From NCBI GenBank assembly GCA_015832175.1, contig WJXW01000001.1, positions 3,596,001 through 3,660,000 of the forward strand: 64,000 nt of DNA, read 5' to 3'. The notes under the pieces were generated by a model. The model was not told where the DNA came from. It ran no database searches and worked only from the letters and a program-made list of their open reading frames with translations. The translations under genes and the position numbers were made by a program. Origin of the DNA: Paraphaeosphaeria minitans (taxonomy: Eukaryota > Ascomycota > Dothideomycetes > Pleosporales > Didymosphaeriaceae). Shown in pieces: positions 1 to 64,000 of this stretch; positions within the stretch are counted from its first letter, which is position 1; each line of letters begins with the position of its first letter.

Positions 1-71
1 GTGTCAATTAGCAAAAACGAGATTCCATCAGTATTGCATCCACCCCAGCCCACCTCAGCAAACCCAGGGTT

Positions 72-1783
72 CTAGAGGCGTTCCCGAAAAATGGTGGGAA
101 ATTGCATACCTGCTGCACCAATCATGGTATACAAATGTCTGAGCAAATCTGAATGTTGGCTTTCGAGTAAGGGTGTCGGGTATTCGAAGACAAATATGAA
201 AAGGAGGCGTGCCAAAGAACCGTGAAGCTTGAGAAGCACATTGTTTTTGTGTGCACTAAGATATTGGGCGCTCTGCTGAATGATGTCTTTGTAATGTGGA
301 TCGTTTGAAAAGGTTACGTCGATCGATTCGTACAGTCGCTGAAAGTCTGGCTCCGTGAATTTCCGGTCAGCCAGGATACTCCTAGTCAAAAGTCTACACC
401 GGTCCCACAACAATGTCCACTCGCCATCGACCGCTTTTGTAAAGGGAGCCTGCGGCGTATGCACGGTCTCAGGCTCGATAGCACTGACTCTGCCAACCAG
501 ACTCTTTATGATACTTTCGTACTTGGTTGTTTTTCTCTCTTCCCCTGTCAATTGATCCAGAAGAGATTCGAAAACATCGTCGCGGTCGCTGACCACCTCT
601 TTACGCACGCTTTCCAATGTCTCCAGTTCATCGTTTGACCCAGTCCAGCCATCTCTGTGACGCTGCAACAGCCATGATACCATATTAGACAGTGTTTCAA
701 TCTTTGCATCTTTGGCGTCTGGTGGTTCGTTTGCGCCGTACTGTTCTATTGAAGGTTGCCAATTCATTTGAGAGAGATCGGTCTGATCCGTTTGATCGGT
801 CCCTTCATGTTCCTTGCTAGCCACAGTAAAATCCGTTTCACTGGATTCTTGATTCCTGGTGGCGTTTTCGACGACCTCCTCAGACTCTGCTTGAATTGGC
901 ACTGAGACAGGCGGCGTGATGGTCCTGATAATAGTGGTTTTCGTGAATTTTGCTTCTCTAGTAATACTAGCTGGCGGTTTCCGTGAAACAGGTGAGGGTT
1001 GGTGTTGGAAAGGGGAAGGTCGGCTAGATGAGGGTGGTTGAGGTTCTAGTCTCGATACAGGCTCTGGCTCTGGTTCTTGCTCGTGTTCCGAGTTTGAGGT
1101 CGAGGTCGAATCTGATTCTGAAGCTCGAAATAATTTGTTGCGCTCTGTTTCTTCTTCGTCGGCCTGTTGCACGGGATTAGTCCTTGCCGAATTCAAGATA
1201 GTTTGCACCCATAATACAACTTACAATGATGAGAGGGAGCCCCAGCTCATGTCGCATATCATTATATTCAAGCACTGGCGATTGTACCAATTAGCAAATA
1301 TAATTTGGGATGCTCGTAGCGATGACAATCTTAAGTGTGAGGCGTGCAAAGAAAAATAAAGTGCAGCCACGTACCCAGCTCTTCAGGCGCGCGATGCCAC
1401 TCGATGCATCGACTGCCTTTGGACACGACCTCCCGTTTGCTGACGTATTTGGACCCTATTTTGCCAGCTAATTCTTGCAGATATACGACGACTTTGCCTT
1501 CGGCGGTTTTCGCGCTCACTACGCGTCCGAACCTCTTCTGAAACTCCTTGACCAGTGTTTCCTGGAATCGATCATCATCGCCTTGGTCTATGCACCAGTC
1601 GAGCCAGTTGACCAAGAAAACGAGCTCGATTCCTTTGATGCGTGGTTTGGGCCCTGTCCGCGGCGTATGGTTTGTTCCACGCGCAGCAGCGGCTGCATCA
1701 GTGCTGTCGTCGGGAGGTTCCGATGGGGCGAAGCGGTACGGGCCATTGAAGCGACCGCGACGACTCCCAATCTTTTTAGGCAT
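72..1783 (-). CDS. Unknown protein, three-exon gene (516 aa model)
   Basis: I do not recognise a family. The model joins exons 1783-1375, 1274-1225 and 1163-72. Intron 1 (100 bp) starts GTACGT and ends CGCCAG after a TGCTAAT branch-like site. Intron 2 (61 bp) starts GTAAGT and ends CAACAG after GACTAAT. Both joins keep frame and the 50-nt middle exon has no stop, which strongly supports one gene rather than two ORFs. The N-terminus is basic (MPKKIGSRRGRF), followed by an Ala/Pro-rich linker and a compact, mixed-charge part at about residues 50-130. The centre is low complexity (Ser, Glu-Pro, Gln-Pro) and the C-terminal 150 residues look folded and helical. No signal peptide or membrane segment is visible. 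The far 3' end lies close to the window edge but the stop is inside it. Nothing in the neighbours suggests a role. Confidence 0.7.
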
Positions 1784-3424
1784 TCTAGCCGCCTAGCAGC
1801 TGGCGATGGTCGCGACAAGACGCGGCAGTGAAGATGTGAAGGTGGAGAGGAATCGGCTAGAAACCTTTTGAGATGCGAATCATATGACAGGCTGGTCTAG
1901 ACCGGTAGAAGAATGGCGTCTGCTTCCATCATAATTAGCTTGCAGGCACAGGCGGGTACAATCGACTCAGCCCCAATTCGCTCTAGACTCATATAGAAAA
2001 TCGGGGGCAGAGCCTGTACGTGCATGTAACTGGTGCGGGTTGAGGATGCGGCTGTATCGAGGCGCTCCAACCGAGCGATTTCATACGTTACAGTTGACCG
2101 ATCGGATTCGCAGTGAACATGCCCGCAGGTGGCCTTGACCACACCGACTTAAGCATGCGAAAGGAGGTGCAGGAACAGCGACTCGATGTTGACCTTGTGC
2201 ACCGTGTGCGCTTGCCTAGGTACTGCTTTTCATGCCAAATGTCTTGGCCCCAGCCGCGTGCAACCTCAACGCATCTCACCACACCCGCCCAGGAACACAG
2301 AGTGAGCCCAGCAGCTCGGCCTTCTTATGATTATATGCATGCATTCATATATTACAAGCCTCTGCAACCCGTCCCTGTCGCGCTTTCCATCCACGCTCCG
2401 GTATTTTGTGGCGGGAAACACATCGCATTGAGTTGCGGCTTCAAATCGACTCCCAGAGCTTCACATACCTTACCTACTCGACGTGTTCGCTTCCGTATGA
2501 GCGATCGAAACATTGACCGAATGTGCGCCCCGAGCCAGCGCGTCGAAGCTCAGAGAGTTTCCAGGTGGTCACTGTCGGCCCGAATACCTATCGATCTACG
2601 ATGCATTGAGACCAATGCACATACCGTACCTAATGCTCGGAACAACCACATACCCCGCGTATCAACCATTCGACGATAATACCTCGAACCGTAGAAAATA
2701 TCAAAACTTCGCGAGAAAACAATGAGGTTGGCCGTGGGAGGACAATCTACTTTGTCAGAATGCAGGGAAAGGCGCAACAGTACCGATGTGTTCATACATG
2801 TTCACATTTTAAGTGATGAGGGGCGATGAAGATGCCCGGTGCAAAGGTCCAAGATTGCAGGCCTGCACTAGGGTGAAACACATGCTTAAGTGGTCATCGT
2901 GTCAGAAGCCCCGCCTCATTCCCCACGCGTGTCTATCTAATGCTAGATTGCAGATCAATTGTGCATCGTGACACAGCAACCTCGCGCCGCTCGGAAACTA
3001 CAAACTCAATTTGCGATGAAATCTCCTCCGATTCGTATCCAGCCGCAGCCCTACGGCGTTCCTCTGGATACTCCGACATCTCCTCGGCTTCTTGGGCTTA
3101 GACCACGATAGAATCTTGTCCTGATGATACTCCATTCGGTAAGTCATCTCCGATTTGTGTTCACGTATCCTGGCCCCCATTCTCCCGCAGAGGGTCATAG
3201 TGACTATGTCGATTGGACGGATGTAATGTGGCTTCGTGACCACACATCGAGCGATGGCGATCAAAAGTATAATGCAGAAAGGGGTAATCTAGTAAGAGGT
3301 AGAACCGCGACTCGAAGAGGCTCGCGTTGTTGGTACATGTGAGTCGGCGCGCGTTGGTGGAGCACTTTGGGAATCTATGTAAAATACAGTATCTTCGAGC
3401 GCATTCCAGGTGCTCTTGATTGTG
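1784..3424. other. Intergenic, no supported gene
   Basis: Several open frames of 60-190 codons occur on both strands, but none has a recognisable domain, a good intron model or a consistent coding character. The stretch lies upstream of the unknown gene at 72-1783 and downstream of the bZIP gene, so it should hold the promoter of the former (just above 1783) and the 3' UTR of the latter. I see no repeat or RNA gene in it. Confidence 0.5.
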
Positions 3425-4305
3425 CTATTTCGCCGGGCCAGTGTATCTCGTGTAGGCGAATGGAGACGACGCGGCTGAGGAAGGCAAAGACGCATTCGAG
3501 ATTCCCATGTTCTGCTGACTATCGAACCTTCTACAGTGCCTGTACGGCCCAAGTACAAACAAATCCGGGTCGGGTGTGCGAGTCTGTTGAGGAGGGGTCG
3601 GAAGCTGATCGAAGGTGTGGTGCGTCTGTTGTGGTGGCGTGTACAAGCCCTCTGCCCCAGAAGAAGACACGGGTGGGGTGTAATCTACGTTGGGCATCCA
3701 AATCGGAACGGTCCAGGTTGACACATTGACGTTGGATGTATGTTCATACATCAGATGGTTCCAGGTGCTTTCGTACGCAGTGTAATTTTGGAATGGACGG
3801 CCGAATTGACGATCATAAGATCCTGTTGCGGCCGAAATCACAGAATCCATAGGTTTGTCACTTGTGACTGCTGGTGGTGGGAAACGGGAGTTGGGTGGGG
3901 GTGGGAAGGCTGGTGCTGGTTGCGTTTGAATTTGGTATTCTGGTGTCACCATGCGTTCCTGGTGTGCCTCTTCAACAGCTTGCGCAGCATCTTCCGGTGA
4001 CTCCCCGTCTCTCAGAAGCTGTTGCAGGTATTGCAGTTTCCTCTTGCGCTTCTCCCCTGGAAGCTTGTCAGACACAATTCGATTGACAACCTGGAGGATT
4101 ACCCACTGTAATTTCTGGAGGCGATTCGGTTCTGCTGTTTCCTAATCTCGCTGTTGACTTTCTTTGGTTTTCTTCCCGGCTCCTGCCCCTCAAAATCTTC
4201 GTTCGCCTTCCTGCTAGAGGGTCTTCGTGTAGTATGAGACTGTTTTGACAGCATGGCGCCAGCAGATAGTACCATCGAATGCAGTGTATTAGCGTGCAGA
4301 AACAT
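3425..4305 (-). CDS. bZIP transcription factor (spliced, about 276 aa)
   Basis: Two exons, 4305-4107 and 4056-3425, flank a 50-bp intron (GTGGGT to TTCCAG). Splicing joins IASRNY to REKRKRKL and rebuilds a complete basic region with the invariant N-x7-R spacing (Asn59 to Arg67), preceded by Lys/Arg-rich RKPKKVNSEIRKQQ. Unspliced, neither frame contains the motif, so the intron is firmly supported. The zipper after it is short (LQYLQQLLRDG), and the rest is Pro/Gln-rich and disordered, as in many small ascomycete bZIP proteins. It should bind DNA as a dimer in the nucleus; the target genes cannot be told from sequence. The start is uncertain: in-frame ATGs lie at 4305, 4275 and 4254, and only a few N-terminal residues are affected. 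The gene stands alone between gene-poor stretches. Confidence 0.85.
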
Positions 4306-7300
4306 CCGGAACCCGCGCTCGATGGCCCTTTTAGTTCGATGGAGCGGATCGCCAAGGACAGCCGTTGTATATAAACGTCCGGTTTCTGGAACACCGTAGA
4401 TGGCCGCCTAGCCGAACAGGGTGGCAATTCCTGCTAACACCTTGTCTTGGAAAGCTGAATAACAGCGACAGGAATAGCAGCGTATGTGTGGTCCACAACT
4501 AGAGTCCGCAGTAAGTCCTCCCGCCACGAATTTGACCTTAGAACCGCCTTGCTATGTAGGCAATGGATTAGGAAATTGACGCACGTCGTTACCATAGTGC
4601 GCCTTTCGCATATCGACATGTGCTTCCTGGAGAAGCATGATGGTCGGTGCTATTGGCCATCGGTGACTCGGTGCACAGGGCTCGTGGAGGTTTAGTTAAC
4701 AATGACCACATTCGGCATTTCAGCCGCTCAAATTCGAAGTCTGATGTTCGATGAATCATCCGATTAGCTGCGAGTTTGGTCCGTGAGCGCTCACACACAC
4801 CAAAGGGCGTGTGGGCGGTGGACACAAATCACAGGCTCAACAAAAAGCCAGCACAGCATCGAGTCATAGGTAGGTAGGTAAGCGGACGCGCCTCTGTATG
4901 GCGAAAGAATTAATTGCAAAGAAAAGCGCGAAGCATAGTCGAAGGATGCCGCATCGATTTCCCGGGGCCATGTTCATGCACACTTCAGCCGTGCTAGGTC
5001 TAACAGAGATTAGCTCTATGCTTAAATTATCTTGCGCCAATGAACTGTGATGAGAGGTGATGCGTAAGCATAGGTCCGAACGGCCTGACCGCCAAATGGC
5101 GACTTCACGGTGCGCACTGGACTTATTTGTCGATTTGAGGCCCTATCCGGGCCGGACAGACTGCTTATTGGAGTAATTATTTGAATGAGAGATGACTCGA
5201 CATGCATGGCTCAGCCCTATGAGGTCACCCCAATAAAATGACTGCATGTTGCGCCGACTGCTTGCTACCACGATTACATCTGGCTGCTGTCTTGATCTGC
5301 ATTGACGCCTACATCCGGTCAAGTGATCTGACTGGGAGGTATCCATACTATGAGTGAAGATCCCTCGCAGGATTGAAGTGAGGAAATGAGTCCCGGTGAA
5401 ATATACCGGAACTCCGGATGCGACAATATTGCTGTACGTTGCCCGATGTTTCGGTGTTGGCGGTCAGACAATATCGATCACTCGTCAAGTCACCGTTTCG
5501 CGAGAGCGGGGAGAATCAACTCATGATTCAGTGTCCTACCAGTATATCCCCTGGACTGCAGAATTGTCACCATAGAAGGGGGCATCTTCCAGCGGATATA
5601 TACTGGTCCCGTGGCTCGGCCGAGCCTTTTGATGCTTCACGCTCAACACTTGGGTCGTTACCCGGCACACGCTTACGAGTTCATCATCCGGGGAAAAGAA
5701 GATGGCAACGTTGCTGCAAGTTGAACACGCACAATGGACGTGGAGGAAGAATCTCAGCTGAGCCCAACTACTAAAGTTCCACTAGACGTCGGAAGCAAAA
5801 CATGATTCATTCATTGTCGCCTCAAGGAGTGAATCGGGGACGCGGACAAACCTCCTCACTTGAACACGGTTGGTTACTATAGCCACCATGTGCTAATGTA
5901 ACACCATACAGTACAAATATCCTTTCGGAAGAGCTAGCGGAAAGGTTCATCGTAGCCAATGGCAAGATATATTCAGCGAACTAACAGTGGATAGGTTATC
6001 ATCCCTACCAACCCATCTCCGATGTGCACCAAGTGCACGAATTCTCTTACTTCATGCGCCACACGCAAACATCTTAGAATTTTCCTTGCTTCTTCGGATC
6101 ATAGAAGACTTTGTCATCCAAATTTAGGTATGCTTGCTAACACACATGCTCCGGTATCGCTTGGCGTGCAAGAACTCTGGAATCCTAGAGATCAATACAT
6201 CAACGCAAGGTTTCAGATACAATCTTCCGTCTCACCGTTCACTGCTGGCTCTCGGTAGACTACGACAACTATATCTTATGCAACCCTTCAGTACTGATAT
6301 ATCTATCTCATTGGTGACTCATTCATCAAGTCGCTCCACATAGAGCAGTCAGCCAAGGAATTCCTCAACACATAGACAGTCGATTGCATGACTTGCAAGA
6401 CAGTTCTACCTTCAGGTTCTCGCTCGTCCCAACGACCAGTCCACAATCCTCCATCTAATTCACGATCTGCTAGCACCCCCACTTACCCGCACAATCCTCT
6501 GCCAATTCCAAACCAACACAACATCACCCTGTCACGCGAACCAAGACTTTTCCCAACCCCAGAACATCCACCCTGATCGCCCTAAGCTTCGTGGCTTGGG
6601 CCCACGTCAAGCCTGACCTGACACGCAGCTGACCTCCGCCGCAGTAGCCGCAGCAGATCCTAATCGTAAATCTCACGTTTCGGGTGCACGATACGATAGC
6701 TGAAAACCGGTGGAAGCAAAGGATCGGTCGGAGGAGAAACATGGCATTCACGCAAGCCTAGACGATGTCGATGTTTGTTCATGAGCGTTGTGCTTCGATG
6801 GAGCATGCGTTCCATTCGGCACGAGACAAAGGAGGAGCAAAAAGACACTGTACTACACTTGCAATGCACAACGAGTATAAAGCGAAGGTTTCTTCGTTGC
6901 CAAGGGTACCTGACCGTACCGTCCAAACCCAAAAGTTGCCCAAGCCCACTGTACGTGAGTCTTCCATGCCATCAAACGCCAAGCTTCATGATAGTACAGC
7001 ACGCACGCTCGCTATGCTCAAAACCAGACCCGATGAACGCCACTTGAAACCCAGACCCGATGAACGCCATTTCAAAACCAAACCCGATGAACGCCACTTC
7101 TAAATCAGACCCGATGAAGGCCAATCCAGTACCAGACCGAATGAATGCCAACCCAAAAAAATACAGTGAACGACAAACCGATTCCGAAACACAGAACGCT
7201 CTATGAACATCGTAAGCCACAGGCGTTTCGTTTCCAACACGCCGTGATCAAAAAGGCCATAATACAAGAGAATGGTATAAACGGGCCTTCGCGCCATAAT

Positions 7301-7330
7301 GCATCAACGCTCAAAACCAAGTCGTGCATA
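4306..7330. other. 3 kb intergenic stretch, no supported gene
   Basis: Open frames here are short (mostly under 120 codons), lack domains and overlap on opposite strands. The right end holds a 27-bp tandem repeat, listed separately. The left end should contain the bZIP promoter. I see no RNA gene, transposon end or coding relic. Confidence 0.5.
7025..7159. repeat. 27-bp tandem repeat, about 5 imperfect copies
   Basis: Copies of a unit beginning cagacccgatgaacgcc start at 7025, 7052, 7079, 7106 and 7133, an exact 27-bp period, with increasing divergence to the right. The period is a multiple of three, so both strands stay open across it, producing spurious ORFs with a repeating nine-residue motif. 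It lies just beyond the 3' end of the INCENP gene. Confidence 0.9.
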
Positions 7331-7588
7331 CTACGGTCCACGGCTGGGGCGGGCAGTTGATCGTGGATTGTAAGTTCGAATACCCTCGCGGTACTCCCTC
7401 TGGATCGCCTCCCGTTGTTGCCGCATCCATTCTGCGTCAAAAACTTTCTGCCTCTCCTGCCTCTCCTTCGCCTCCTGGACTCGGACTTTCTGCCTCTCTT
7501 TCGCCTGCTGTATTCTTCGCTGTCTTTCCGCTTCTTGGGCTTTGAGTTTCGCACGCACCTCCCGGACCGCCTCTTCTTCAGCACCATA
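7331..7588 (-). other. 85-codon open frame directly after the INCENP stop codon
   Basis: Immediately after the TAG stop of the INCENP gene, the same reading frame stays open for 85 codons and ends at TAG (7333-7331). It encodes a Glu/Arg/Gln-rich helix (for example KERQERQKVFDAEWMRQQRE) ending REGIRTYNPRSTARPSRGP. That tail resembles the INCENP C-terminus, REGAWTYNP...QPNRGP, and both are followed by TAG-TAT-G. The DNA is also similar over the last about 50 bp. This is best read as an old tandem duplication of the gene's 3' end. Whether it is translated, by stop readthrough or alternative splicing, cannot be told. Confidence 0.6.
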
Positions 7589-10500
7589 CTACGGGCCACG
7601 GTTGGGCTGGGGTGTCGGTCGCGGGCTTGGATTGTAAGTCCAGGCACCCTCACGGACGAGCCGCTCTTTCGCCTCCCGGTCTTTGCGCCTCTCTTCTTCA
7701 GTGACCTGGTCGTTGGCCCAGTAGGCACTGCTGGTGCGCTCGCGGAAGCGCTTGTGCCTCTCCTTATTCGGAAAGACTTGCTCCATGTTAAGGGGCGCAA
7801 TCGGACCGAACACCTGCTCCGGGTCGACCAGTTGTTGCTGCGTCAACAACTCCCGTAGGTTTGGTGTATTCACCCAGCTGGGCTGCTCAAAGTCGTTGTC
7901 CGAGTCCTCGTCTTCAGAGTCGGTCAAGATATCTGGCAGCTTGATGTCCTCGCCATTGGGATATTGTGGCTGTGGAGTCTTCGCTGACTGAGCCGGCTCG
8001 GCAAATGGGATCTTGCCCTTTGCGAACTGCGAGTTGGGATGCGCCGGCGTGATGGGGTTCATCTTTGCTTGGGTAGAAGGACGCTTAGGGGGCCGCTGGA
8101 GCGTAGACTCGTCTTGCTCGAATGGTCGCTTTGCAGGCTTAGCTGGATTGACCGGGGGAACGGGGACTTGAATGCGGTTGGCGTCCTGAATCGTTTGCAT
8201 ACGCACGATCGGGCGAGCAGACGCGAGGTCTGCACGTGTCGGAGCCGGGACTGCCTTGGGCTTCTCAATGGGCTTCTCTGCCGGCTTTTGTACAGGTGGC
8301 CTCGCGACGCGAGGCGCTGGTTTGGGAGCTGGCTTGTAAGATGCTCCAGACTTGGTCGACAGAGATGATGCTGGTCGGGGCGGCACGGTATGAGTAGACT
8401 TGGTGGTAGGTGGACCCATCCTCTGCGTAGAAGGAGCTGACTTGGCTGCAACCGGAGCGGTAGCTGACGGAGCAGGGACTGAAGCGGCGTGCTTGGATAC
8501 AGCAGGCGGAGCCTGGCCATAACGACTGTTGTGTAAAGAAACCATGATCTTCTGAGGCTTGGCCTTGGGAAGCGTCTCCTTGCTGTTGGGCTTCACAAGT
8601 TTCTTTGGCTCAGGCTTGCGCGGCTCTCTAAGCTTTGTTCCAGTCGTCGGAAGAAAGCTCTTCGGAGGGGGCGGCGGGGGCATTTCATCTGCCGAGTCAG
8701 TTTCGTTAGAAGTTGCAGTGTTTGCCCGGGCTGGCTGAGGGCGAGGTTGCGATGCCTGGGCGATAGAGACTGGCGTTTTTGTAGTAGCGGTAGGGACCTG
8801 TCTCAGGCTTTGTTGCGAGGACATTGCTGACGGCGTCTTCGTAGTTGTAGCCTTAGCCTTCTGGTGATGCGCAGCAGCTTTAAGTTGTTCCTTCGAACGC
8901 ATTTCTTTTAGTTTATCGTCAAGACGCTGCTTCTCCCTGCTATCTTTCTCCTTCTGCTTCTCTCGTTCAGTAGAGCTGCGAGTTCGTCGGCCATCCTCTT
9001 TCGCAGGGCTGCTAGACGTCGCGGAGGTTGCCTTCGACTTGGTGGACTTTAAAGACTCCTTGGAGGTTGACCGTAAGTGTGAGAAAATAGATGTGCCAGC
9101 TTTCTCATTGCGCTGCGGGCTGCGGAAAACATCATCTCTGGACTGCTGATCCTTGATTGTGGGGCGCACGGGGCTTTGAGAGAGTGCATCGAGTTTGACC
9201 TGCGCACTGGTGGCACTTGAACCAATGATCTTCTCTTTGGCGGCACGGAGAGCTGAATAGAACTTAGCCTTGGAAGCGCTGAGAGGGCCATCCATGTATT
9301 TCTTACCAGTCGGGGAGCCTGTCGGGGTGGTTGACTCCACGACTGCCGGAAGATCAGAGTTAGAGACGGAGACTGGCTTCGGCTTGGCCTTGTCTGGGGA
9401 TGGCCGGGCTTGTTCGGAGTGGCTCTTGCTGAAAAGGGGGCGCTTAGGGCTCGGTGCCGGGGCAGCAGTCCGGATAGGTGAGATCCAGTCGTCATCGTCA
9501 TCGTCACTGTGCTCTAGTACTGCAGGAGGAAGGCTGGGATACGCTGGCTGCGAGAGGGGTGCTAGCTGCGCCGACTGCGGGGGTTGCAACTGCTGCGAGG
9601 ACTCCTTCATTTGTGATGCAGAGAAGCTCGTTGCCTGGCTCACCTGGGACGCCAGGATGTTCTGGCTGATTCGCTTTGGTGCCTCATTCTGCTGCTTGAG
9701 CATGTTGATGCGCTCAAGAAGGCGCTGAGATGACGTCTTGTTGTGGAGTTTGGTCGCTTCCAGCTCCTCGCGTGGCAGCTCTGGTCGCTCCTCGTCTACA
9801 TCCATTGCATCTTGCTGGGGTTCTGGAGCCGGTAACTGAGAGCCACCAAGGCTTTTACCGCCGGTGAATCGGCCCAAGTTACTGCTCCGTGCCTTGTTAA
9901 GGTCAACATGGCTGGTTCGAGATGTTCGATTGCCCATGCTCTTCTTTGCAAGCAATGGCTCGCGTGCCGGCAAGGAAGCAAATGTGAGACTGCTCTTCCG
10001 AACCAGTGGCTTCATGGGGCTGGATGAGTCGGATGGCGATCGAACATCGTCATCAATTTCCATGTTGTTTTCGACCTCGTGGTGAACAACCGTATCATCG
10101 TGCTGTACTTCCTCAATTTCGGCGTGTTCTGAAGTAGTGAAAATCTCGGCCGGCGGCATGAGTGTTTTCGGTTCCGGCGCATCTGCACGTTGACCCGCAG
10201 TAGTAAGCGCGGTGTGTGTGTCAGCGGAAATGCTATATGCCTCTGAGACACGCCTTGGTGGCTCTGGGAATGCAGGTATGTCGTCGATTGCCATGTCATC
10301 GGCATCTGAACTCTGATCATGGCGGAGAACAGTACCCTGAGCGTCGGACTCTGGCCCATCTAGCCTGGTCTCGTCGACCTCCATCGTGTCGTGCTCCTCG
10401 TATCTCGCGCGCAAGTCTTCGTTGGAAGCACTCTTGTTGTTGCTGTTGCTGCCAAATGCTTCTTTTGCTGATACGAAAGAGTCGCCGTCATCACGTCGTT

Positions 10501-11298
10501 CTTCCTCACAAGCCTCTGTCGACGATGCGAAAGACCGACCAAAGGACTGTGTCGCTTGTGTAGGCTGTGTAGACTGTGTCTTTGGTGGGGAAAACACATC
10601 GTCATCTTGAGAAAGGGCCGTGCCCTGTGTTGACGCTACTTGACTGTACTGCGATTCGGCGGTGGATTGCGCTGTCGCGGGTCGGCGCTCGGGGGACGCT
10701 TGCTGGCTGCGATATCCATAGCTGCCTCGGTTCTCTTTGTCTTTGTTGATTAGGCTCGCGAATAGTGAAGCGGCGGGCGACTTCGCTGGTGATCGTGCAG
10801 GTAGGACGTTCTCCACATCTTCTGCGATGTTGAAACGCGATTTGATTGGACCCTTGTTGAGGTGACCCTTGAGGCTCTGTTCGGCCGTGCTAGTGCGGCG
10901 TTGCGCATTTCCACTAACAATGTTTCCTAGAGGCTGCGGACAAGTTAGAAGGTGGTTGGGGATCAGATGGAAGCAAGCGCGTACCTGACGCGTCTCTACA
11001 GCCTGCTTGCGCGCGGTTCGCGGTGTCTTTCCGCGTAATTTTCCGGGAGTTTTGAAGACGTCCAGTTTATTCCTGAGGGCTGGTCAGCAGCTGCGCCAAT
11101 GGAGCGGGCAGGCGCGACGTACTCTCCATTTCGTGCAAATATCTCGGCCATGTGCTCATTGAGCCATTCGAGCTCATTGCGCACTGAGAAGCCGAAGTCT
11201 TCGACCTCCTGCGCGACTAAATCGTCTGCCTGCTTCCTCTCGTCGAGGACCCAGCCTGCAGAGCCTATGGCTGGGACCCTGTTTCGAGCGGCAGCCAT
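7589..11298 (-). CDS. sli15: Inner centromere protein INCENP/Sli15 (1202 aa)
   Basis: This is the scaffold of the chromosomal passenger complex, which carries Aurora (Ipl1/Ark1) kinase to centromeres and the spindle midzone. Three exons, 11298-11123, 11072-10985 and 10933-7589, are joined by introns of 50 and 51 bp (GTACGT to CCTCAG; GTACGC to CCGCAG), both in frame. The N-terminus carries the conserved fungal INCENP block (VRNELEWLNEHM), and exon 2 supplies VFKTPGKLRGKTPRTARK. A long disordered middle is rich in Ser/Pro/Lys with a charged helix near residues 700-770. The C-terminal IN-box, about residues 1100-1163, has PSWVNTPNLRELL, a DPEQVFG stretch and the terminal RTSSAYW, whose TSS is the usual Aurora phosphorylation site. 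A further 39 residues follow. The apparent start at 10816 in the longest frame is GTG and is not the true start. Confidence 0.95.
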
Positions 11299-12683
11299 CG
11301 CGTCGTCTCCTGCGGGCGTGTGAAATCCAGGGAAGACGCGTGTCGTTACGTGTCAGGCGGGATGGAGACAATTATTGTGGTGCAGTATACTAGCTGAGCA
11401 TGGTGCACTAGAGCTTGGGTGTGGTTGTGCGTAATTGTCGCGATGTGGTCGCGATGTGTGGAGGACCGGGAAGGTGCGAGCACTGACGAGCCATTTGTTG
11501 TGAGCCAGTGGGCCCAAAACATTGCGCGCACGGACAGTGACTGCCCCGCTAACACGGAAAGGTGCTAACGGCCCCGGGCCTCGAGACATCTGAGATGCTC
11601 AGAATCGCCACCGTGTATCGACCGACTCCAATACCGTATTTCAACGTCGTCTCGGCAATCCCTTCATTGTGAACTGTGGCCGCACGTCAGAAGGCCTCCA
11701 AGCATGTCTAGTGGGGAATCCTGCGTGGCCGACCTAGGCTGCTAGGCAATGCTAGCTGCCAACACGATGGCTTCAGATCATCCGTCTCCACAGACCGTGC
11801 CATAGGTAGGTACCTAGTGTCACGGACCTCCCACGTACACTTACAGTGTGAACTCCAGAATACTCTTCGGGAACTGTTTTGATGCAGCACTTTGCCCACT
11901 CACCAGCATGCAGCCGTTTAAAACGCATCCCCAGGCAAGTCCTCCCTTTTTTTAGTACTGGGGCCGACAAGTAAGATTATGTTCCGCTGTAGCATTTTGG
12001 TGAATGTGAACAACAAGGACGAACTGCTGGGTTGTAGTTTTACAGACGTGTTGCAGAGTGGGCCATGACAGGACTGGGCGCGCTACAATTGCAATTTCCG
12101 TGTCATCCACTGCGCAGCGTGGTCCATTGATAGAATCGACTCGCTTCTTACAAAAAGCAGGAGAACGGACAAGTGGCAAAGATGTCTGTTGGTACCAGAG
12201 CTTGTCGTCTGCACGTATCTGCATTCGGGACCAGCAAAGCCCGGAACCGACATCTTCATGAAACCGGTGCGAACTAGATACCCTTCCGTCCTACACATAA
12301 CCAAGTGCACCGCTGCGTCTCTAGTATGGAGAAGCGCCGGGCGAAGTTTATGGCATTTGGAAAGGCTCGAGGAACGAGGAGCTTAGCCCAAAATCAGAGA
12401 CCGTGAGCTGGACTACCTTGATTGCAGCCGTCAGGGAGAACCTATGACAACGTGTCAGAGGGACATGATTACGATCTAACCCAATAGCTTGGACGGTACC
12501 ACGGTCTTGGAAATTGCACACCTGCCATCATCCCAACAACCATGTTTTCATGATGGGGTCCAAATGCCCTCCTCATCATTGGCCGGCACGAATGACTGTA
12601 CTCTCAACAGCTTAAAACACCGTATGCTTGTTCGCACTCTCTTTAATCTCTGCACCATAACGTGAACTCAGTCTGCATTCACA
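11299..12683. other. Divergent intergenic region, INCENP and unknown gene promoters
   Basis: The 1.4 kb lies between two divergently transcribed genes and should contain both promoters. Open frames are short and unsupported. The last 100 bases before 12684 are CT-rich (ctctctttaatctctgcacc), as expected near a fungal transcription start. No repeat or RNA gene seen. Confidence 0.5.
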
Positions 12684-14432
12684 ATGGCAAACCGTTACCC
12701 TCGAAGCGTGTCCGTACGTCCTGTTGGCTCTGGCTCCGGCTCCTCGCCGTTGAGTATCAACAACATAAACCTGCCAGGAGCGTGGCCGCCCGAGCCCGCA
12801 GACTCAACAGGCTCTGCATCTACGCCATCTCTTGCCGCTCACTCGGCGAGACGACCGGTCCTCCCCACGAACAGGAGGCGCCCAGGCGTCAGTATCGTAG
12901 AAAATCCCATCATAACGCATAGCCGATCACGTCACGCGGAGGCTTCCGATCTAAATGGAACACAGCAGTCGAACTTCAGTTCTGTAGAGGCGAATGCAGT
13001 GAGATCTACGTCTAATGGTCGGTCGAACTCCAGAGCCCATCCTTACTTACCGTCGAGCCAACATACGATGGGGAACGAGCGAGTGAAGACAGAGGAAGCG
13101 TTGCAAAAAACGACAAGCCACATACCCCAGCCATTACTGGAAGCGCACGCACCACTCAAAAAGGATCGGCATGCCAAAGACGGACATTGGACCAAGAAGG
13201 ATGTGAAGCAGTTTCAAATGAAGCTGGAGGACCTTTACCAGAAACAGCACGAAGAAGAGAAGCAGGACGCTAACCATCCACAGGTGGACGGTGGACACCG
13301 CTCTACATCCATCTCTGTCGGCATGGAAGCGTCTACAGCGGCCTCTAATACAAACGGAACTAACGTCAACGGATTTGCCAATGGCTCTGCTTATACGCCG
13401 GGGCTGATGGTAGATGCGTCAACCTGTACCCAGACCCAGGCCTGCACGGAATCAGATCAGCAAGCTCATGATCTGATAGCGCGACAGCGGAGAAATCATG
13501 AACAGAGGCGTCTGTTTGCTCGAATGGAAGCTGCGAACAGATTGCATGCGAACAAGAAAGTCACCGCTCAGCTCCAGCATATCACAAAAGGCATGCAGAA
13601 CATGAGGATCTCGCATGTCGGTGGAGAAGTCCCTGCGGCACCAGTCCGACCTGAGGTCAGACCTTCTCCCTCAGTCCACGCAAATCAACAGCCACCAGAA
13701 CGAGTCAACGCCACTTTCGCGGCTCCGAAGCCTACGGACATTACTCCTCTCTTCGCTACGAAACGGTCACTCTTCGTTTCCGACACTGAAACCATCGGTG
13801 GCAATCGCCCCGAAGGCACTACGTCTCACAAGCCCACTGAGAATTTCAGCTATGGCCAGCCCCCTCGAGACACCAGCACATCCAGAGACGCTACAACCAT
13901 CCGTACGATCAAAGAAGTAGACCAGGCCCGCAAGATGCAAGAGCTCCGCGAAAAATTTCTCACTGGTATGACGCTGGCCCCTGACGTGCCGGTCTCTGTC
14001 CAACCCAACGCCCAAGATACCCAGAACGACAAAGCAGCCCCTGCTTCCTTCAAAGATATGGACGTTGAACCCACTCGCACCATGTCGAGCGAATCCCACC
14101 TCCACGCCTGCCATCCGAACGGCAGCCCGCCCAGGGATACGAAAAGCAAACCCCGCCCCTACAAAAGGGTACACTTCCACCCCACGGTTGTGAGGTCAGT
14201 GCCGAAGCCGCTATGTCTCGATCCCGTACCAGCCGCAGCCGCAGCCGCAGCCGATGATGTAAACATGGATCTCTACGATCCGCCTTCTCCACGAGCTGCG
14301 CCCCGACCTGCTGGAGTATTCACGGAGATCCCGCTCTCCTCCCCTCCTCATCAGGGTAGCTTGGAGAATGACTTCGTTGAGGTGGACGTCGAGGAGCTCG
14401 ATGGCTTGGACTGGGAGGTAATCAATGCTTAG
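12684..14432 (+). CDS. Unknown coiled-coil protein (582 aa)
   Basis: A single exon starts at ATG 12684, preceded by a CT-rich leader and an A at -3. I do not recognise the family. The first 130 residues are Ser/Asn-rich and disordered. A charged helix (DGHWTKKDVKQFQMKLEDLYQ) lies near residue 160. A second, very basic helix with HEQRRLFARMEAANRLHANKK lies at about 270-300. The C-terminal part contains KRVHFHPTVVRSVPKP, an Ala run encoded by gcagcc repeats, and an acidic end (FVEVDVEELDGLDWEVINA). No signal peptide or membrane segment is seen, so a cytosolic or nuclear protein is likely. The KRVHF and KSR-type basic patches and the acidic tail would fit a protein-interaction scaffold, which is inference only. 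Its 3' end faces the membrane-protein gene at 14918. Confidence 0.8.
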   Translation: MANRYPRSVSVRPVGSGSGSSPLSINNINLPGAWPPEPADSTGSASTPSLAAHSARRPVLPTNRRRPGVSIVENPIITHSRSRHAEASDLNGTQQSNFSSVEANAVRSTSNGRSNSRAHPYLPSSQHTMGNERVKTEEALQKTTSHIPQPLLEAHAPLKKDRHAKDGHWTKKDVKQFQMKLEDLYQKQHEEEKQDANHPQVDGGHRSTSISVGMEASTAASNTNGTNVNGFANGSAYTPGLMVDASTCTQTQACTESDQQAHDLIARQRRNHEQRRLFARMEAANRLHANKKVTAQLQHITKGMQNMRISHVGGEVPAAPVRPEVRPSPSVHANQQPPERVNATFAAPKPTDITPLFATKRSLFVSDTETIGGNRPEGTTSHKPTENFSYGQPPRDTSTSRDATTIRTIKEVDQARKMQELREKFLTGMTLAPDVPVSVQPNAQDTQNDKAAPASFKDMDVEPTRTMSSESHLHACHPNGSPPRDTKSKPRPYKRVHFHPTVVRSVPKPLCLDPVPAAAAAAADDVNMDLYDPPSPRAAPRPAGVFTEIPLSSPPHQGSLENDFVEVDVEELDGLDWEVINA

Positions 14433-14917
14433 ACGGCTGAAGATGCGAGGAATATATCGAAGGTGAATTGGTGGCGGAGGGGGATGAGTATCGTTGTAAA
14501 GGAGAAGAGAAACGGCACGATACGAGGAAGGGCTGGGAAGACCGGGGTGCGTGGGAATCGTGAACGTGTGCGGCCTGTCTTTCTTGGTTCAAGACGCTAC
14601 AAATCTAGATGATAATTCTGAAGGTACGATTCTTTAGTCTGCTGTCCTCACACCGATGGACTGTCAAAGACCGAATACGCTCATGATGACGAAAGTGTAC
14701 ATTTTTCATCATACTACTAATATATGTGTATCTGCTAATATTCCATCCTTGCTCTATCCATCGGGGTATATACCAAGAACGAGTGCACGCCAGCCCATAT
14801 CCGTGGCTTGCTCATCGCAATGCAAACCAAAAGCAAGAAAAAGTGATAAACAAGAAAGCCCAATAAAACCTCCAGCCGTGCTTCTAGCCAGGCCCGACAT
14901 CTGTAACGACAGTACTG
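14433..14917. other. Convergent intergenic region
   Basis: A 485-bp gap between two convergent stop codons. It should hold both 3' UTRs. An AT-rich patch (about 14695-14765) is a plausible polyadenylation zone. No coding frame is supported. Confidence 0.5.
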
Positions 14918-16038
14918 TTACGAAGGCGCCTCGTGCACCATCCTTCCCTCGGCTTCTACAGCCCCATATATCCCCTGCTCACCGCAGCTCGTCACTCTAC
15001 CCTGCGGCACCTTCTTGTCTCTTCCGACTCCGTTCCAAGCCTTCCAGTTTTTGGGCGGGTCTTCCGTTGTGCTGACGCGCGGTTCTTCACCGTAAACGTT
15101 GCAGCCAATGAATCCTTCGGGGCTGTAATGTACTTCTGAAATTCCGGGCGTGGCCGGTGGAGCGGCCCAGTCTTGGTGTTCTTGTGGTTGTTGGGCGAGC
15201 TGCACTTCGCGCTTGCGGCGGAGGTCGCGCAGGACGAGAAAGACGATGGCAAAGATGAGGGCGCCGACTATGACTAGGCCGCCCAGCACGCCGCCAATGA
15301 TCGCGGGTGTGTTATTTGGCTTGCCGTCGCTCTTGGTTACCTGCTGCGGTGTTTCGGTTGGTGTGGGTGAGGTTGTCGGCGATGTCAACGACGAGGATGA
15401 TGTTGAGGTGTCGCCGCTACCAGGAGTGCTGTAACCGCTCCATGTGAGTGGTATTTCCCCCGTAGTCGCTGTGTCTGTACATCCCCATTCTTTCATAGTC
15501 GTGGTACGTCCGGCGGTAGTATACACGAAATGGAATTCATAGCACTCTGGATTCGCAGTGAGACTGCATTTCGCGATGTAGTCGTTCGAGGAACAGCCGC
15601 GATCGCAGCTTTTCGACAAGAGGGTTTGGGGCAAGCATGTTGTGTAGAGCGTACATGATGATGCAGGCTGGTAGGGGTCACAGCATCCATGGTTGCCGTA
15701 GTATGTGTTGGTCGCGCATTGGTACTTAGATTGACGGCACGTGAAAGCTGATGCTGTTGAACTGTTAGCATGTAGGTACAACTCAAGTTGTGATAGGGCG
15801 ATTCCGCACTCTGAATGCCATCGAAAAACCCACAAGTTCCGCCCAGTGCAAAGGTCTGCCATGGCTCATCGTCGCGCCTCAAGAGCTCGATCGCACCAAA
15901 GCGTGGAGCCTTTGTGGGGGCCGGATTCCAGCTATCAACTGCCGGCGTGACCAAGGTAGGTTTCGGCACAGCAAAGATGGCAGCTTTCACCACTGCTCCC
16001 GGGGCCAAGATGGCGCACAACAAGGTGTGTTTCCACAT
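14918..16038 (-). CDS. Cys-rich single-pass membrane protein (354 aa)
   Basis: Model: exon 1 16038-15810 and exon 2 15753-14918, with a 56-bp intron (GTGCGG, TGCTAAC branch, AACAG). The start is chosen because ATG 16038 opens a signal peptide (MWKHTLLCAILAPGAVVKA). The ectodomain then has a TCGFFDG motif joined by splicing to SAFTCRQSKYQC and NHGCC, a spaced-cysteine pattern found in fungal surface proteins. A Ser/Thr-rich stalk (about 190-220) precedes one membrane helix (about 226-252), a basic stop-transfer RDLRRKR, and a roughly 100-residue cytosolic tail. This plan resembles ascomycete wall-stress-sensor-like proteins, but I cannot assign a named family. An alternative acceptor 6 bp downstream is also in frame. 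A cell-surface role is inferred from topology only. Confidence 0.75.
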
Positions 16039-16629
16039 CTGTTTCACGTTCCATCCGAAAACGTATGTGACGTAAACATCCAAAGTCAGGTTGTCATGGC
16101 CTGCACGGTGCGAAAGGTGGGGATAGCGGGCGCGTATTCGAGGCTGTGGTAGATAAGGCGAGAGCGAAAACCGACACGAAGGAAAGGCGGGGACAGCAGT
16201 TTTAAGCACAGAAAGGCTGAGCGGCTCACCGTGCGCGAGCCCACGATACTTGACGTCGCTTGCACGCCCATGGCGCACTGCGCTGCCCTGTCGATCGATC
16301 GAGCACCATTGTGGTATTGTGGTGAGTACTAGGGCCATGCGGGTAAGCTTAAGCTACGTGTTGCTACGCCAGGTAAAGCGCAGTGTTTGCGGTCAGCGAG
16401 GGACGAATGGGACGGAGCACCACGTTGCCTTGCTCCCTCGTCCGCCGGCTCAGGCTAGAGAATTGCCATGAGCTGCGTGGGTGCAGGGTTGAGGGTGGGC
16501 GAAGGAATGATGTGTTTGGAGGGGAGGCTGCGGCTGAGTGCATTTGGCTTAGCATCGCTGACCAGTCATGGGCAGGAGAGCCCTTGGGATGTACAAATAT
16601 AGCTCTGGTCTCGCTTCTTTAACGAGTGG

Positions 16630-17163
16630 TTAGGATCCCTTCGTAGGTGCATCGTAAGTCTTGCATCGCGATATCATCCCTTCGATCAATCCAAAGAGGA
16701 GCATCTGGACCAACATGACGGCATTCTTGTTTCTCTCTTCTTGTGCAAGAAGTGCTGCGTAGCATCCATGGCGGAAGGATATAACGGACATGGGAATTGG
16801 GTCCGCGGGACTGGGCCTCGATGGATTGTATTGCAACGCGATGGAGTTCACGACTAACCCCAAGCGAGTGGAGATATACGAGGCCACTTGGCCCATTTCA
16901 CACTCGTAGCTGGCTTGGGGTCTTGGACCGTCCGGAAAACTCGCTTCTAGGAAAAAGCACTGAAGCGATATGGAATTCTCTTGGATGCACCTCTTGGCCT
17001 CGCATGATCCAGTGCAATCTTTGTGAGTGCCGTCGCAATTGATTTCGTTGCAATATCGGTAATGGTGCTGCCAACCTGCCGGGTGACTGTTCATGCGTCT
17101 TGTGAGTGCTGGGGGCCAAAAATGATAAGTTATGCATGGATAAAAATACAGAGTGTCTGCCAT
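16630..17163 (-). CDS. Doubtful ORF, Cys-containing (177 aa)
   Basis: This frame is open downstream of the mrp10 stop and could be read from ATG 17163. It has a local cysteine cluster (YCNEINCDGTHKDCTGSC) and a hydrophobic stretch near the C-terminus (AVMLVQMLLFGLI), but no signal peptide at the chosen start and no recognised domain. The upstream part of the same open frame overlaps the exons of mrp10 in another phase, showing that long openness here is partly accidental. It could be an exon of an unrecognised small secreted protein or just chance. Transcript data would decide. Confidence 0.2.
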   Translation of the reverse strand: MADTLYFYPCITYHFWPPALTRRMNSHPAGWQHHYRYCNEINCDGTHKDCTGSCEAKRCIQENSISLQCFFLEASFPDGPRPQASYECEMGQVASYISTRLGLVVNSIALQYNPSRPSPADPIPMSVISFRHGCYAALLAQEERNKNAVMLVQMLLFGLIEGMISRCKTYDAPTKGS

Positions 17164-17353
17164 TAACCAGCTCTTTACACAGTGCATCCTACAAAGGTAT
17201 TTCCACCAGAACGCCGTATTGATTCCAAAGTATTGCAGACTCCTCCCATGCGTGCACGCTAATTGTGCGAAATTTCGATGTCGCACCATGCGACGCGATG
17301 TACATATGATATACAGGTCTTTGAGACATAGCGGACGTGTGCTGCGTGAATCT

Positions 17354-17827
17354 CTACTTCCGCTTGTGAGGACCGACAATGTTCGGGTACATGCGCGAGA
17401 GATGGTAGTTGATGTTGTTCTTCTTTGGGTTGGTGTCGCGCTGCGGTTATTAGCCCTCTTCCATGTGGCAAACATGAACGCGCAACATACTGGTGCATCC
17501 ATACACTGCCGTAGCTTTTGTTCCAGCTGTGCGCAGCCTTGAGCAGCAGCCGCTTGACCCGACGATGCCCAACATCCTGTTCTCCGGTCAGCACACTGTC
17601 CCTCGATCCTGTCGTGTCCTCCTTCCCGCGTCCAGCGCATCCTTCTCCGCCATCGTCCACCAGCGAACACACGGAGCAGGGTCCTACGTACCCAGGACTG
17701 AAGACATAATGCCTAGGCAGGGGTTTGTCTCGGGCTTGTTCGGTCGTCTAACGCGGAGCTTGGGGAGCGGTGGCAGCGGACGGTGCGTGGCCGACTGGAT
17801 CGTGACATTTTGCGGTTTCGGGACCAT
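17354..17827 (-). CDS. mrp10: Mitochondrial small ribosomal subunit protein Mrp10/mS37 (102 aa)
   Basis: Three short exons, 17827-17692, 17576-17491 and 17440-17354, are split by introns of 115 bp (GTACGT to GAACAG) and 50 bp (GTATGT to CCGCAG). Both joins are in frame. The spliced protein has twin CX9C motifs (Cys37/Cys47 and Cys60/Cys70), the hallmark of CHCH proteins imported into the intermembrane space by Mia40, and for this family carried on to the mitoribosome. The N-terminal LPPLPKLRVRRPNK and C-terminal NNINYHLSRMYP and HKRK are typical of Mrp10. Without splicing only fragments are visible in three frames, so the gene is easily missed. The length matches the family. It is transcribed away from the 18154 gene from a shared 326-bp promoter. 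Confidence 0.93.
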
Positions 17828-18153
17828 GGTGGATCGCGATGGAGGATCGGTGGGTATGCTATTGCAGTGGAACGGGCAGCACCGGGCGTGAGAGATCTCG
17901 AGATGTTGGAGTCTGGTGTTGCAGCCGAAAACCTTGGGAATCGATCCCCGCGGCGGCTTAGTGCAGGAGTGGTCCCTGCTAGCCCCTGCACTAAGCCGCT
18001 TCGGCATGTTTGTTATGGCTTCGAGCTCTCGTTGCCAGCCAGCGCATACACGACACCGTCACCGCCCCGAATTGCGAATTGCTCTTTCTCTTGGAGTGAT
18101 CTTCAGCACGATTATTTCGCATTACTACATTTTCCTTGCAACAACCTTCGAAT
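17828..18153. promoter_or_regulatory. Shared divergent promoter of mrp10 and the 18154 gene
   Basis: Only 326 bp separate the two divergent start codons, so both promoters must lie here or overlap the opposite 5' UTR. The interval contains a perfect 15-bp inverted repeat, listed separately, and a CT-rich tract near 18090 on the plus strand (ctctttctcttggagtg). Confidence 0.6.
17953..17999. repeat. Perfect 15-bp inverted repeat in divergent promoter
   Basis: The arms gcggcttagtgcagg (17953-17967) and cctgcactaagccgc (17985-17999) are exact reverse complements separated by 17 bp. They lie about 125-170 bp upstream of the mrp10 start and about 155-200 bp upstream of the 18154 start. The arrangement would allow a hairpin or cruciform, or a bipartite site for a dimeric regulator. 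Confidence 0.9.
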
Positions 18154-20865
18154 ATGGCCGCGATGGCCACTTCACCGCGCAAGAACGCGCCGGCCTTTGC
18201 GCAAACCTGGGACGAATCCGACGCTGCTTTCCTCGACCCGAAGTCGCTACCCATACAGAGGCTACCGCGAGCCTGGGATCGCAAGCAGGAGGTCAAGACA
18301 GCCGGGAACGGAAAAAAGAAAGAAATCTGGCGCAAGTACGGCACGCGATCGCGCACATCCGACGCACTTTCGAGAGATGACCCGGAAGACGATACACAGG
18401 CAAGAGCTGTCAAGAGACAGCAGCGCATGAGCCCTAAGGCTATAGAAAATTCGGCAGCCTCGCGCTTCTGCAAGACGCGCGCTTTCAAGGCAACGCGCTG
18501 GGACCGTCGGAAAAGCGTGCTACCGAGTAGGTACTTCGTGCAAGAGACCGGTGCTGGACTAATCAAACATGCAGGGAAAAGGGCCGTAGGAGCGGAAACC
18601 TCGCTGGAAGTTGAAGAAGACGAGGACGAGGACGAGCAAGACACGACAACCACGGACCTTGGCAATGACAGCTTCTCAGAAATAACCGTTGATAGTGCGA
18701 GGGCAGAAACACAAGAGATGGTGCTTCTGCCCGAGGGTGAAGACCGTAGAGCAACATTTACGTTCCTCTTCGACGAAGACGAAAAGGCCTCGTGCCCAGA
18801 GGCTATGGACGACACTTCGGCTTCAACTTTGACTGTGGACTTTAGCCATACCGAACACTTGGAACAAGAAACCACTCTCACGCGGCTGTTCCAGGCTTCT
18901 CAAGATGTATCAGTCGAAGACGCCACTCCGTCCGAACCTCTGAGCTACCCTGAGCTACCAATTGTGTCCGCTTCAGACGATGCCGCTTTGGCTATTGAGG
19001 AAGACCAACTATGTGAGGAAGTCGTCGAACGAGAAACCGATGAACACGCTGTCTCGGTCCAGCCTGCAGATGATATAATGGACGACGATACGACTACAGA
19101 AGCAGACCCTTTCGTTCAAGGCGTTGCGGGAGGAAACAGCGAGGTTGCTGCCGAAGGGTTTGCGTATCCGGCACTGCCACAAGAGCCAGATGCCGAAGTG
19201 CCAGCGGATCGCATGGCCGATTTCCTGGAGATCAATTCGTCTCCTCAAACGTCGGAAGCTGACTCTGCTGATTTTGACTTTGATAGTCAAGATGAGGACC
19301 TGGACGAGAACTTTACGGAGGCATCCTTGCAGTTGAACATACAGCGAGACATACAATCGGAAGAGCCATCTTGTTCTAATAGCTACGCGGCGGGAGATGC
19401 TGACGATATTGCCGATCAGGAGGACTTACGCAGGCCGTCTCCAGCGGCAGACGATTGTATGGACGATATCGCGTCTGGGCTCACCTTTGGACCCGTAACT
19501 TCGTCAAGGGAACCGACACCACGGAAACTGCGATCACCTTCGCCACCACCACGAACAGCAAGCGGGCCAGAAGATACTACCATTACGTTCGCTTTCAACG
19601 ACGATACGGCCTTGCTGAAGGACTTCCTTTCTCGAGCAGCAGCCAGCAAAGCGAACAAGGCGGAGAACATTGCTCGACGCGAATCTCTGCAGAACCGCCG
19701 CGACTCGGATGTCATTCGCCACGCCCTCGCATCCCCTCGCCAGGCACTCGAAGACAAAGATCCAAACTCCCCTTCGAAATGCGACAATGACACGACGCTG
19801 AACCTATCTCAAACACTCACCTTGGACCTGGAATCTACTGCCCCTTTATCCCCAAGCAAAGCCTCAACTCCAGCGGAGAAGAAGACGGAAAATGCCGAAG
19901 AATCCAAAGTGGGACGCATGTCGAGACGTTCATCGCGAGCGCGTACATCGCGTCTTCCAGCACCCTCATCAATTCCAACCGGTCCACCAAAGATATCTGT
20001 CAAGCGAGAGGGCGGCGACCCAGTCGTCCTCAAGAAAACCGACGCGCAAGAGCTAGGCTTGCTCACTCGATCCAACACGCGCAAGAACAAGCAAGGCGCC
20101 GTGGCCGTGAACGTTCGCCTTCTGAAGCTTTCGAATGAGGCTCGCACGACCGAAGCCAAAAGCACCCCAGAATCGACGGAGACCGCAGCCCAAGTGCCCG
20201 GAAAGAAACATGTCCGCTGGGACTCTCAATTGGCTTACTTCCGGGAAAACACTGACGCCATCGCCGACGCACTCGCCGATGCAGAGTCTCTCGCTACGCC
20301 CGACGAGCTGAGCACGGCTGCCCCAGTGGCAAAGCCTACCAGAGTAAAGGTGCCCAAGTTGAGCAAGGACGCGACACCCAAGGTGCGCAAGGTCAAGAGT
20401 TTGGGCTCCAGGAACGGTACTCCGGGCAAGGGGCTGCTCACGCCTGCATCATTACTTCCAGACGCCTTGATGGCCGACAAAGAGGAGCCGGAGGAGAAGC
20501 AGCGGATACCCAAGCCGAAGACCAGCAGGGTGAAGAAGGCGTCCGCGACAAGCACAGATACCACATCCATACCTGTACCTGTAGAGCCCAAGCTTCCCGT
20601 GCTGGACATCGCTCCCGTCGGCATCGACCCTAGTAAGATGTCGTCGACGAGGGAGCGTAAGAGCAGACTGGCTACGCCCAGGAAAGTCAAGCTGTCCCAG
20701 CTTCCGTCCACGGCGTTGGGAGACGGGAAGGAGAATAAAGGCAAGAGCGTCGCGGCGCCTGCGCCGAAGAAGAGCATCCCGATGCCCTCTGTGGTCATGG
20801 CGACGAAGATGGAGGTGGCTGCGGCGACGACGGGACTACCACGGCGGCGGGGGAGGAAGATGTAG
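18154..20865 (+). CDS. Unknown disordered protein (903 aa)
   Basis: A single long exon. The start is taken at ATG 18154 (MAAMATSPRKNAPAF), because the longer frame opens with TTG. I do not recognise a family. Two compact blocks stand out: a basic N-terminal part with KKKEIWRKYGTRSRTSDAL and a WDRRKSVLPSRYFV stretch (about 40-140), and a C-terminal part with KISVKREGGDPVVLKK, QELGLLTRSNTRKNKQG and KKHVRWDSQLAYFREN (about 610-700). The middle is acidic and Ser/Thr/Asp-rich, and the last 200 residues are Lys/Ser/Pro-rich. There is no signal peptide or membrane helix. The charge pattern suggests a nuclear, phosphorylated scaffold; RKSVLP and KHVRWD are compatible with PP1-type docking motifs, which is speculative. 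It shares a promoter with mrp10. Confidence 0.85.
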   Translation: MAAMATSPRKNAPAFAQTWDESDAAFLDPKSLPIQRLPRAWDRKQEVKTAGNGKKKEIWRKYGTRSRTSDALSRDDPEDDTQARAVKRQQRMSPKAIENSAASRFCKTRAFKATRWDRRKSVLPSRYFVQETGAGLIKHAGKRAVGAETSLEVEEDEDEDEQDTTTTDLGNDSFSEITVDSARAETQEMVLLPEGEDRRATFTFLFDEDEKASCPEAMDDTSASTLTVDFSHTEHLEQETTLTRLFQASQDVSVEDATPSEPLSYPELPIVSASDDAALAIEEDQLCEEVVERETDEHAVSVQPADDIMDDDTTTEADPFVQGVAGGNSEVAAEGFAYPALPQEPDAEVPADRMADFLEINSSPQTSEADSADFDFDSQDEDLDENFTEASLQLNIQRDIQSEEPSCSNSYAAGDADDIADQEDLRRPSPAADDCMDDIASGLTFGPVTSSREPTPRKLRSPSPPPRTASGPEDTTITFAFNDDTALLKDFLSRAAASKANKAENIARRESLQNRRDSDVIRHALASPRQALEDKDPNSPSKCDNDTTLNLSQTLTLDLESTAPLSPSKASTPAEKKTENAEESKVGRMSRRSSRARTSRLPAPSSIPTGPPKISVKREGGDPVVLKKTDAQELGLLTRSNTRKNKQGAVAVNVRLLKLSNEARTTEAKSTPESTETAAQVPGKKHVRWDSQLAYFRENTDAIADALADAESLATPDELSTAAPVAKPTRVKVPKLSKDATPKVRKVKSLGSRNGTPGKGLLTPASLLPDALMADKEEPEEKQRIPKPKTSRVKKASATSTDTTSIPVPVEPKLPVLDIAPVGIDPSKMSSTRERKSRLATPRKVKLSQLPSTALGDGKENKGKSVAAPAPKKSIPMPSVVMATKMEVAAATTGLPRRRGRKM

Positions 20866-21164
20866 GGGTTCGCCTTTTCGCGCGTCATCACGATTCTTTA
20901 CGACGGCGTTTTATACCTTTCGTTTCTGCATTGTGTGTAGCCCTTGGGCGGTGGTGTTTGGGTTGCTTGGGCGTTTTGTGGTTGCGTGCATGGATTCTGG
21001 GGGTTTAGCATGGTGGGGTTTGGTACTATTGCTTTCGACTAACATATACCTGCAAAGGCGTTTGCATTTCAAGAAACGTAGCTTGATGATGACGATGATG
21101 ATGATGATGATGTTGCGAATCGCCGTGACATCTTGCTTACACTATGCTACATTGCGTCCAGCAC

Positions 21165-21948
21165 CTACTTGAGGCGCTTCTCGGCGGCCTTCCAGTTGAT
21201 GACGTCCCAGATGGCCTTGAAGTACTCGGCCTTGCGGTTCTGGTACTGCAGGTAGTAAGCGTGCTCCCAGGCGTCGACGCCCAGGATCGGGCGGAACTGT
21301 CCCACGACCGGGTCCTGGTTCGCGTACGTCTTGATGCCGACGTTGCCCGTCTGCGTGTCCTGGACCAGCCAGGCCCACCCGCTGCCCTGGATGCCGGCAA
21401 GGGCGGCGTTGAATTTCTCCTTGAAGGCGTCGAGGCTGCCGTAGCTGTCGTTGATGGCGCCGGCGAGGGCGCCGGTCGGGGGCTCACCACCGCCCTGGGA
21501 GGTCGGGGCGAGGTTCTCCCAGAAGAGGGTGTGGTTGATGTGGCCGCCGCCGTGGAAGTTGATGAGCGGCTGCAGGGCGATCTGGGCGGCGATGTCGTTC
21601 TTCTGCTTGGCCTCGGCGATCTGCTCGCTGAAGTTGTTGAACGAGGTTACGTAGGTGTTGTGGTGGTTCTTGTGGTGGAGCTCCATGATCTTGCCGCTGA
21701 TGGCGGGCTCGAGGGCGCCGTAGTCATCTGGTATCGAGGGTCAGTGGGAGGTGCATATGGCTATGGCGCGTGTGTGTTTGTGTGTGTTTGTGTGTGTGTA
21801 GGACGGGCGTACAGGCAAGATCGGGCAGCGTAGCCTTGCCGCGCACGAAGGTGGTGCCGGCGATGCCAGCGCGGGCAGCAGTCGAGGGCGCGGCGGCGGC
21901 GCCGAGGGCCGAACGGACGGCGGTGGTGCGAAGGAGTGTCGAGTTCAT
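21165..21948 (-). CDS. sod2: Mitochondrial Mn superoxide dismutase (232 aa)
   Basis: It converts superoxide to hydrogen peroxide and oxygen in the mitochondrial matrix. Exons 21948-21813 and 21727-21165 are joined across an 85-bp intron (GTACGC to ATACCAG) that carries a tg-rich run. The start is ATG 21948; an upstream in-frame TTG is not used. The N-terminus is an Arg/Ala-rich presequence lacking acidic residues. The mature enzyme begins KATLPDLAYDYGALEP. Metal ligands are visible: His in LHHKNHHNTYV, His in HINHTLFW, and Asp and His in the signature DAWEHAYY. The GGG and WAWLV regions fit the Mn type, and the length is normal for the family. It is divergent from the siderophore acyltransferase gene (645-bp shared upstream region). 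Confidence 0.97.
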
Positions 21949-22592
21949 CTTGGACAATCAATTGATTTCGTGTGAGGGCGTCAATTGGGGCGATGGAGGA
22001 GCTGAGGGTGTGGCAGACGTTGGACAATGGAGAGGAGCTTGGGTGGAGCTTGGGCGGAGGTTGGGTGGAGCTCTGGCCTCATCCGCTAACAAATAATACC
22101 TAGACTACCTATAGGCTAGACTAATAATAATAAAATAAATAACATGATGATGGATCATCGCAACTCTTTCGTCATTCCAAGACCCCCGAGGCCCCGAGCT
22201 CGCCGAAAGCTTCGTGCGGGTGCGCCAGCCAATCGCGCGACCATGGCCACGGAGAGCGAGAAGGCATCTGAAAGCCTACCAGAGAGATGCTATTGTCACC
22301 ACGCGAAAGTTGTGATGCAACAGTCGAGTCTGTGAGCGTGTACCTAATGTATCTGAGCGGGCGTAAAGACACGCGCTGTCTGCCTGTTTGTCTCGTGCCT
22401 TGTTGGCTTTGCTTCACTACCTATACCTACCTACCTATGTCCATTGCACCTCCCCGTTGCTCGTGCTCACGCCATGTAACCTGACCCTACGTAGCCCAGG
22501 TACATGTCGACAAACACTAATACACGATTTACGTGCTATCCACACAGCCTGTCGAATACTCCGTCTTCGTTCTTTGCTCGCTATACCCCGCA
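21949..22592. promoter_or_regulatory. Divergent promoter region of sod2 and the acyltransferase
   Basis: The 644-bp region between divergent start codons must hold both promoters. An AT-rich patch lies at about 22085-22145 (taataataataaaataaat) and a CT-rich stretch at about 22410-22450 (acctacctacctatg). One oxidative-stress gene facing one iron-uptake gene makes co-regulation possible, but I identified no specific operator. Confidence 0.4.
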
Positions 22593-24257
22593 ATGGCTTC
22601 CAGGAATTCCTGGAACTCTGCCCCCGCGGCAAGTGTCCACCTGCCCAACGGCCAGAACCTCAGCATCACGCCTGTATTCGGTGGACTCTTCTTCAAGAGC
22701 AACGATCTCACAAACCATCACTCCCCGTTCCCAGCTGGCTGGACTGTGGTGTTGAACTCAGAGGATGGGGACCCGGACGAGGAGGACGCACACGATGACA
22801 GCTCCAACGACGATGCGCCAATGCCTCCCAAACGGACGCATCGCTACAGGAAACCCACGTTGCGCGGCGACCACCTATACATCTCGTCGATATCGAATCC
22901 CTCGAGCAGCGACTTCAAGCCCGCTACTTCCCCGACGCGCCAGATCGCCATGATGCTGTGGGCAACATTGTACTGGTACTTCCACCAGCCAGAACCGAGC
23001 CTCCACATCACGACCAAGGATTCGGTAAACACACCCGAGCCTGGAAGACCGGAAGGCGAATGGCGCATCAACGTGAACAGGGAGGGCATCTTCAAGGGCA
23101 AAGTCGTCCTTCCCAAGCTCGAGCGTATGGGCCTCGTAACCAGCGAAGATAGCAGCGTTGGCACTGCACAAGAAGCGGGCAGCCCTGAGGGATGGACGCG
23201 CATGTTCGTCAGCCGCAGGTCCTTCTGGCAGCTAGATCCCCGCATCTACCTCTTCACACTCTCGCCCATGGCGCAATCACCCTTTCCCGCTGGCTCACCC
23301 TACCCGTCGCGGCCCGGTAGTCCCGTCCTCGGCGCAGACTCCGAATCGCGAAATGAAGTCCAGCTCGATGCCGTCTCGCAAGGTCTGTGGTCGCCCGCCG
23401 GACCAGGCCCCTTCCACTCGACTTCCCACCTCCCGACGTACTATCCGCCTCCACCGCCGCAATTCGTCTTCACGAACAACGTGCGGCATCCGCTGAGACC
23501 CAAACCACCTAGGCAGGGCGAGATCTTCTACACGAGATATATACCCAGCTCATCGCAGTATCTCTCCTTCCGTGTCGCTTCTGTATCCAACAAAGCACTG
23601 AAACATCATGGACCAGTCGCAAGCCACACGCCTACATCGCACCGCAACACGCCCCTCCCAGCCTCCGACTCTCACCTCCCCACCGTCTCCTCTCTGAATC
23701 TGAACCTGTCCGACCCCGAGTACCTCCACAAATGGATGAACGAGCCGCGCGTGTCCTACTTCTGGGGCGAATCCGGGCCCGAAGAGCACCAGCTCAAGTT
23801 CCTCCAAGCCGGGCTCAAGTCCAAACACTCCTTCCCCATCATCGGCTGCTGGGACGGCCGGCCGTTTGGCTACTTTGAGATCTACTGGGTCAAAGAGGAC
23901 AGGCTGGGGCGCCACATGGAGAATGTGGGCAACTACGACCGGGGAATCCACTGTTTGGTCGGCGAGCAGGAGTTCCGGGGCCCGCATCGGGTGAAGGTCT
24001 GGCTGAGTGCGTTGGTGCATCATTGCTTCTTGGCGGATTTGCGGACCGAGAGCGTGGTGCTGGAGCCGAGGGTGGACAATGAAAAGTGAGTTACATGTTG
24101 ATGACGGGTGCGACGCGTAGTGCATACTGACGGAGACAGGTTGGCGCAATACCTCATGGATGTGGGGTTCTACAAGGAGAGGGAGATCAGCTTCCCGCAC
24201 AAGCAGAGTAATCTGATGAAGATCAAGAGGGATGCGTGGCATGGGCCGTATCTTTAG
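22593..24257 (+). CDS. N5-hydroxyornithine acyltransferase, SidF/SidL type (536 aa)
   Basis: The family transfers an acyl group (acetyl for SidL, anhydromevalonyl for SidF) from CoA to N5-hydroxyornithine in hydroxamate siderophore synthesis. Exons 22593-24085 and 24140-24257 flank a 54-bp intron (GTGAGT to GACAG). The start is ATG 22593 (MASRNSWNS). The N-terminal half has VHLPNGQNLSITPVFGGLFFKSND-type sequence. The C-terminal GNAT-like half (about 370-536) has LHKWMNEPRVSYFWGE, GCWDGRPFGYFEIYW, GIHCLVGEQEFRGPHRVKVW, VVLEPRVDNEK and FPHKQSNLMKI. It ends DAWHGPYL with no peroxisomal PTS1 tripeptide, which favours a cytosolic SidL-like role over SidF; this is inference. There is no other siderophore gene nearby, so it is not in a cluster here. 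Confidence 0.85.
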
Positions 24258-24751
24258 GGGGCTGCGGAGCCTGAGGTTACGGCTGACATATGGAAAACAC
24301 CAGCTTGAGGTAGCGATTGATCTCGCTTCGGGTGAACTGCACCCGTTGCACGAGCAATCATCATTGGACGTAGCGAAATCTTCACCCTTTCCACATACAC
24401 CAATTCACGGCCAAAGAAGGGCTGGGAGCACGTGGTAGTCATGACTGGTTTGATTGATGCATCGATGCTTAGCGCGAAGATCCAATGTCTCCCTCCTTCC
24501 CTACCTGTCCATCCCATGCTAGCGAAAGCATCCCACTGTACAGTCCCAACCCAGATAAATACAAAGCACAAATGGTATAAAGGTCATAAAAGTCGTCACC
24601 TGCGCGTGTCCCATCCTAGCCCCCACCCTATCCCTCAGCCTCCCTCCCTCCCTCCCTCACACAAAAAAAATAAACCCCCCAACAACATGTAAAATACACG
24701 TCAAGAATCGAAGCACAGCACAGCACAGCAACGCACCCACGCCCCATAGCC
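24258..24751. other. Convergent intergenic region
   Basis: This gap lies between two convergent genes. It holds a short ctcc-type microsatellite (about 24640-24660) followed by an A-run (24662-24670) and a cagcacag run. It is expected to hold both 3' UTRs. No gene supported. Confidence 0.5.
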
Positions 24752-26152
24752 CTACCACGCATCCCCAAAGATGTCCCTGGGACTCTGCACCAGCGCGCCC
24801 TTGCCCGCGTGCTTCCTCGCATCCCACTTCTTGGCCGCCTTGCGCTCCTGCTTGGTCACCAGGTGCGGCGTCACCGGCGTCACCGGCGTGAAGGGCATGT
24901 ACGGGCTGTACGGCGTGTAGGGCACGCCCGTCTTGGGCGTTTGCATGCCGAGGTTGTCCGGGCGTCTGTTCAGCACCGTGGTGCGGAGGCCGGGGGAGCG
25001 GAGGGGTTCGGCGTAGCCGCGGAGGGGGAGCGAGTTTTGGGAGGATGTTGCGGAGCGGGTGAGGGTGAGGGTTGGGGTGGGGTTGGGGCGCGGTGCTGGT
25101 GCTGGTGCTGGTGCTGGTGCGGCGGTGGGGGAGGGTGCGTTTGAGGAGGTTTGGCGCTGGGGTGCGGGCCGTGGGAGGGGTTGCACGGTGTCGAGGTGCT
25201 CGTAGGCTTCTTCGAAGTCGGCCGGTGTGGTGGGCGAGGTCGCCTGCGTGGGGGGTGAGGGCGGTGCACCGGGGTTGTAGTAGTAGCGCGGGGAGAGGGG
25301 GGTGCGTTCGTCGTCGGCGAACTCGTCGGGGTATTTTTGGATGGGGTTTGAGATGCGGAGGTTTTTGAGGTTGAAGCCGCGTTTGCTGGAAGAGGTGGAC
25401 TTTTTGGAGAGGATGCTGCGGGAGGACGAGGGGCGCTCGCGTGGCAAAGGGGCGGTGGTTGGACCGTTGGAATAGCCTGGGGGGTAGATGGCTTTTACTG
25501 GGGAGGAGGGGTTGGAGTGCGATGGCATGTTGGTTTTTATGGCCGAGGGACGGCGGGCGTGTGGCTGCGGATCGTTGGATTCGAGGCTTGCTTGCGAGGT
25601 GATGGACTTCTTCCTGTCGTGGTCCATGACAGCGGCGTAGAGACGCTCCATCTCGGCCTGGGCGCGTGCCTTGTTCTCTTCGATCACTCTCTGGTCGAAG
25701 GAGCCTGGGCTGTGGATCACAGGACTGATGGCAACTGGACTCTCGGGTACGTCCCCGTTCTCGATATCCTTCTCTTTCCTGAAGATGTTCCTCCAGCTGG
25801 ATACACTTCTGGCAGAGCCTATAGGGGAGGTAGGACTCCGCAGCGACCTACGCTTCGTGACGAGCTCGAGCTCGAGCATCTTGGGCGAGTTTTCTGTTTT
25901 CCTCCTCATTCTTCTTCCGACTGTGACGAGCAATACACCCCAGATGAGAACAGTGACGGCGTAAGCACCGACAATGGCACAGATCTGGGCGGGCAGGAGG
26001 TTCTTATCCCGCGAGGCGTTTGCCGAAGCTGGGGGGCCGTTCTCTGGCGAGGCCGTTTGGTCGCGGTAGTTGTCGAGAAAGTTGTAAGGAGCGGCGTGTA
26101 CAAAATCAACAAGCAAAAGCAGGAGTGCAGGTGGGAGGAGAGCCCGTCGCAT
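24752..26152 (-). CDS. Type I membrane protein with Pro-rich cytosolic tail (466 aa)
   Basis: A single exon. ATG 26152 is chosen because it opens a signal peptide (MRRALLPPALLLLLVDFVHA), while the upstream part of the frame is unlike coding sequence. A short ectodomain (about 21-53, with possible N-glycosylation at NAS) leads to one membrane helix (AQICAIVGAYAVTVLIWGVLLVTVG, about 54-79), then RRMRRK. The long cytosolic tail has Ser/Pro-rich segments, a basic stretch SKKSTSSSKRGFNLKNLRI, an Ala-Pro run (encoded by a ggtgct repeat at about 25090-25125) and a C-terminus with repeated PYTPYSPYMPFTPVTPVTP and KQERKAAKKWDARKHAGKG. I do not recognise a named family; the architecture suits a surface sensor or adaptor. 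Confidence 0.8.
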   Translation of the reverse strand: MRRALLPPALLLLLVDFVHAAPYNFLDNYRDQTASPENGPPASANASRDKNLLPAQICAIVGAYAVTVLIWGVLLVTVGRRMRRKTENSPKMLELELVTKRRSLRSPTSPIGSARSVSSWRNIFRKEKDIENGDVPESPVAISPVIHSPGSFDQRVIEENKARAQAEMERLYAAVMDHDRKKSITSQASLESNDPQPHARRPSAIKTNMPSHSNPSSPVKAIYPPGYSNGPTTAPLPRERPSSSRSILSKKSTSSSKRGFNLKNLRISNPIQKYPDEFADDERTPLSPRYYYNPGAPPSPPTQATSPTTPADFEEAYEHLDTVQPLPRPAPQRQTSSNAPSPTAAPAPAPAPAPRPNPTPTLTLTRSATSSQNSLPLRGYAEPLRSPGLRTTVLNRRPDNLGMQTPKTGVPYTPYSPYMPFTPVTPVTPHLVTKQERKAAKKWDARKHAGKGALVQSPRDIFGDAW

Positions 26153-27905
26153 CGTCGTTTTAACACTCCAGTCCCGGCCCTGAGAGTCGACCCTTAAGGG
26201 CGGGTAAGGGCAGATCAATGTGCGCCGCAAATGGGCTAATCTGCGACACACAGGAGGGGCCGGGTGAAATGCAAAGTGTAACAGCATTCGACATGGTGCC
26301 TGTAAAGATGTGCGGGCAGCTGTATGTATATCTGGGCTGTGGGTGGACGGGGTCGCTGCGAGGGGAGGGGTGTGATGGCTGGGGATGCGAGGTACGGGCG
26401 CTGATTGGTCCAGTGTTTCGTTGCGCGACCATTCACTGCACCCTTGTAAGCGCCGGGCGGGGGCAGCTCATGCGCGTCCAACCCACAGAGGAACAAGGTC
26501 TGGATTGGCGAACCGCCTGGCCACGCCGTCGGTGCCCAGCTCCCATTCAAAGACTTCCAAGAATCCAAGATGCAGAATATCGAAATCCATTGACGTGGAG
26601 GGCAGCAGCTGCGTCGTCGAGAGCGCAGAAACAATGTGAAATCGGCCCCCCCACCCCCCACCCCCGAAACGCTCTCCCGCAAGAAACATCGCCCCCAACA
26701 CGAGGGCCCATCTGCGACGCACCAGTCGCCTCAAGCAGATCTACGTGGGCTAACCTAGGTAGACAGCACAGGACGGAACTTGCCCTTTTCTTCCTTTCTC
26801 ATGCGAAGAGAACCCGGCAGCCGTCTCCTCCCCATCCTACTCGTTGGTGCCGTGTTTCCTCTGACGCCGTGGTTGCCAATCAACACGCACTCTCCAAGCC
26901 ACCAGCCCTGGCATGACACCTGAGAGGACGATCCGAGGCCATTATGATGACTCGGGTTCCAGACCGCCTGGGTACTCGGTTGTCCGGTCGCGACATCGGA
27001 TGAGGCTCGCACACCTGGGAGGTCACGTTGTACTTCACGAAGCGTGCTGCGGGTTCATGCACCGTGTGGGGGCGCACTAATGCATGAGCACGGTGTCGCC
27101 ACTGGTTAGACAAGTATAGTCTTTGTATAGTTCCGGAGGAGGGCGCGGACTGAGAGTCAATATTGGTCAACGGCGGAAATGTATCGGTGTGCCTGATCGT
27201 TAGGTCGTAGAGCGGGAGCGAATGATACATATGACCTGCTGTGAAGACGGTCATGATGTGCGGACACTGACTCGGTTGCATCGCGGCTGTTGAGGGCAGA
27301 CTTTGCTTGCTTGATGCTCAGGTGGACTACCTACGGTAAGTGCGGAAAGAGCAGGGCTCGAGCTTGGAAGATCAGACTTGAACAGCCAATGCAACGAGAT
27401 ATTCCTCCTCCTTGCCCGGATAACAATCATCGCGCTCGATTCAGATTCTTCTGTTGGCTGCCCCATTCACCATTTTCGCGCATGGGTTGGTCACTGACAG
27501 AGAGTAAATATTGCAGGCCTCTTTCGTTGACATCTAACATGCTCAATCTCGATCCCGGAAACAAAGTATCGAATTGAACACGGACCGCTCATACTATTTA
27601 TACTGACACCCTTGGAGATTCGTTTGGATTGGGCATCAGTACCAAGAGCGCAACGAATGCTGCACGTATCACAACAAGGAGTCCACTAGCCTTTTTGACA
27701 TTATTTCAAAGCTATACCTTGCAATTCAGAATGTTCCAACATTACCGATGCCTCTTGCCTATGACAGTATTACCATTCCCAATCATGTGTGTACTAGATG
27801 AAGCGCCATGCGATGCTATGCCCATGCCAAAATCAGAACGCTAAATGCAACGACCCTGATAGACTCCAAAGAAATCAAAGTAAAAGGAGACGATTGATGC
27901 AACGA
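26153..27905. other. Intergenic, no supported gene
   Basis: About 1.75 kb between two minus-strand genes. It should hold the promoter of the membrane-protein gene (just above 26152) and the 3' UTR of the next. Open frames of up to 230 codons occur near 26220-26920, but they run on both strands with no domain, in GC-rich DNA where open frames are common. A C-run (26646-26665) is present. Confidence 0.5.
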
Positions 27906-30900
27906 TCAATGCATAACGGAAGACCTCCACCGGTCGATGGCGTCCCTCTGTCGCGGATCCATTGGCGGCTCCACCATCATGGGCCCCATGTTCTGCGGCA
28001 TGCCCATACCAGGCTGCATCATCCCCATGCTCATGTTCATACCGCCCATTGCCATCGTCGGCAGATTGATCATAGACGACTGCCTCATGCCAGCCATACC
28101 CATTGGGCCCATCTGTGGATATGCCAGTCCTTGCATGCCGCCCATAGGCGTACCCGCCATGTTCATTTGCATGCCCATCATCTGCTGCGGCATCATGCCG
28201 TAACCGCCCATGCCCATCATCGGCTGCTGCGGTTGTGCCTGCGGAAAGTACGAATTGCGCTGCCCTCCAAGCAGATTGACGGAGGACATGGAAGCACCCA
28301 TCATAGGATTACCGGACAGCGCGGGTGCAATCATCGGTGTCGCAATGTTCACGCCCGCCATCCTATCCTTGTAGGCTTGAATGTTCGCACCAATGGGCTG
28401 GTCTTGTGTCGCTCTGCCAACACCTTCACCTAGGAGTGGCTGCTCGAGGTTATATGTAGAGCTGCGCTGGTTCAGGTCCATTCGCGATACACGACGACGC
28501 TCTTGCTTGATTGCGTTCTTGGCAAGCAGGCTGCTCTGTGGAAGGGAGGAGAGGAGTTGTTCGTTTGAAACCTTGCGTGCCGAATTGTTCGGGTCAATTG
28601 GGTGCGCACCAAGTACATCAGCCATCGACATTGAGGCTCGGAGAGGAGGTCGGCTGCCGTGAGGATTAGCGTCACCTCTGACGACGGCTTCCGCTTGCAG
28701 ACGTGCTCGTCGCTGACCCAAAGTTTCTTCCTCGCCGTCGTTTGCCGGGGTTGCTGCAGGTTCAGGCTTCTCTTCTGCTGCAGGCTCAGGTTCAGGCTTC
28801 TCTTCCTCGTTGATGCCGAACTGGCTCATCATCTCGGTCGCGAAGTCATTGCTTACGGTACTCTTTCGTACGCCAACAACAGCTTCATCAAGAGCCTGTT
28901 GGTCCTTTAGGCGACGAATGCGCTGTGCAAGAGTTTCACCTTCGTCCTCTTCCGATTCAGGCTGAGGCGTCGTCGACGTTGGGACATCGAGATATTGGCT
29001 CGAACGATTGAGCTCTGTATATTGTGTGTTGCGTTTTGCCAGGTCCATAAGCCTTGAGTTTCGATCGTTGCCGTAGAGTCGAGATTTTCGCTGGCTGAGG
29101 GGCTCATTCTGCTCTAGTTCACGCTGTGCTAACAAGCCTATCGGCCGATCCCAGTCGTCCTTTGTAGCCGCGCCTTGTCGTTTGTTGGCTAAACCATCCC
29201 GTCCCGGATACAGCATTCCGAGAGGAACATCCTCATCAGAATCTGCATCTGACTCTGGAGGAGCTTGTGCCTCCCAAGCAAGATTGACCTTCTTCTTCAG
29301 TCGCTTCTTTTTCTCGATCTCGGCGACAGCGTCAAGCTCCAACAAGGTGGCATGCATGCCGTTCGGGAAGGCTGTCGCTGCTGTGAGATTACGTGTCTTT
29401 TGTTGAGCTTTGCGCATCTGCAGCTCAGCAAGCAGGGTCGTCGGGGCGCCAAAGTACTGCTCTTCCGGTTCTTCCTCCTCTCTCCCTTCCTCGTCATCTG
29501 AAGCACGTTTATGATCGCCATCAACAGAGTGTACCGCATGCTCATCATTCGGGCTTGGTCCTCTAGCATTAGGATCGTGGTCTTCAAGCTCATCGCCCAA
29601 GCTCATCCGGTTTTCCGTAGCACGCACGGTCAACAAGTTGAGATCCGCAGAGCTATTGCGCTTCTTCAGCTTGTTCAACGGGTCGCCATGTGAATTTCGT
29701 CTCGTGTCCAAGAGATTCAAAGAGGTTCGACTCTTACGCGACTCAATTTTATCAAACTCGTTCGCCTTTGAGCCCGTCCGTTGATGCTTCTTCTTTTCTT
29801 GCCCGTAGATCTCGTCACCCACGTGCCCAGCATATGGATGATCTGTGAAAGCGGACACGGGAGCATGTGCGGACGCTTCGAGAATGTTGTTGAGCGTATC
29901 TTGGGCAGATTCACCCTTAACTTCAAACTCCTGAGCAGGTGCAGGAGCATCAAAATATGCACTCGCCCTGAGCTGAGGTGGAAGGTTAGCCATATTTCTG
30001 CTCTTCCTGTTGGCCTTTGGTGATGTCGGCGATGGGCCGTCCTCGGACAGCCACGGTGCAGACTTCCGATTCTCGTTCTGCATCGACTCCAGGAGCTGAG
30101 TACGGCGCCTTGCTTGTAAGTTTGCATTTGGAACCTTGGATAGTCGCTGGGGCAGATTTAGCATGCGTGGCACAGGTGCGGGGTAGAAGACCATGCCATC
30201 CTCCGGCGGTGGCGCTTCTTGAAGCGGGGGTTCAGGCGCTGACTTCAGGATCGAAGAGTCTCGATTTCCGTTGCCCCCAAAGTTCATGGGCTCATCCTCT
30301 GGCACCGCATCTGGACAATGCGTACCATCGAAGTCCTGCCACAGCGTACGCAGTTTGAGAGTGGTGTCGGTCGAGGCGGCCGTAGGAGGGCGATCGGGCA
30401 GGTCTTGGTCTTCGTAGGCATCCTGCGGGTGGTGCTCGTAGGAGTCGGCGAGGATGACGCTGTGACGGAGCTCTTGCTGGAGTTGCTGCGCCATTTCGTC
30501 GTACTGACGCGTGAAGGACGAGACAGAACGGGGCCGTGTGAGGGGCGGCGATTGTGTACGCTGCGCATCACTGTCCTGGCGAGGCAGCGGCGGCGAGCTT
30601 GGGTGCTCCTCAATCCGCTCCATTATCCCCTCGTCTTCGTCGACGCGCATGATCTGGTCTAGGCGGGATGCCTTCGAGTTGGACCGCTGGCGCTGCAGTG
30701 CGGGTTGCGAGCTGCTGGACCGGAGTGAGCCCGTAGGAGAGGCCAAGTATCCACCAGGCGAGTATCCTCCCCAGCGCGCAGCACCTTTGACGTCGACGAT
30801 CGAGTTGGTAAAGGAGCTGACGGAAGCCCCGCGGCTCCTCGTATCGATGCGGCGGATGGGCTCGTCAGCCACAGAAGCGGATAGGAGGGATGATCGGCGG

Positions 30901-31088
30901 CTGTCGGACAATTTTTGCTCTTGATGCAATTTCCGTATCTCTTCCCCCAGGCCGGAGCCCTTTTCGCTCATGCGCTCTGCATGCTCCTCCAAGCGTTCGA
31001 TGTTGCTAACATAGGCGCCCTGGAGTGACTGCAGGTCGGGCGTTGGGTGCTGGAGGTCGGGCGACGCAGTGCGCGGCAAAGTGGCCAT
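27906..31088 (-). CDS. Unknown large protein with Met-rich tail (1060 aa)
   Basis: A single exon from ATG 31088. I do not know its function. It looks like a filamentous-ascomycete conserved protein with little folded structure. Visible blocks are an N-terminal helix (NIERLEEHAERMSEKGSGLGEEIRKLHQEQ, positions about 29-58), a region with YDEMAQQLQQELRHS (about 195) and LRTLWQDFDGTHCPD. The conserved middle (about 560-680) reads LLAELQMRKAQQKTRN, DEDVPLGMLYPGRDG, DRPIGLLAQRELEQNEPLS. Two repeated segments read ETLAQRIRRLK and ETLGQRRARLQ. The last about 130 residues are extremely Met/Gly/Gln/Pro-rich (MMGMGGYGMMPQQMMGM) and end in a charged DPRQRDAIDRWRSS. No signal peptide or membrane segment is seen. 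It is divergent from the Ntr1 gene. Confidence 0.85.
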   Translation of the reverse strand: MATLPRTASPDLQHPTPDLQSLQGAYVSNIERLEEHAERMSEKGSGLGEEIRKLHQEQKLSDSRRSSLLSASVADEPIRRIDTRSRGASVSSFTNSIVDVKGAARWGGYSPGGYLASPTGSLRSSSSQPALQRQRSNSKASRLDQIMRVDEDEGIMERIEEHPSSPPLPRQDSDAQRTQSPPLTRPRSVSSFTRQYDEMAQQLQQELRHSVILADSYEHHPQDAYEDQDLPDRPPTAASTDTTLKLRTLWQDFDGTHCPDAVPEDEPMNFGGNGNRDSSILKSAPEPPLQEAPPPEDGMVFYPAPVPRMLNLPQRLSKVPNANLQARRRTQLLESMQNENRKSAPWLSEDGPSPTSPKANRKSRNMANLPPQLRASAYFDAPAPAQEFEVKGESAQDTLNNILEASAHAPVSAFTDHPYAGHVGDEIYGQEKKKHQRTGSKANEFDKIESRKSRTSLNLLDTRRNSHGDPLNKLKKRNSSADLNLLTVRATENRMSLGDELEDHDPNARGPSPNDEHAVHSVDGDHKRASDDEEGREEEEPEEQYFGAPTTLLAELQMRKAQQKTRNLTAATAFPNGMHATLLELDAVAEIEKKKRLKKKVNLAWEAQAPPESDADSDEDVPLGMLYPGRDGLANKRQGAATKDDWDRPIGLLAQRELEQNEPLSQRKSRLYGNDRNSRLMDLAKRNTQYTELNRSSQYLDVPTSTTPQPESEEDEGETLAQRIRRLKDQQALDEAVVGVRKSTVSNDFATEMMSQFGINEEEKPEPEPAAEEKPEPAATPANDGEEETLGQRRARLQAEAVVRGDANPHGSRPPLRASMSMADVLGAHPIDPNNSARKVSNEQLLSSLPQSSLLAKNAIKQERRRVSRMDLNQRSSTYNLEQPLLGEGVGRATQDQPIGANIQAYKDRMAGVNIATPMIAPALSGNPMMGASMSSVNLLGGQRNSYFPQAQPQQPMMGMGGYGMMPQQMMGMQMNMAGTPMGGMQGLAYPQMGPMGMAGMRQSSMINLPTMAMGGMNMSMGMMQPGMGMPQNMGPMMVEPPMDPRQRDAIDRWRSSVMH

Positions 31089-31534
31089 GGCTTTTCAATA
31101 GGCGGAAACCCGCCCAATGTGTGCAGGATCGCGTGAAAGGGGAATGTTGATGCTCAATAGCAGCATTTGGTATGCTCCAAGAATAGAGAAACGCCCGACT
31201 TGCTGGGGTTCCCCGGCCGTCCTCCCGAACCTTGGCGTCGTTTTCACTAGCGCCCTTGTCCATCGATTCGCGACTGATGCCTCGCACATCGTGACTTTGC
31301 ATGGGACGCCACCCCACCGCCTGGCTGCTGCGCAATTCTGATCGCACCCTGCTTTTCTGAACCGGCGCGCCATCCATTGCGCTGTCATCTAGTCTCAACC
31401 CATAGTCGAACGCCACACGAGACTGCGCGCCTTCTCTGCGAAACCGTACGCTCGACCCGCCTCGAACGCGCACTTGCTCTGCTACCGCCGAATATCATAC
31501 GCGCCTCTGCACACCCCAAGAGACCGCGATCACG
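31089..31534. promoter_or_regulatory. Divergent promoter of the 1060-aa gene and Ntr1
   Basis: 446 bp separate the two divergent start codons, so both promoters and leaders are within it. I see no clear TATA box or repeat. Confidence 0.5.
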
Positions 31535-33688
31535 ATGGAGGACGAGGCGCAGCAGCCGAAGAAACGGTCCTTCAGGCAGAGCTTCCGCCAGCCGAAGAAG
31601 CCCGCGAGCAATGGCGCCGAAGGCCACTTCTCCGGCCTGGGAGCCAAGCTCATGGGGAAGATGGGCTGGAAGAAGGGCGAGGGATTGGGCGCCTCGGGAG
31701 ACGGTATTGCTACGCCCATCGAGGTCAAGCTGCGCAATACCAAGGGAGGCGTCGGCGCTGTCAGCGAGCTGAGCGAACAACAGAAGAAAGAGGCCAGGCG
31801 GAGGGCAAAAAAAGATGCCGAGGAGAGAGGCGAAGTCTACGTGGAATCGAGCGAGGAGGAGCGGCAGCGGCGCAAGAGGCGCAAGGTTGGAGGCGGCAAG
31901 GACACAGGCACAGGCACATCGACCCCGAGCTCTACACCGCGGCCGAAGAAGACCATTTACGATCTGAAGGCTGCTGGCTTCCAAGTGCCGCGCCAGCTTC
32001 AGAGCATCGTCGATGCGACCGGAACCCAAGTCAAGACATCATCTCTCAGTCTCCGCGGTGAGCAGCCCGCTTTCCAAACGAGCCTTGCCGGAAAAGTACA
32101 ACGAGAACTCGCTGCATTTGCCGACGCGGCGGAAGCGGTTGAGTCGGATGCCCAGAATATCGAACTGGAGACTGAACGCCTGGAAGCCGAGCTCAAAGCC
32201 GTGGAACGCGATGCCGCAGAGCTGGAGGATATCCGTTCACGGATAGAAGAGCTGCCTTCTAAGGAATGGCCGCAGTTGATTGGACGACTCAAGAACCTGC
32301 GCAAGGCTTACCCCTCGCGCAATTTTGAGAAGGAAGCCATTGCGGCGATAAGACCCACCTTTGAGAAGCGCATTGTGGGCTGGGATCCAGCCACGGACAC
32401 GCTGGAGGATCTTGCAAAGAGCTTGGAGGACCTGAGTATGGGAGAATCATCCTCGGGAAACTCTACAATACCTTCACGCGACGTTGGTCGTGTCGTGCTG
32501 GCGCCCATCTATCCTCGGAACGAGCAAATCAGTCGCCGATCTACAACACCTTACGAGACCCTCATGTTGGCATGGTTCTCACACCTTCAGACCGCCATGG
32601 TCCACAGCTTCCAGCCCGATTCACCTTCCGCCTCGTCCTTTTTACGGACCATCGACGCGTGGTTCCCGGTCCTGCCCGCGTTCATCAAAACGAGGATAAG
32701 CAAGCAGATCAAGCTCCGATGCTCAGCTGCTATAGACTCGTGGAACGTGCGCAAAGCCATCAAGCACAGAGAGACGCCTCTCCCCCAGTGGATTTTCGAT
32801 TTCCTGCCATACTACCCGGACATGTTCAGCGCATGCAAAAGCAAGATGCGCACCGTGGTGGAGATCTGGCCGTTGCACAGGGGCGTGATACCAGGCATCC
32901 AGCTCTGGAGGAAAGCCTTCCCCGGCCCCGTAGACCACATGCTTGTCAAGCATCTCCTGCCCAGACTAGCAGAGCACCTCCGCAGTCTCGAGATCGACCC
33001 CGCCGACCAGAAACTCGACGTGGTCTCTGCAACCACGGCATGGAAGCCCTTCTTCTCGTCCAAGGTCATCGCCGAGTTGCTGCACTCGGCCTTCTTCCCC
33101 AACTTCTTCGGCGTGCTGCACTCGTGGTGCAGCTACGCGGAAGCGCAGTACGCCGAGATTGGCACGTGGGTGCAGTGGTGGAAAGACGACGCGCTGGGCG
33201 AGTACCTCGCGGAGCTCGAGAGCGGCTGGATACAGGCGTACAACCTCATCAACGCCGCGCTCGACCTCGTCGGTCTCACCGGCGACGGCGAGGACGCCGC
33301 CATGGGGGACCTCGCGCTCCCCACCGTCGAGCCCGAGCGCGTCGCCCCCACACCCGCACCCGCACCCGCCTCCGCGCCGTCGAAAAAACCCGCCCCCGTG
33401 CCCGCATCCGCATCCGCACCCGCACCCCGGGACGCACACGACGTCTCCTTCAAGGACTACGTCGACGCGTGGTGCGCGGAACACGATCTGCTGCTCATGC
33501 CGCTGCGCAGGAAGGACGAGACCACGGGCATGGCGCTCTTCCGCATCGCCGCCAGCGCCGTGGGCGCGGGCGGCCTCGTGGTGCACTTCCAGGGCGACAC
33601 CGTGTTCGCGCAGGACAAGAAGGACAGGAGCGTGTGGGACCCGGTGGGGTTGGACGAGGGGTTGGTGGGGCGGGCGGAGGGGCGATGA
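31535..33688 (+). CDS. NTR1: Spliceosome disassembly factor Ntr1/Spp382/TFIP11 (717 aa)
   Basis: A single exon. The family recruits and activates the DEAH helicase Prp43 to release the intron lariat and dismantle the spliceosome in the nucleus. The G-patch is at about residues 33-78 (GLGAKLMGKMGWKKGEGLG...KGGVGAV), followed by a basic stretch (RRRAKKDAEER, RQRRKRRKVGGG) and the family block IYDLKAAGFQVPRQLQSIVD with a helical region to about 270. The GCFC/GC-binding-factor-like domain spans about 270-560 (LMLAWFSHLQTAMVHSF, WNVRKAIKHRETPLPQWIFDFLPY, WYAE-like WCSYAEAQYAEIGTWVQWWK). An Ala/Pro/Ser hinge made of ccc-gca repeats (about 605-630) leads to the final FKDYVDAWCAEHDLLLMPLRR. The usual acidic N-terminal extension before the G-patch is almost absent. 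Confidence 0.93.
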   Translation: MEDEAQQPKKRSFRQSFRQPKKPASNGAEGHFSGLGAKLMGKMGWKKGEGLGASGDGIATPIEVKLRNTKGGVGAVSELSEQQKKEARRRAKKDAEERGEVYVESSEEERQRRKRRKVGGGKDTGTGTSTPSSTPRPKKTIYDLKAAGFQVPRQLQSIVDATGTQVKTSSLSLRGEQPAFQTSLAGKVQRELAAFADAAEAVESDAQNIELETERLEAELKAVERDAAELEDIRSRIEELPSKEWPQLIGRLKNLRKAYPSRNFEKEAIAAIRPTFEKRIVGWDPATDTLEDLAKSLEDLSMGESSSGNSTIPSRDVGRVVLAPIYPRNEQISRRSTTPYETLMLAWFSHLQTAMVHSFQPDSPSASSFLRTIDAWFPVLPAFIKTRISKQIKLRCSAAIDSWNVRKAIKHRETPLPQWIFDFLPYYPDMFSACKSKMRTVVEIWPLHRGVIPGIQLWRKAFPGPVDHMLVKHLLPRLAEHLRSLEIDPADQKLDVVSATTAWKPFFSSKVIAELLHSAFFPNFFGVLHSWCSYAEAQYAEIGTWVQWWKDDALGEYLAELESGWIQAYNLINAALDLVGLTGDGEDAAMGDLALPTVEPERVAPTPAPAPASAPSKKPAPVPASASAPAPRDAHDVSFKDYVDAWCAEHDLLLMPLRRKDETTGMALFRIAASAVGAGGLVVHFQGDTVFAQDKKDRSVWDPVGLDEGLVGRAEGR

Positions 33689-33796
33689 GGGGAGGGGAGG
33701 AGAGGGGATAGGAGAGGAGAGGATAGGATAGGAGAGGAGAGGAGAGGAGAGGAGAGGAGAGGAGAGGAGAGGAGAGGATAGGAGAGGATAGGAGAT
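33689..33796. repeat. Purine-only tract, (gaggagagg)-type microsatellite
   Basis: About 108 bp directly after the Ntr1 stop codon are built from gagga/ggagag units with scattered gata interruptions; the plus strand carries almost only purines. It lies in the 3' UTR of Ntr1. Confidence 0.9.
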
Positions 33797-34226
33797 ACCC
33801 CCTTTGCCAACACGAATTGCACGTCAATTGAGTAGATTGCACGTCAGGTTGATTGCACGACAGTTGAGTAAAAAAGGATGATAAACATTCAAAGTAATCT
33901 CATCATTAGTATTGCTGCTCAAAAAGAAATGAGCTCCAACGCCGAAGCAGACCCAATCCTGGTATATCATCATATCCAAGCCATCACGCCCATCTCGCAG
34001 GCGAAGATGCCCATCTGAATCCCAAGTCCCATCCCATCCCACCGTATCCAACACCCGTGGTCATAGCATCAATACATGGCTACGTGACACCGATGCGCAA
34101 CACCGTGCTCGCCATCAAGACGAGGCATTACGCCCCTGGCGCATCGCAGCGGTACCCTGTCTCGCTCTCTGGGCGAGTGTTCCAGCTCTTTTCCCAGCTC
34201 TGGATGCTGCCGCACCACCAGGGCTC
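33797..34226. other. Convergent intergenic region
   Basis: About 430 bp between the Ntr1 3' end and the Nce102-like stop codon. It starts with three diverged copies of a ttgcacgtca motif (33808-33855). No gene is supported; it should hold 3' UTR sequence. Confidence 0.5.
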
Positions 34227-34913
34227 CTAGACCTGGCTCATGGCGGGCCCGCGACGGATGCCACCGCGGAGGTTGGCGCCCGAGGAGCGGCCGCTCATGA
34301 TGCTGAAGGCCAGGGTTGCGACCCAAGCGGCCCAGCCGAACCAGAAGAAGGCGGTCGAGGCTTGGGCTTCGCGGCAGCGCCTCTCGGTGTTGGGGCTGCC
34401 GTTGGTGATGTGGTTGGTGGTGGTGTAAGCCTGCGGTTGGTCGGTTAGCGTCGGGTTGCGCAACACGGGTTCGATGTGGGATGATGGTGGTAGTGGTAGG
34501 AGGGATGATGGTGGTAGTGGTAGGAGTGATGGACGAGCTGGTGTTGGAATGAACGGACCCTGTTGCTGCAGCTGTGCACTTGGAGGTAGGCGGCCGTGGC
34601 GACGGCGGCGCAGAACCAGAAGATGACGTTGAGCGCATCCAGCCCGATGTTGACGAGAGGCATGCTGTAGCTGTCCAGCAACGACGTCGGCAGCAGGTAC
34701 AGCAGCGACAACAGCCCGAAGACTGCTACGAACATGTCGTAGTTGACCATGGCCGGGTTGCCGCTGTAGGCTGTGGCGATCATGTTACCGACGAGGGCCA
34801 CGATGATGATGGAGCAGAGGAGCTGTTCATCGTAAGTCGATGCGCATGTATGGGTACACGCGTATACGAACCTGCCAGGACCGCAGTCCGATGCTCAAAG
34901 CCTTGGACACCAT
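34227..34913 (-). CDS. nce102: Nce102-type MARVEL membrane protein (169 aa)
   Basis: Exons 34913-34872, 34822-34559 and 34430-34227 are joined by introns of 49 bp (GTTCGT to GAACAG) and 128 bp (GTCCGT to CCGCAG), all in frame. The first exon codes only 14 residues. The product has four hydrophobic helices (about 13-34, 43-65, 72-95 and 130-150), an extracellular loop with HSCSNR and ITNGSPNTERRC, and the family motif REAQASTAFFWFGWAAW. It ends in a Gly/Arg-rich cytosolic tail. The length matches yeast Nce102/Fhn1, which organise eisosome (MCC) plasma-membrane domains and respond to sphingolipid state. Intron 2 contains a 24-bp unit repeated twice (34478-34525). The leader upstream of the start carries a 49-bp minisatellite, listed separately. 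Confidence 0.93.
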
Positions 34914-34939
34914 GTTTGCAGATGTAAAGTTGGGAGGAA

Positions 34940-35330
34940 GAATTCGTCGCTAAGGTAGGCTCGTGGAGAAGGGATGAGGGCGAACAAGAAGTCGTCGCTC
35001 AAGTATACTCGTCGACAATGGATGAAGCGCGAAGCAGAAGTCGTCGCTCAAGTATACTCGTCGACAATGGATGAAGCGCGAAGCAGAAGTCGTCGCTCAA
35101 GTATACTCGTCGACAATGGATGAAGCGCGAAGCAGAAGTCGTCGCTCAAGTATGCTCGTCGACAATGGATGAAGCGCGAAGCAGAAGTCGTCGCTCAAGT
35201 ATACTCGTCGACAATGGATGAAGCGCGAAGCAGAAGTCGTCGCTCAAAGTATGCTCGTCGAGAATGGATGAAGCGCGAACAAGAAGCCGTCGCAATGTAC
35301 AACAAAGCGCGAGCAAAGAAACCGGCTCGA
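34940..35330. repeat. 49-bp minisatellite, six copies plus degenerate ends
   Basis: Unit starts are at 34991, 35040, 35089, 35138, 35187 and 35236, exactly 49 bp apart, nearly identical, each with gtcgtcgctcaagtatactc and a gtcgac site. Degenerate copies flank them (34940-34990 and 35286 to about 35330). The array begins only 27 bp upstream of the nce102-like start codon, in its leader or core promoter. Confidence 0.95.
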
Positions 35331-35425
35331 TAAGAAACTAGTCCAGCAGGGCTCGTCGGGCAAAAGGCGAGGCTGGGGCAAGAACGATGGAGCTTTGAGC
35401 GAAAGAAGCGAAGCGACGTCGACGA

Positions 35426-35452
35426 GTGTGTGTGTGTGTGTGTGTGTGTGTG
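35426..35452. repeat. (GT)n microsatellite
   Basis: A pure gt run of 27 bases in the region upstream of the nce102-like gene. Confidence 0.95.
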
Positions 35453-35713
35453 CTTGCAGAATATACCTAGGTAACAACAATGGGTCAGCGGATGGAGTGC
35501 GTCAATGTACTTTTTGTTCGTTTCTTCATCATGATTTTTGTTATTACTAGGTGGAAAGGTCGCGGCTCGTTGCGGTTCGTCGTCATCATCGCCTTGTGAT
35601 GTCACCATGGCTGGGCACATGTGCGGGAAGGGTCCAATGAAGCACCGGCCGTCGCGGACCTACTAGGCGCTAGACCCACTGCTTGGACTTGTTCACGGGG
35701 ATGGTAAACAAAA

Positions 35714-35787
35714 GATGGTGGATGGTGGATGGTGGATGCTGGATGGTGGATGGTGGATGGTGGATGGTGGATGGTGGATGGTGGATG
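35714..35787. repeat. 7-bp tandem repeat (ggatggt)
   Basis: About ten copies of a ggatggt unit with single substitutions (a ggatgct variant inside and at the end). Confidence 0.95.
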
Positions 35788-36366
35788 CTAAAGGCTGAAG
35801 CTGCTGGTGCAATGTACAGAGAGTCACACCCTCCCGCCAAGCACGAGTGCTGGAATCTGGTGGCAGCGACGGCGTTTCCATGGCAGTGACGGCCGGTTGA
35901 TTCGGCAACACGACGGCGATGCTGCAGCCAGCCGGGGCAGGCATCACCCGTTCGGAGAGACCCATCACTCACACCACACCCACCGACAAAACACGACGAG
36001 CAACCGACGACGGCGAACTACGTAGCTAACGCGCTTTCGTCCTCGGGGCACGTCGGGACCCGCCGTTCTGACTGGCGGACATGACGACGACGACGACAAG
36101 TGCTGTAGGTAGAAACCCGTCTGCGTCAAAGCGGATGCCGGACCCCGGATCTCTGCGGATCGTCGGGGTGGCGTGATGTTCACTTGATCGCTGTATCCAT
36201 GGTAGTCTAGCGCTCTTTGCTCTCTCTGCTCTCTCTGCTCTCTCTGCTCTCTTTGCTATTCCTTGCTCTAGCGAGCATCGTATCATGGCTCATTCAACCT
36301 GATACTGCGGGCAGCACTTCTTTCTCTTCTCCCAGCTCACCATCAGAGACTACGAGACGCAGCAAA

Positions 36367-36522
36367 GTCTCCATCCAATGGTAGTCTTGGTTGAACAAGA
36401 ACAAGACGCACCAACGTCTCCATCCAATGGTGAACATGAACAAGACGCACCAACGTCTCCATCCAATGGTGAACATGAACAAGACGCACCAACGTCTCCA
36501 TCCAATAGTAGCCTTGGCTGAA
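36367..36522. repeat. 39-bp tandem repeat
   Basis: Units starting gtctccatccaatgg begin at 36416, 36455 and 36494 (39-bp period), with a longer diverged copy starting at 36367. The period is a multiple of three, so the minus strand stays open and shows a repeating 13-residue motif (LVRLVHVHHWMET). There is no gene context and I do not call it coding. A short ctctctgct run lies to its left (about 36218-36256). Confidence 0.9.
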
Positions 36523-37130
36523 CATCACCGAAAACGCAGAGTAGTCTAGCAGTAGCAGTCAAGTAGCAGTCGCAGGAGCAAGCCAGACGTGCCCACCGTG
36601 TACAACCTGCACGCTTCATTGTTCCTATGGAATGTCCCAACCGCATCTGTATTGCAAAGACAAGAATCTCCGTCTGAGCGACTTTAAAAGCTGGGATGCC
36701 GCAGGCCCATCCCACCGCAGTAGGAGGATCCACCGCACATTCATCTTCGACATTGTACCACGTGTGTACATTGATCACCCCCTCAAGCTATCGATGAGCC
36801 TTCGAGAGGGCGTCGTGCATTGTCGGCGGCCTTCGGGAAAAAAAGAAGTGTGGCATCTTTGAGGGGAGCGCAGAGCGAAGCCTTACCGAATGAATCCATG
36901 AACGGAGTCGCTATGTGATGGGCGGGGCCTGGCCGATGCGTTTCGTATACCTAGGATCGAGTTTGATGAGACGGACAGCTCGCCATGACTTGTCGAGCTT
37001 ACAATGCTTCCAAGTCGCCGCAGTCATTTGTGTGCCATCGTCCTTGCAAAGAGCTGTGACTCTCCTTGCGGCTGAAACTTGAAAATAATCACGCAGTCCA
37101 ATCATCAGCGCGTCAGTTGTGGTCATGCCC

Positions 37131-37235
37131 TACCGTGATGGCTTTTGATACCGTGATGGCTTTTGATACCGTGATGGCTTTTGATACCGTGATGGCTTTT
37201 GATACCGTAATGGCTTTTGATCCCGTGATGGCCAT
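37131..37235. repeat. 18-bp tandem repeat, five to six copies
   Basis: The unit taccgtgatggcttttga repeats at 37131, 37149, 37167, 37185 and 37203, with a diverged sixth copy. It is open in several frames (VMAFDT motif) because 18 is a multiple of three, but no gene can be built around it. Confidence 0.95.
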
Positions 37236-40200
37236 GGCATCCTGCGCACAGTATGTAAAACCCTGGCCTAGCCGTATTGCAACATTCTGCCGGCACACGA
37301 TGCGCAAGATGGATCTGTCTGCAGATTCCTCGCTATAGTGGGTGTCGGAAAAGCGATGCTCGCCCGCCTTGAGCTCGCGGGTGTCTCACGGTCTCGGTAG
37401 CTTCGAGGGTCACAGAAGGGCTTGTGTGCTACCGTCTTCAGCTGTAGCGGTCCGGGGATTAGCAATCGGGTAGGGATCGATGAAGGAGGTGCCATGGCAG
37501 GCGCGGGTGCCATGATCCGCTGCTTCACGTCCGTGGACAGAGACAGAGGCGCGAGCGAAGTGCGTGGTAGCAAGAAGCGTTGCTGGTGACAGGAAGGGGT
37601 GCGAGGCAGTGGCCACGAAAGCCGCGGCGGCCATCTGTTGAGGGCGAGGGGTCGGTAGGGCGTGAGCAGAATTGGGAGCCGCGGCACTGTTGTAAACAAA
37701 GGAGATGAAGGGCGTTGGCAGGGCCGACCTGCAGGGACCTGTGCGTCAACACAAAGCTCTCCGACCTTGGCGCTTGAGGTGGGATAGTCGGGTATGCTGA
37801 GCGTGCGGCCGAGGTAAAAGCTAATGCCCTGCTCGTCACGGTCCTAGACACCTTGACAGGACCAAACGGACTAGCAGAGGGTGGCCAGCACCCTAAAGAT
37901 GAACAGGGCTGCTAGGAGGGGAAGGCCTACGTTTGATATTCACCCCGAAAGCATAGGTGATGGAAACCTGTAGCATAAGAGCTCGTGCTCGAGAATGAAA
38001 GGGCAGTGGAGGGCAGCTACCCCCGGACGAGGTGATGATGCTGTTCCAAATGTCTTCCCTCTAGCCCCAAAGTGAGTCGTAAGGAAACCAGACATGTGCA
38101 TTACCCCTAAGCACATTTGACTTAATATTCGTCTTCTCGAAGTAAGAGAAAATGCGCTCAGGGGTCGTGTTGGTGTTGCGAGATGTTGAAATGCCTTCGT
38201 CCGCGTTGGCCATCGCGCGACCTGCTGCCTCGACTCCCATAACCACCCACCCGACTGCCTCAACCCCCACCGCACCTGCACAAAAAGCCCCTCGCGCTTA
38301 TGCAAGAACAACGCCGCCGCCGCACGCACGCCATGGCCTGAGCTCCACTCCGCACACGGACAAGACAACACAGCGCCCGAGCTCACAGCGCATTAAATGA
38401 CAGTAGCTTCAACCTTAGCCACGAACGATGGAACCGTGTCTCTTTCATGCGCCCACTGGCAATGCATCCAAGCTCTTTTGCTGCCTCCCACCTCGAAACA
38501 CCCTCGATCCTAAGCGCGCTGCCAGGTCAAGATTCCTCCTACGGAACAGCTGACCGGCTCGACCAAGACACAGGGTACTGTGCCGATACCGAAGCGACCA
38601 GCACCAGAGCAGCGACGGGCACAGCATCCGCCGAAAAACATGTCCAAAAGGTACCGAAGAAACGCTCATGCCAAAGCGCAACAAGGGGCCGATGTGCAGC
38701 CAAGGCTGGGAAACGGCACAGAACATTGGCCGCCGTAGACATCAGCGAACGACGCGTATCTCGATCCAAGAAGCGCTGGCCTGGAAACAGGACGAGGCAC
38801 AGCATCGAGCTGTGGTCGCTGGACCTAGAAAGAGAGGGAAGCAAAACGGGTGCTTGTGTAGAGTGTATCGAGGTATCAACCGAAAGCTCCCGACCGTCTC
38901 CATGGTCACCTTGCTCTTACGACGACTCGGCCTGGCCAGCAACTCGGCCTGGCCCGTATGCGGACCTGCCGCATCCGCTGCAAGGAGACACGGAAAGTAT
39001 AGTGCATACAGGGTTCGCCTGGTGCCCACCTCTAGTGGCATGGCTGGTGTTCCCCGGGGAACTTGGACGAGGAGCTCAAGCTGTGCATGGAAATGCGGGG
39101 TCGAGCAGCACCATCCCTAGGAAGCGGTCCTCTTGTGCATGACAGCGAAACGCAGTGCTGGGTCTCTCGGGAGCAAACCTGCGAACAGCTGCCTACGTCG
39201 TCGTGTGCAGCAGCGTCCGGTCTAGCTCCAGGTACAGCTGTCAACAGCATTGCTCCGAACCTTGGACGCGACTGCCACGGCATCGAGGTGTCCCAGAGGC
39301 ACAAAGGACATAGCTTCAGTCCCTCTTCAATGGCCTCGAAGGAGCGAACCAGGGTTCTACGGAGGTGGTGCGAGCATATCGATGGGCGCGTGATCTCTGC
39401 TGTCCACTGCTGAGCTGGGTCTCTTGATGGCGTGCCCCATTCTGATGGCAGAGGCCGGGCGGGGTGCGATGGCGCTTGAAGCGAACGAGGATGGCGTGCA
39501 TGAAGCCTTGGATGTTCAAAGAGGAATGAAATGGGGCACGGTCGCCGGCTGGGCCAACCGAGTCCAGACGGAAAAAAGAGGGGTCTGCCTCGAAACCCTA
39601 GGTAGGGCGTGAAGGCACAGCACATCCCGCATCCCAGCGCACACCCGTTGGGGCACCATTCTCACGGCGGCGGCGGCGGCGGTGGCGGCAGCAGCAGTTT
39701 GATGAGGTGGAGGAGGCGGAGAGGACGAAGCATGTCACGACGCGCATGAGGGGGGGCCGGTGATTTGCTGTCATCCTTCCTGGTTCGCCTCGCCACCCCC
39801 GAACGGCAGCAGGCAATTTGCAGCAGTTCGTCCCTTATTATACAAGGGCTAGCCTGCAGTTGGTTTGGTCGTCTCCGCATTTTGCGCATCTGCCACCCAA
39901 AGCCCCTGATCCTTGGCCCGGCCGCCTGCCTGCAGGAAGCCTCAAAGGCGTTGGGGGTGCGCCTTCTGGTCTTCCCACCTCTGTGATGCGCGCGCTGTCT
40001 CGAGGCCTTTGACTTGTGCTGCTGGGAGCCCTTCATCTGCCCCTCCTCCTCCACAAGCTGGCTGCTGTTTGACGCCTGTCCCCCTTGACGAAGCCGAATC
40101 TCACGTGTCTTCGCCGACGGAACTCGTGTGGCCCTTCGCGTCTGAACAGTGTCGAACCACCGCCCCTGGAAGGAAACTGGAACCCCCTCTGGTATTTGTG

Positions 40201-41474
40201 TCGCAGCACTGCCGCCAACATTGCGGCCTCCACAGTCGCTCCGAGACCAGAGCGACGATGCGCTTGAGACAGTAGGCGCGCGTACTCTAGCCCGACGACT
40301 GGCTTGCACACTACGAGGCCGAGCTCAGCTGGTGGAACTGTGGCATCCCCACACCACTTCTGTCTGAGGCTTCCTCTTGGACGAACGGCCTGTATACTTC
40401 CATGCGACGACTGATGCCATAGTATAAACCGTCCATTTTTTGCACGATTCTTTTGCGCGATCTTCAAGAGTAGGGATAGACTGGATCAAGAGCTCGGTGT
40501 TTCTGGTTTACGTTTTGAGGTACGCTCGACGCCCCGAGCAAGCCGCTCTTCTCCAGTGCATGGCAATCGAGGCTCACTGCTCGCGTCAGTTATTTTTCGG
40601 ATACAAAATTGTTTTCAAGAGGTATATTTGCCACCGAGATAGACTGTCGGGTATGTCCAGCCTTCTGTCCTCCCCGCGTGGCAGATCACAGCCTTCGCAC
40701 GAGGAGTCCCGTCGGTCGCTCCGCCGCCCCGTGGAGTTGCAGGCCAAGTCTGTAGGAGTGCATGTTGACTGAGCCGCAGGATAAAAAGTCGGTGATCAAA
40801 TAGAAAGGTTCCATTGTCACGACTTCGCTGCCGCCACGGTAATTTCTGTTCCTGTACACAAGGTATGCTCCCACCTTTTTTTTTTCATCTTCGCAGCCCT
40901 TCCGCTCTCCCGGCCCTCGTCTTGTCTATGCCCTCCTCCTTCTCTCTCTCCTACGCAATGGAGGTTTGGGGTTGGTAGGCTGCTGTCGCGACTCGGGCGG
41001 GTACGGTCGAGGTCGAGGATCGGGTCCACGCCGCATCGTCGCGGCCGGCTGAGGTTGGCGAACCTGCTGCGAGGCGTTTGCGATGCAAATTAGCATCCAC
41101 ACATTTGTGCAGCACGAGGATGCGTCGCAGCCTCCTGATACGGCATGAGCAAGTTGCGGTGTGCGGCGTCGTTGGGTGAGAAGGGGTAGCTCTGTTGACG
41201 GAGCCCTGCAAGGTCACGATGCAAACCCTTTGACAGCCAACACGTACTCGCCAGTTTGCTTTCCCACAAACACTCGGCAAGAGCTATTCTGATGTTTCCA
41301 ACTCGAAGTCAATCTCCGATGCACACCTGGCTAAGCCGTAGTAAACAACAGTAATTCCTAAAGCCTACTGCAGACTGCTGCATCTGCCTCCAGACCATCA
41401 CGAGCACGCACGGCTGTGGCCTCCAAGTGAGAGTCAAACGCACTGGCGGTCTGCGCGCCACCGCTGCCTACGTG

Positions 41475-42721
41475 TATAAAGCCCCGCCTTCGGAGCTTCC
41501 TCTCTCCCTCTCCCTCTCCCTCTCCCTCCCCCTACCTCTCCCTCTCCACCCACCACAACTCTTTCTCATCTACCTCCACTGTCACACCTTCTTCTTCGAT
41601 ACATCCTCCCACTCCTACTGCTTCTACCGCTCTCTACCTGGCAGTGCCGCTTCGACAATTGCTCCCGCAACTCTTGTGGCTCGTCGGCAACGTCCAGCAC
41701 GGCCTGCTTTGCAGCTCACAGCAGACGCCCTCCCTCTCGCGTTGACACCCCTCTTGCGACAGAGGAAGCTCGTCACTGTCGCCGTCTTCACTACTTGCAA
41801 GCTGTCGTCTACCAACGCGACCGCCTTGCCGTCGCCTGGCCTTGCGTACAGCTTCAAGCCCCGACAAGCTCAGGTAAGTGCACCAACGCTCTACTCCGAA
41901 CAGCGGCTTCGCCAGCACGCAACTGTTCACACCCATTCTACTTTGCGAAGCCCTCAACAGGCTTTGAGCTACTACAACTTTCGTCGCTTGAGCACAATGC
42001 CGGCGCCGACCGCTCCTTCCCCCGTCCGCCTACCCCGCTCCTTTTTGACAATTCACTGACATTGGCTTCAGAAAAAGAGGAGAGCATATTGCGAATCTCT
42101 TGCAAGGGGTCAGTAAAGTCAAGCGAACTTCGACTCGACCCACACCAGCTCTTCTGCAGAACCTCTTGATCATCTCTGCCATCCACCGACAATCCTGTAC
42201 AACGTCAGCTCTGTCTAACACTAACTTCGAGACGGCACGAGTACACCGCCCAAGCTGCAAGACCCTGTAAGTATATTATATTCTCTAAATATAGTCTCGC
42301 CACGCTACGTTGAGCTTGCCACGCTGCGGTCCCTCAACTCGCGCCAAGCAACCGCAACAATTGCATAAACGTGCGCATAGTCTATTAAGCGTCCGTCAAG
42401 ATACCTTTACCTTGCTACGTCGCAAGTTTCTAGCATAACGCGGCCGCTGCTGCTTCTATGTCTATTTTCGTAAGCTAACATTTCTTCTTTATAGGGAAGC
42501 ATTACTTGGCAACATAGACCCAAGTAGCATTTACCTCTTACCAGCATCGACCTATCATTCCTCCAAACAAACACAGCGAACAGCCTATACCTCCCACAGT
42601 CAACAATTTGTGGGCGCGAATAGACATTATTCCTAGGAAACGTAAGACGACCAAGGTATGCGTTTTCTGCCTTCACTTTGGGTCTTTGTCACGCTCTAAC
42701 TGGGTCAGATTCCTTGACAAG
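41475..42721 (+). promoter_or_regulatory. Promoter and intron-rich 5' leader of the PSP1 gene
   Basis: A TATAAA box (41475-41480) precedes a CT tract (about 41498-41548), the usual signature of a well-expressed fungal promoter. Three good introns lie in the leader: 41874-42071 (GTAAGT; ACTGAC branch; TTCAG), 42267-42494 (GTAAGT; GCTAAC; TATAG) and 42656-42708 (GTATGC; TCTAAC; GTCAG). The exonic parts that remain, roughly 700 nt in all, contain no ATG, while each intron contains at least one. The first exonic ATG is therefore the CDS start at 42722, 13 nt into the last leader exon. Confidence 0.75.
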
Positions 42722-45312
42722 ATGGCTTCAACCCCGTTCAAGAGTAGTCTTACTGTCGGCGGCTCGCCGTTCGACAAGTCCAAATTGGCGATGCGACGTC
42801 CAACCCCAGACAGTGACGTCCTCGCGTCGAGCGATGATGACCACGAGGCCGTCGCCCCTCCCCCTGCTCGACAGACTGGCGCTCCATTCCCCACCACGCG
42901 CCGCCCGTCGTGGATGGCCCAAGATCTCCCAAATCGGAAGAACTCACTACCGTCAGTGTCACTAGGCTCACAGCCGACTGCACCGTCTTTTTCATTGGAC
43001 AGTCCATCGAGGGGCCCGACTCTATGGAACACAAGTAGCTTCACCGCCGGTCCTTCTGCCAATCGACTAAAAGAAATGCTCCCCTCCCCCACCTCTGCCC
43101 AAGGTCCTGTAGACAAGACGTTTGGTGCCCCGCCGTCATCGCAAACGGATGACACGGTTGGATTCCTACTCAATAATCAACATACTGTTCGCAAAGCAGT
43201 CCGCTCCCAGTCTTACAGTGTTGGTCAAGGAGAGATTGGCAGTCCCGCCTCTCACCTTAGATCTGCTCTCCGACACCGTCCCTCAAAGCCTAGTCTGCTC
43301 GCCACCGAGTCTGCTGTCGGTTTGGGCCAACTGCGTGAAGACGACAACGACGAGATCGACTCATCCAACGGGTCCCAACACGGTATTCCCTTGCACCCGG
43401 ACTACTATCAGCAAGAAACCCGTTCCACAAAGGCAATGGCGACAAAGCAAGTCACGATCATTGCACCGCCCGCCCGCCGCCTGTCCCATAGCATGAGAAG
43501 CATGACCCAGAACGACGTAGACGACGTTGCTGAGTCCGCTTACGGTACCCGCGTCATGCCACTTACTCGGCGTTACAGTGAGCACGTCAGCATAGCAGCC
43601 GAGGCAGACGATATGGCACAGAGCCAGGATTCCCATAGCTGGGGTGGCTCTATGCCACGCTTCAACACAGACGCGCTGAGTCGTCGGCACTCAATTGCTC
43701 ATTACGGCAGCAATATCGGCTCCACGTTCTCCCATCCCACGCTCGGAAACACGCAGGAGGAAGAGGAAGAAACGTCTCCTCTTGAGACCGTGCTCCCAGT
43801 TCTTCCCCAGCACAGAACGACCCGAGGTGGAGCACGTTAGATTACTTCAGCGGCTTTGGACCTGCAGCTCGAACGATCAACTCCTCCGCTATATCTGCGG
43901 CACACCCTGCTCCCACCGTCAATCACCCTCCACCTCCCCCGAACGCGTACGCCAACCCAAGCGGGTATGGCCGACCCGGCCGACGGATTTACGTGGTCCA
44001 GTTCAAGTGTTCTCGCTCGGAGGTGTATTACCTCTACGAGAATACCGGGTTGGAGATACGCGTTGGCGACCTGGTGATCGTCGAAGGTGACCGTGGCCAC
44101 GACCTCGGACAAGTCACTCATGCCGACGTAACCATGGACGATGCCAAGCGCTTGAAGAACGAGGCCAACGAGGACCACTTCCGCTGGCTGGTCATGTTCT
44201 CGCAGTACTCCGTCGCCGGCGCCTCTGCGAAGAACGCCATGCTCGGTTCTCTATTCCGCGCACACGAGGTTCCGAAGACTGGAAACCGTCCGCAGCTTAC
44301 CGGCATGGGCGTACAGCAGGATCCGGAGAACAAGCCGCGCATGATTCGCCGTTTGGCCCAGACGCATGAGATCCTCCAACTTCGCGACAAGGAAGGTGAA
44401 GAAGCACGAGCCAAACGTATGGCTACGGAGAAGGCCTTGGACCACAACCTGCCGATGGAGATTTTGGACGCAGAGTTTCAGTGGGATCATCACAAGATAT
44501 CCTTCTTTTACTACGCCGAGTCCTATGTCGACTTCAAGATCCTGGTGACGGACTTGTTCAAGCACTACAAGATCCGAATCTGGATGTCCGCGGTGAACCC
44601 AGCGTCTGTTGTGAACCCTGCCGGTACTCAGATTAGGCCGCCTTCTGCTATCGGTCCTGGCGCTATTGTGCCTAATAATGCTCCAAACGCCTCTCTCTCG
44701 GTTGGCCCTCTGTTCGGGAACAACTCATACCGCCCCAATGAGCAGTATGGTAAGTGTATTCCCTAGTACCAATACCTCTTTCATTGTACTAATACCCTTT
44801 CAGGAAACCGCGATCGGCCTACCAATCAGCAGGGCTCCTTCGGCGCGAACAACTTCGGTCCCTTCTCCCAACAGCTGTCTGGGTTCCCCGTGCAGAACCC
44901 CTACCAGATGCAGCAATTCGGCCAGCAGTTCTTGAACGCCGGAATGTACAACCGGTACGATCCCAACGCTATTGCCAATCGGAGCCCGATGAATATGGGC
45001 GGATGGTTTCCGCCTGCGACGTACTCTGCATCTCCGGCGTTCAACCAGGCTTCCAGCAATACCGCTTTCCGTGGAGGGTACCCTGCGTCGAATGCTGTAG
45101 CTGCGAGTGCCTACAGCACTGCCTTCAACGTACAGCCTGGCTTCTCGTCTGCTTCAGCAACTGGAGCACCTCCTCCATTTGTCGGCTTTGATCCCGATGT
45201 GATGGCTGCCATAGCAAGCCTGAACCTTGGTGGAGCCGGAAGCTCTGCTGGAAATACCACTAACAACAACGGTGGCAATCCTGGTGCGAACAGCGGTTCT
45301 GGCACCAATTAG
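42722..45312 (+). CDS. PSP1 C-terminal domain protein
   Basis: The N-terminal half (42722 onward, MASTPFKSSLTVGG) is Ser/Pro/Arg-rich and disordered. The C-terminal half holds the PSP1 domain (about 43981-44590) with VVQFKCSRSEVYYLYENTGLEIRVGDLVIVEGDRGHDLGQV and FKILVTDLFKHYKIRIWM-type sequence, then a Gln/Asn/Gly-rich tail. A clear intron lies at 44750-44803 (GTAAGT; ACTAAT; CAG). Yeast PSP1 is a multicopy suppressor of DNA polymerase alpha defects, and bacterial relatives (YaaT) act in regulatory complexes; the role here is unknown. The first frame stops at 43840 while the domain frame opens only after 43785, so a junction is needed. One candidate is a 233-bp intron 43578-43810 (GTGAGC to CCCCAG). 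It is in frame but would remove a coding-looking stretch; a missing base in the sequence is the alternative. Confidence 0.85.
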
Positions 45313-46525
45313 CTGGACTTCGGTCCTCTTCATGGTGAGGTGCTTCTGGGTGGTTTCTCTTCTCTTTCTCTTTCATTCCTTTTCCTTTTGCTGTTTTATG
45401 GTTTAAGGTATACAGTATGGGCTGATGAAGCCTTGATGCAATGGCAGTTTCATATCTGAAGGCGATTTCCTCTTGCCTGCCAATCTGGCACATGGAGGAG
45501 CTATGCAGGCTTTAGGCCTTGCTGGCATTTGCTTTTCCTTGTTCATCTTTCTCATCTCGACGGTGTGTAGCGTGGAAGACAGGAAACTCTCTTCTTCATG
45601 CATCCTAGGATGGGAAAGCAAAATGTGTTTGGCTTTCATAGAAAATCAAAATGACTTTTAGTCACCATGTGATGTGCTAATTTGTGACATGTGAAAATGT
45701 TTCTGGATTGTTTTGGCTGGGGTGCGTGACGTTTTCTGGGCTGACTGGGATGGTGCTTGATGGGAAGTCTTGATGTGAATTGAGAGAGGTGTGATAGGTG
45801 TGGTAGAGGGTTTCTCGCCATCGATGTTTTGTTCGCATGCTGGAAGCTTGGGCGATGTACATTGGATTATTGGGCAACTTGCAGTGAGTTGGGATATGGA
45901 GGTATGTGGGATATTCTGAGGATCTATATGCATTCGGTGATGCGTTCTTGCCGAGGTGCTTGATTGGATAGCGGGGAATTGTTGGTAGAAGTCAATGTAT
46001 GAACGTGTCGCCATAATTTGGACATGTGCATTGTAGAGTCTGAGGTAGCACGCAGATTGGGCTGCATTCCTGCAGTTTTGTATAGAAAATGTTGCAGCAG
46101 CGTAGTCATGCTTACTTGGTGTTACCAATCATCCTATTCCATATCGTGGGATAACACAAGGGGCTGACAGATCTGGCGTTGATGTTTGGCAGTAATGAAC
46201 CGATACCTACCGTAGGTACCATCGTGAGGCGGAACATAGAAAGTTATCTGCGGTACGTTCCATCGTGCCTTCCTTCTCTGTCTGACACTGAGCGTGACCT
46301 GACGTACCTACGCCCGCTCGCGTCAATAACATAACCAACACAGCCTCGACGATTGGAACAAGCGGACAATCACCAGTGCACCTAGATTGGCGACCGACAT
46401 GCAGCACGTACGCAAGACAAAGCGCGCGACAGACCAGGGGAGACCGACCACGGGAAGCCAGTACGTGAAGTGATGGCGGCCTAGCAAGAAGCAGCACTAA
46501 AAACAACGGCAGGCAAGTCCAAACC
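45313..46525. other. Intergenic, no supported gene
   Basis: About 1.2 kb. The left part is T-rich and should be the PSP1 3' UTR. A minus-strand open frame of 156 codons (46128-45658) has His/Ser/Thr/Pro-rich sequence without a domain and is probably chance. The right end must hold the promoter of the next gene. Confidence 0.5.
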
Positions 46526-47218
46526 ATGATGTCTCTCTTGGCAAAACCACAGGGCGACGAGAAAGAGGTGCACCAGTTTCGGAAAAAGGTTGCAGAGGAT
46601 AGGCGCGCCCTGAACACGTTGCTTCAACGGCGACTTGAGCAAGCGTGAGTGCATATCTTCGCAAAGTGATTCAAGGTTCATGTCAGGGCTAACGATTGCA
46701 ATGAGTGCAGTGAGAGACACCACGCCCGCCGCCAGAACGAGATGTCTGCTGTGATTGCCGAAGCGCTCACAAGGCCCAACAAGACCACTTCACGCGAGCG
46801 GACGACCTTCGAAACCACCAAGATCGCCAGCAACGGCATCTATCATTCGGCACTGATGCTGGATGCGGCACGCCGGAGCATGATGTCCGACTACGCCGGT
46901 CTCGAGGCGACAATTGCGAAGATGGCGGGGTCCAACATGAACACAGTCACAGAGAAGTGGGTGCAGGACATCGAGAGGGAAGAGAGGCTGCTCAAACTGG
47001 GTCATAAGACGGCGGTGAAGCATGTCAAGAAGGTCTTGGGTGCTGAGGTCCAAGGTGAGGAGACACGTGATGGGGAGACACCAGGCGAGGAGACGGAGGG
47101 AGGAGAAAAGGGAATTGGTGTGCAGGGCAAGCTGAACATGGAGCTCTTGCAAGGTTTGAGATATGCAGAGAGAGGCGTCAAGCGGATGGTCAAAGGTGTC
47201 CCTAAGGACGGTCATTGA
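46526..47218 (+). CDS. Unknown small helical protein (208 aa)
   Basis: Exons 46526-46644 and 46711-47218 are joined by a 66-bp intron (GTGAGT; GCTAAC branch; TGCAG) that keeps frame. The first exon begins MMSLLAKPQGDEKEVHQF; a second ATG follows immediately. The protein is almost wholly helical: a basic coiled-coil-like stretch (FRKKVAEDRRALNTLLQRRLEQ then RHHARRQNEM, at about 18-55), a middle helix (IYHSALMLDAARRSMMSDYAG), and WVQDIEREERLLKLGHKTAVKHVKKVLG (about 120-150). A Gly/Glu-rich loop made of short repeats (EETRDGETPGEETEGGE) and a final basic helix follow. I cannot name the family. It is followed 360 bp later by the L15 gene on the same strand. Confidence 0.75.
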
Positions 47219-47578
47219 GATAAAGGAACTGTTACGATGCACAGAGGGAATGCAAAAGCTGGTGGCAGGTGTTCTGCAAAGCGAGACGAACGATGTCTTG
47301 TTGTACGATGTGGCCAGAAGAAGGTAGCTGGTATGGGTTCACAGACTCTGTTTCCTGCAAACTCGAATGAATCCAAATGAAATTCCGCAATATTCTTGTC
47401 CGATTCTTCATGCTGCGTCGCTCATCGTTGGCTTCACTATAGCGGCCGCTGGCAGATCCCTGTCGCGCCAAGCTTAGTCAGCTCCCACACAACGATTTTG
47501 CGCTTCGCTTCGCTCGATGAACTTCAATCGACACACCCACCCCGCCGACCTACTAACACCACAGTACAATCAGCCAAG
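47219..47578. promoter_or_regulatory. Upstream region of the L15 gene
   Basis: 360 bp containing the 3' UTR of the unknown small gene and the L15 promoter. The last 100 bases are C/A-rich with a tactaacaccacag stretch (47551-47564) that resembles a branch site plus acceptor. A 5'-UTR intron ending at 47564 is therefore possible, but I could not place a convincing donor. Confidence 0.4.
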
Positions 47579-48426
47579 ATGGGTGCCCTCAAGTATGTCG
47601 AGGAGCTTCAAAAGAAGAAGCAGTCGGACATGATGCGCTTCTTGATGCGCGTTCGCGTACGTATCGGACCGTGGTGGTTTTGGAAGAATTTCGCTAACTT
47701 TTGACAGTGCTGGGAGGTATGAAATACTTTTTCCTGAGATCTCCGGGTCTCGATTGATGTTGCTCGTTGAACATAGCTGAGAGTGCATCAATAGCTTCGC
47801 CAACTCAAGGTCATCCACCGCGCCAGCCGCCCGTCGCGCCCCGACAAGGCCCGCCGTCTTGGTTACAAGGCCAAGCAGGGCTACGTTATCTACCGTATCC
47901 GTGTCCGCCGTGGAGGTCGCAAGAGGCCCGCTCCCAAGTACGTCCAACCCAGAAGTTGTGAATGACATGGACAATTGCTAACAGATGTTCCAGGGGTGCC
48001 ACCTATGGTATGTGAACCGTCGACTGATGTAGAAAAGGTTTTTCTAACTCGATAACAGGCAAGCCCACCAACCAGGGTATCAACCAGCTCAAGTACCAGC
48101 GTTCCCTGAAGTCGACTGCCGAGGAGCGTGTCGGCCGCCGCTGCGCCAACTTGCGCGTCCTGAACTCGTACTGGATCAACCAGGACTCGACCTACAAGTA
48201 CTACGAAGTCATCCTCGTTGACCCCTCCCACAAGGCCATCCGCCGCGATGCCCGCATCAACTGGATCGTCAACCCCGTCCACAAGCACCGCGAGAGCCGT
48301 GGCCTCACCGCTACCGGCAAGAAGAGCCGTGGTCTTGGCAAGGGACACGGATACAACAAGACCACCGCCGGCAGGAGGAAGACCTGGAAGAGGCACAACA
48401 CCCTCTCCCTCTGGCGTTACCGGTAA
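47579..48426 (+). CDS. rpl15: Cytosolic 60S ribosomal protein L15 (203 aa)
   Basis: Five exons: 47579-47656, 47708-47716, 47795-47937, 47994-48007 and 48059-48426. Introns of 51, 78, 56 and 51 bp all follow GT-AG. Exon 2 is only 9 nt (codes CWE) and exon 4 only 14 nt (GATY plus split codons); both are required to give the known L15 sequence. Diagnostic stretches are [87 protein letters not shown] and NTLSLWRYR. It is a structural protein of the large subunit that buries an extended tail in 28S rRNA. The length is as expected (203-204 aa). Confidence 0.98.
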
Positions 48427-49302
48427 ATGCACTGAAGCTCTTGCGTGCATGGTGGGAAACATGGTCAATCTTTTCGAGCGAATGGGCTGGCGTGCATGGA
48501 AAAGCTATTCAAGGCTCTATAGCTACCCTGTTCTGACCTGATTGCGGGCAGACAGGGTGTCAAAATGAATTCAAACGAGTTCACGATTTTCGATACCCTA
48601 CAATGAAGTATCATTGTGCTTTCTTGTGAACGTGCCCTTCGAATGCGACATGTCTTCGTGTAGCCAGCCTCAGCCTTGCAGATGGCCGGCGCAACATGGC
48701 TCTCCGGTTATCCATGGCTGCATGGGTGCGGAGCCAAGGTTAAACCGCAACGTCAATGCATTTCGTCTTGCTGGCAACGCAAGCATCATGACCGTCCCAC
48801 GCAAGGCAGCACACTCGACGACTCCTGAAAAGCGGAGCCAGGCACATTTGCAATAAAGCCAGCCTTGCGAATCTGTCTGCGTTCAGTGCCCGCTACTGCA
48901 TTGCCGGGATACGCCTGAAGCCTCGCTCCCTTGCCGACGGTTCGCTACGCGGCCCCGCCAAAAACACAGCAGCTCGACACCAAGCCAACGAGCGACTGAC
49001 CAGCGTCCTCGCCTACAACATCTACCTTGTGCACATCCACCCCATCCGACATGTGCTGCTCGTAAATTTGCACCGCCGCCAAACCCTCGAGTCCGGTTGA
49101 CCTACACACGATGCGCGAGCACGCGCGCGGGTCGTCATCTGAGTGACTTCGCCTCAGAACGCCAAAACAAAACAGTAAACGAGCAAGCCAAGCCCAAACA
49201 GAGCCACCACGTCTGCCTGCCACTGCCACTGGCGCAAATAAGCAAACGCTCTCTTAGAGCTGCCACCTCCTCCTCAATCTGCCTGGCGACGGTCCTTCCA
49301 GC
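48427..49302. other. Intergenic, L15 3' UTR and J-protein promoter
   Basis: About 875 bp between two plus-strand genes. No coding frame longer than 110 codons is supported. The sequence just before 49303 is CT-rich (ctcctcctcaatctgcctggcg) as expected of a fungal leader. Confidence 0.5.
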
Positions 49303-51669
49303 ATGGCCAAGATAGATGCCGCGCGCAACTACTATGCGGACCTGAGCATCCCCGCAACGGCCAGCGACAATGATATCCGCAAGTCGTTCCGCAAGCTCGC
49401 ACTCGAATGCCATCCCGATCGGCATCCTGGCCACGAGCAGGAATGGGTCGCGAAGTTCCAGCAGATTCAGGCTGCGCACGAGGTGTTGAGCGACCCCCAA
49501 CAACGCGTCAAGTACGACGCAGAGAGGAAGAAGTTTAGGAATCTGAACATACCGCCTTATAACCCTCCGAACACGCCGCGAAGCCGTCCCCCGCCGCCTC
49601 CTCGCAACACCTACACCAGTACACCTAATGGCGGGCAGTACTATCCTGCTCCTCCACCTCAGCCTCGGCCTCGGCCTGGCCCACAACGACCTGCGCCTCA
49701 GCACCATAATACCTACACAAATGGCGCAGATCGCTTTACTAGCAAAAACTTTAGGACCCCACCGACCGCGCAAAAACCACCTCCTCCCACTGGGAAGGCA
49801 AATGTCTTCACAGCATGGCAGAAGATGAAGCAGCCGCATGCGGAGCCGCCGAGACCACCCCCGTCGAACCCGAACAATCCGAACGGTGCACCCTTTGGTC
49901 GTAGCCAGAGCACGAGAGTGCCATCTTCTAGCAAGAAAGGCTTTGACCCCAACTCTCTCGGTGCCGACGAAGGCCAGGCGCGCTCAGCATATCGCTCCAA
50001 CTATGAGCGACCCAAAGCGTCTCCCATGGGTGAAGACATCCCCGAGGATGTGCCATTCTCGGAGGGAAATCGCGTGCGAACACCATACTTTTCGACCAAG
50101 TCAGGAGAGCGGACGTCAATGTTTGGAGACGGCGTTGGCAGATCCGCCAGCGTTCGCAACTCGCCTACCCATCGAGCGGCCTCTTCTGCCGATCCTGGTT
50201 CGTTTTCAGATTCGGGACATCGACAGCGGGCTTCCTATAGCGGCCCTCCCAAGGATAATCCGTTTCCCCAAATGTATGTCTCGAGCAGTGACGAGGAAGA
50301 TGAAGCCTCCATCTTCAGCAAAGGCCGGAAGCACCGTGATCCGCCTCCACCTAAAGACTCCCCACAGCAGCGAACTCGCTCCAATGTTTTTGGAACTCCA
50401 CAGCATAATGCACAGCAGGACAATGGCATTTCGCCGAACCCTTTCAAGAGCAAAAGCGAAGAAAGCATCAACATGAAGTTCTCACCTGGGCAATGGACCG
50501 GTAAGTTCGAAGGGGCGGGTTACTTCGCTCCGACTCCGCAGAATAGTGGCACGAGCAAGGGTCGCGCGTCGCCCTCTCGCGGCAGGTCAAGTCAACGCTC
50601 GGCCACCGACAAAAAACCCTCTACGGGTCAGCCGCAACCGCCGCCGCCTGTGTCTCCATTCTCCCATTTCTCTCAGATGCCACCTCCTCCACCAGGACCT
50701 CCGCCACCCTTGAACACGCAAACCGCATTCCCTAGCGGAAGTAACTCTGCACCTCATACTGCCAAGTTCGCGCCCGATGTTTGGACGGATACTTTCAAAG
50801 AGCCAAGCTGGGCGTACCCAACGCAAACTCGGACCAAGGAAACCTCACCTCGGCGTGGTTCTGCAGCTCCCAAGCGATCCAACCCCGCTCGCAAGGGATC
50901 GGTTGCCCCTGAGAGTAGCTCCAAGGCTGAAGGACAAGCGGAGAGGAAACCGAAATATCAAGCCTTTGCTGAAGACATCGGTGCTGGTGACGCTATGGAC
51001 GTCGATGAGGCTAGCCCTCCAACAGGGAAGACAATATCCACCCCAGCTTCTGCTGCCACGGCGAACCCAGCTCAAGCCAAGACTGCTGGGCCAGGTACGG
51101 TGCCGAACGGTACCCCTGCTGCTCCCTCTACTGTCTCCACGGATAAGCCTGCTGACCCAGGCCCTAACCCACTGGCTGATTTGGGCAACGTGGAGCCATT
51201 TCTCCCTGCCACGAGCCATGGACTGGGCCTTGGTGAGCTCAAGGATACCTTACCTTTCAAATCCGGCACCTCTCAGAACCACCCGACCAAGCCCAACACG
51301 GCCCAGAAGCTGAAGTATCCCGAGGTTCCCTTGGCACCCTCGGTCCCAGCGAAATTGGACCCGGCGTCTACGAATGACTACTTCAGCCGCATGGAGAATT
51401 ACGTGCGACAGTACAGGAAATGGAACCAGAACATGATGAGCCACTTTGCTGCGCGCGAAGAAGAGCTCAATGATTTGGAGGATCACTTCATATATCAGCG
51501 TGGCGAGACGACGAATCGGATAGGCTTTCCGGGCTATTTGGCTCGGATGAAGGAAGACGAAAGCGTGATGGCGACGTGGCAAGTTGGCCAGGAGCGGCAC
51601 ATCGCCGCCATGGAGAAGTGTCAAGACGTCCGCAACAAAACCATGAAACAGTATACACCATCCGGCTAA
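49303..51669 (+). CDS. J-domain (DnaJ) protein with long disordered tail (788 aa)
   Basis: A single exon. The J domain is at residues about 6-72 with the invariant HPD (37-39, in LECHPDRHPG) and EVLSDPQQRVKYD, so it should stimulate Hsp70 ATPase. There is no zinc-finger or canonical CTD. The rest is Pro/Ser/Asn-rich and low complexity, with an acidic SSDEEDEASIF (about 325) and repeated hydrophobic motifs of the form FSPGQWTGKFEGAGYF (about 392) and FAPDVWTDTFKEPSW (about 488). A conserved-looking C-terminal helical block (about 690-788) has NDYFSRMENYVRQYRKWNQNMMSHFAAREEE. The two FxPxxWtxxF segments look like short interaction motifs. Class III (type C) J protein of unknown client; no signal peptide. 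Confidence 0.9.
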   Translation: MAKIDAARNYYADLSIPATASDNDIRKSFRKLALECHPDRHPGHEQEWVAKFQQIQAAHEVLSDPQQRVKYDAERKKFRNLNIPPYNPPNTPRSRPPPPPRNTYTSTPNGGQYYPAPPPQPRPRPGPQRPAPQHHNTYTNGADRFTSKNFRTPPTAQKPPPPTGKANVFTAWQKMKQPHAEPPRPPPSNPNNPNGAPFGRSQSTRVPSSSKKGFDPNSLGADEGQARSAYRSNYERPKASPMGEDIPEDVPFSEGNRVRTPYFSTKSGERTSMFGDGVGRSASVRNSPTHRAASSADPGSFSDSGHRQRASYSGPPKDNPFPQMYVSSSDEEDEASIFSKGRKHRDPPPPKDSPQQRTRSNVFGTPQHNAQQDNGISPNPFKSKSEESINMKFSPGQWTGKFEGAGYFAPTPQNSGTSKGRASPSRGRSSQRSATDKKPSTGQPQPPPPVSPFSHFSQMPPPPPGPPPPLNTQTAFPSGSNSAPHTAKFAPDVWTDTFKEPSWAYPTQTRTKETSPRRGSAAPKRSNPARKGSVAPESSSKAEGQAERKPKYQAFAEDIGAGDAMDVDEASPPTGKTISTPASAATANPAQAKTAGPGTVPNGTPAAPSTVSTDKPADPGPNPLADLGNVEPFLPATSHGLGLGELKDTLPFKSGTSQNHPTKPNTAQKLKYPEVPLAPSVPAKLDPASTNDYFSRMENYVRQYRKWNQNMMSHFAAREEELNDLEDHFIYQRGETTNRIGFPGYLARMKEDESVMATWQVGQERHIAAMEKCQDVRNKTMKQYTPSG

Positions 51670-52370
51670 GTGGCCACGTCAAGATTCGCATGAGTCGACG
51701 TGTGCTAAATTTGCGTAGAAACGTTCCACAGAAGCATCGCCGGACAACCACGGGTAGCTGCACGCCGCTTAAAGTACGGCCATGTGAGAAGGCCTTCGGA
51801 GACTCACGTGGGCAGCGTGGCTCCTCTGGTTCCGGTATGGCTCCGAAGACGAAGGTTGGGGCTGAGAGAAGGGCACCGGACGTTGTACCGAAAGCAGAAG
51901 CAGTGGGGGTTGCAGCCGGTGGCGAAGCGGTCGTACTCAAGCCAGCCCCCCTCGCGCCTTCACCATTGAGGAAGAGGCAGAAGAAGCACTGCTTGAGATA
52001 GTTTTGCATTGGTGATTTTGCCTGGAAGCGTGCACTTGCAAGATACCCCTTGGGACGAGCATTCAACAATAGACTAGGGTTGTTTGAGCATTGCGATAAG
52101 CCTATGTATTGTAGTAGGAATATGTATTGCAGTAGGAGAGGACAATGGAAGAGGGCGATGCCAATTTGGGTCGACTGCTGAAACATGTGTCGACATTCGA
52201 CGTTGATCACAGTATTGCAAAGGCACCTGTCACACCCAGTCAAGCGGTTCGTGAATCGCCCCCGTACCCCGTCACTAGCTAGGTAGAGTTGCGCAGTCCA
52301 TCATTTCGTGTAGTGCTCGAGCCTCATTGCGAGGCCAATTGTGAGAGAGATGATGCTAGGACCGGAAAAC
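51670..52370. other. Intergenic flank of the transposon
   Basis: About 700 bp of normal-composition DNA between the J-protein stop and the transposon insertion. No supported gene. The boundary with AT-rich sequence is abrupt, within about 120 bp of the element's left end. Confidence 0.6.
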
Positions 52371-52899
52371 TAAGGGCCTGTTCGGTAGACGTGATCTGGA
52401 GGCTTGATCTCATCTTGATTACTAGATCCAGTTAGGCTCACATTGAGATCACGCCGTGTTTGGTTTGAGCGTGATCTTAACGTCATAAATAGAGGTCTAA
52501 TCTAGGAGCAATTAACTAGCTAAATTAAACCCTGCTAGTGCTAATAGGATTTACATTTATACCTATTTAAGCGTAAAATTATAAGTTAAACTAAGTATAA
52601 GATTAGGAGGTCTATCTTGCCTAATTTTAGAGCTTTTTAACGCTGTAATACTTAGTAGAGAGGCTTTTATAGGCGTTATAAGAGCGTTAATAGTAATAAC
52701 TTTAGTATTAATTAACGCTGTAAAGAGAACTATAGCTCTACCTATAAGTATAAATAAATGCGTAGAGGATATATGCCTAGGTCTAGCTTAGCTAGCTAAG
52801 TGCTTTATTAATAACTTATACTTATATAAGGAGACGTAACTCTAGTAGAGCACCTTTAAAGCTCTTATTACTTACTATAGATAATATATTAAAGATAGC

Positions 52900-53720
52900 T
52901 AATAAATTAAGGTTAAAAAGAAAGTATTTATATTTCTATATATCTACGCGTAAGGAGCTAGGTAGTGAGAAGCTAAATACTACTATAGGCACTTACTAAG
53001 CACAATTACTATATATATATATAGAGATTTTGCCTAATTTTTACTAACGTTAGTAGTAACTTTTATAAAGTCCTTGCTGCAGTCCTTTTACTATACCTAG
53101 AAGTTATATATTTGCCCTCTAGCGCCTGCCTAGAGGCTATATATAATAACTTAAAACGTATACCTTTCTTTAAAGACTATGTAGGAGCTCTTAATAGGTT
53201 AAACTTTAAGGTCTATATACTAGTAAATAACTCTAAATAATATAGAAATTGCTATAGATACTTCTCTTAAAATGTATTAGTAGCTGTTAACTTTAATATA
53301 AACTTTATATACGTTTTAGCTAGCTAGGAGGGCAGCGCTTATAACGCCTAGGTGCTTATAAATGCTTATTAATAAGGATTTACAGCTCCTCTAGGCAAAT
53401 ATTACTTAGTAGACGCTAGGTATATAAATAGCGATATAACGCTTATGCTATATCGCGGTGTACACTATTACTTTTAAGAGATAGCGTAGTTACTAGATAG
53501 TAGGCCTTAAATAGTAGAGGAGCTGTTTAATTACTAGTATAGTAGTCTCTAAAATATTATTAAGCGTACGTTTAGCGTCTTTAAGCGTTGTTAGAGGATT
53601 TTTAATAAGTCTTATAAGTTTAATATTATAACTTAGGTTAAGCTTATATACGCTCTTATAGCTGTACATAATCTAATTAATTAAATAGGTAGCGTAAGTA
53701 AAGACTTTAAGCAGCTACCT
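52900..53720 (+). pseudogene. Harbinger transposase relic (DDE_Tnp_4 type)
   Basis: Although riddled with stops, the plus strand reads out recognisable blocks of the family in the right order. These are PFFKDYVGAL (from 53163, corresponding to the GALDGTHI region), NVLVAVNFNINFIYVLAS then a TAG where Trp is expected, then EGSAYNA (53270-53345). GKYYLVDAGYINSDIALMLYRGVHYYF follows (53394-53477), then a helical end with EELFNYxYSSLxNIIKRTFSVFKR and NKSYKFNIITQVKLIYALIAVHN (53518-53676). Several Trp codons appear as TAG, which fits G-to-A RIP change. The exact limits are approximate because the N-terminus is too decayed. Confidence 0.85.
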
Positions 53721-54099
53721 GCGTACGCTAGTAAGTAGTATAAGAACTTTTTTTAAGAGGTTACTATTATAGAGGATTAACGCCTAATAAATTAGCCTTT
53801 AATAAGGGAGGAGCAGGAGTCACAGTGTAAGAAGATAGTAGAGGAGATATAGGTGTTATATAAATAAGTAATTTAGGAAAGTAAGGTGTAGAAGAGAAGG
53901 CGTAGATTGCTAGAGTAGTAATACTATAGAGAATAAGTAAAACACTAACTAGCGTATAGACTACTATCGCTAGTCTTAGCACGTTGCGCTAATCTACTTT
54001 TATATACTTATTAACTTTCTATAGAAACTCTGTAACTTACTTTTTCTCTTTTAACTTACTATTACCCTCCTAAGTTAGCCTAATAGCGTGTAGCTGCAG

Positions 54100-54900
54100 C
54101 TACTTATTACGTAGGACACCTAGCTGCTTATTTACTTTATTCTTTACTTAGGTTTTTTACACTAATTAAGGCTTAAGACTTAAATAGAGCTTAGTAACAA
54201 AGGGTAACTTAAAACGCTTAGTAATTAGTATCTTTAAGTAGTAATCTAGGACACTATACGTCCTTATAAAATAATTAATTACCTCCTACTAGGGATTCTT
54301 TAATAGAGCTTCTACTAATCCTCTAATTTCTATAGCTATATTACTAACTTACTTACTTAACTTGTTAGCTAAAGTTATTTTTTTATAAGATCTCTTTACT
54401 GTAGTTAACGTCTCTGCACGCTTTTTATAAAGCCCTAAAGTCTCTATCTTATTACTATCCTCCTTGCTATTACCTTTAACTATTACTATAATTAATTAAT
54501 TAATATCTCTTACCCTAGCTCTATTAGTAATTACACTATTAAATAGTTACTAGTATAAATTCTTATACGCTAGAGGCTTTATATAATATTTTTAAGTGTC
54601 TAAGTGTTTCTTAAAGTACTCTATTAGCGCCTAGCTATCTCCTATAATAACGCTAAACTTGTTTATAGTAAATCTAGAGAGGTTATTTAGCTCTTACTAG
54701 ACTTTCTAGTCTACCTTATAGTTATTATAGTAATTTTTACACTACTAGATAGACAACACTACACCTAATAGAGATACTAAGACTACTTTTTTAGCTACTA
54801 CGCGCTATGCTATTACCTTATAACTAGTATCTATATATTACCTATAGTCCTCTACTTACTCTATAAGCGCTAAGAGGAGCGTCTTAATTATATATAGTAA
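54100..54900 (-). pseudogene. Myb/SANT-like DNA-binding protein relic of the transposon
   Basis: On the minus strand, downstream of the transposase and pointing toward it, the reading SRFTINKFSVIIGDS, stop, ALIEYFKKHLDT, stop, KYYIKPLAYKNLY (54698-54550) matches the C-terminal block of fungal Myb/SANT-like proteins (W..Y...HP.A..FR.K.LP.Y..L). Such a second protein is standard in Harbinger elements and helps target the transposase. Many stops; limits approximate. Confidence 0.65.
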
Positions 54901-55290
54901 CTATAGACTCTAACCCTAGCTCCCTTTAGGCGTTAGCAACGCTATAAATATTAATAGAGATAACACTAGCGTCTATAATAGAGGAAAAAGAGTTAATATT
55001 AGCGATAAAGTAGGCGTTAAGCTCTATAAGAGCTTTTATAACGCCTTACACGCTAGAGTACTTAGAGTTAGTATAAAAAATTAATTAATAATAATACTAA
55101 AGTTTAATAAAATAAGACTTTTAGATAGGCAGTTACTAAATACAGGTTAATCTAGGTACGTTAGAAGCGGGTCTTTAGAACAATTTGTATAGCTACACTA
55201 ACAAAAAATTCTACGCCAGCGCTTTACTGAAACCGGGCGAGATCAAGCCCAGATCACGATTTGAGATCACGCCCACCGAACAGGCCCTAA

Positions 55291-56181
55291 ACAATGCGAT
55301 CTTCGTTTCAAACCACTGCCACGCGTCCTCAGATTAAGCCCCGAACGCACGGTGGAGCGGGTGGAGCTGTCCTTGGGCTCGGCTCTAGACCGACGACGGC
55401 GCCGTCGACCGCTAGGCTGGAGAGCGGGCACCCGCATGCCTTATCACGTCCGCGACGTCGTGCATCAAAGACAGCCGATTGCCTCCTCAAAACTGTCTCA
55501 GAGACATGGATAGCGCTGTTTTTGGAACGGAAGCAAGACATGGGGAAAGATGGCGCAGGGACGCGGGACACATGCATCACGACCTCGCAGCACATCATAT
55601 CGCAAAAAGCTTGTCAGACGTCCTCCACAGGGGTAGGTAGGTAGCTGATGCGGTGTCCGCGTACCGCAAGAACGGGCGTCCCTGTGCGATCCTTTTGTGG
55701 ACCGTCCTTCCAAAGGGCTGACGCATCATGGTGGAGGAATGTGCAGGCTTGAGGTCGACATGTCAACGCGCGGGATTGCGCGTCTCCGCGTCTTCATGTT
55801 ACTTTCTCCTCCTCTTCTTATTCTTCTTCCTCTTCTTCTTCTCTTTTTCCTCCTCTTCATTTTGTGTTGTATGGCAGACATATTGGGTTACTCGATATAC
55901 GATTCAGGAGTAAGGGTCGCTAGTCAAGAGTGCAGGAACCCGGAATCGAGAAGCAAGGTTGCACGCGAAGAGTTGAGGCGCTACCTCGGAGCGCGAACGG
56001 TGTACGTGGAAGAAGGACATCTGGTGAATAGTGGCTGAAGTCGATCTGAGCGTGAAGTCTGCGTGGAGTCTGTGTGGAGGTGTCGCTCTTTCCCTTCTTG
56101 GTCTCAAGTGACTCCTTCGCTTTCGCCGACACTCTGGAAAATTTCACAAAACCAACTTCGCCAGAGCGGCGTAAACGGCAA
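55291..56181. other. Intergenic, no supported gene
   Basis: About 890 bp of normal-composition DNA between the transposon and the glycosyltransferase-like gene. A ttcttcttcct-rich pyrimidine tract lies at about 55803-55862. No domain-bearing open frame. Confidence 0.5.
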
Positions 56182-58432
56182 ATGGTACCTATGCACCTGG
56201 AAGCGCCATGGTCTCCGCTCTCTTCGCGCCATGAGCAGCTGAGACCTGGCAATGCGGCGATACAGTGGGCATGTGGCCGGAGAGGGAGGGTTACGATCGT
56301 GACCGTGGTGCTGTTCGTCGTGGTGCTTGTCCTTGCAGGCGCGAGGCAGTCACACGTGAGTATCTTTCTTTCCTCGAGCTTCGTGTATAGTCAAATGCTA
56401 ACCAAGCTCCAAGACTCTGACCTCGTCTATATCGTCAAACCTCGATCAATTCTCCACCTGGCGACCGCACCTGCCGCACCTCCCCGCTTCGATACCGACT
56501 TCCCTCCGCAAGCCATCGAAGACTGCGCTTTTGCTCGAGGAGGGCGCCATATCTCACGTGCCGGGCAACCTCCACAAGTCATCGCCGAACTTCCACTTGT
56601 TTCTGTCGTCGCTCGAACACGATATCGATTTCTGCAAGACTACCATGTCCGCCATGATCATGAACTATCCGCCTCCCACCATCCTCAGTCCGTTTGTGAA
56701 TTCGGCGAGAAAGGCGGATTGGGAGAAATCGAAGTTGAAGGATGTGCTTGCGTACCTTGAGGATAAGAGGGTGGTCAAGGACAACGATCTCGTAATGCTC
56801 GTCGACGGGAGGGAGACCTGGTTCCAGCTGCCCAGCGAGTTGATGATCAGGCAGTACATGACCGTCGTGGCTGATGCGAATCGCCGGGTGAAGAAGGAAT
56901 TCGGTGCAGCTTTCGCGCAGACGATTGTGTTTGGGGCCAAAAAGACGTGTGAAGGAGACGACGTGGCGTGTAGACATATGCCATCGTCTGTTCTATCGTC
57001 TGTTCTATCGTCTGTTCTATCGCGAGATACGTATCGTACTGGGGAGGGCATGAAGGAGGCCGAAGAGCTTGTCCCGGCGCAATATTTGGATGCGGACACA
57101 TTGATGGGTCCAGTCAAAGACTTAAGAGCGCTTTACCAGACGGCGCTGCTGGTGCTCGACCAAGGCAAAAGCCAATACCGGACGGTGCAGTCAGTCATGA
57201 AAACTCTCTTCGGAGAGCAGATGTTGGCACGACGCATATACAAGAAAGAGAACAGACCCGCACCCTTGAAGATGTTTAACCATATTTCGGGAACACTCAA
57301 GGGTTCCAAGAAAAAAGATCAGACGAGCGACTTCATACTTGAAGAGAATCGTCAGTACGAATTTTCGATCGGTCTGGACTACACGCATGCCCTATTCCAG
57401 CCTTTGATGGAATCTGCCGAAGATGAACTATTGATCACGCAACCCACCATTGAAACCGAAAAGACGCTGAAGGATCGTCCGCGGATGCTACACGTCTCCT
57501 CCGACCTACCCTCCGTTTTCGTCAACGCCACAGGCCCCTTTTGGAGACCCGACGACTCAACCAACGATCCCTCTCCAAACGACAAATCAGCCTACATCGA
57601 CAAGCTAGAATACAAATATGGGCTCGACAAGCTCCCTCGCCGCGACACAGCCTGGACCAACATATCACTGATCCAAAACGCGTACACTGGCGCCATCCCA
57701 GCAACCTTTCGCGCGGCTCGAGGCAGCAACTCACTAGGAACTAAGCAGGCGTCGCAAGGTCGGGATGGAAGGCTCGCCGATGCGCAATCCATCAACGGCA
57801 ACGTAGCTTGGACATCGCTCTGGTACGCCGGCTACGAGCGCGCCCTTCTCCGCCGCTACTTCCGCACCCCTCAGTCGCCCATGGGTTATCACACCGCAGC
57901 CGTTGGAGGCGACCTCCTCTGGGATCAACGTGGCGGGCGCGGAGGCGTCTGGACCGCCGATTTCAGCTTATGGCTTCCATGGGGCGAGGTGGACGGGGTG
58001 TGCGGCACCTACGATCTGATAAGCACCGTGTTCGGGGACCAGAAAGGCGTGTGGCTCCACGAGGACGAAGAAGGCGGGGGGAAGAAGGGCAGAGAGGAAG
58101 AAGAGGCAGAGCTGAGAAAGCACTATGAAGAAGAGAGGAAGAAGGACCAGGAGTGGATGCAGAAGATGGAGGAGGAGAGGCTGGAGAAAGAGAGGAAAGA
58201 AAAAGAGGAAAGGGAGAGGGCACAGCGGGAGAAGGAGAAAGAGGAAAGGGAGAAGCAAGAGAAGGAGCGAAGGGCGAAGGAAGATGCAGATAAAAAGGCA
58301 GCAGAAGAGGCTGCCGCTGCTTCCATTGCCGCCCCTGCTTCAACGACTGCCGGAGAGGTGGTCAACAATGCAGTGGAGAACGCTGCGCCGGACATTTCTA
58401 CGAAGCAGGGTCAACAGCAGCAACAAAGATGA
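56182..58432 (+). CDS. Predicted type II membrane glycosyltransferase-like protein (730 aa)
   Basis: Exons 56182-56355 and 56414-58432 are joined across a 58-bp intron (GTGAGT; GCTAAC; CCAAG). The first exon supplies a short basic cytosolic end and one membrane helix (VTIVTVVLFVVVLVLAGA, about 34-52), typical of Golgi/ER type II enzymes. The lumenal part resembles a large fungal family related to PLOD/procollagen glycosyltransferases. Matching segments are LVMLVDGRETWFQLPSELMIRQY, ANRRVKKEFG, TIVFGAKKTC, DADTLMGPVKDLRALYQ, FGEQMLARR and FSIGLDYTHALFQPL. The metal-binding DGxD motif expected here reads DGRE, so catalysis by the usual ligand set is uncertain. A 12-nt repeat adds SSVL three times (56987-57022). 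The C-terminus is a long charged coiled coil of Glu/Lys/Arg, unusual for a lumenal enzyme. The splice site next to the membrane helix is the least certain part. Confidence 0.75.
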
Positions 58433-59920
58433 AGCTGGCGGGGTGCATGAAAAGCTGCCCGCTCGGGTGCTCCTATTTGTTTCTCATGTACAAGGCGCGT
58501 CTCTCTCTCTCTCTTTCCTGATGATATCCGATGGGTCACGAAGTTCAGCATCGATTCCCAACTTTGTCTTGGCTGCTTCTGGGTAGACGCGAAAGTCTCC
58601 GGCGTCTAATTTGTCGTACGGTATACTTGTTCGCGGTGTTACGGTGTGGAGAGGTTGTTTCGATTTGGAATGGTCGGCTACAGCAATGAAAACCGAATCT
58701 ACACGGTCTAGGGTCACTCTGCGGGAGTTTTCAGTTCCTCCCGAGAGCTCTGTGTCTACCGTACTCGGCGTGCTGAACGCCCCTCGATGCAATAGAACCG
58801 AGTTGTCGGCGCCCCGGTTCGACCTACTTCGTGGCCATCCAATGCTTTCCCCGGAACGCGCGTCGATAACGAGGCGACAGGTCAGTGGACGGAACGAAAA
58901 TTAAAATCGATATATCCACCCAAGTATGTCGTGGTGGTTTATTGTTATTTCCCCCCTCCCCTCCCAGGACGAAAATAGGTACGTAGGTATGTACGTACAG
59001 GTACCGTAGGTAGACTATCCAAGCGCCAGCCCCAAGCCGCCGGGTCCGCCCCACCGCCCTTTTCCGACCAATCACCCACCTCCAGACAGTCCACGTCAAT
59101 GCGGCGCCAGGTGGAACGGACGGGCAATGCAAGTTCCCAAGTCTTGCCTGCGTGCGTGTGGAGGAAAACGTTTCTTTAAGCGCCGGCCTGGCTGCTTGCG
59201 TGGGAGGACGGTTTGCCGGCTAGCCGGTTGGTGGGGGGGAAGGCATTGGTGGTGCGTGGCCGGCCCGGGTGGTAGGAAGGTATTGGTGGTAGGGGAGGCA
59301 TTGGTGGTAGGAAGGCATTGGTGGTAGGAAGGCATTGCTGGTGCGCAACCACCCCGGTTGGTAAGAAGGCTCCGAGTGGCAGGCATTGGTGGTGCGTACT
59401 GTAGGTAGCCGCCCGCTGGGAGGCGTGCTCGATGGTGATTAGCAGGACCGGCTGGACGCACTGCAGATGCAGAGCTGGCTAATTGCAGGATGAGAAGCTC
59501 GCTCTACGGGTAGAGCGAGTGCGCTCGTGATGCTTGGGAAAAGTGGGATGGCGGTATCGATGTCGCCGCGATAGGCAACGGGGGCGGTTTGGTGTGCTGG
59601 TTCGCTGCAAGCCGTGGCACCCATCAACGCAAGGCAGCGGGTGCCTACGCGCGCATGGGAGAAGGGTGAGTTGCGTTGGGCTGTTGCATAAAAGAGCATT
59701 CGCCCCCCGGGCTGGAAACGTCAAGCGGATCTGGATCCACTCCACAACACACATTCTCTCTCTACGTCTATTCTTTCTCCCGGGCTGTGCCTGTCTTTGA
59801 ACCACCGGTGCTGTGCATCTTTACCCACGACCCGAAAAGGAAAAAATCAAACAAATCAAATCAAACAAATTTACAAAACAACAAATCAAATCAAATCAAT
59901 CATCACCAAGTACCGACAAC
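58433..59920. other. Intergenic region upstream of the repeat precursor
   Basis: About 1.5 kb. A (tc)n run lies at about 58499-58516. A G-rich minisatellite of 17-18-bp units (ggaaggcattggtggta type) lies at 59239-59396. Near the right end, a TATA-like cataaaag (59687-59694) is followed by CT-rich sequence (59749-59790). An A-rich leader with caaat pentamers (59840-59900) then runs to the start codon of the next gene. No other gene supported. Confidence 0.6.
59239..59396. repeat. G-rich minisatellite, about 17-18-bp units
   Basis: Imperfect copies of a unit like ggaaggcattggtggta, with ggtgcg variants, occur about seven times. It lies about 500-700 bp upstream of the repeat-precursor start codon. 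Confidence 0.85.
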
Positions 59921-60610
59921 ATGCACGCCGGTTTAATCTTTCTCGTTACGTCCCTCGCGGCTTCCGCCGTCGCTGCGCCTATGCCTATCCAGGCACCGGC
60001 TGAAAGTCCGGTCATTCGAGAAGCTGAAGCAGATCCCAACGCTTCCGTCCTTGACAATCTGAAGCGTGAGGTTCTCGAGCGGTTGGACGTCATTGCCCAA
60101 CAGTCTACTCGCAATGAAGATGTGTCGGAGGAGATCGAGAAGCGCACCAAACGTCAGTCATCAAAGGGCAACGCCGGGACGGTCTACGACAAGCGCGATG
60201 TTTCGACAGGATACAACCCGTCTGCAAACGACAAGCGCGATGTTTCGACAGGATACAACCCGTCTGCAAACGACAAGCGCGGCGTCTCTACTAGGTACAG
60301 ACCATCCGCGAACGATAAGCGCGATGTCTCCACTAGATACAGGCCTTCGGCAAACGACAAAAGAGACGTCTCAACCGGATACAACCCATCAGCTAACGAC
60401 AAGAGAGACGTCTCAACCGGATACAACCCCTCTGCGAATGATAAGAGGGACGTTTCCACAAGATACAGGCCCTCTGCCAACGATAAGCGCGACTTTGATG
60501 AGGAGGAGGAGGAGGAGGAGGAGGAGGAGGAGGAGGAGGAGGAGGAGGAGGAGGAGGAGGAGGAGGAGGAGGAGGAGGAGGAGGAGGAGGAGGAGGAAGA
60601 GGAGGCGTGA
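59921..60610 (+). CDS. Secreted precursor with seven Kex2-delimited peptide repeats (229 aa)
   Basis: Start ATG 59921 follows an A-rich leader and opens a signal peptide (MHAGLIFLVTSLAASAVAA, cut before PMP). A propeptide (20-92) contains Lys-Arg sites (LKR, EKR, TKR, DKR). Seven 14-residue repeats (93-190; 60197-60490) follow, each ending in Lys-Arg. Four are DVSTGYNPSANDKR and three are D/GVSTRYRPSANDKR. The protein ends with DFD, 35 Glu (GAG microsatellite, 60500-60604) and Ala. This is the plan of Kex2-processed repeat precursors, such as alpha-pheromones and dikaritin-type peptides: secretion, Kex2 cleavage after KR, release of about 12-residue peptides. The repeats have no Cys or Trp and do not resemble known alpha-pheromones. 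No UstY-type (DUF3328) modifying gene is seen in the window. Function unknown; no toxicity is implied by anything seen. Confidence 0.88.
   Translation: MHAGLIFLVTSLAASAVAAPMPIQAPAESPVIREAEADPNASVLDNLKREVLERLDVIAQQSTRNEDVSEEIEKRTKRQSSKGNAGTVYDKRDVSTGYNPSANDKRDVSTGYNPSANDKRGVSTRYRPSANDKRDVSTRYRPSANDKRDVSTGYNPSANDKRDVSTGYNPSANDKRDVSTRYRPSANDKRDFDEEEEEEEEEEEEEEEEEEEEEEEEEEEEEEEEEEEA
60500..60604 (+). repeat. (GAG)n trinucleotide repeat coding poly-Glu
   Basis: About 35 glutamate codons, nearly all GAG with a single GAA near the end, lie at the 3' end of the repeat-precursor gene. Length changes would stay in frame, so the tail is likely length-variable between strains. Confidence 0.95.
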
Positions 60611-61182
60611 AGTAATAGTGTCAATGTGAAAGTCTCTTGTGTGTGCCGTCTCTTTACCTAACCGGTGTCTTCGGATCTTGGAAGTATACGGAGAGGGTCA
60701 ACCACCAAAGCGTGGAACGTGCATCCAAATGCCCGCTTGAGCATCGCTTTCAGATAGCAAGTAGCACGAGCCGTTGTACGGAACTCGCAAGGATTGACAT
60801 AGTTCGACGGCTGAGTTGTTGAGTTCATGTGAAACATTGGAAACCTGCATCGGTGACCTCGGCTCTATGCGAACGCGATTTTAGCCACAAGCCATGACAG
60901 AAATATCAACAGGGGTATTATACCATATGTCTCTGACGACGTTACGGTTCCGTGTGGCAGCATCGTGTGGAGATCAGCTTCTTACGCATCGACTTACATG
61001 ATTAATCGTCAGCACGCCACCAGAGGAGTAGGGAATTCAGCCATCTTCGCAAGCTTTTGCAAGCCATGAGAAAAGAAATAGGGAAGGAGGAACCGTTGAC
61101 TTCGTGGACGTTGATTCATTATTGATTACATATACACGTCGCACACTGTGTAGAGAACACCGCTTTGTGGTCACTAGTCAAC
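60611..61182. other. Intergenic region between precursor and DUF3176 relic
   Basis: About 570 bp of normal composition, between two convergent genes. No supported gene. Confidence 0.5.
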
Positions 61183-62600
61183 CTATATCCGACCTGGTGG
61201 CGGCCTGGAATTCCGTGCGATGGGAGACAAGACATAGCCCGAGATCCTCCAGTTTTTCGTAGGGAGCATTCTGACATTCAGCTCTTTCACCTTTGTTCGA
61301 GGCGTGCCGTGTGCTTGCGAGTCGGTGATTTTGCGTTGCATCTCATCGGGAAGTCCGTAGAGAAGGGTCGCAATAGACGAGTTTTTCCAAACACCTATGC
61401 TACGATCGTTTTCCATTGACGTGTGGATGACTGTCCCAGCCAAGAAGAGCAGACTGAGCCCTAGGAGCCCGATAGGCAGAGTAAGCCACACCCAGCGAGT
61501 TCCAATGTAAAACTCCATATTGTATGCGTTACCCAATACTGTGTCGTTACTAGTTTCCCGCATGGCGTTTGTTATGACTGTCGCAAGTCTCTCCATATGG
61601 TGCGTTGCGTTGTTTGGTGCTGACCATGGGTTCTTCGGATATGCTTGTATAAACAGATCTTCCTCGTAGGTCATATACTTCACCAGCCTTTGTGAGTCGT
61701 TACTTGCCAGTGTCGCGAATGAGGGCAAAAAGTCGCTAAAGATAGTGACAATGTTGATGACTGTATTATTGGAAGCAGTGTAATTTAAGATGTTGCCCTG
61801 ATCACTACACAATGCGTGTGGGTTAATAGTGATTCCCTGTAAGTACTGTACAGTGCCTAAAGCGTCGGGTTCTGACGAGTTAGGTGGTTTCATTGTCCAT
61901 GGAAAGGGTCCTGTTGTTGTGTTGATAAAGCTCTCCGTAAGGGTCTTAGTGTACCTCGCTTGCTGATATAACGACTTGATAGTCTTAACACACTATAAAA
62001 GGACGCACTCTAGCGCTCGTGGCTTCTAGCGTTAGAAAATACTCTTTAAAACCCTGCCTTGATCTGGTCCATCTTTGGTTGAAACTACCCCAAAAATGGT
62101 AATAGTATTCTAGATATGCTTGAAGTTGATGGAACCGCTAAACAGAGGTTTTCGATTAATATTTGTGATGAGTGGTAGCATACGTGTTGTTAGAATTTCA
62201 CTAGATAACTGATATGTCAAGGAATCCACTTTGTACCCTAGCATAAGCATCTGATTATCGCCGGTTACATTAAAGAACTAACTGCACATGGTTCTATTCT
62301 TATAAGGCGTGTAGGAAATCGCGTTTTAGACCTAGTCCAGCTTTGTAGGAAGGCAGCCGAAGTTAAGTATGCTAGCTACGTCTGCACATTTGCTGTAAAC
62401 GCCGAGCCTCTTATAGGGCTTCTAGGTATAATTACTAGTAGGGCAGGATAATAGAATTTCTGTATAAGTTCCGTTTCTAACTTAAACTTGCAGTACTCCT
62501 ATATTAAAGAAGAACTTCTTAACTATTGCGTATATATCTTAATCTTAGTTTAATACTTCTATTCTAGACTTCTATTTTCTAGAATAAGGCGGTGCGTAGC
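61183..62600 (-). pseudogene. DUF3176 membrane protein gene, 5' half destroyed by RIP
   Basis: The C-terminal 236 codons (61893-61183) are open and healthy: a lumenal-type region with N-glycosylation sites, then a membrane helix (WVWLTLPIGLLGLSLLFLAGTVI), WKNSSIATLLYGL and a cytosolic tail. This is the usual end of a fungal DUF3176 protein. Upstream, the same frame continues but accumulates stops. ECVLL, TAG, CVKTIKS replaces the family's W in that position. MLGYKVDSLTYQ, LPLITNINRKPLFSGSINFKHI and FGVVSTK are intact in between. Further up, SCPTSNYT-TAG-KPYKRLGVYSKCADV shows Trp to stop and Cys to Tyr. All are G-to-A on the coding strand. No start can be found. Confidence 0.85.
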
Positions 62601-64000
62601 GTATAACCCTAGAAATAGAACTGTTTTGTAGTTATAGTACATTAACCTAGGGGTAGTAAACTACTTACTAGAAGAATAGATCTATTACTATAATTAATAT
62701 TATAATTACTACCTTAAGGGCAGTAAGTGTTATGCCTTTAGTATAGACAAGAAGTATTAATAATTCCTAAGAGCCACGAGATGTATTAGACTTAATACTT
62801 AATAAGCCAAATTACTAAAGGTAATACTTTTATAAATTTATAAGAAGTAGAAGTTAAGCTTCTACTACTAAACTTATATATCTAGAATTAGAAGATTAGA
62901 TCTAAAAGACCTAATAGGGCTAAGATTAAAGTATATAGAATAAGGATATCTACTAGGGTGTAAGGTCTAGTTATAGGCAATAGTACTTACTTCACACTAG
63001 GAAGGATAGTAAAAGGATAACTTAGTAATATTAATAGAATAATACTTATCTTATGTAGAGTTAGGGCGTAGCGTAGGTTTTACGCAGCTAGCTTACTTAG
63101 CGCATAGGCCCTCTATAAGGCCTTAGCGCTAGATACTACAACACTACAATAATATTATAATCTACCTATTACAGAACCTCCCCCTCTAGCTGTAGTCCTC
63201 TATAGTATGCTATAGCCTTAATAAAAACCTTACCCTATAGAAAAAAAAAAGAGTATCTATAGGGGTGTACGTTATGTACGTAATAATAGCGCGTTATAGG
63301 TAAATAGTGCGCGTTATAAACGCATTATGTATATTATTTATTATAAGGCTTTTACGCCTTCTATTTACTATAGCCTTCTATAATATAGGGTAGTAGGGCT
63401 ATATAGTCTTAATATTATTTTAATCTTCGTGTGCTCTCTACCTATATAATATATAACTACTATATTCTTAGTATAGATAAAGCGCTTAACCTTTAAATAA
63501 CTTTGTTAATTATTTAAAATACTATACTACCTAGTGCCTAAGTATATTAAGAGGTCTAACTTACGTAGTACTACTGCCTTCGCGTTTAGTAGAGATACTA
63601 AGCATATAGACTATAATGTAGTGCTTATAACTTATATACGCTACGTATAGAACTTAGTAAAGCTTTTTAAGAACTATATAAAAGATAAGAATAAGCACTA
63701 TAACTATTATATTAAAAGTAATTACAGAGACTGTAACTTAATATATCTAGAGTTACGCGCTATATATGCGCTTTAGCTAATACTTATAGGTGCTAAAAGT
63801 AATAAATAGGCGCCTTAATCGCCTATACGCCCTTTATAACTACTACTATATTATAGTTCTAGAGACCCTAGATAAGTAGCGTAAGATAGATAAGTGTGTA
63901 AAGGTAGTAGGCTTAAAACTAGCTTATTACTAAAAGTAATTTAACTTAGAGCTAGCTAACTACTAGCGTATTATAGCTTATGTTAGTATACCTATAGGTG
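62601..64000. other. AT-rich RIP island, unidentified decayed repeat
   Basis: The sequence is dense in TA dinucleotides and stops in every frame, like the transposon interior at 52.5-55.1 kb. It continues beyond the window edge. Around 63540-63790 on the plus strand a protein-like stretch remains partly open (fragments such as KHIDYNVVLITYIRYV, ELRAIYAL), but I cannot assign it to a transposon family. An A-run lies at 63240-63250. It is most likely a decayed mobile element; the mutation gradient has spread from it into the DUF3176 gene. Confidence 0.7.

Follow-up and report, generated by a model that had tools for sequence, protein, structure and literature searches.

Architecture of the precursor gene

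The window analysed here, a stretch of 64,000 nucleotides from Paraphaeosphaeria minitans (older name: Coniothyrium minitans), lies on a 5.15 Mb contig (C1) of a 47.45 Mb genome and harbours an intronless gene of 229 codons and a stop codon at positions 59921..60610 of the forward strand. Its product opens with a hydrophobic, signal-peptide-like segment (MHAGLIFLVTSLAASAVAA; 59921..59977), judged by eye to end in AVAA-P, and the residues M1, A3, L5, S15, A16, A18, A19 and the following P20 were invariant across eight aligned sequences. Continuing on the same strand are a propeptide (59978..60154) that contains three KR sites and the conserved segment LKRE(V/I)LERL, then a decayed unit, QSSKGNAGTVYD-KR (60155..60196), seven 14-residue units of 42 bp each (60197..60490), and an acidic tail, DFD-E35-A (60491..60607). 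The seven units comprise four copies of DVSTGYNPSAND-KR, two of DVSTRYRPSAND-KR and one of GVSTRYRPSAND-KR. The decayed unit is akin to the main core of a relative of the protein (P0003, described below), and none of 300 shuffles scored as high.

The spacing of the dibasic sites sets this reading frame apart. It encodes 11 KR dipeptides, against 1.04 expected from its composition, and eight KR-to-KR gaps of 14 residues; amongst all six-frame stop-to-stop segments of the whole window, it was the only one in which the commonest KR-to-KR gap exceeded four residues and occurred at least three times. The initial annotation had described a Kex2-type repeat precursor of seven 14-residue units, each closed by Lys-Arg, and the open reading frame and constant spacing bear this out. 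Its two peptide classes are in fact three forms, and its count of seven units had omitted the decayed eighth.

Precursors of this kind have been named KEPs (Le Marquer 2019, PMC6339444), and 7878 of them have been catalogued in 1345 of 1461 strains (Umemura 2020, PMC7329392). KEPs are recognised by at least three near-identical repeats that make up at least 15% of the protein (PMC6339444); in the present protein the seven units account for 43% of the sequence and a KR follows every one, and its N-terminus looks signal-like by eye. The 12-residue product expected from each unit falls within the class of 9 to 24 residues, reported as the commonest amongst Dikarya KEPs (PMC6339444). No Pfam family was found for the protein, and its family is unnamed in the open-access literature searched, which included passages of PMC6339444 and PMC7329392. 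Paraphaeosphaeria appears once in the main text of PMC7329392, under type G-8; as this type carries a di-histidine motif (PMC7329392), it represents a different family. The suggestion that the precursor was undescribed therefore stands for the family but not for its kind, which was already catalogued (PMC7329392), and the supplements of that catalogue may list this very protein.

The acidic tail is enlarged by a GAG microsatellite (60500-60595) of 32 copies, which encodes most of its 35 glutamate residues. The length of this run is expected to differ between strains, and the acidic tails of the relatives are shorter; 10 of the 11 relatives carry a net-negative C-terminal tail of 10-23 residues, and the remaining one (P0001) ends inside a unit.

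Genomic surroundings

The gene sits in an island, 7 kb long (approximately 55-62 kb) and normal in GC content, with AT-rich sequence on both sides, comprising a left stretch at 52.2-54.9 kb of the window and a right block of approximately 159 kb and 30% GC, which runs from window position 62,000 to about C1:3,817,000. Measured over 52.2-54.9 kb and over C1:3664001-3764000, the AT-rich DNA has a TpA/ApT ratio of 1.76-2.0, compared with 0.63 for window positions up to 52 kb, and hence looks RIP-like. In the 154 kb between the window end and C1:3814000, part of 164 kb covered beyond the window, no ORF of at least 150 aa was found, and the first such ORFs beyond the block begin at C1:3817508. Judging by its size, the block may be a centromere or an extensive region of decayed repeats.

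Next to the precursor gene, on the reverse strand (61183..61992), is a fragment that resembles the C-terminal region of proteins of the DUF3176 type; it ends at the AT-rich block and appears not to belong to the same system. It is 50% identical over 269 aa to an intact DUF3176 gene at C1:3819658-3822159, so that the fragment and its intact relative flank the block on opposite sides; a DUF3176 domain match at the fragment's own locus was not obtained. Pfam scanning of 26 of the 82 window ORFs of at least 150 aa, the precursor included, returned DnaJ, PSP1, INCENP, acetyltransferase and GCFC/G-patch domains, and amongst these 26 ORFs no peptide-modifying enzyme was found. A 49-base tandem repeat of seven copies with 93% matches is also present in the window, at 34939-35293.

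Constraint on the repeat units

A Nei-Gojobori comparison across the seven units gave a mean pS of 0.74 and a mean pN of 0.08, a ratio of 0.11, which was reached in none of 400 neutral simulations at each of two divergence settings, the star tree used in these being a simplification. The selection on the peptide proposed in the initial annotation, for which a comparison of dN/dS between units had been advocated, is thus upheld within the array. The tyrosine is invariant across the seven units, and the two swaps noted earlier, G to R and N to R, were found to be fully coupled, with G and N together in units 1, 2, 5 and 6, and R and R together in units 3, 4 and 7.

The silent positions of the units are near saturation, with the exception of a recent copy: units 1 and 2 have the same DNA (42/42), which indicates one recent duplication. 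When codon choice was compared with independent draws based on the usage of six long window ORFs, the synonymous mismatch between the six distinct units was 0.594, against 0.643 for the draws (237 of the 2000 were no higher than the value seen), and that between all seven units was 0.557 against 0.641 (36 of 2000). Since silent sites have nearly saturated whilst the amino acids hold, the peptide is constrained by purifying selection within the array. The view that the copies reflect silent drift rather than recent duplication needs correcting for units 1 and 2. Near-saturated silent sites imply either that the array is old or that unlike DNA between units has been favoured. The latter idea, a selected dissimilarity acting against recombination or RIP, is unsupported, though still conceivable, as the mismatch did not rise above that of independent draws and saturation suffices.

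Relatives of the precursor and the contrast between leader and core

Two protein searches retrieved 11 relatives (seven, and a further four; P0001-P0011), and the protein itself was not among the database matches listed. All of those with a species assigned belong to the Pleosporales, including the Bimuria and Lentithecium proteins. Two originate from P. minitans, namely PMIN03_003738 (P0002) and PMIN06_004773 (P0005), and others from P. sporulosa (P0011), Bimuria novae-zelandiae (P0004, P0006, P0007 and P0009) and Lentithecium fluviatile (P0010).

The main cores of these proteins are diverse. To the DVSTGYNPSAND of the present precursor corresponds DVSSKYRPSAND in P0001, whilst P0002 carries RQYIGPSANY behind EAEA/EPEA spacers, and P0006 and P0007 carry RQYSGPSANY and REYSGPSANY, respectively. 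The main core is QSSKGYAGKVWD in P0003, DSGYPVFAPSAND in P0004, TSTRPYQGSSAGKWD in P0005, DNRGLVSPTSNY in P0008, RVYDHSGVN in both P0009 and P0010, and DGGRPVFAPKGND, in two copies only, in P0011. B. novae-zelandiae thus encodes four genes of the family with three main cores. A tyrosine is present in 11 of the 12 main cores and a phenylalanine in the twelfth.

Leaders were compared with main cores in all 66 pairs of the 12 proteins, pairs which are not independent, since there are only 11 relatives, some of them close to one another. With matches divided by the longer length, mean identity was 0.59 for leaders and 0.28 for main cores, the leader being higher in 62 pairs; with aligned positions only and gaps ignored, the values were 0.64 and 0.42, and the leader was higher in 55 pairs. 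Judged from these alignments, the leader is as a rule conserved better than the main core. The core exceeded the leader in 4 (or, by the second measure, 11) of the 66 pairs, including that of the present precursor with P0001, in which the main cores are 0.75 identical and the leaders 0.40-0.42. Because relatives with similar leaders carry quite different main cores, the fixed peptide of the initial annotation holds within the array, under purifying selection, and is not a general rule across relatives. In comparison with described KEPs, it is this conserved leader, with turnover of core types between relatives, that distinguishes the family.

One alternative is that the protein is a structural component of the cell wall or a repellent-type repeat protein, similar to Rep1 or to Rsp3, in which the KR sites would be of little importance. 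The protein is indeed long, repetitive and putatively secreted, with a poly-glutamate tail, and the constraint observed within the array is equally compatible with a structural repeat. Nevertheless, the main units are bounded by KR or RR in every one of the 12 proteins, whilst their sequence and length vary (9-15 residues), which is the opposite of what a structural repeat would need, and we consider this explanation highly improbable. Rep1 is mentioned in PMC9769878.

Comparison with alpha-pheromones and dikaritins

Precursors of alpha-pheromones have the same architecture as the present protein, and the possibility that it encodes the sexual pheromone of this lineage was therefore considered. 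STE2 is present in the genome and the usual Pleosporales core, PYG[LM]P[IV]G, was not found, and Ste13-like EAEA/EPEA spacers follow KR in three of the 11 relatives (P0002, P0006 and P0007). The units of the present protein, on the other hand, lack an XA/XP (Ste13) spacer. A pheromone also has to fit its receptor, and one would expect it to form the conserved portion of its precursor, whereas here the core is usually the less conserved part, and the four genes of B. novae-zelandiae encode three different main cores. Such a role is accordingly regarded as very unlikely.

Pleosporales alpha-pheromones are reported to have the PYG[L/M]P[I/V]G core and to lack the two cysteines of other groups (PMC6339444), and the earlier argument against a pheromone, from missing Trp and Cys, is hence weak; its conclusion survives because the units lack this core, which is absent from the relatives as well. 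In the genome, a tighter pheromone pattern gave one match, PYGFPVG at C1:892036, which was rejected as a pheromone gene since it lies in a short frame devoid of KR repeats, and with a looser pattern there were 17 matches at dispersed sites, compared with 42 in a reversed control, none of those in the genome having KR directly after it. A negative result with the PYGxPxG pattern does not show that a pheromone is absent, as the core may differ in this family. Relative to ascomycete alpha-pheromone precursors, the family is thus set apart by the missing PYGxPxG, a poorly conserved core and the several unlike copies in Bimuria.

The tyrosine of the cores suggests a further explanation, in which the precursor belongs to the dikaritin-type RiPPs and its cores are cyclised by UstYa/UstYb oxidases that act in trans or derive from a cluster lost here. 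Apart from the near-universal tyrosine of the units and main cores, this would be in keeping with the 27 stretches elsewhere in the genome that matched the UstYa profile (PF11807), all unlinked, so that modification in trans is possible, and with the report that tyrosine occurs in 65.6% of repeats near DUF3328 genes and in 38.2% of those without (PMC7329392). The ustiloxin and phomopsin precursors (UstA, PhomA) are secreted and likewise have KR-bounded tyrosine cores. However, the nearest UstYa match on C1 is approximately 1.04 Mb to the left of the gene, whereas catalogued DUF3328 genes are 3.09 genes away on average (PMC7329392); none was found by profile within 1 Mb, a search that genes of many small exons could escape. 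Neither UstYa nor tyrosinase was found amongst the 26 scanned window ORFs, and the right flank is the AT-rich block that lacks ORFs of at least 150 aa as far as C1:3814000. The initial annotation's statement that no UstY-type gene is near thus extends well beyond the 64 kb window. The EDYxI motif of ustiloxins and phomopsins (PMC6339444) is likewise absent from the core of this precursor and from the cores read in its relatives. In sum, we regard a dikaritin as unlikely, though less so than a pheromone.

The Epichloe gene gigA resembles the present gene in its organisation, as a repeat precursor with several peptides in each molecule, and its product, epichloecyclin, is a cyclic RiPP, unlike the linear peptides proposed below. 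This gene is mentioned as the epichloecyclin precursor of Epichloe in PMC7720123.

Probable exchange of cores and a mosaic leader

A core type that has been amplified in one precursor can recur as a single or double unit in others. Units resembling DVSTGYNPSAND were found in P0002 and P0004, and weakly in P0008, those resembling QSSKGYAGKVWD in the present precursor, P0002, P0004 and P0008, and those resembling RVYDHSGVN in P0002 and P0007. With core types clustered by a rule of our own, 11 of 33 minor units, a set that includes some tails, matched a core amplified in a different precursor (at most 3 in 300 shuffles; approximately 0.4 expected), and 22 did not. As one of the matching units, GRDWVGSSMNY of P0002, resembles the core type of its own precursor, 10 of the 11 matches speak for exchange.

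The leader of the present protein is a mosaic, its two parts matching different P. minitans proteins. Residues 1-49 are identical to P0002 at 47 of 49 positions and to P0005 at 28, whilst residues 50-77 are identical to P0005 at 25 of 28 positions and to P0002 at 10. The identity of its main core is 0.29 with P0002 and 0.13 with P0005.

In the 47.45 Mb genome the gene was the only strong match to four protein queries, which did not include P0001, P0003, P0004, P0006 or P0008-P0011, and no paralogues were found with these four. One query returned four pieces of the same gene and two matches on C9, which were discarded as paralogues owing to their weak E values of 0.48 and 0.63. Given a single gene in the genome, the simplest reading of the P. 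minitans versions, and a plausible one, is that they may be alleles of one locus. The neighbouring DnaJ protein (49258-51666) shares 785 of 788 aligned residues with PMIN06_004770, the next named relative being that of Karstenula rhodostoma (87%), which places the window in P. minitans (Didymosphaeriaceae) or a very close sister. The locus tags PMIN06_004770 (DnaJ) and PMIN06_004773 (precursor) are three apart, compatible with the order in the window; the longest contigs tabulated for these two tags differ, however (127,320 and 165,558 bases), and do not decide the matter.

More speculatively, these allelic versions might predate the species, such that conspecific strains differ in their peptide under nearly the same leader, as under the balancing selection seen in recognition genes. 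This idea arises because the peptide of the present precursor is shared with another lineage (P0001) in spite of the divergent leader, and we hold it to be doubtful. If true, it would represent a secreted-peptide system of identity or antagonism in a mycoparasite; allelism at one locus would in itself make this a polymorphic secreted-peptide system in a biocontrol fungus.

Proposed mode of action

We favour, with a probability of about 0.75, a secreted, Kex2-processed precursor of linear 12-residue peptides whose cores turn over in response to a changing partner. The precursor would enter the ER via its signal peptide, a Kex2 protease of the late Golgi would cut behind every Lys-Arg, and the KR would then be trimmed off by a carboxypeptidase of the Kex1 type, so that approximately seven linear 12-residue peptides are released per precursor molecule. 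The genome contains one match to the P_proprotein domain of Kex2-type proteases (E 5.6e-29, in a 923-aa frame), a domain that is not Kex2-specific and that in a control matched Methanosarcina acetivorans as well. With no match to UstYa over the surrounding 1 Mb, and with searches for a Pleosporales pheromone core flanked by KR likewise negative, linear peptides are the likeliest products, and the products of KEPs in mushrooms (Coprinopsis and others) are described as linear and minimally modified (PMC9769878).

The leader and acidic tail may serve sorting and processing and are conserved, the peptide being the faster-changing part. New precursors may arise when one core type of a shared set is amplified and the others are lost or left as single decayed copies, recombination between versions aiding the replacement of cores, after which purifying selection would hold the peptide within one array. 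Constraint within the array, combined with replacement of cores between relatives, fits a peptide that matches or defeats a changing partner, and the likeliest role is that of an extracellular signal or antagonist rather than of a housekeeping hormone. P. minitans is a mycoparasite of Sclerotinia according to published abstracts, and candidate partners include a fungal host, a rival fungus and another individual or strain of P. minitans. No phenotype could be detected when KEPs were deleted in Coprinopsis, and the authors link KEPs to the biotic environment (PMC9769878). What KEP peptides do is described as largely unknown (PMC9769878), and a family in which the leader is kept and the peptide replaced, and in which versions differ even within one species, may offer a handle on the partner that drives the change.

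The side-chain charge is -2 for DVSTGYNPSAND, and 0 and +1 for DVSTRYRPSAND and GVSTRYRPSAND, respectively, and the expected monoisotopic masses of the free 12-mers are 1238.505 and 1379.643.
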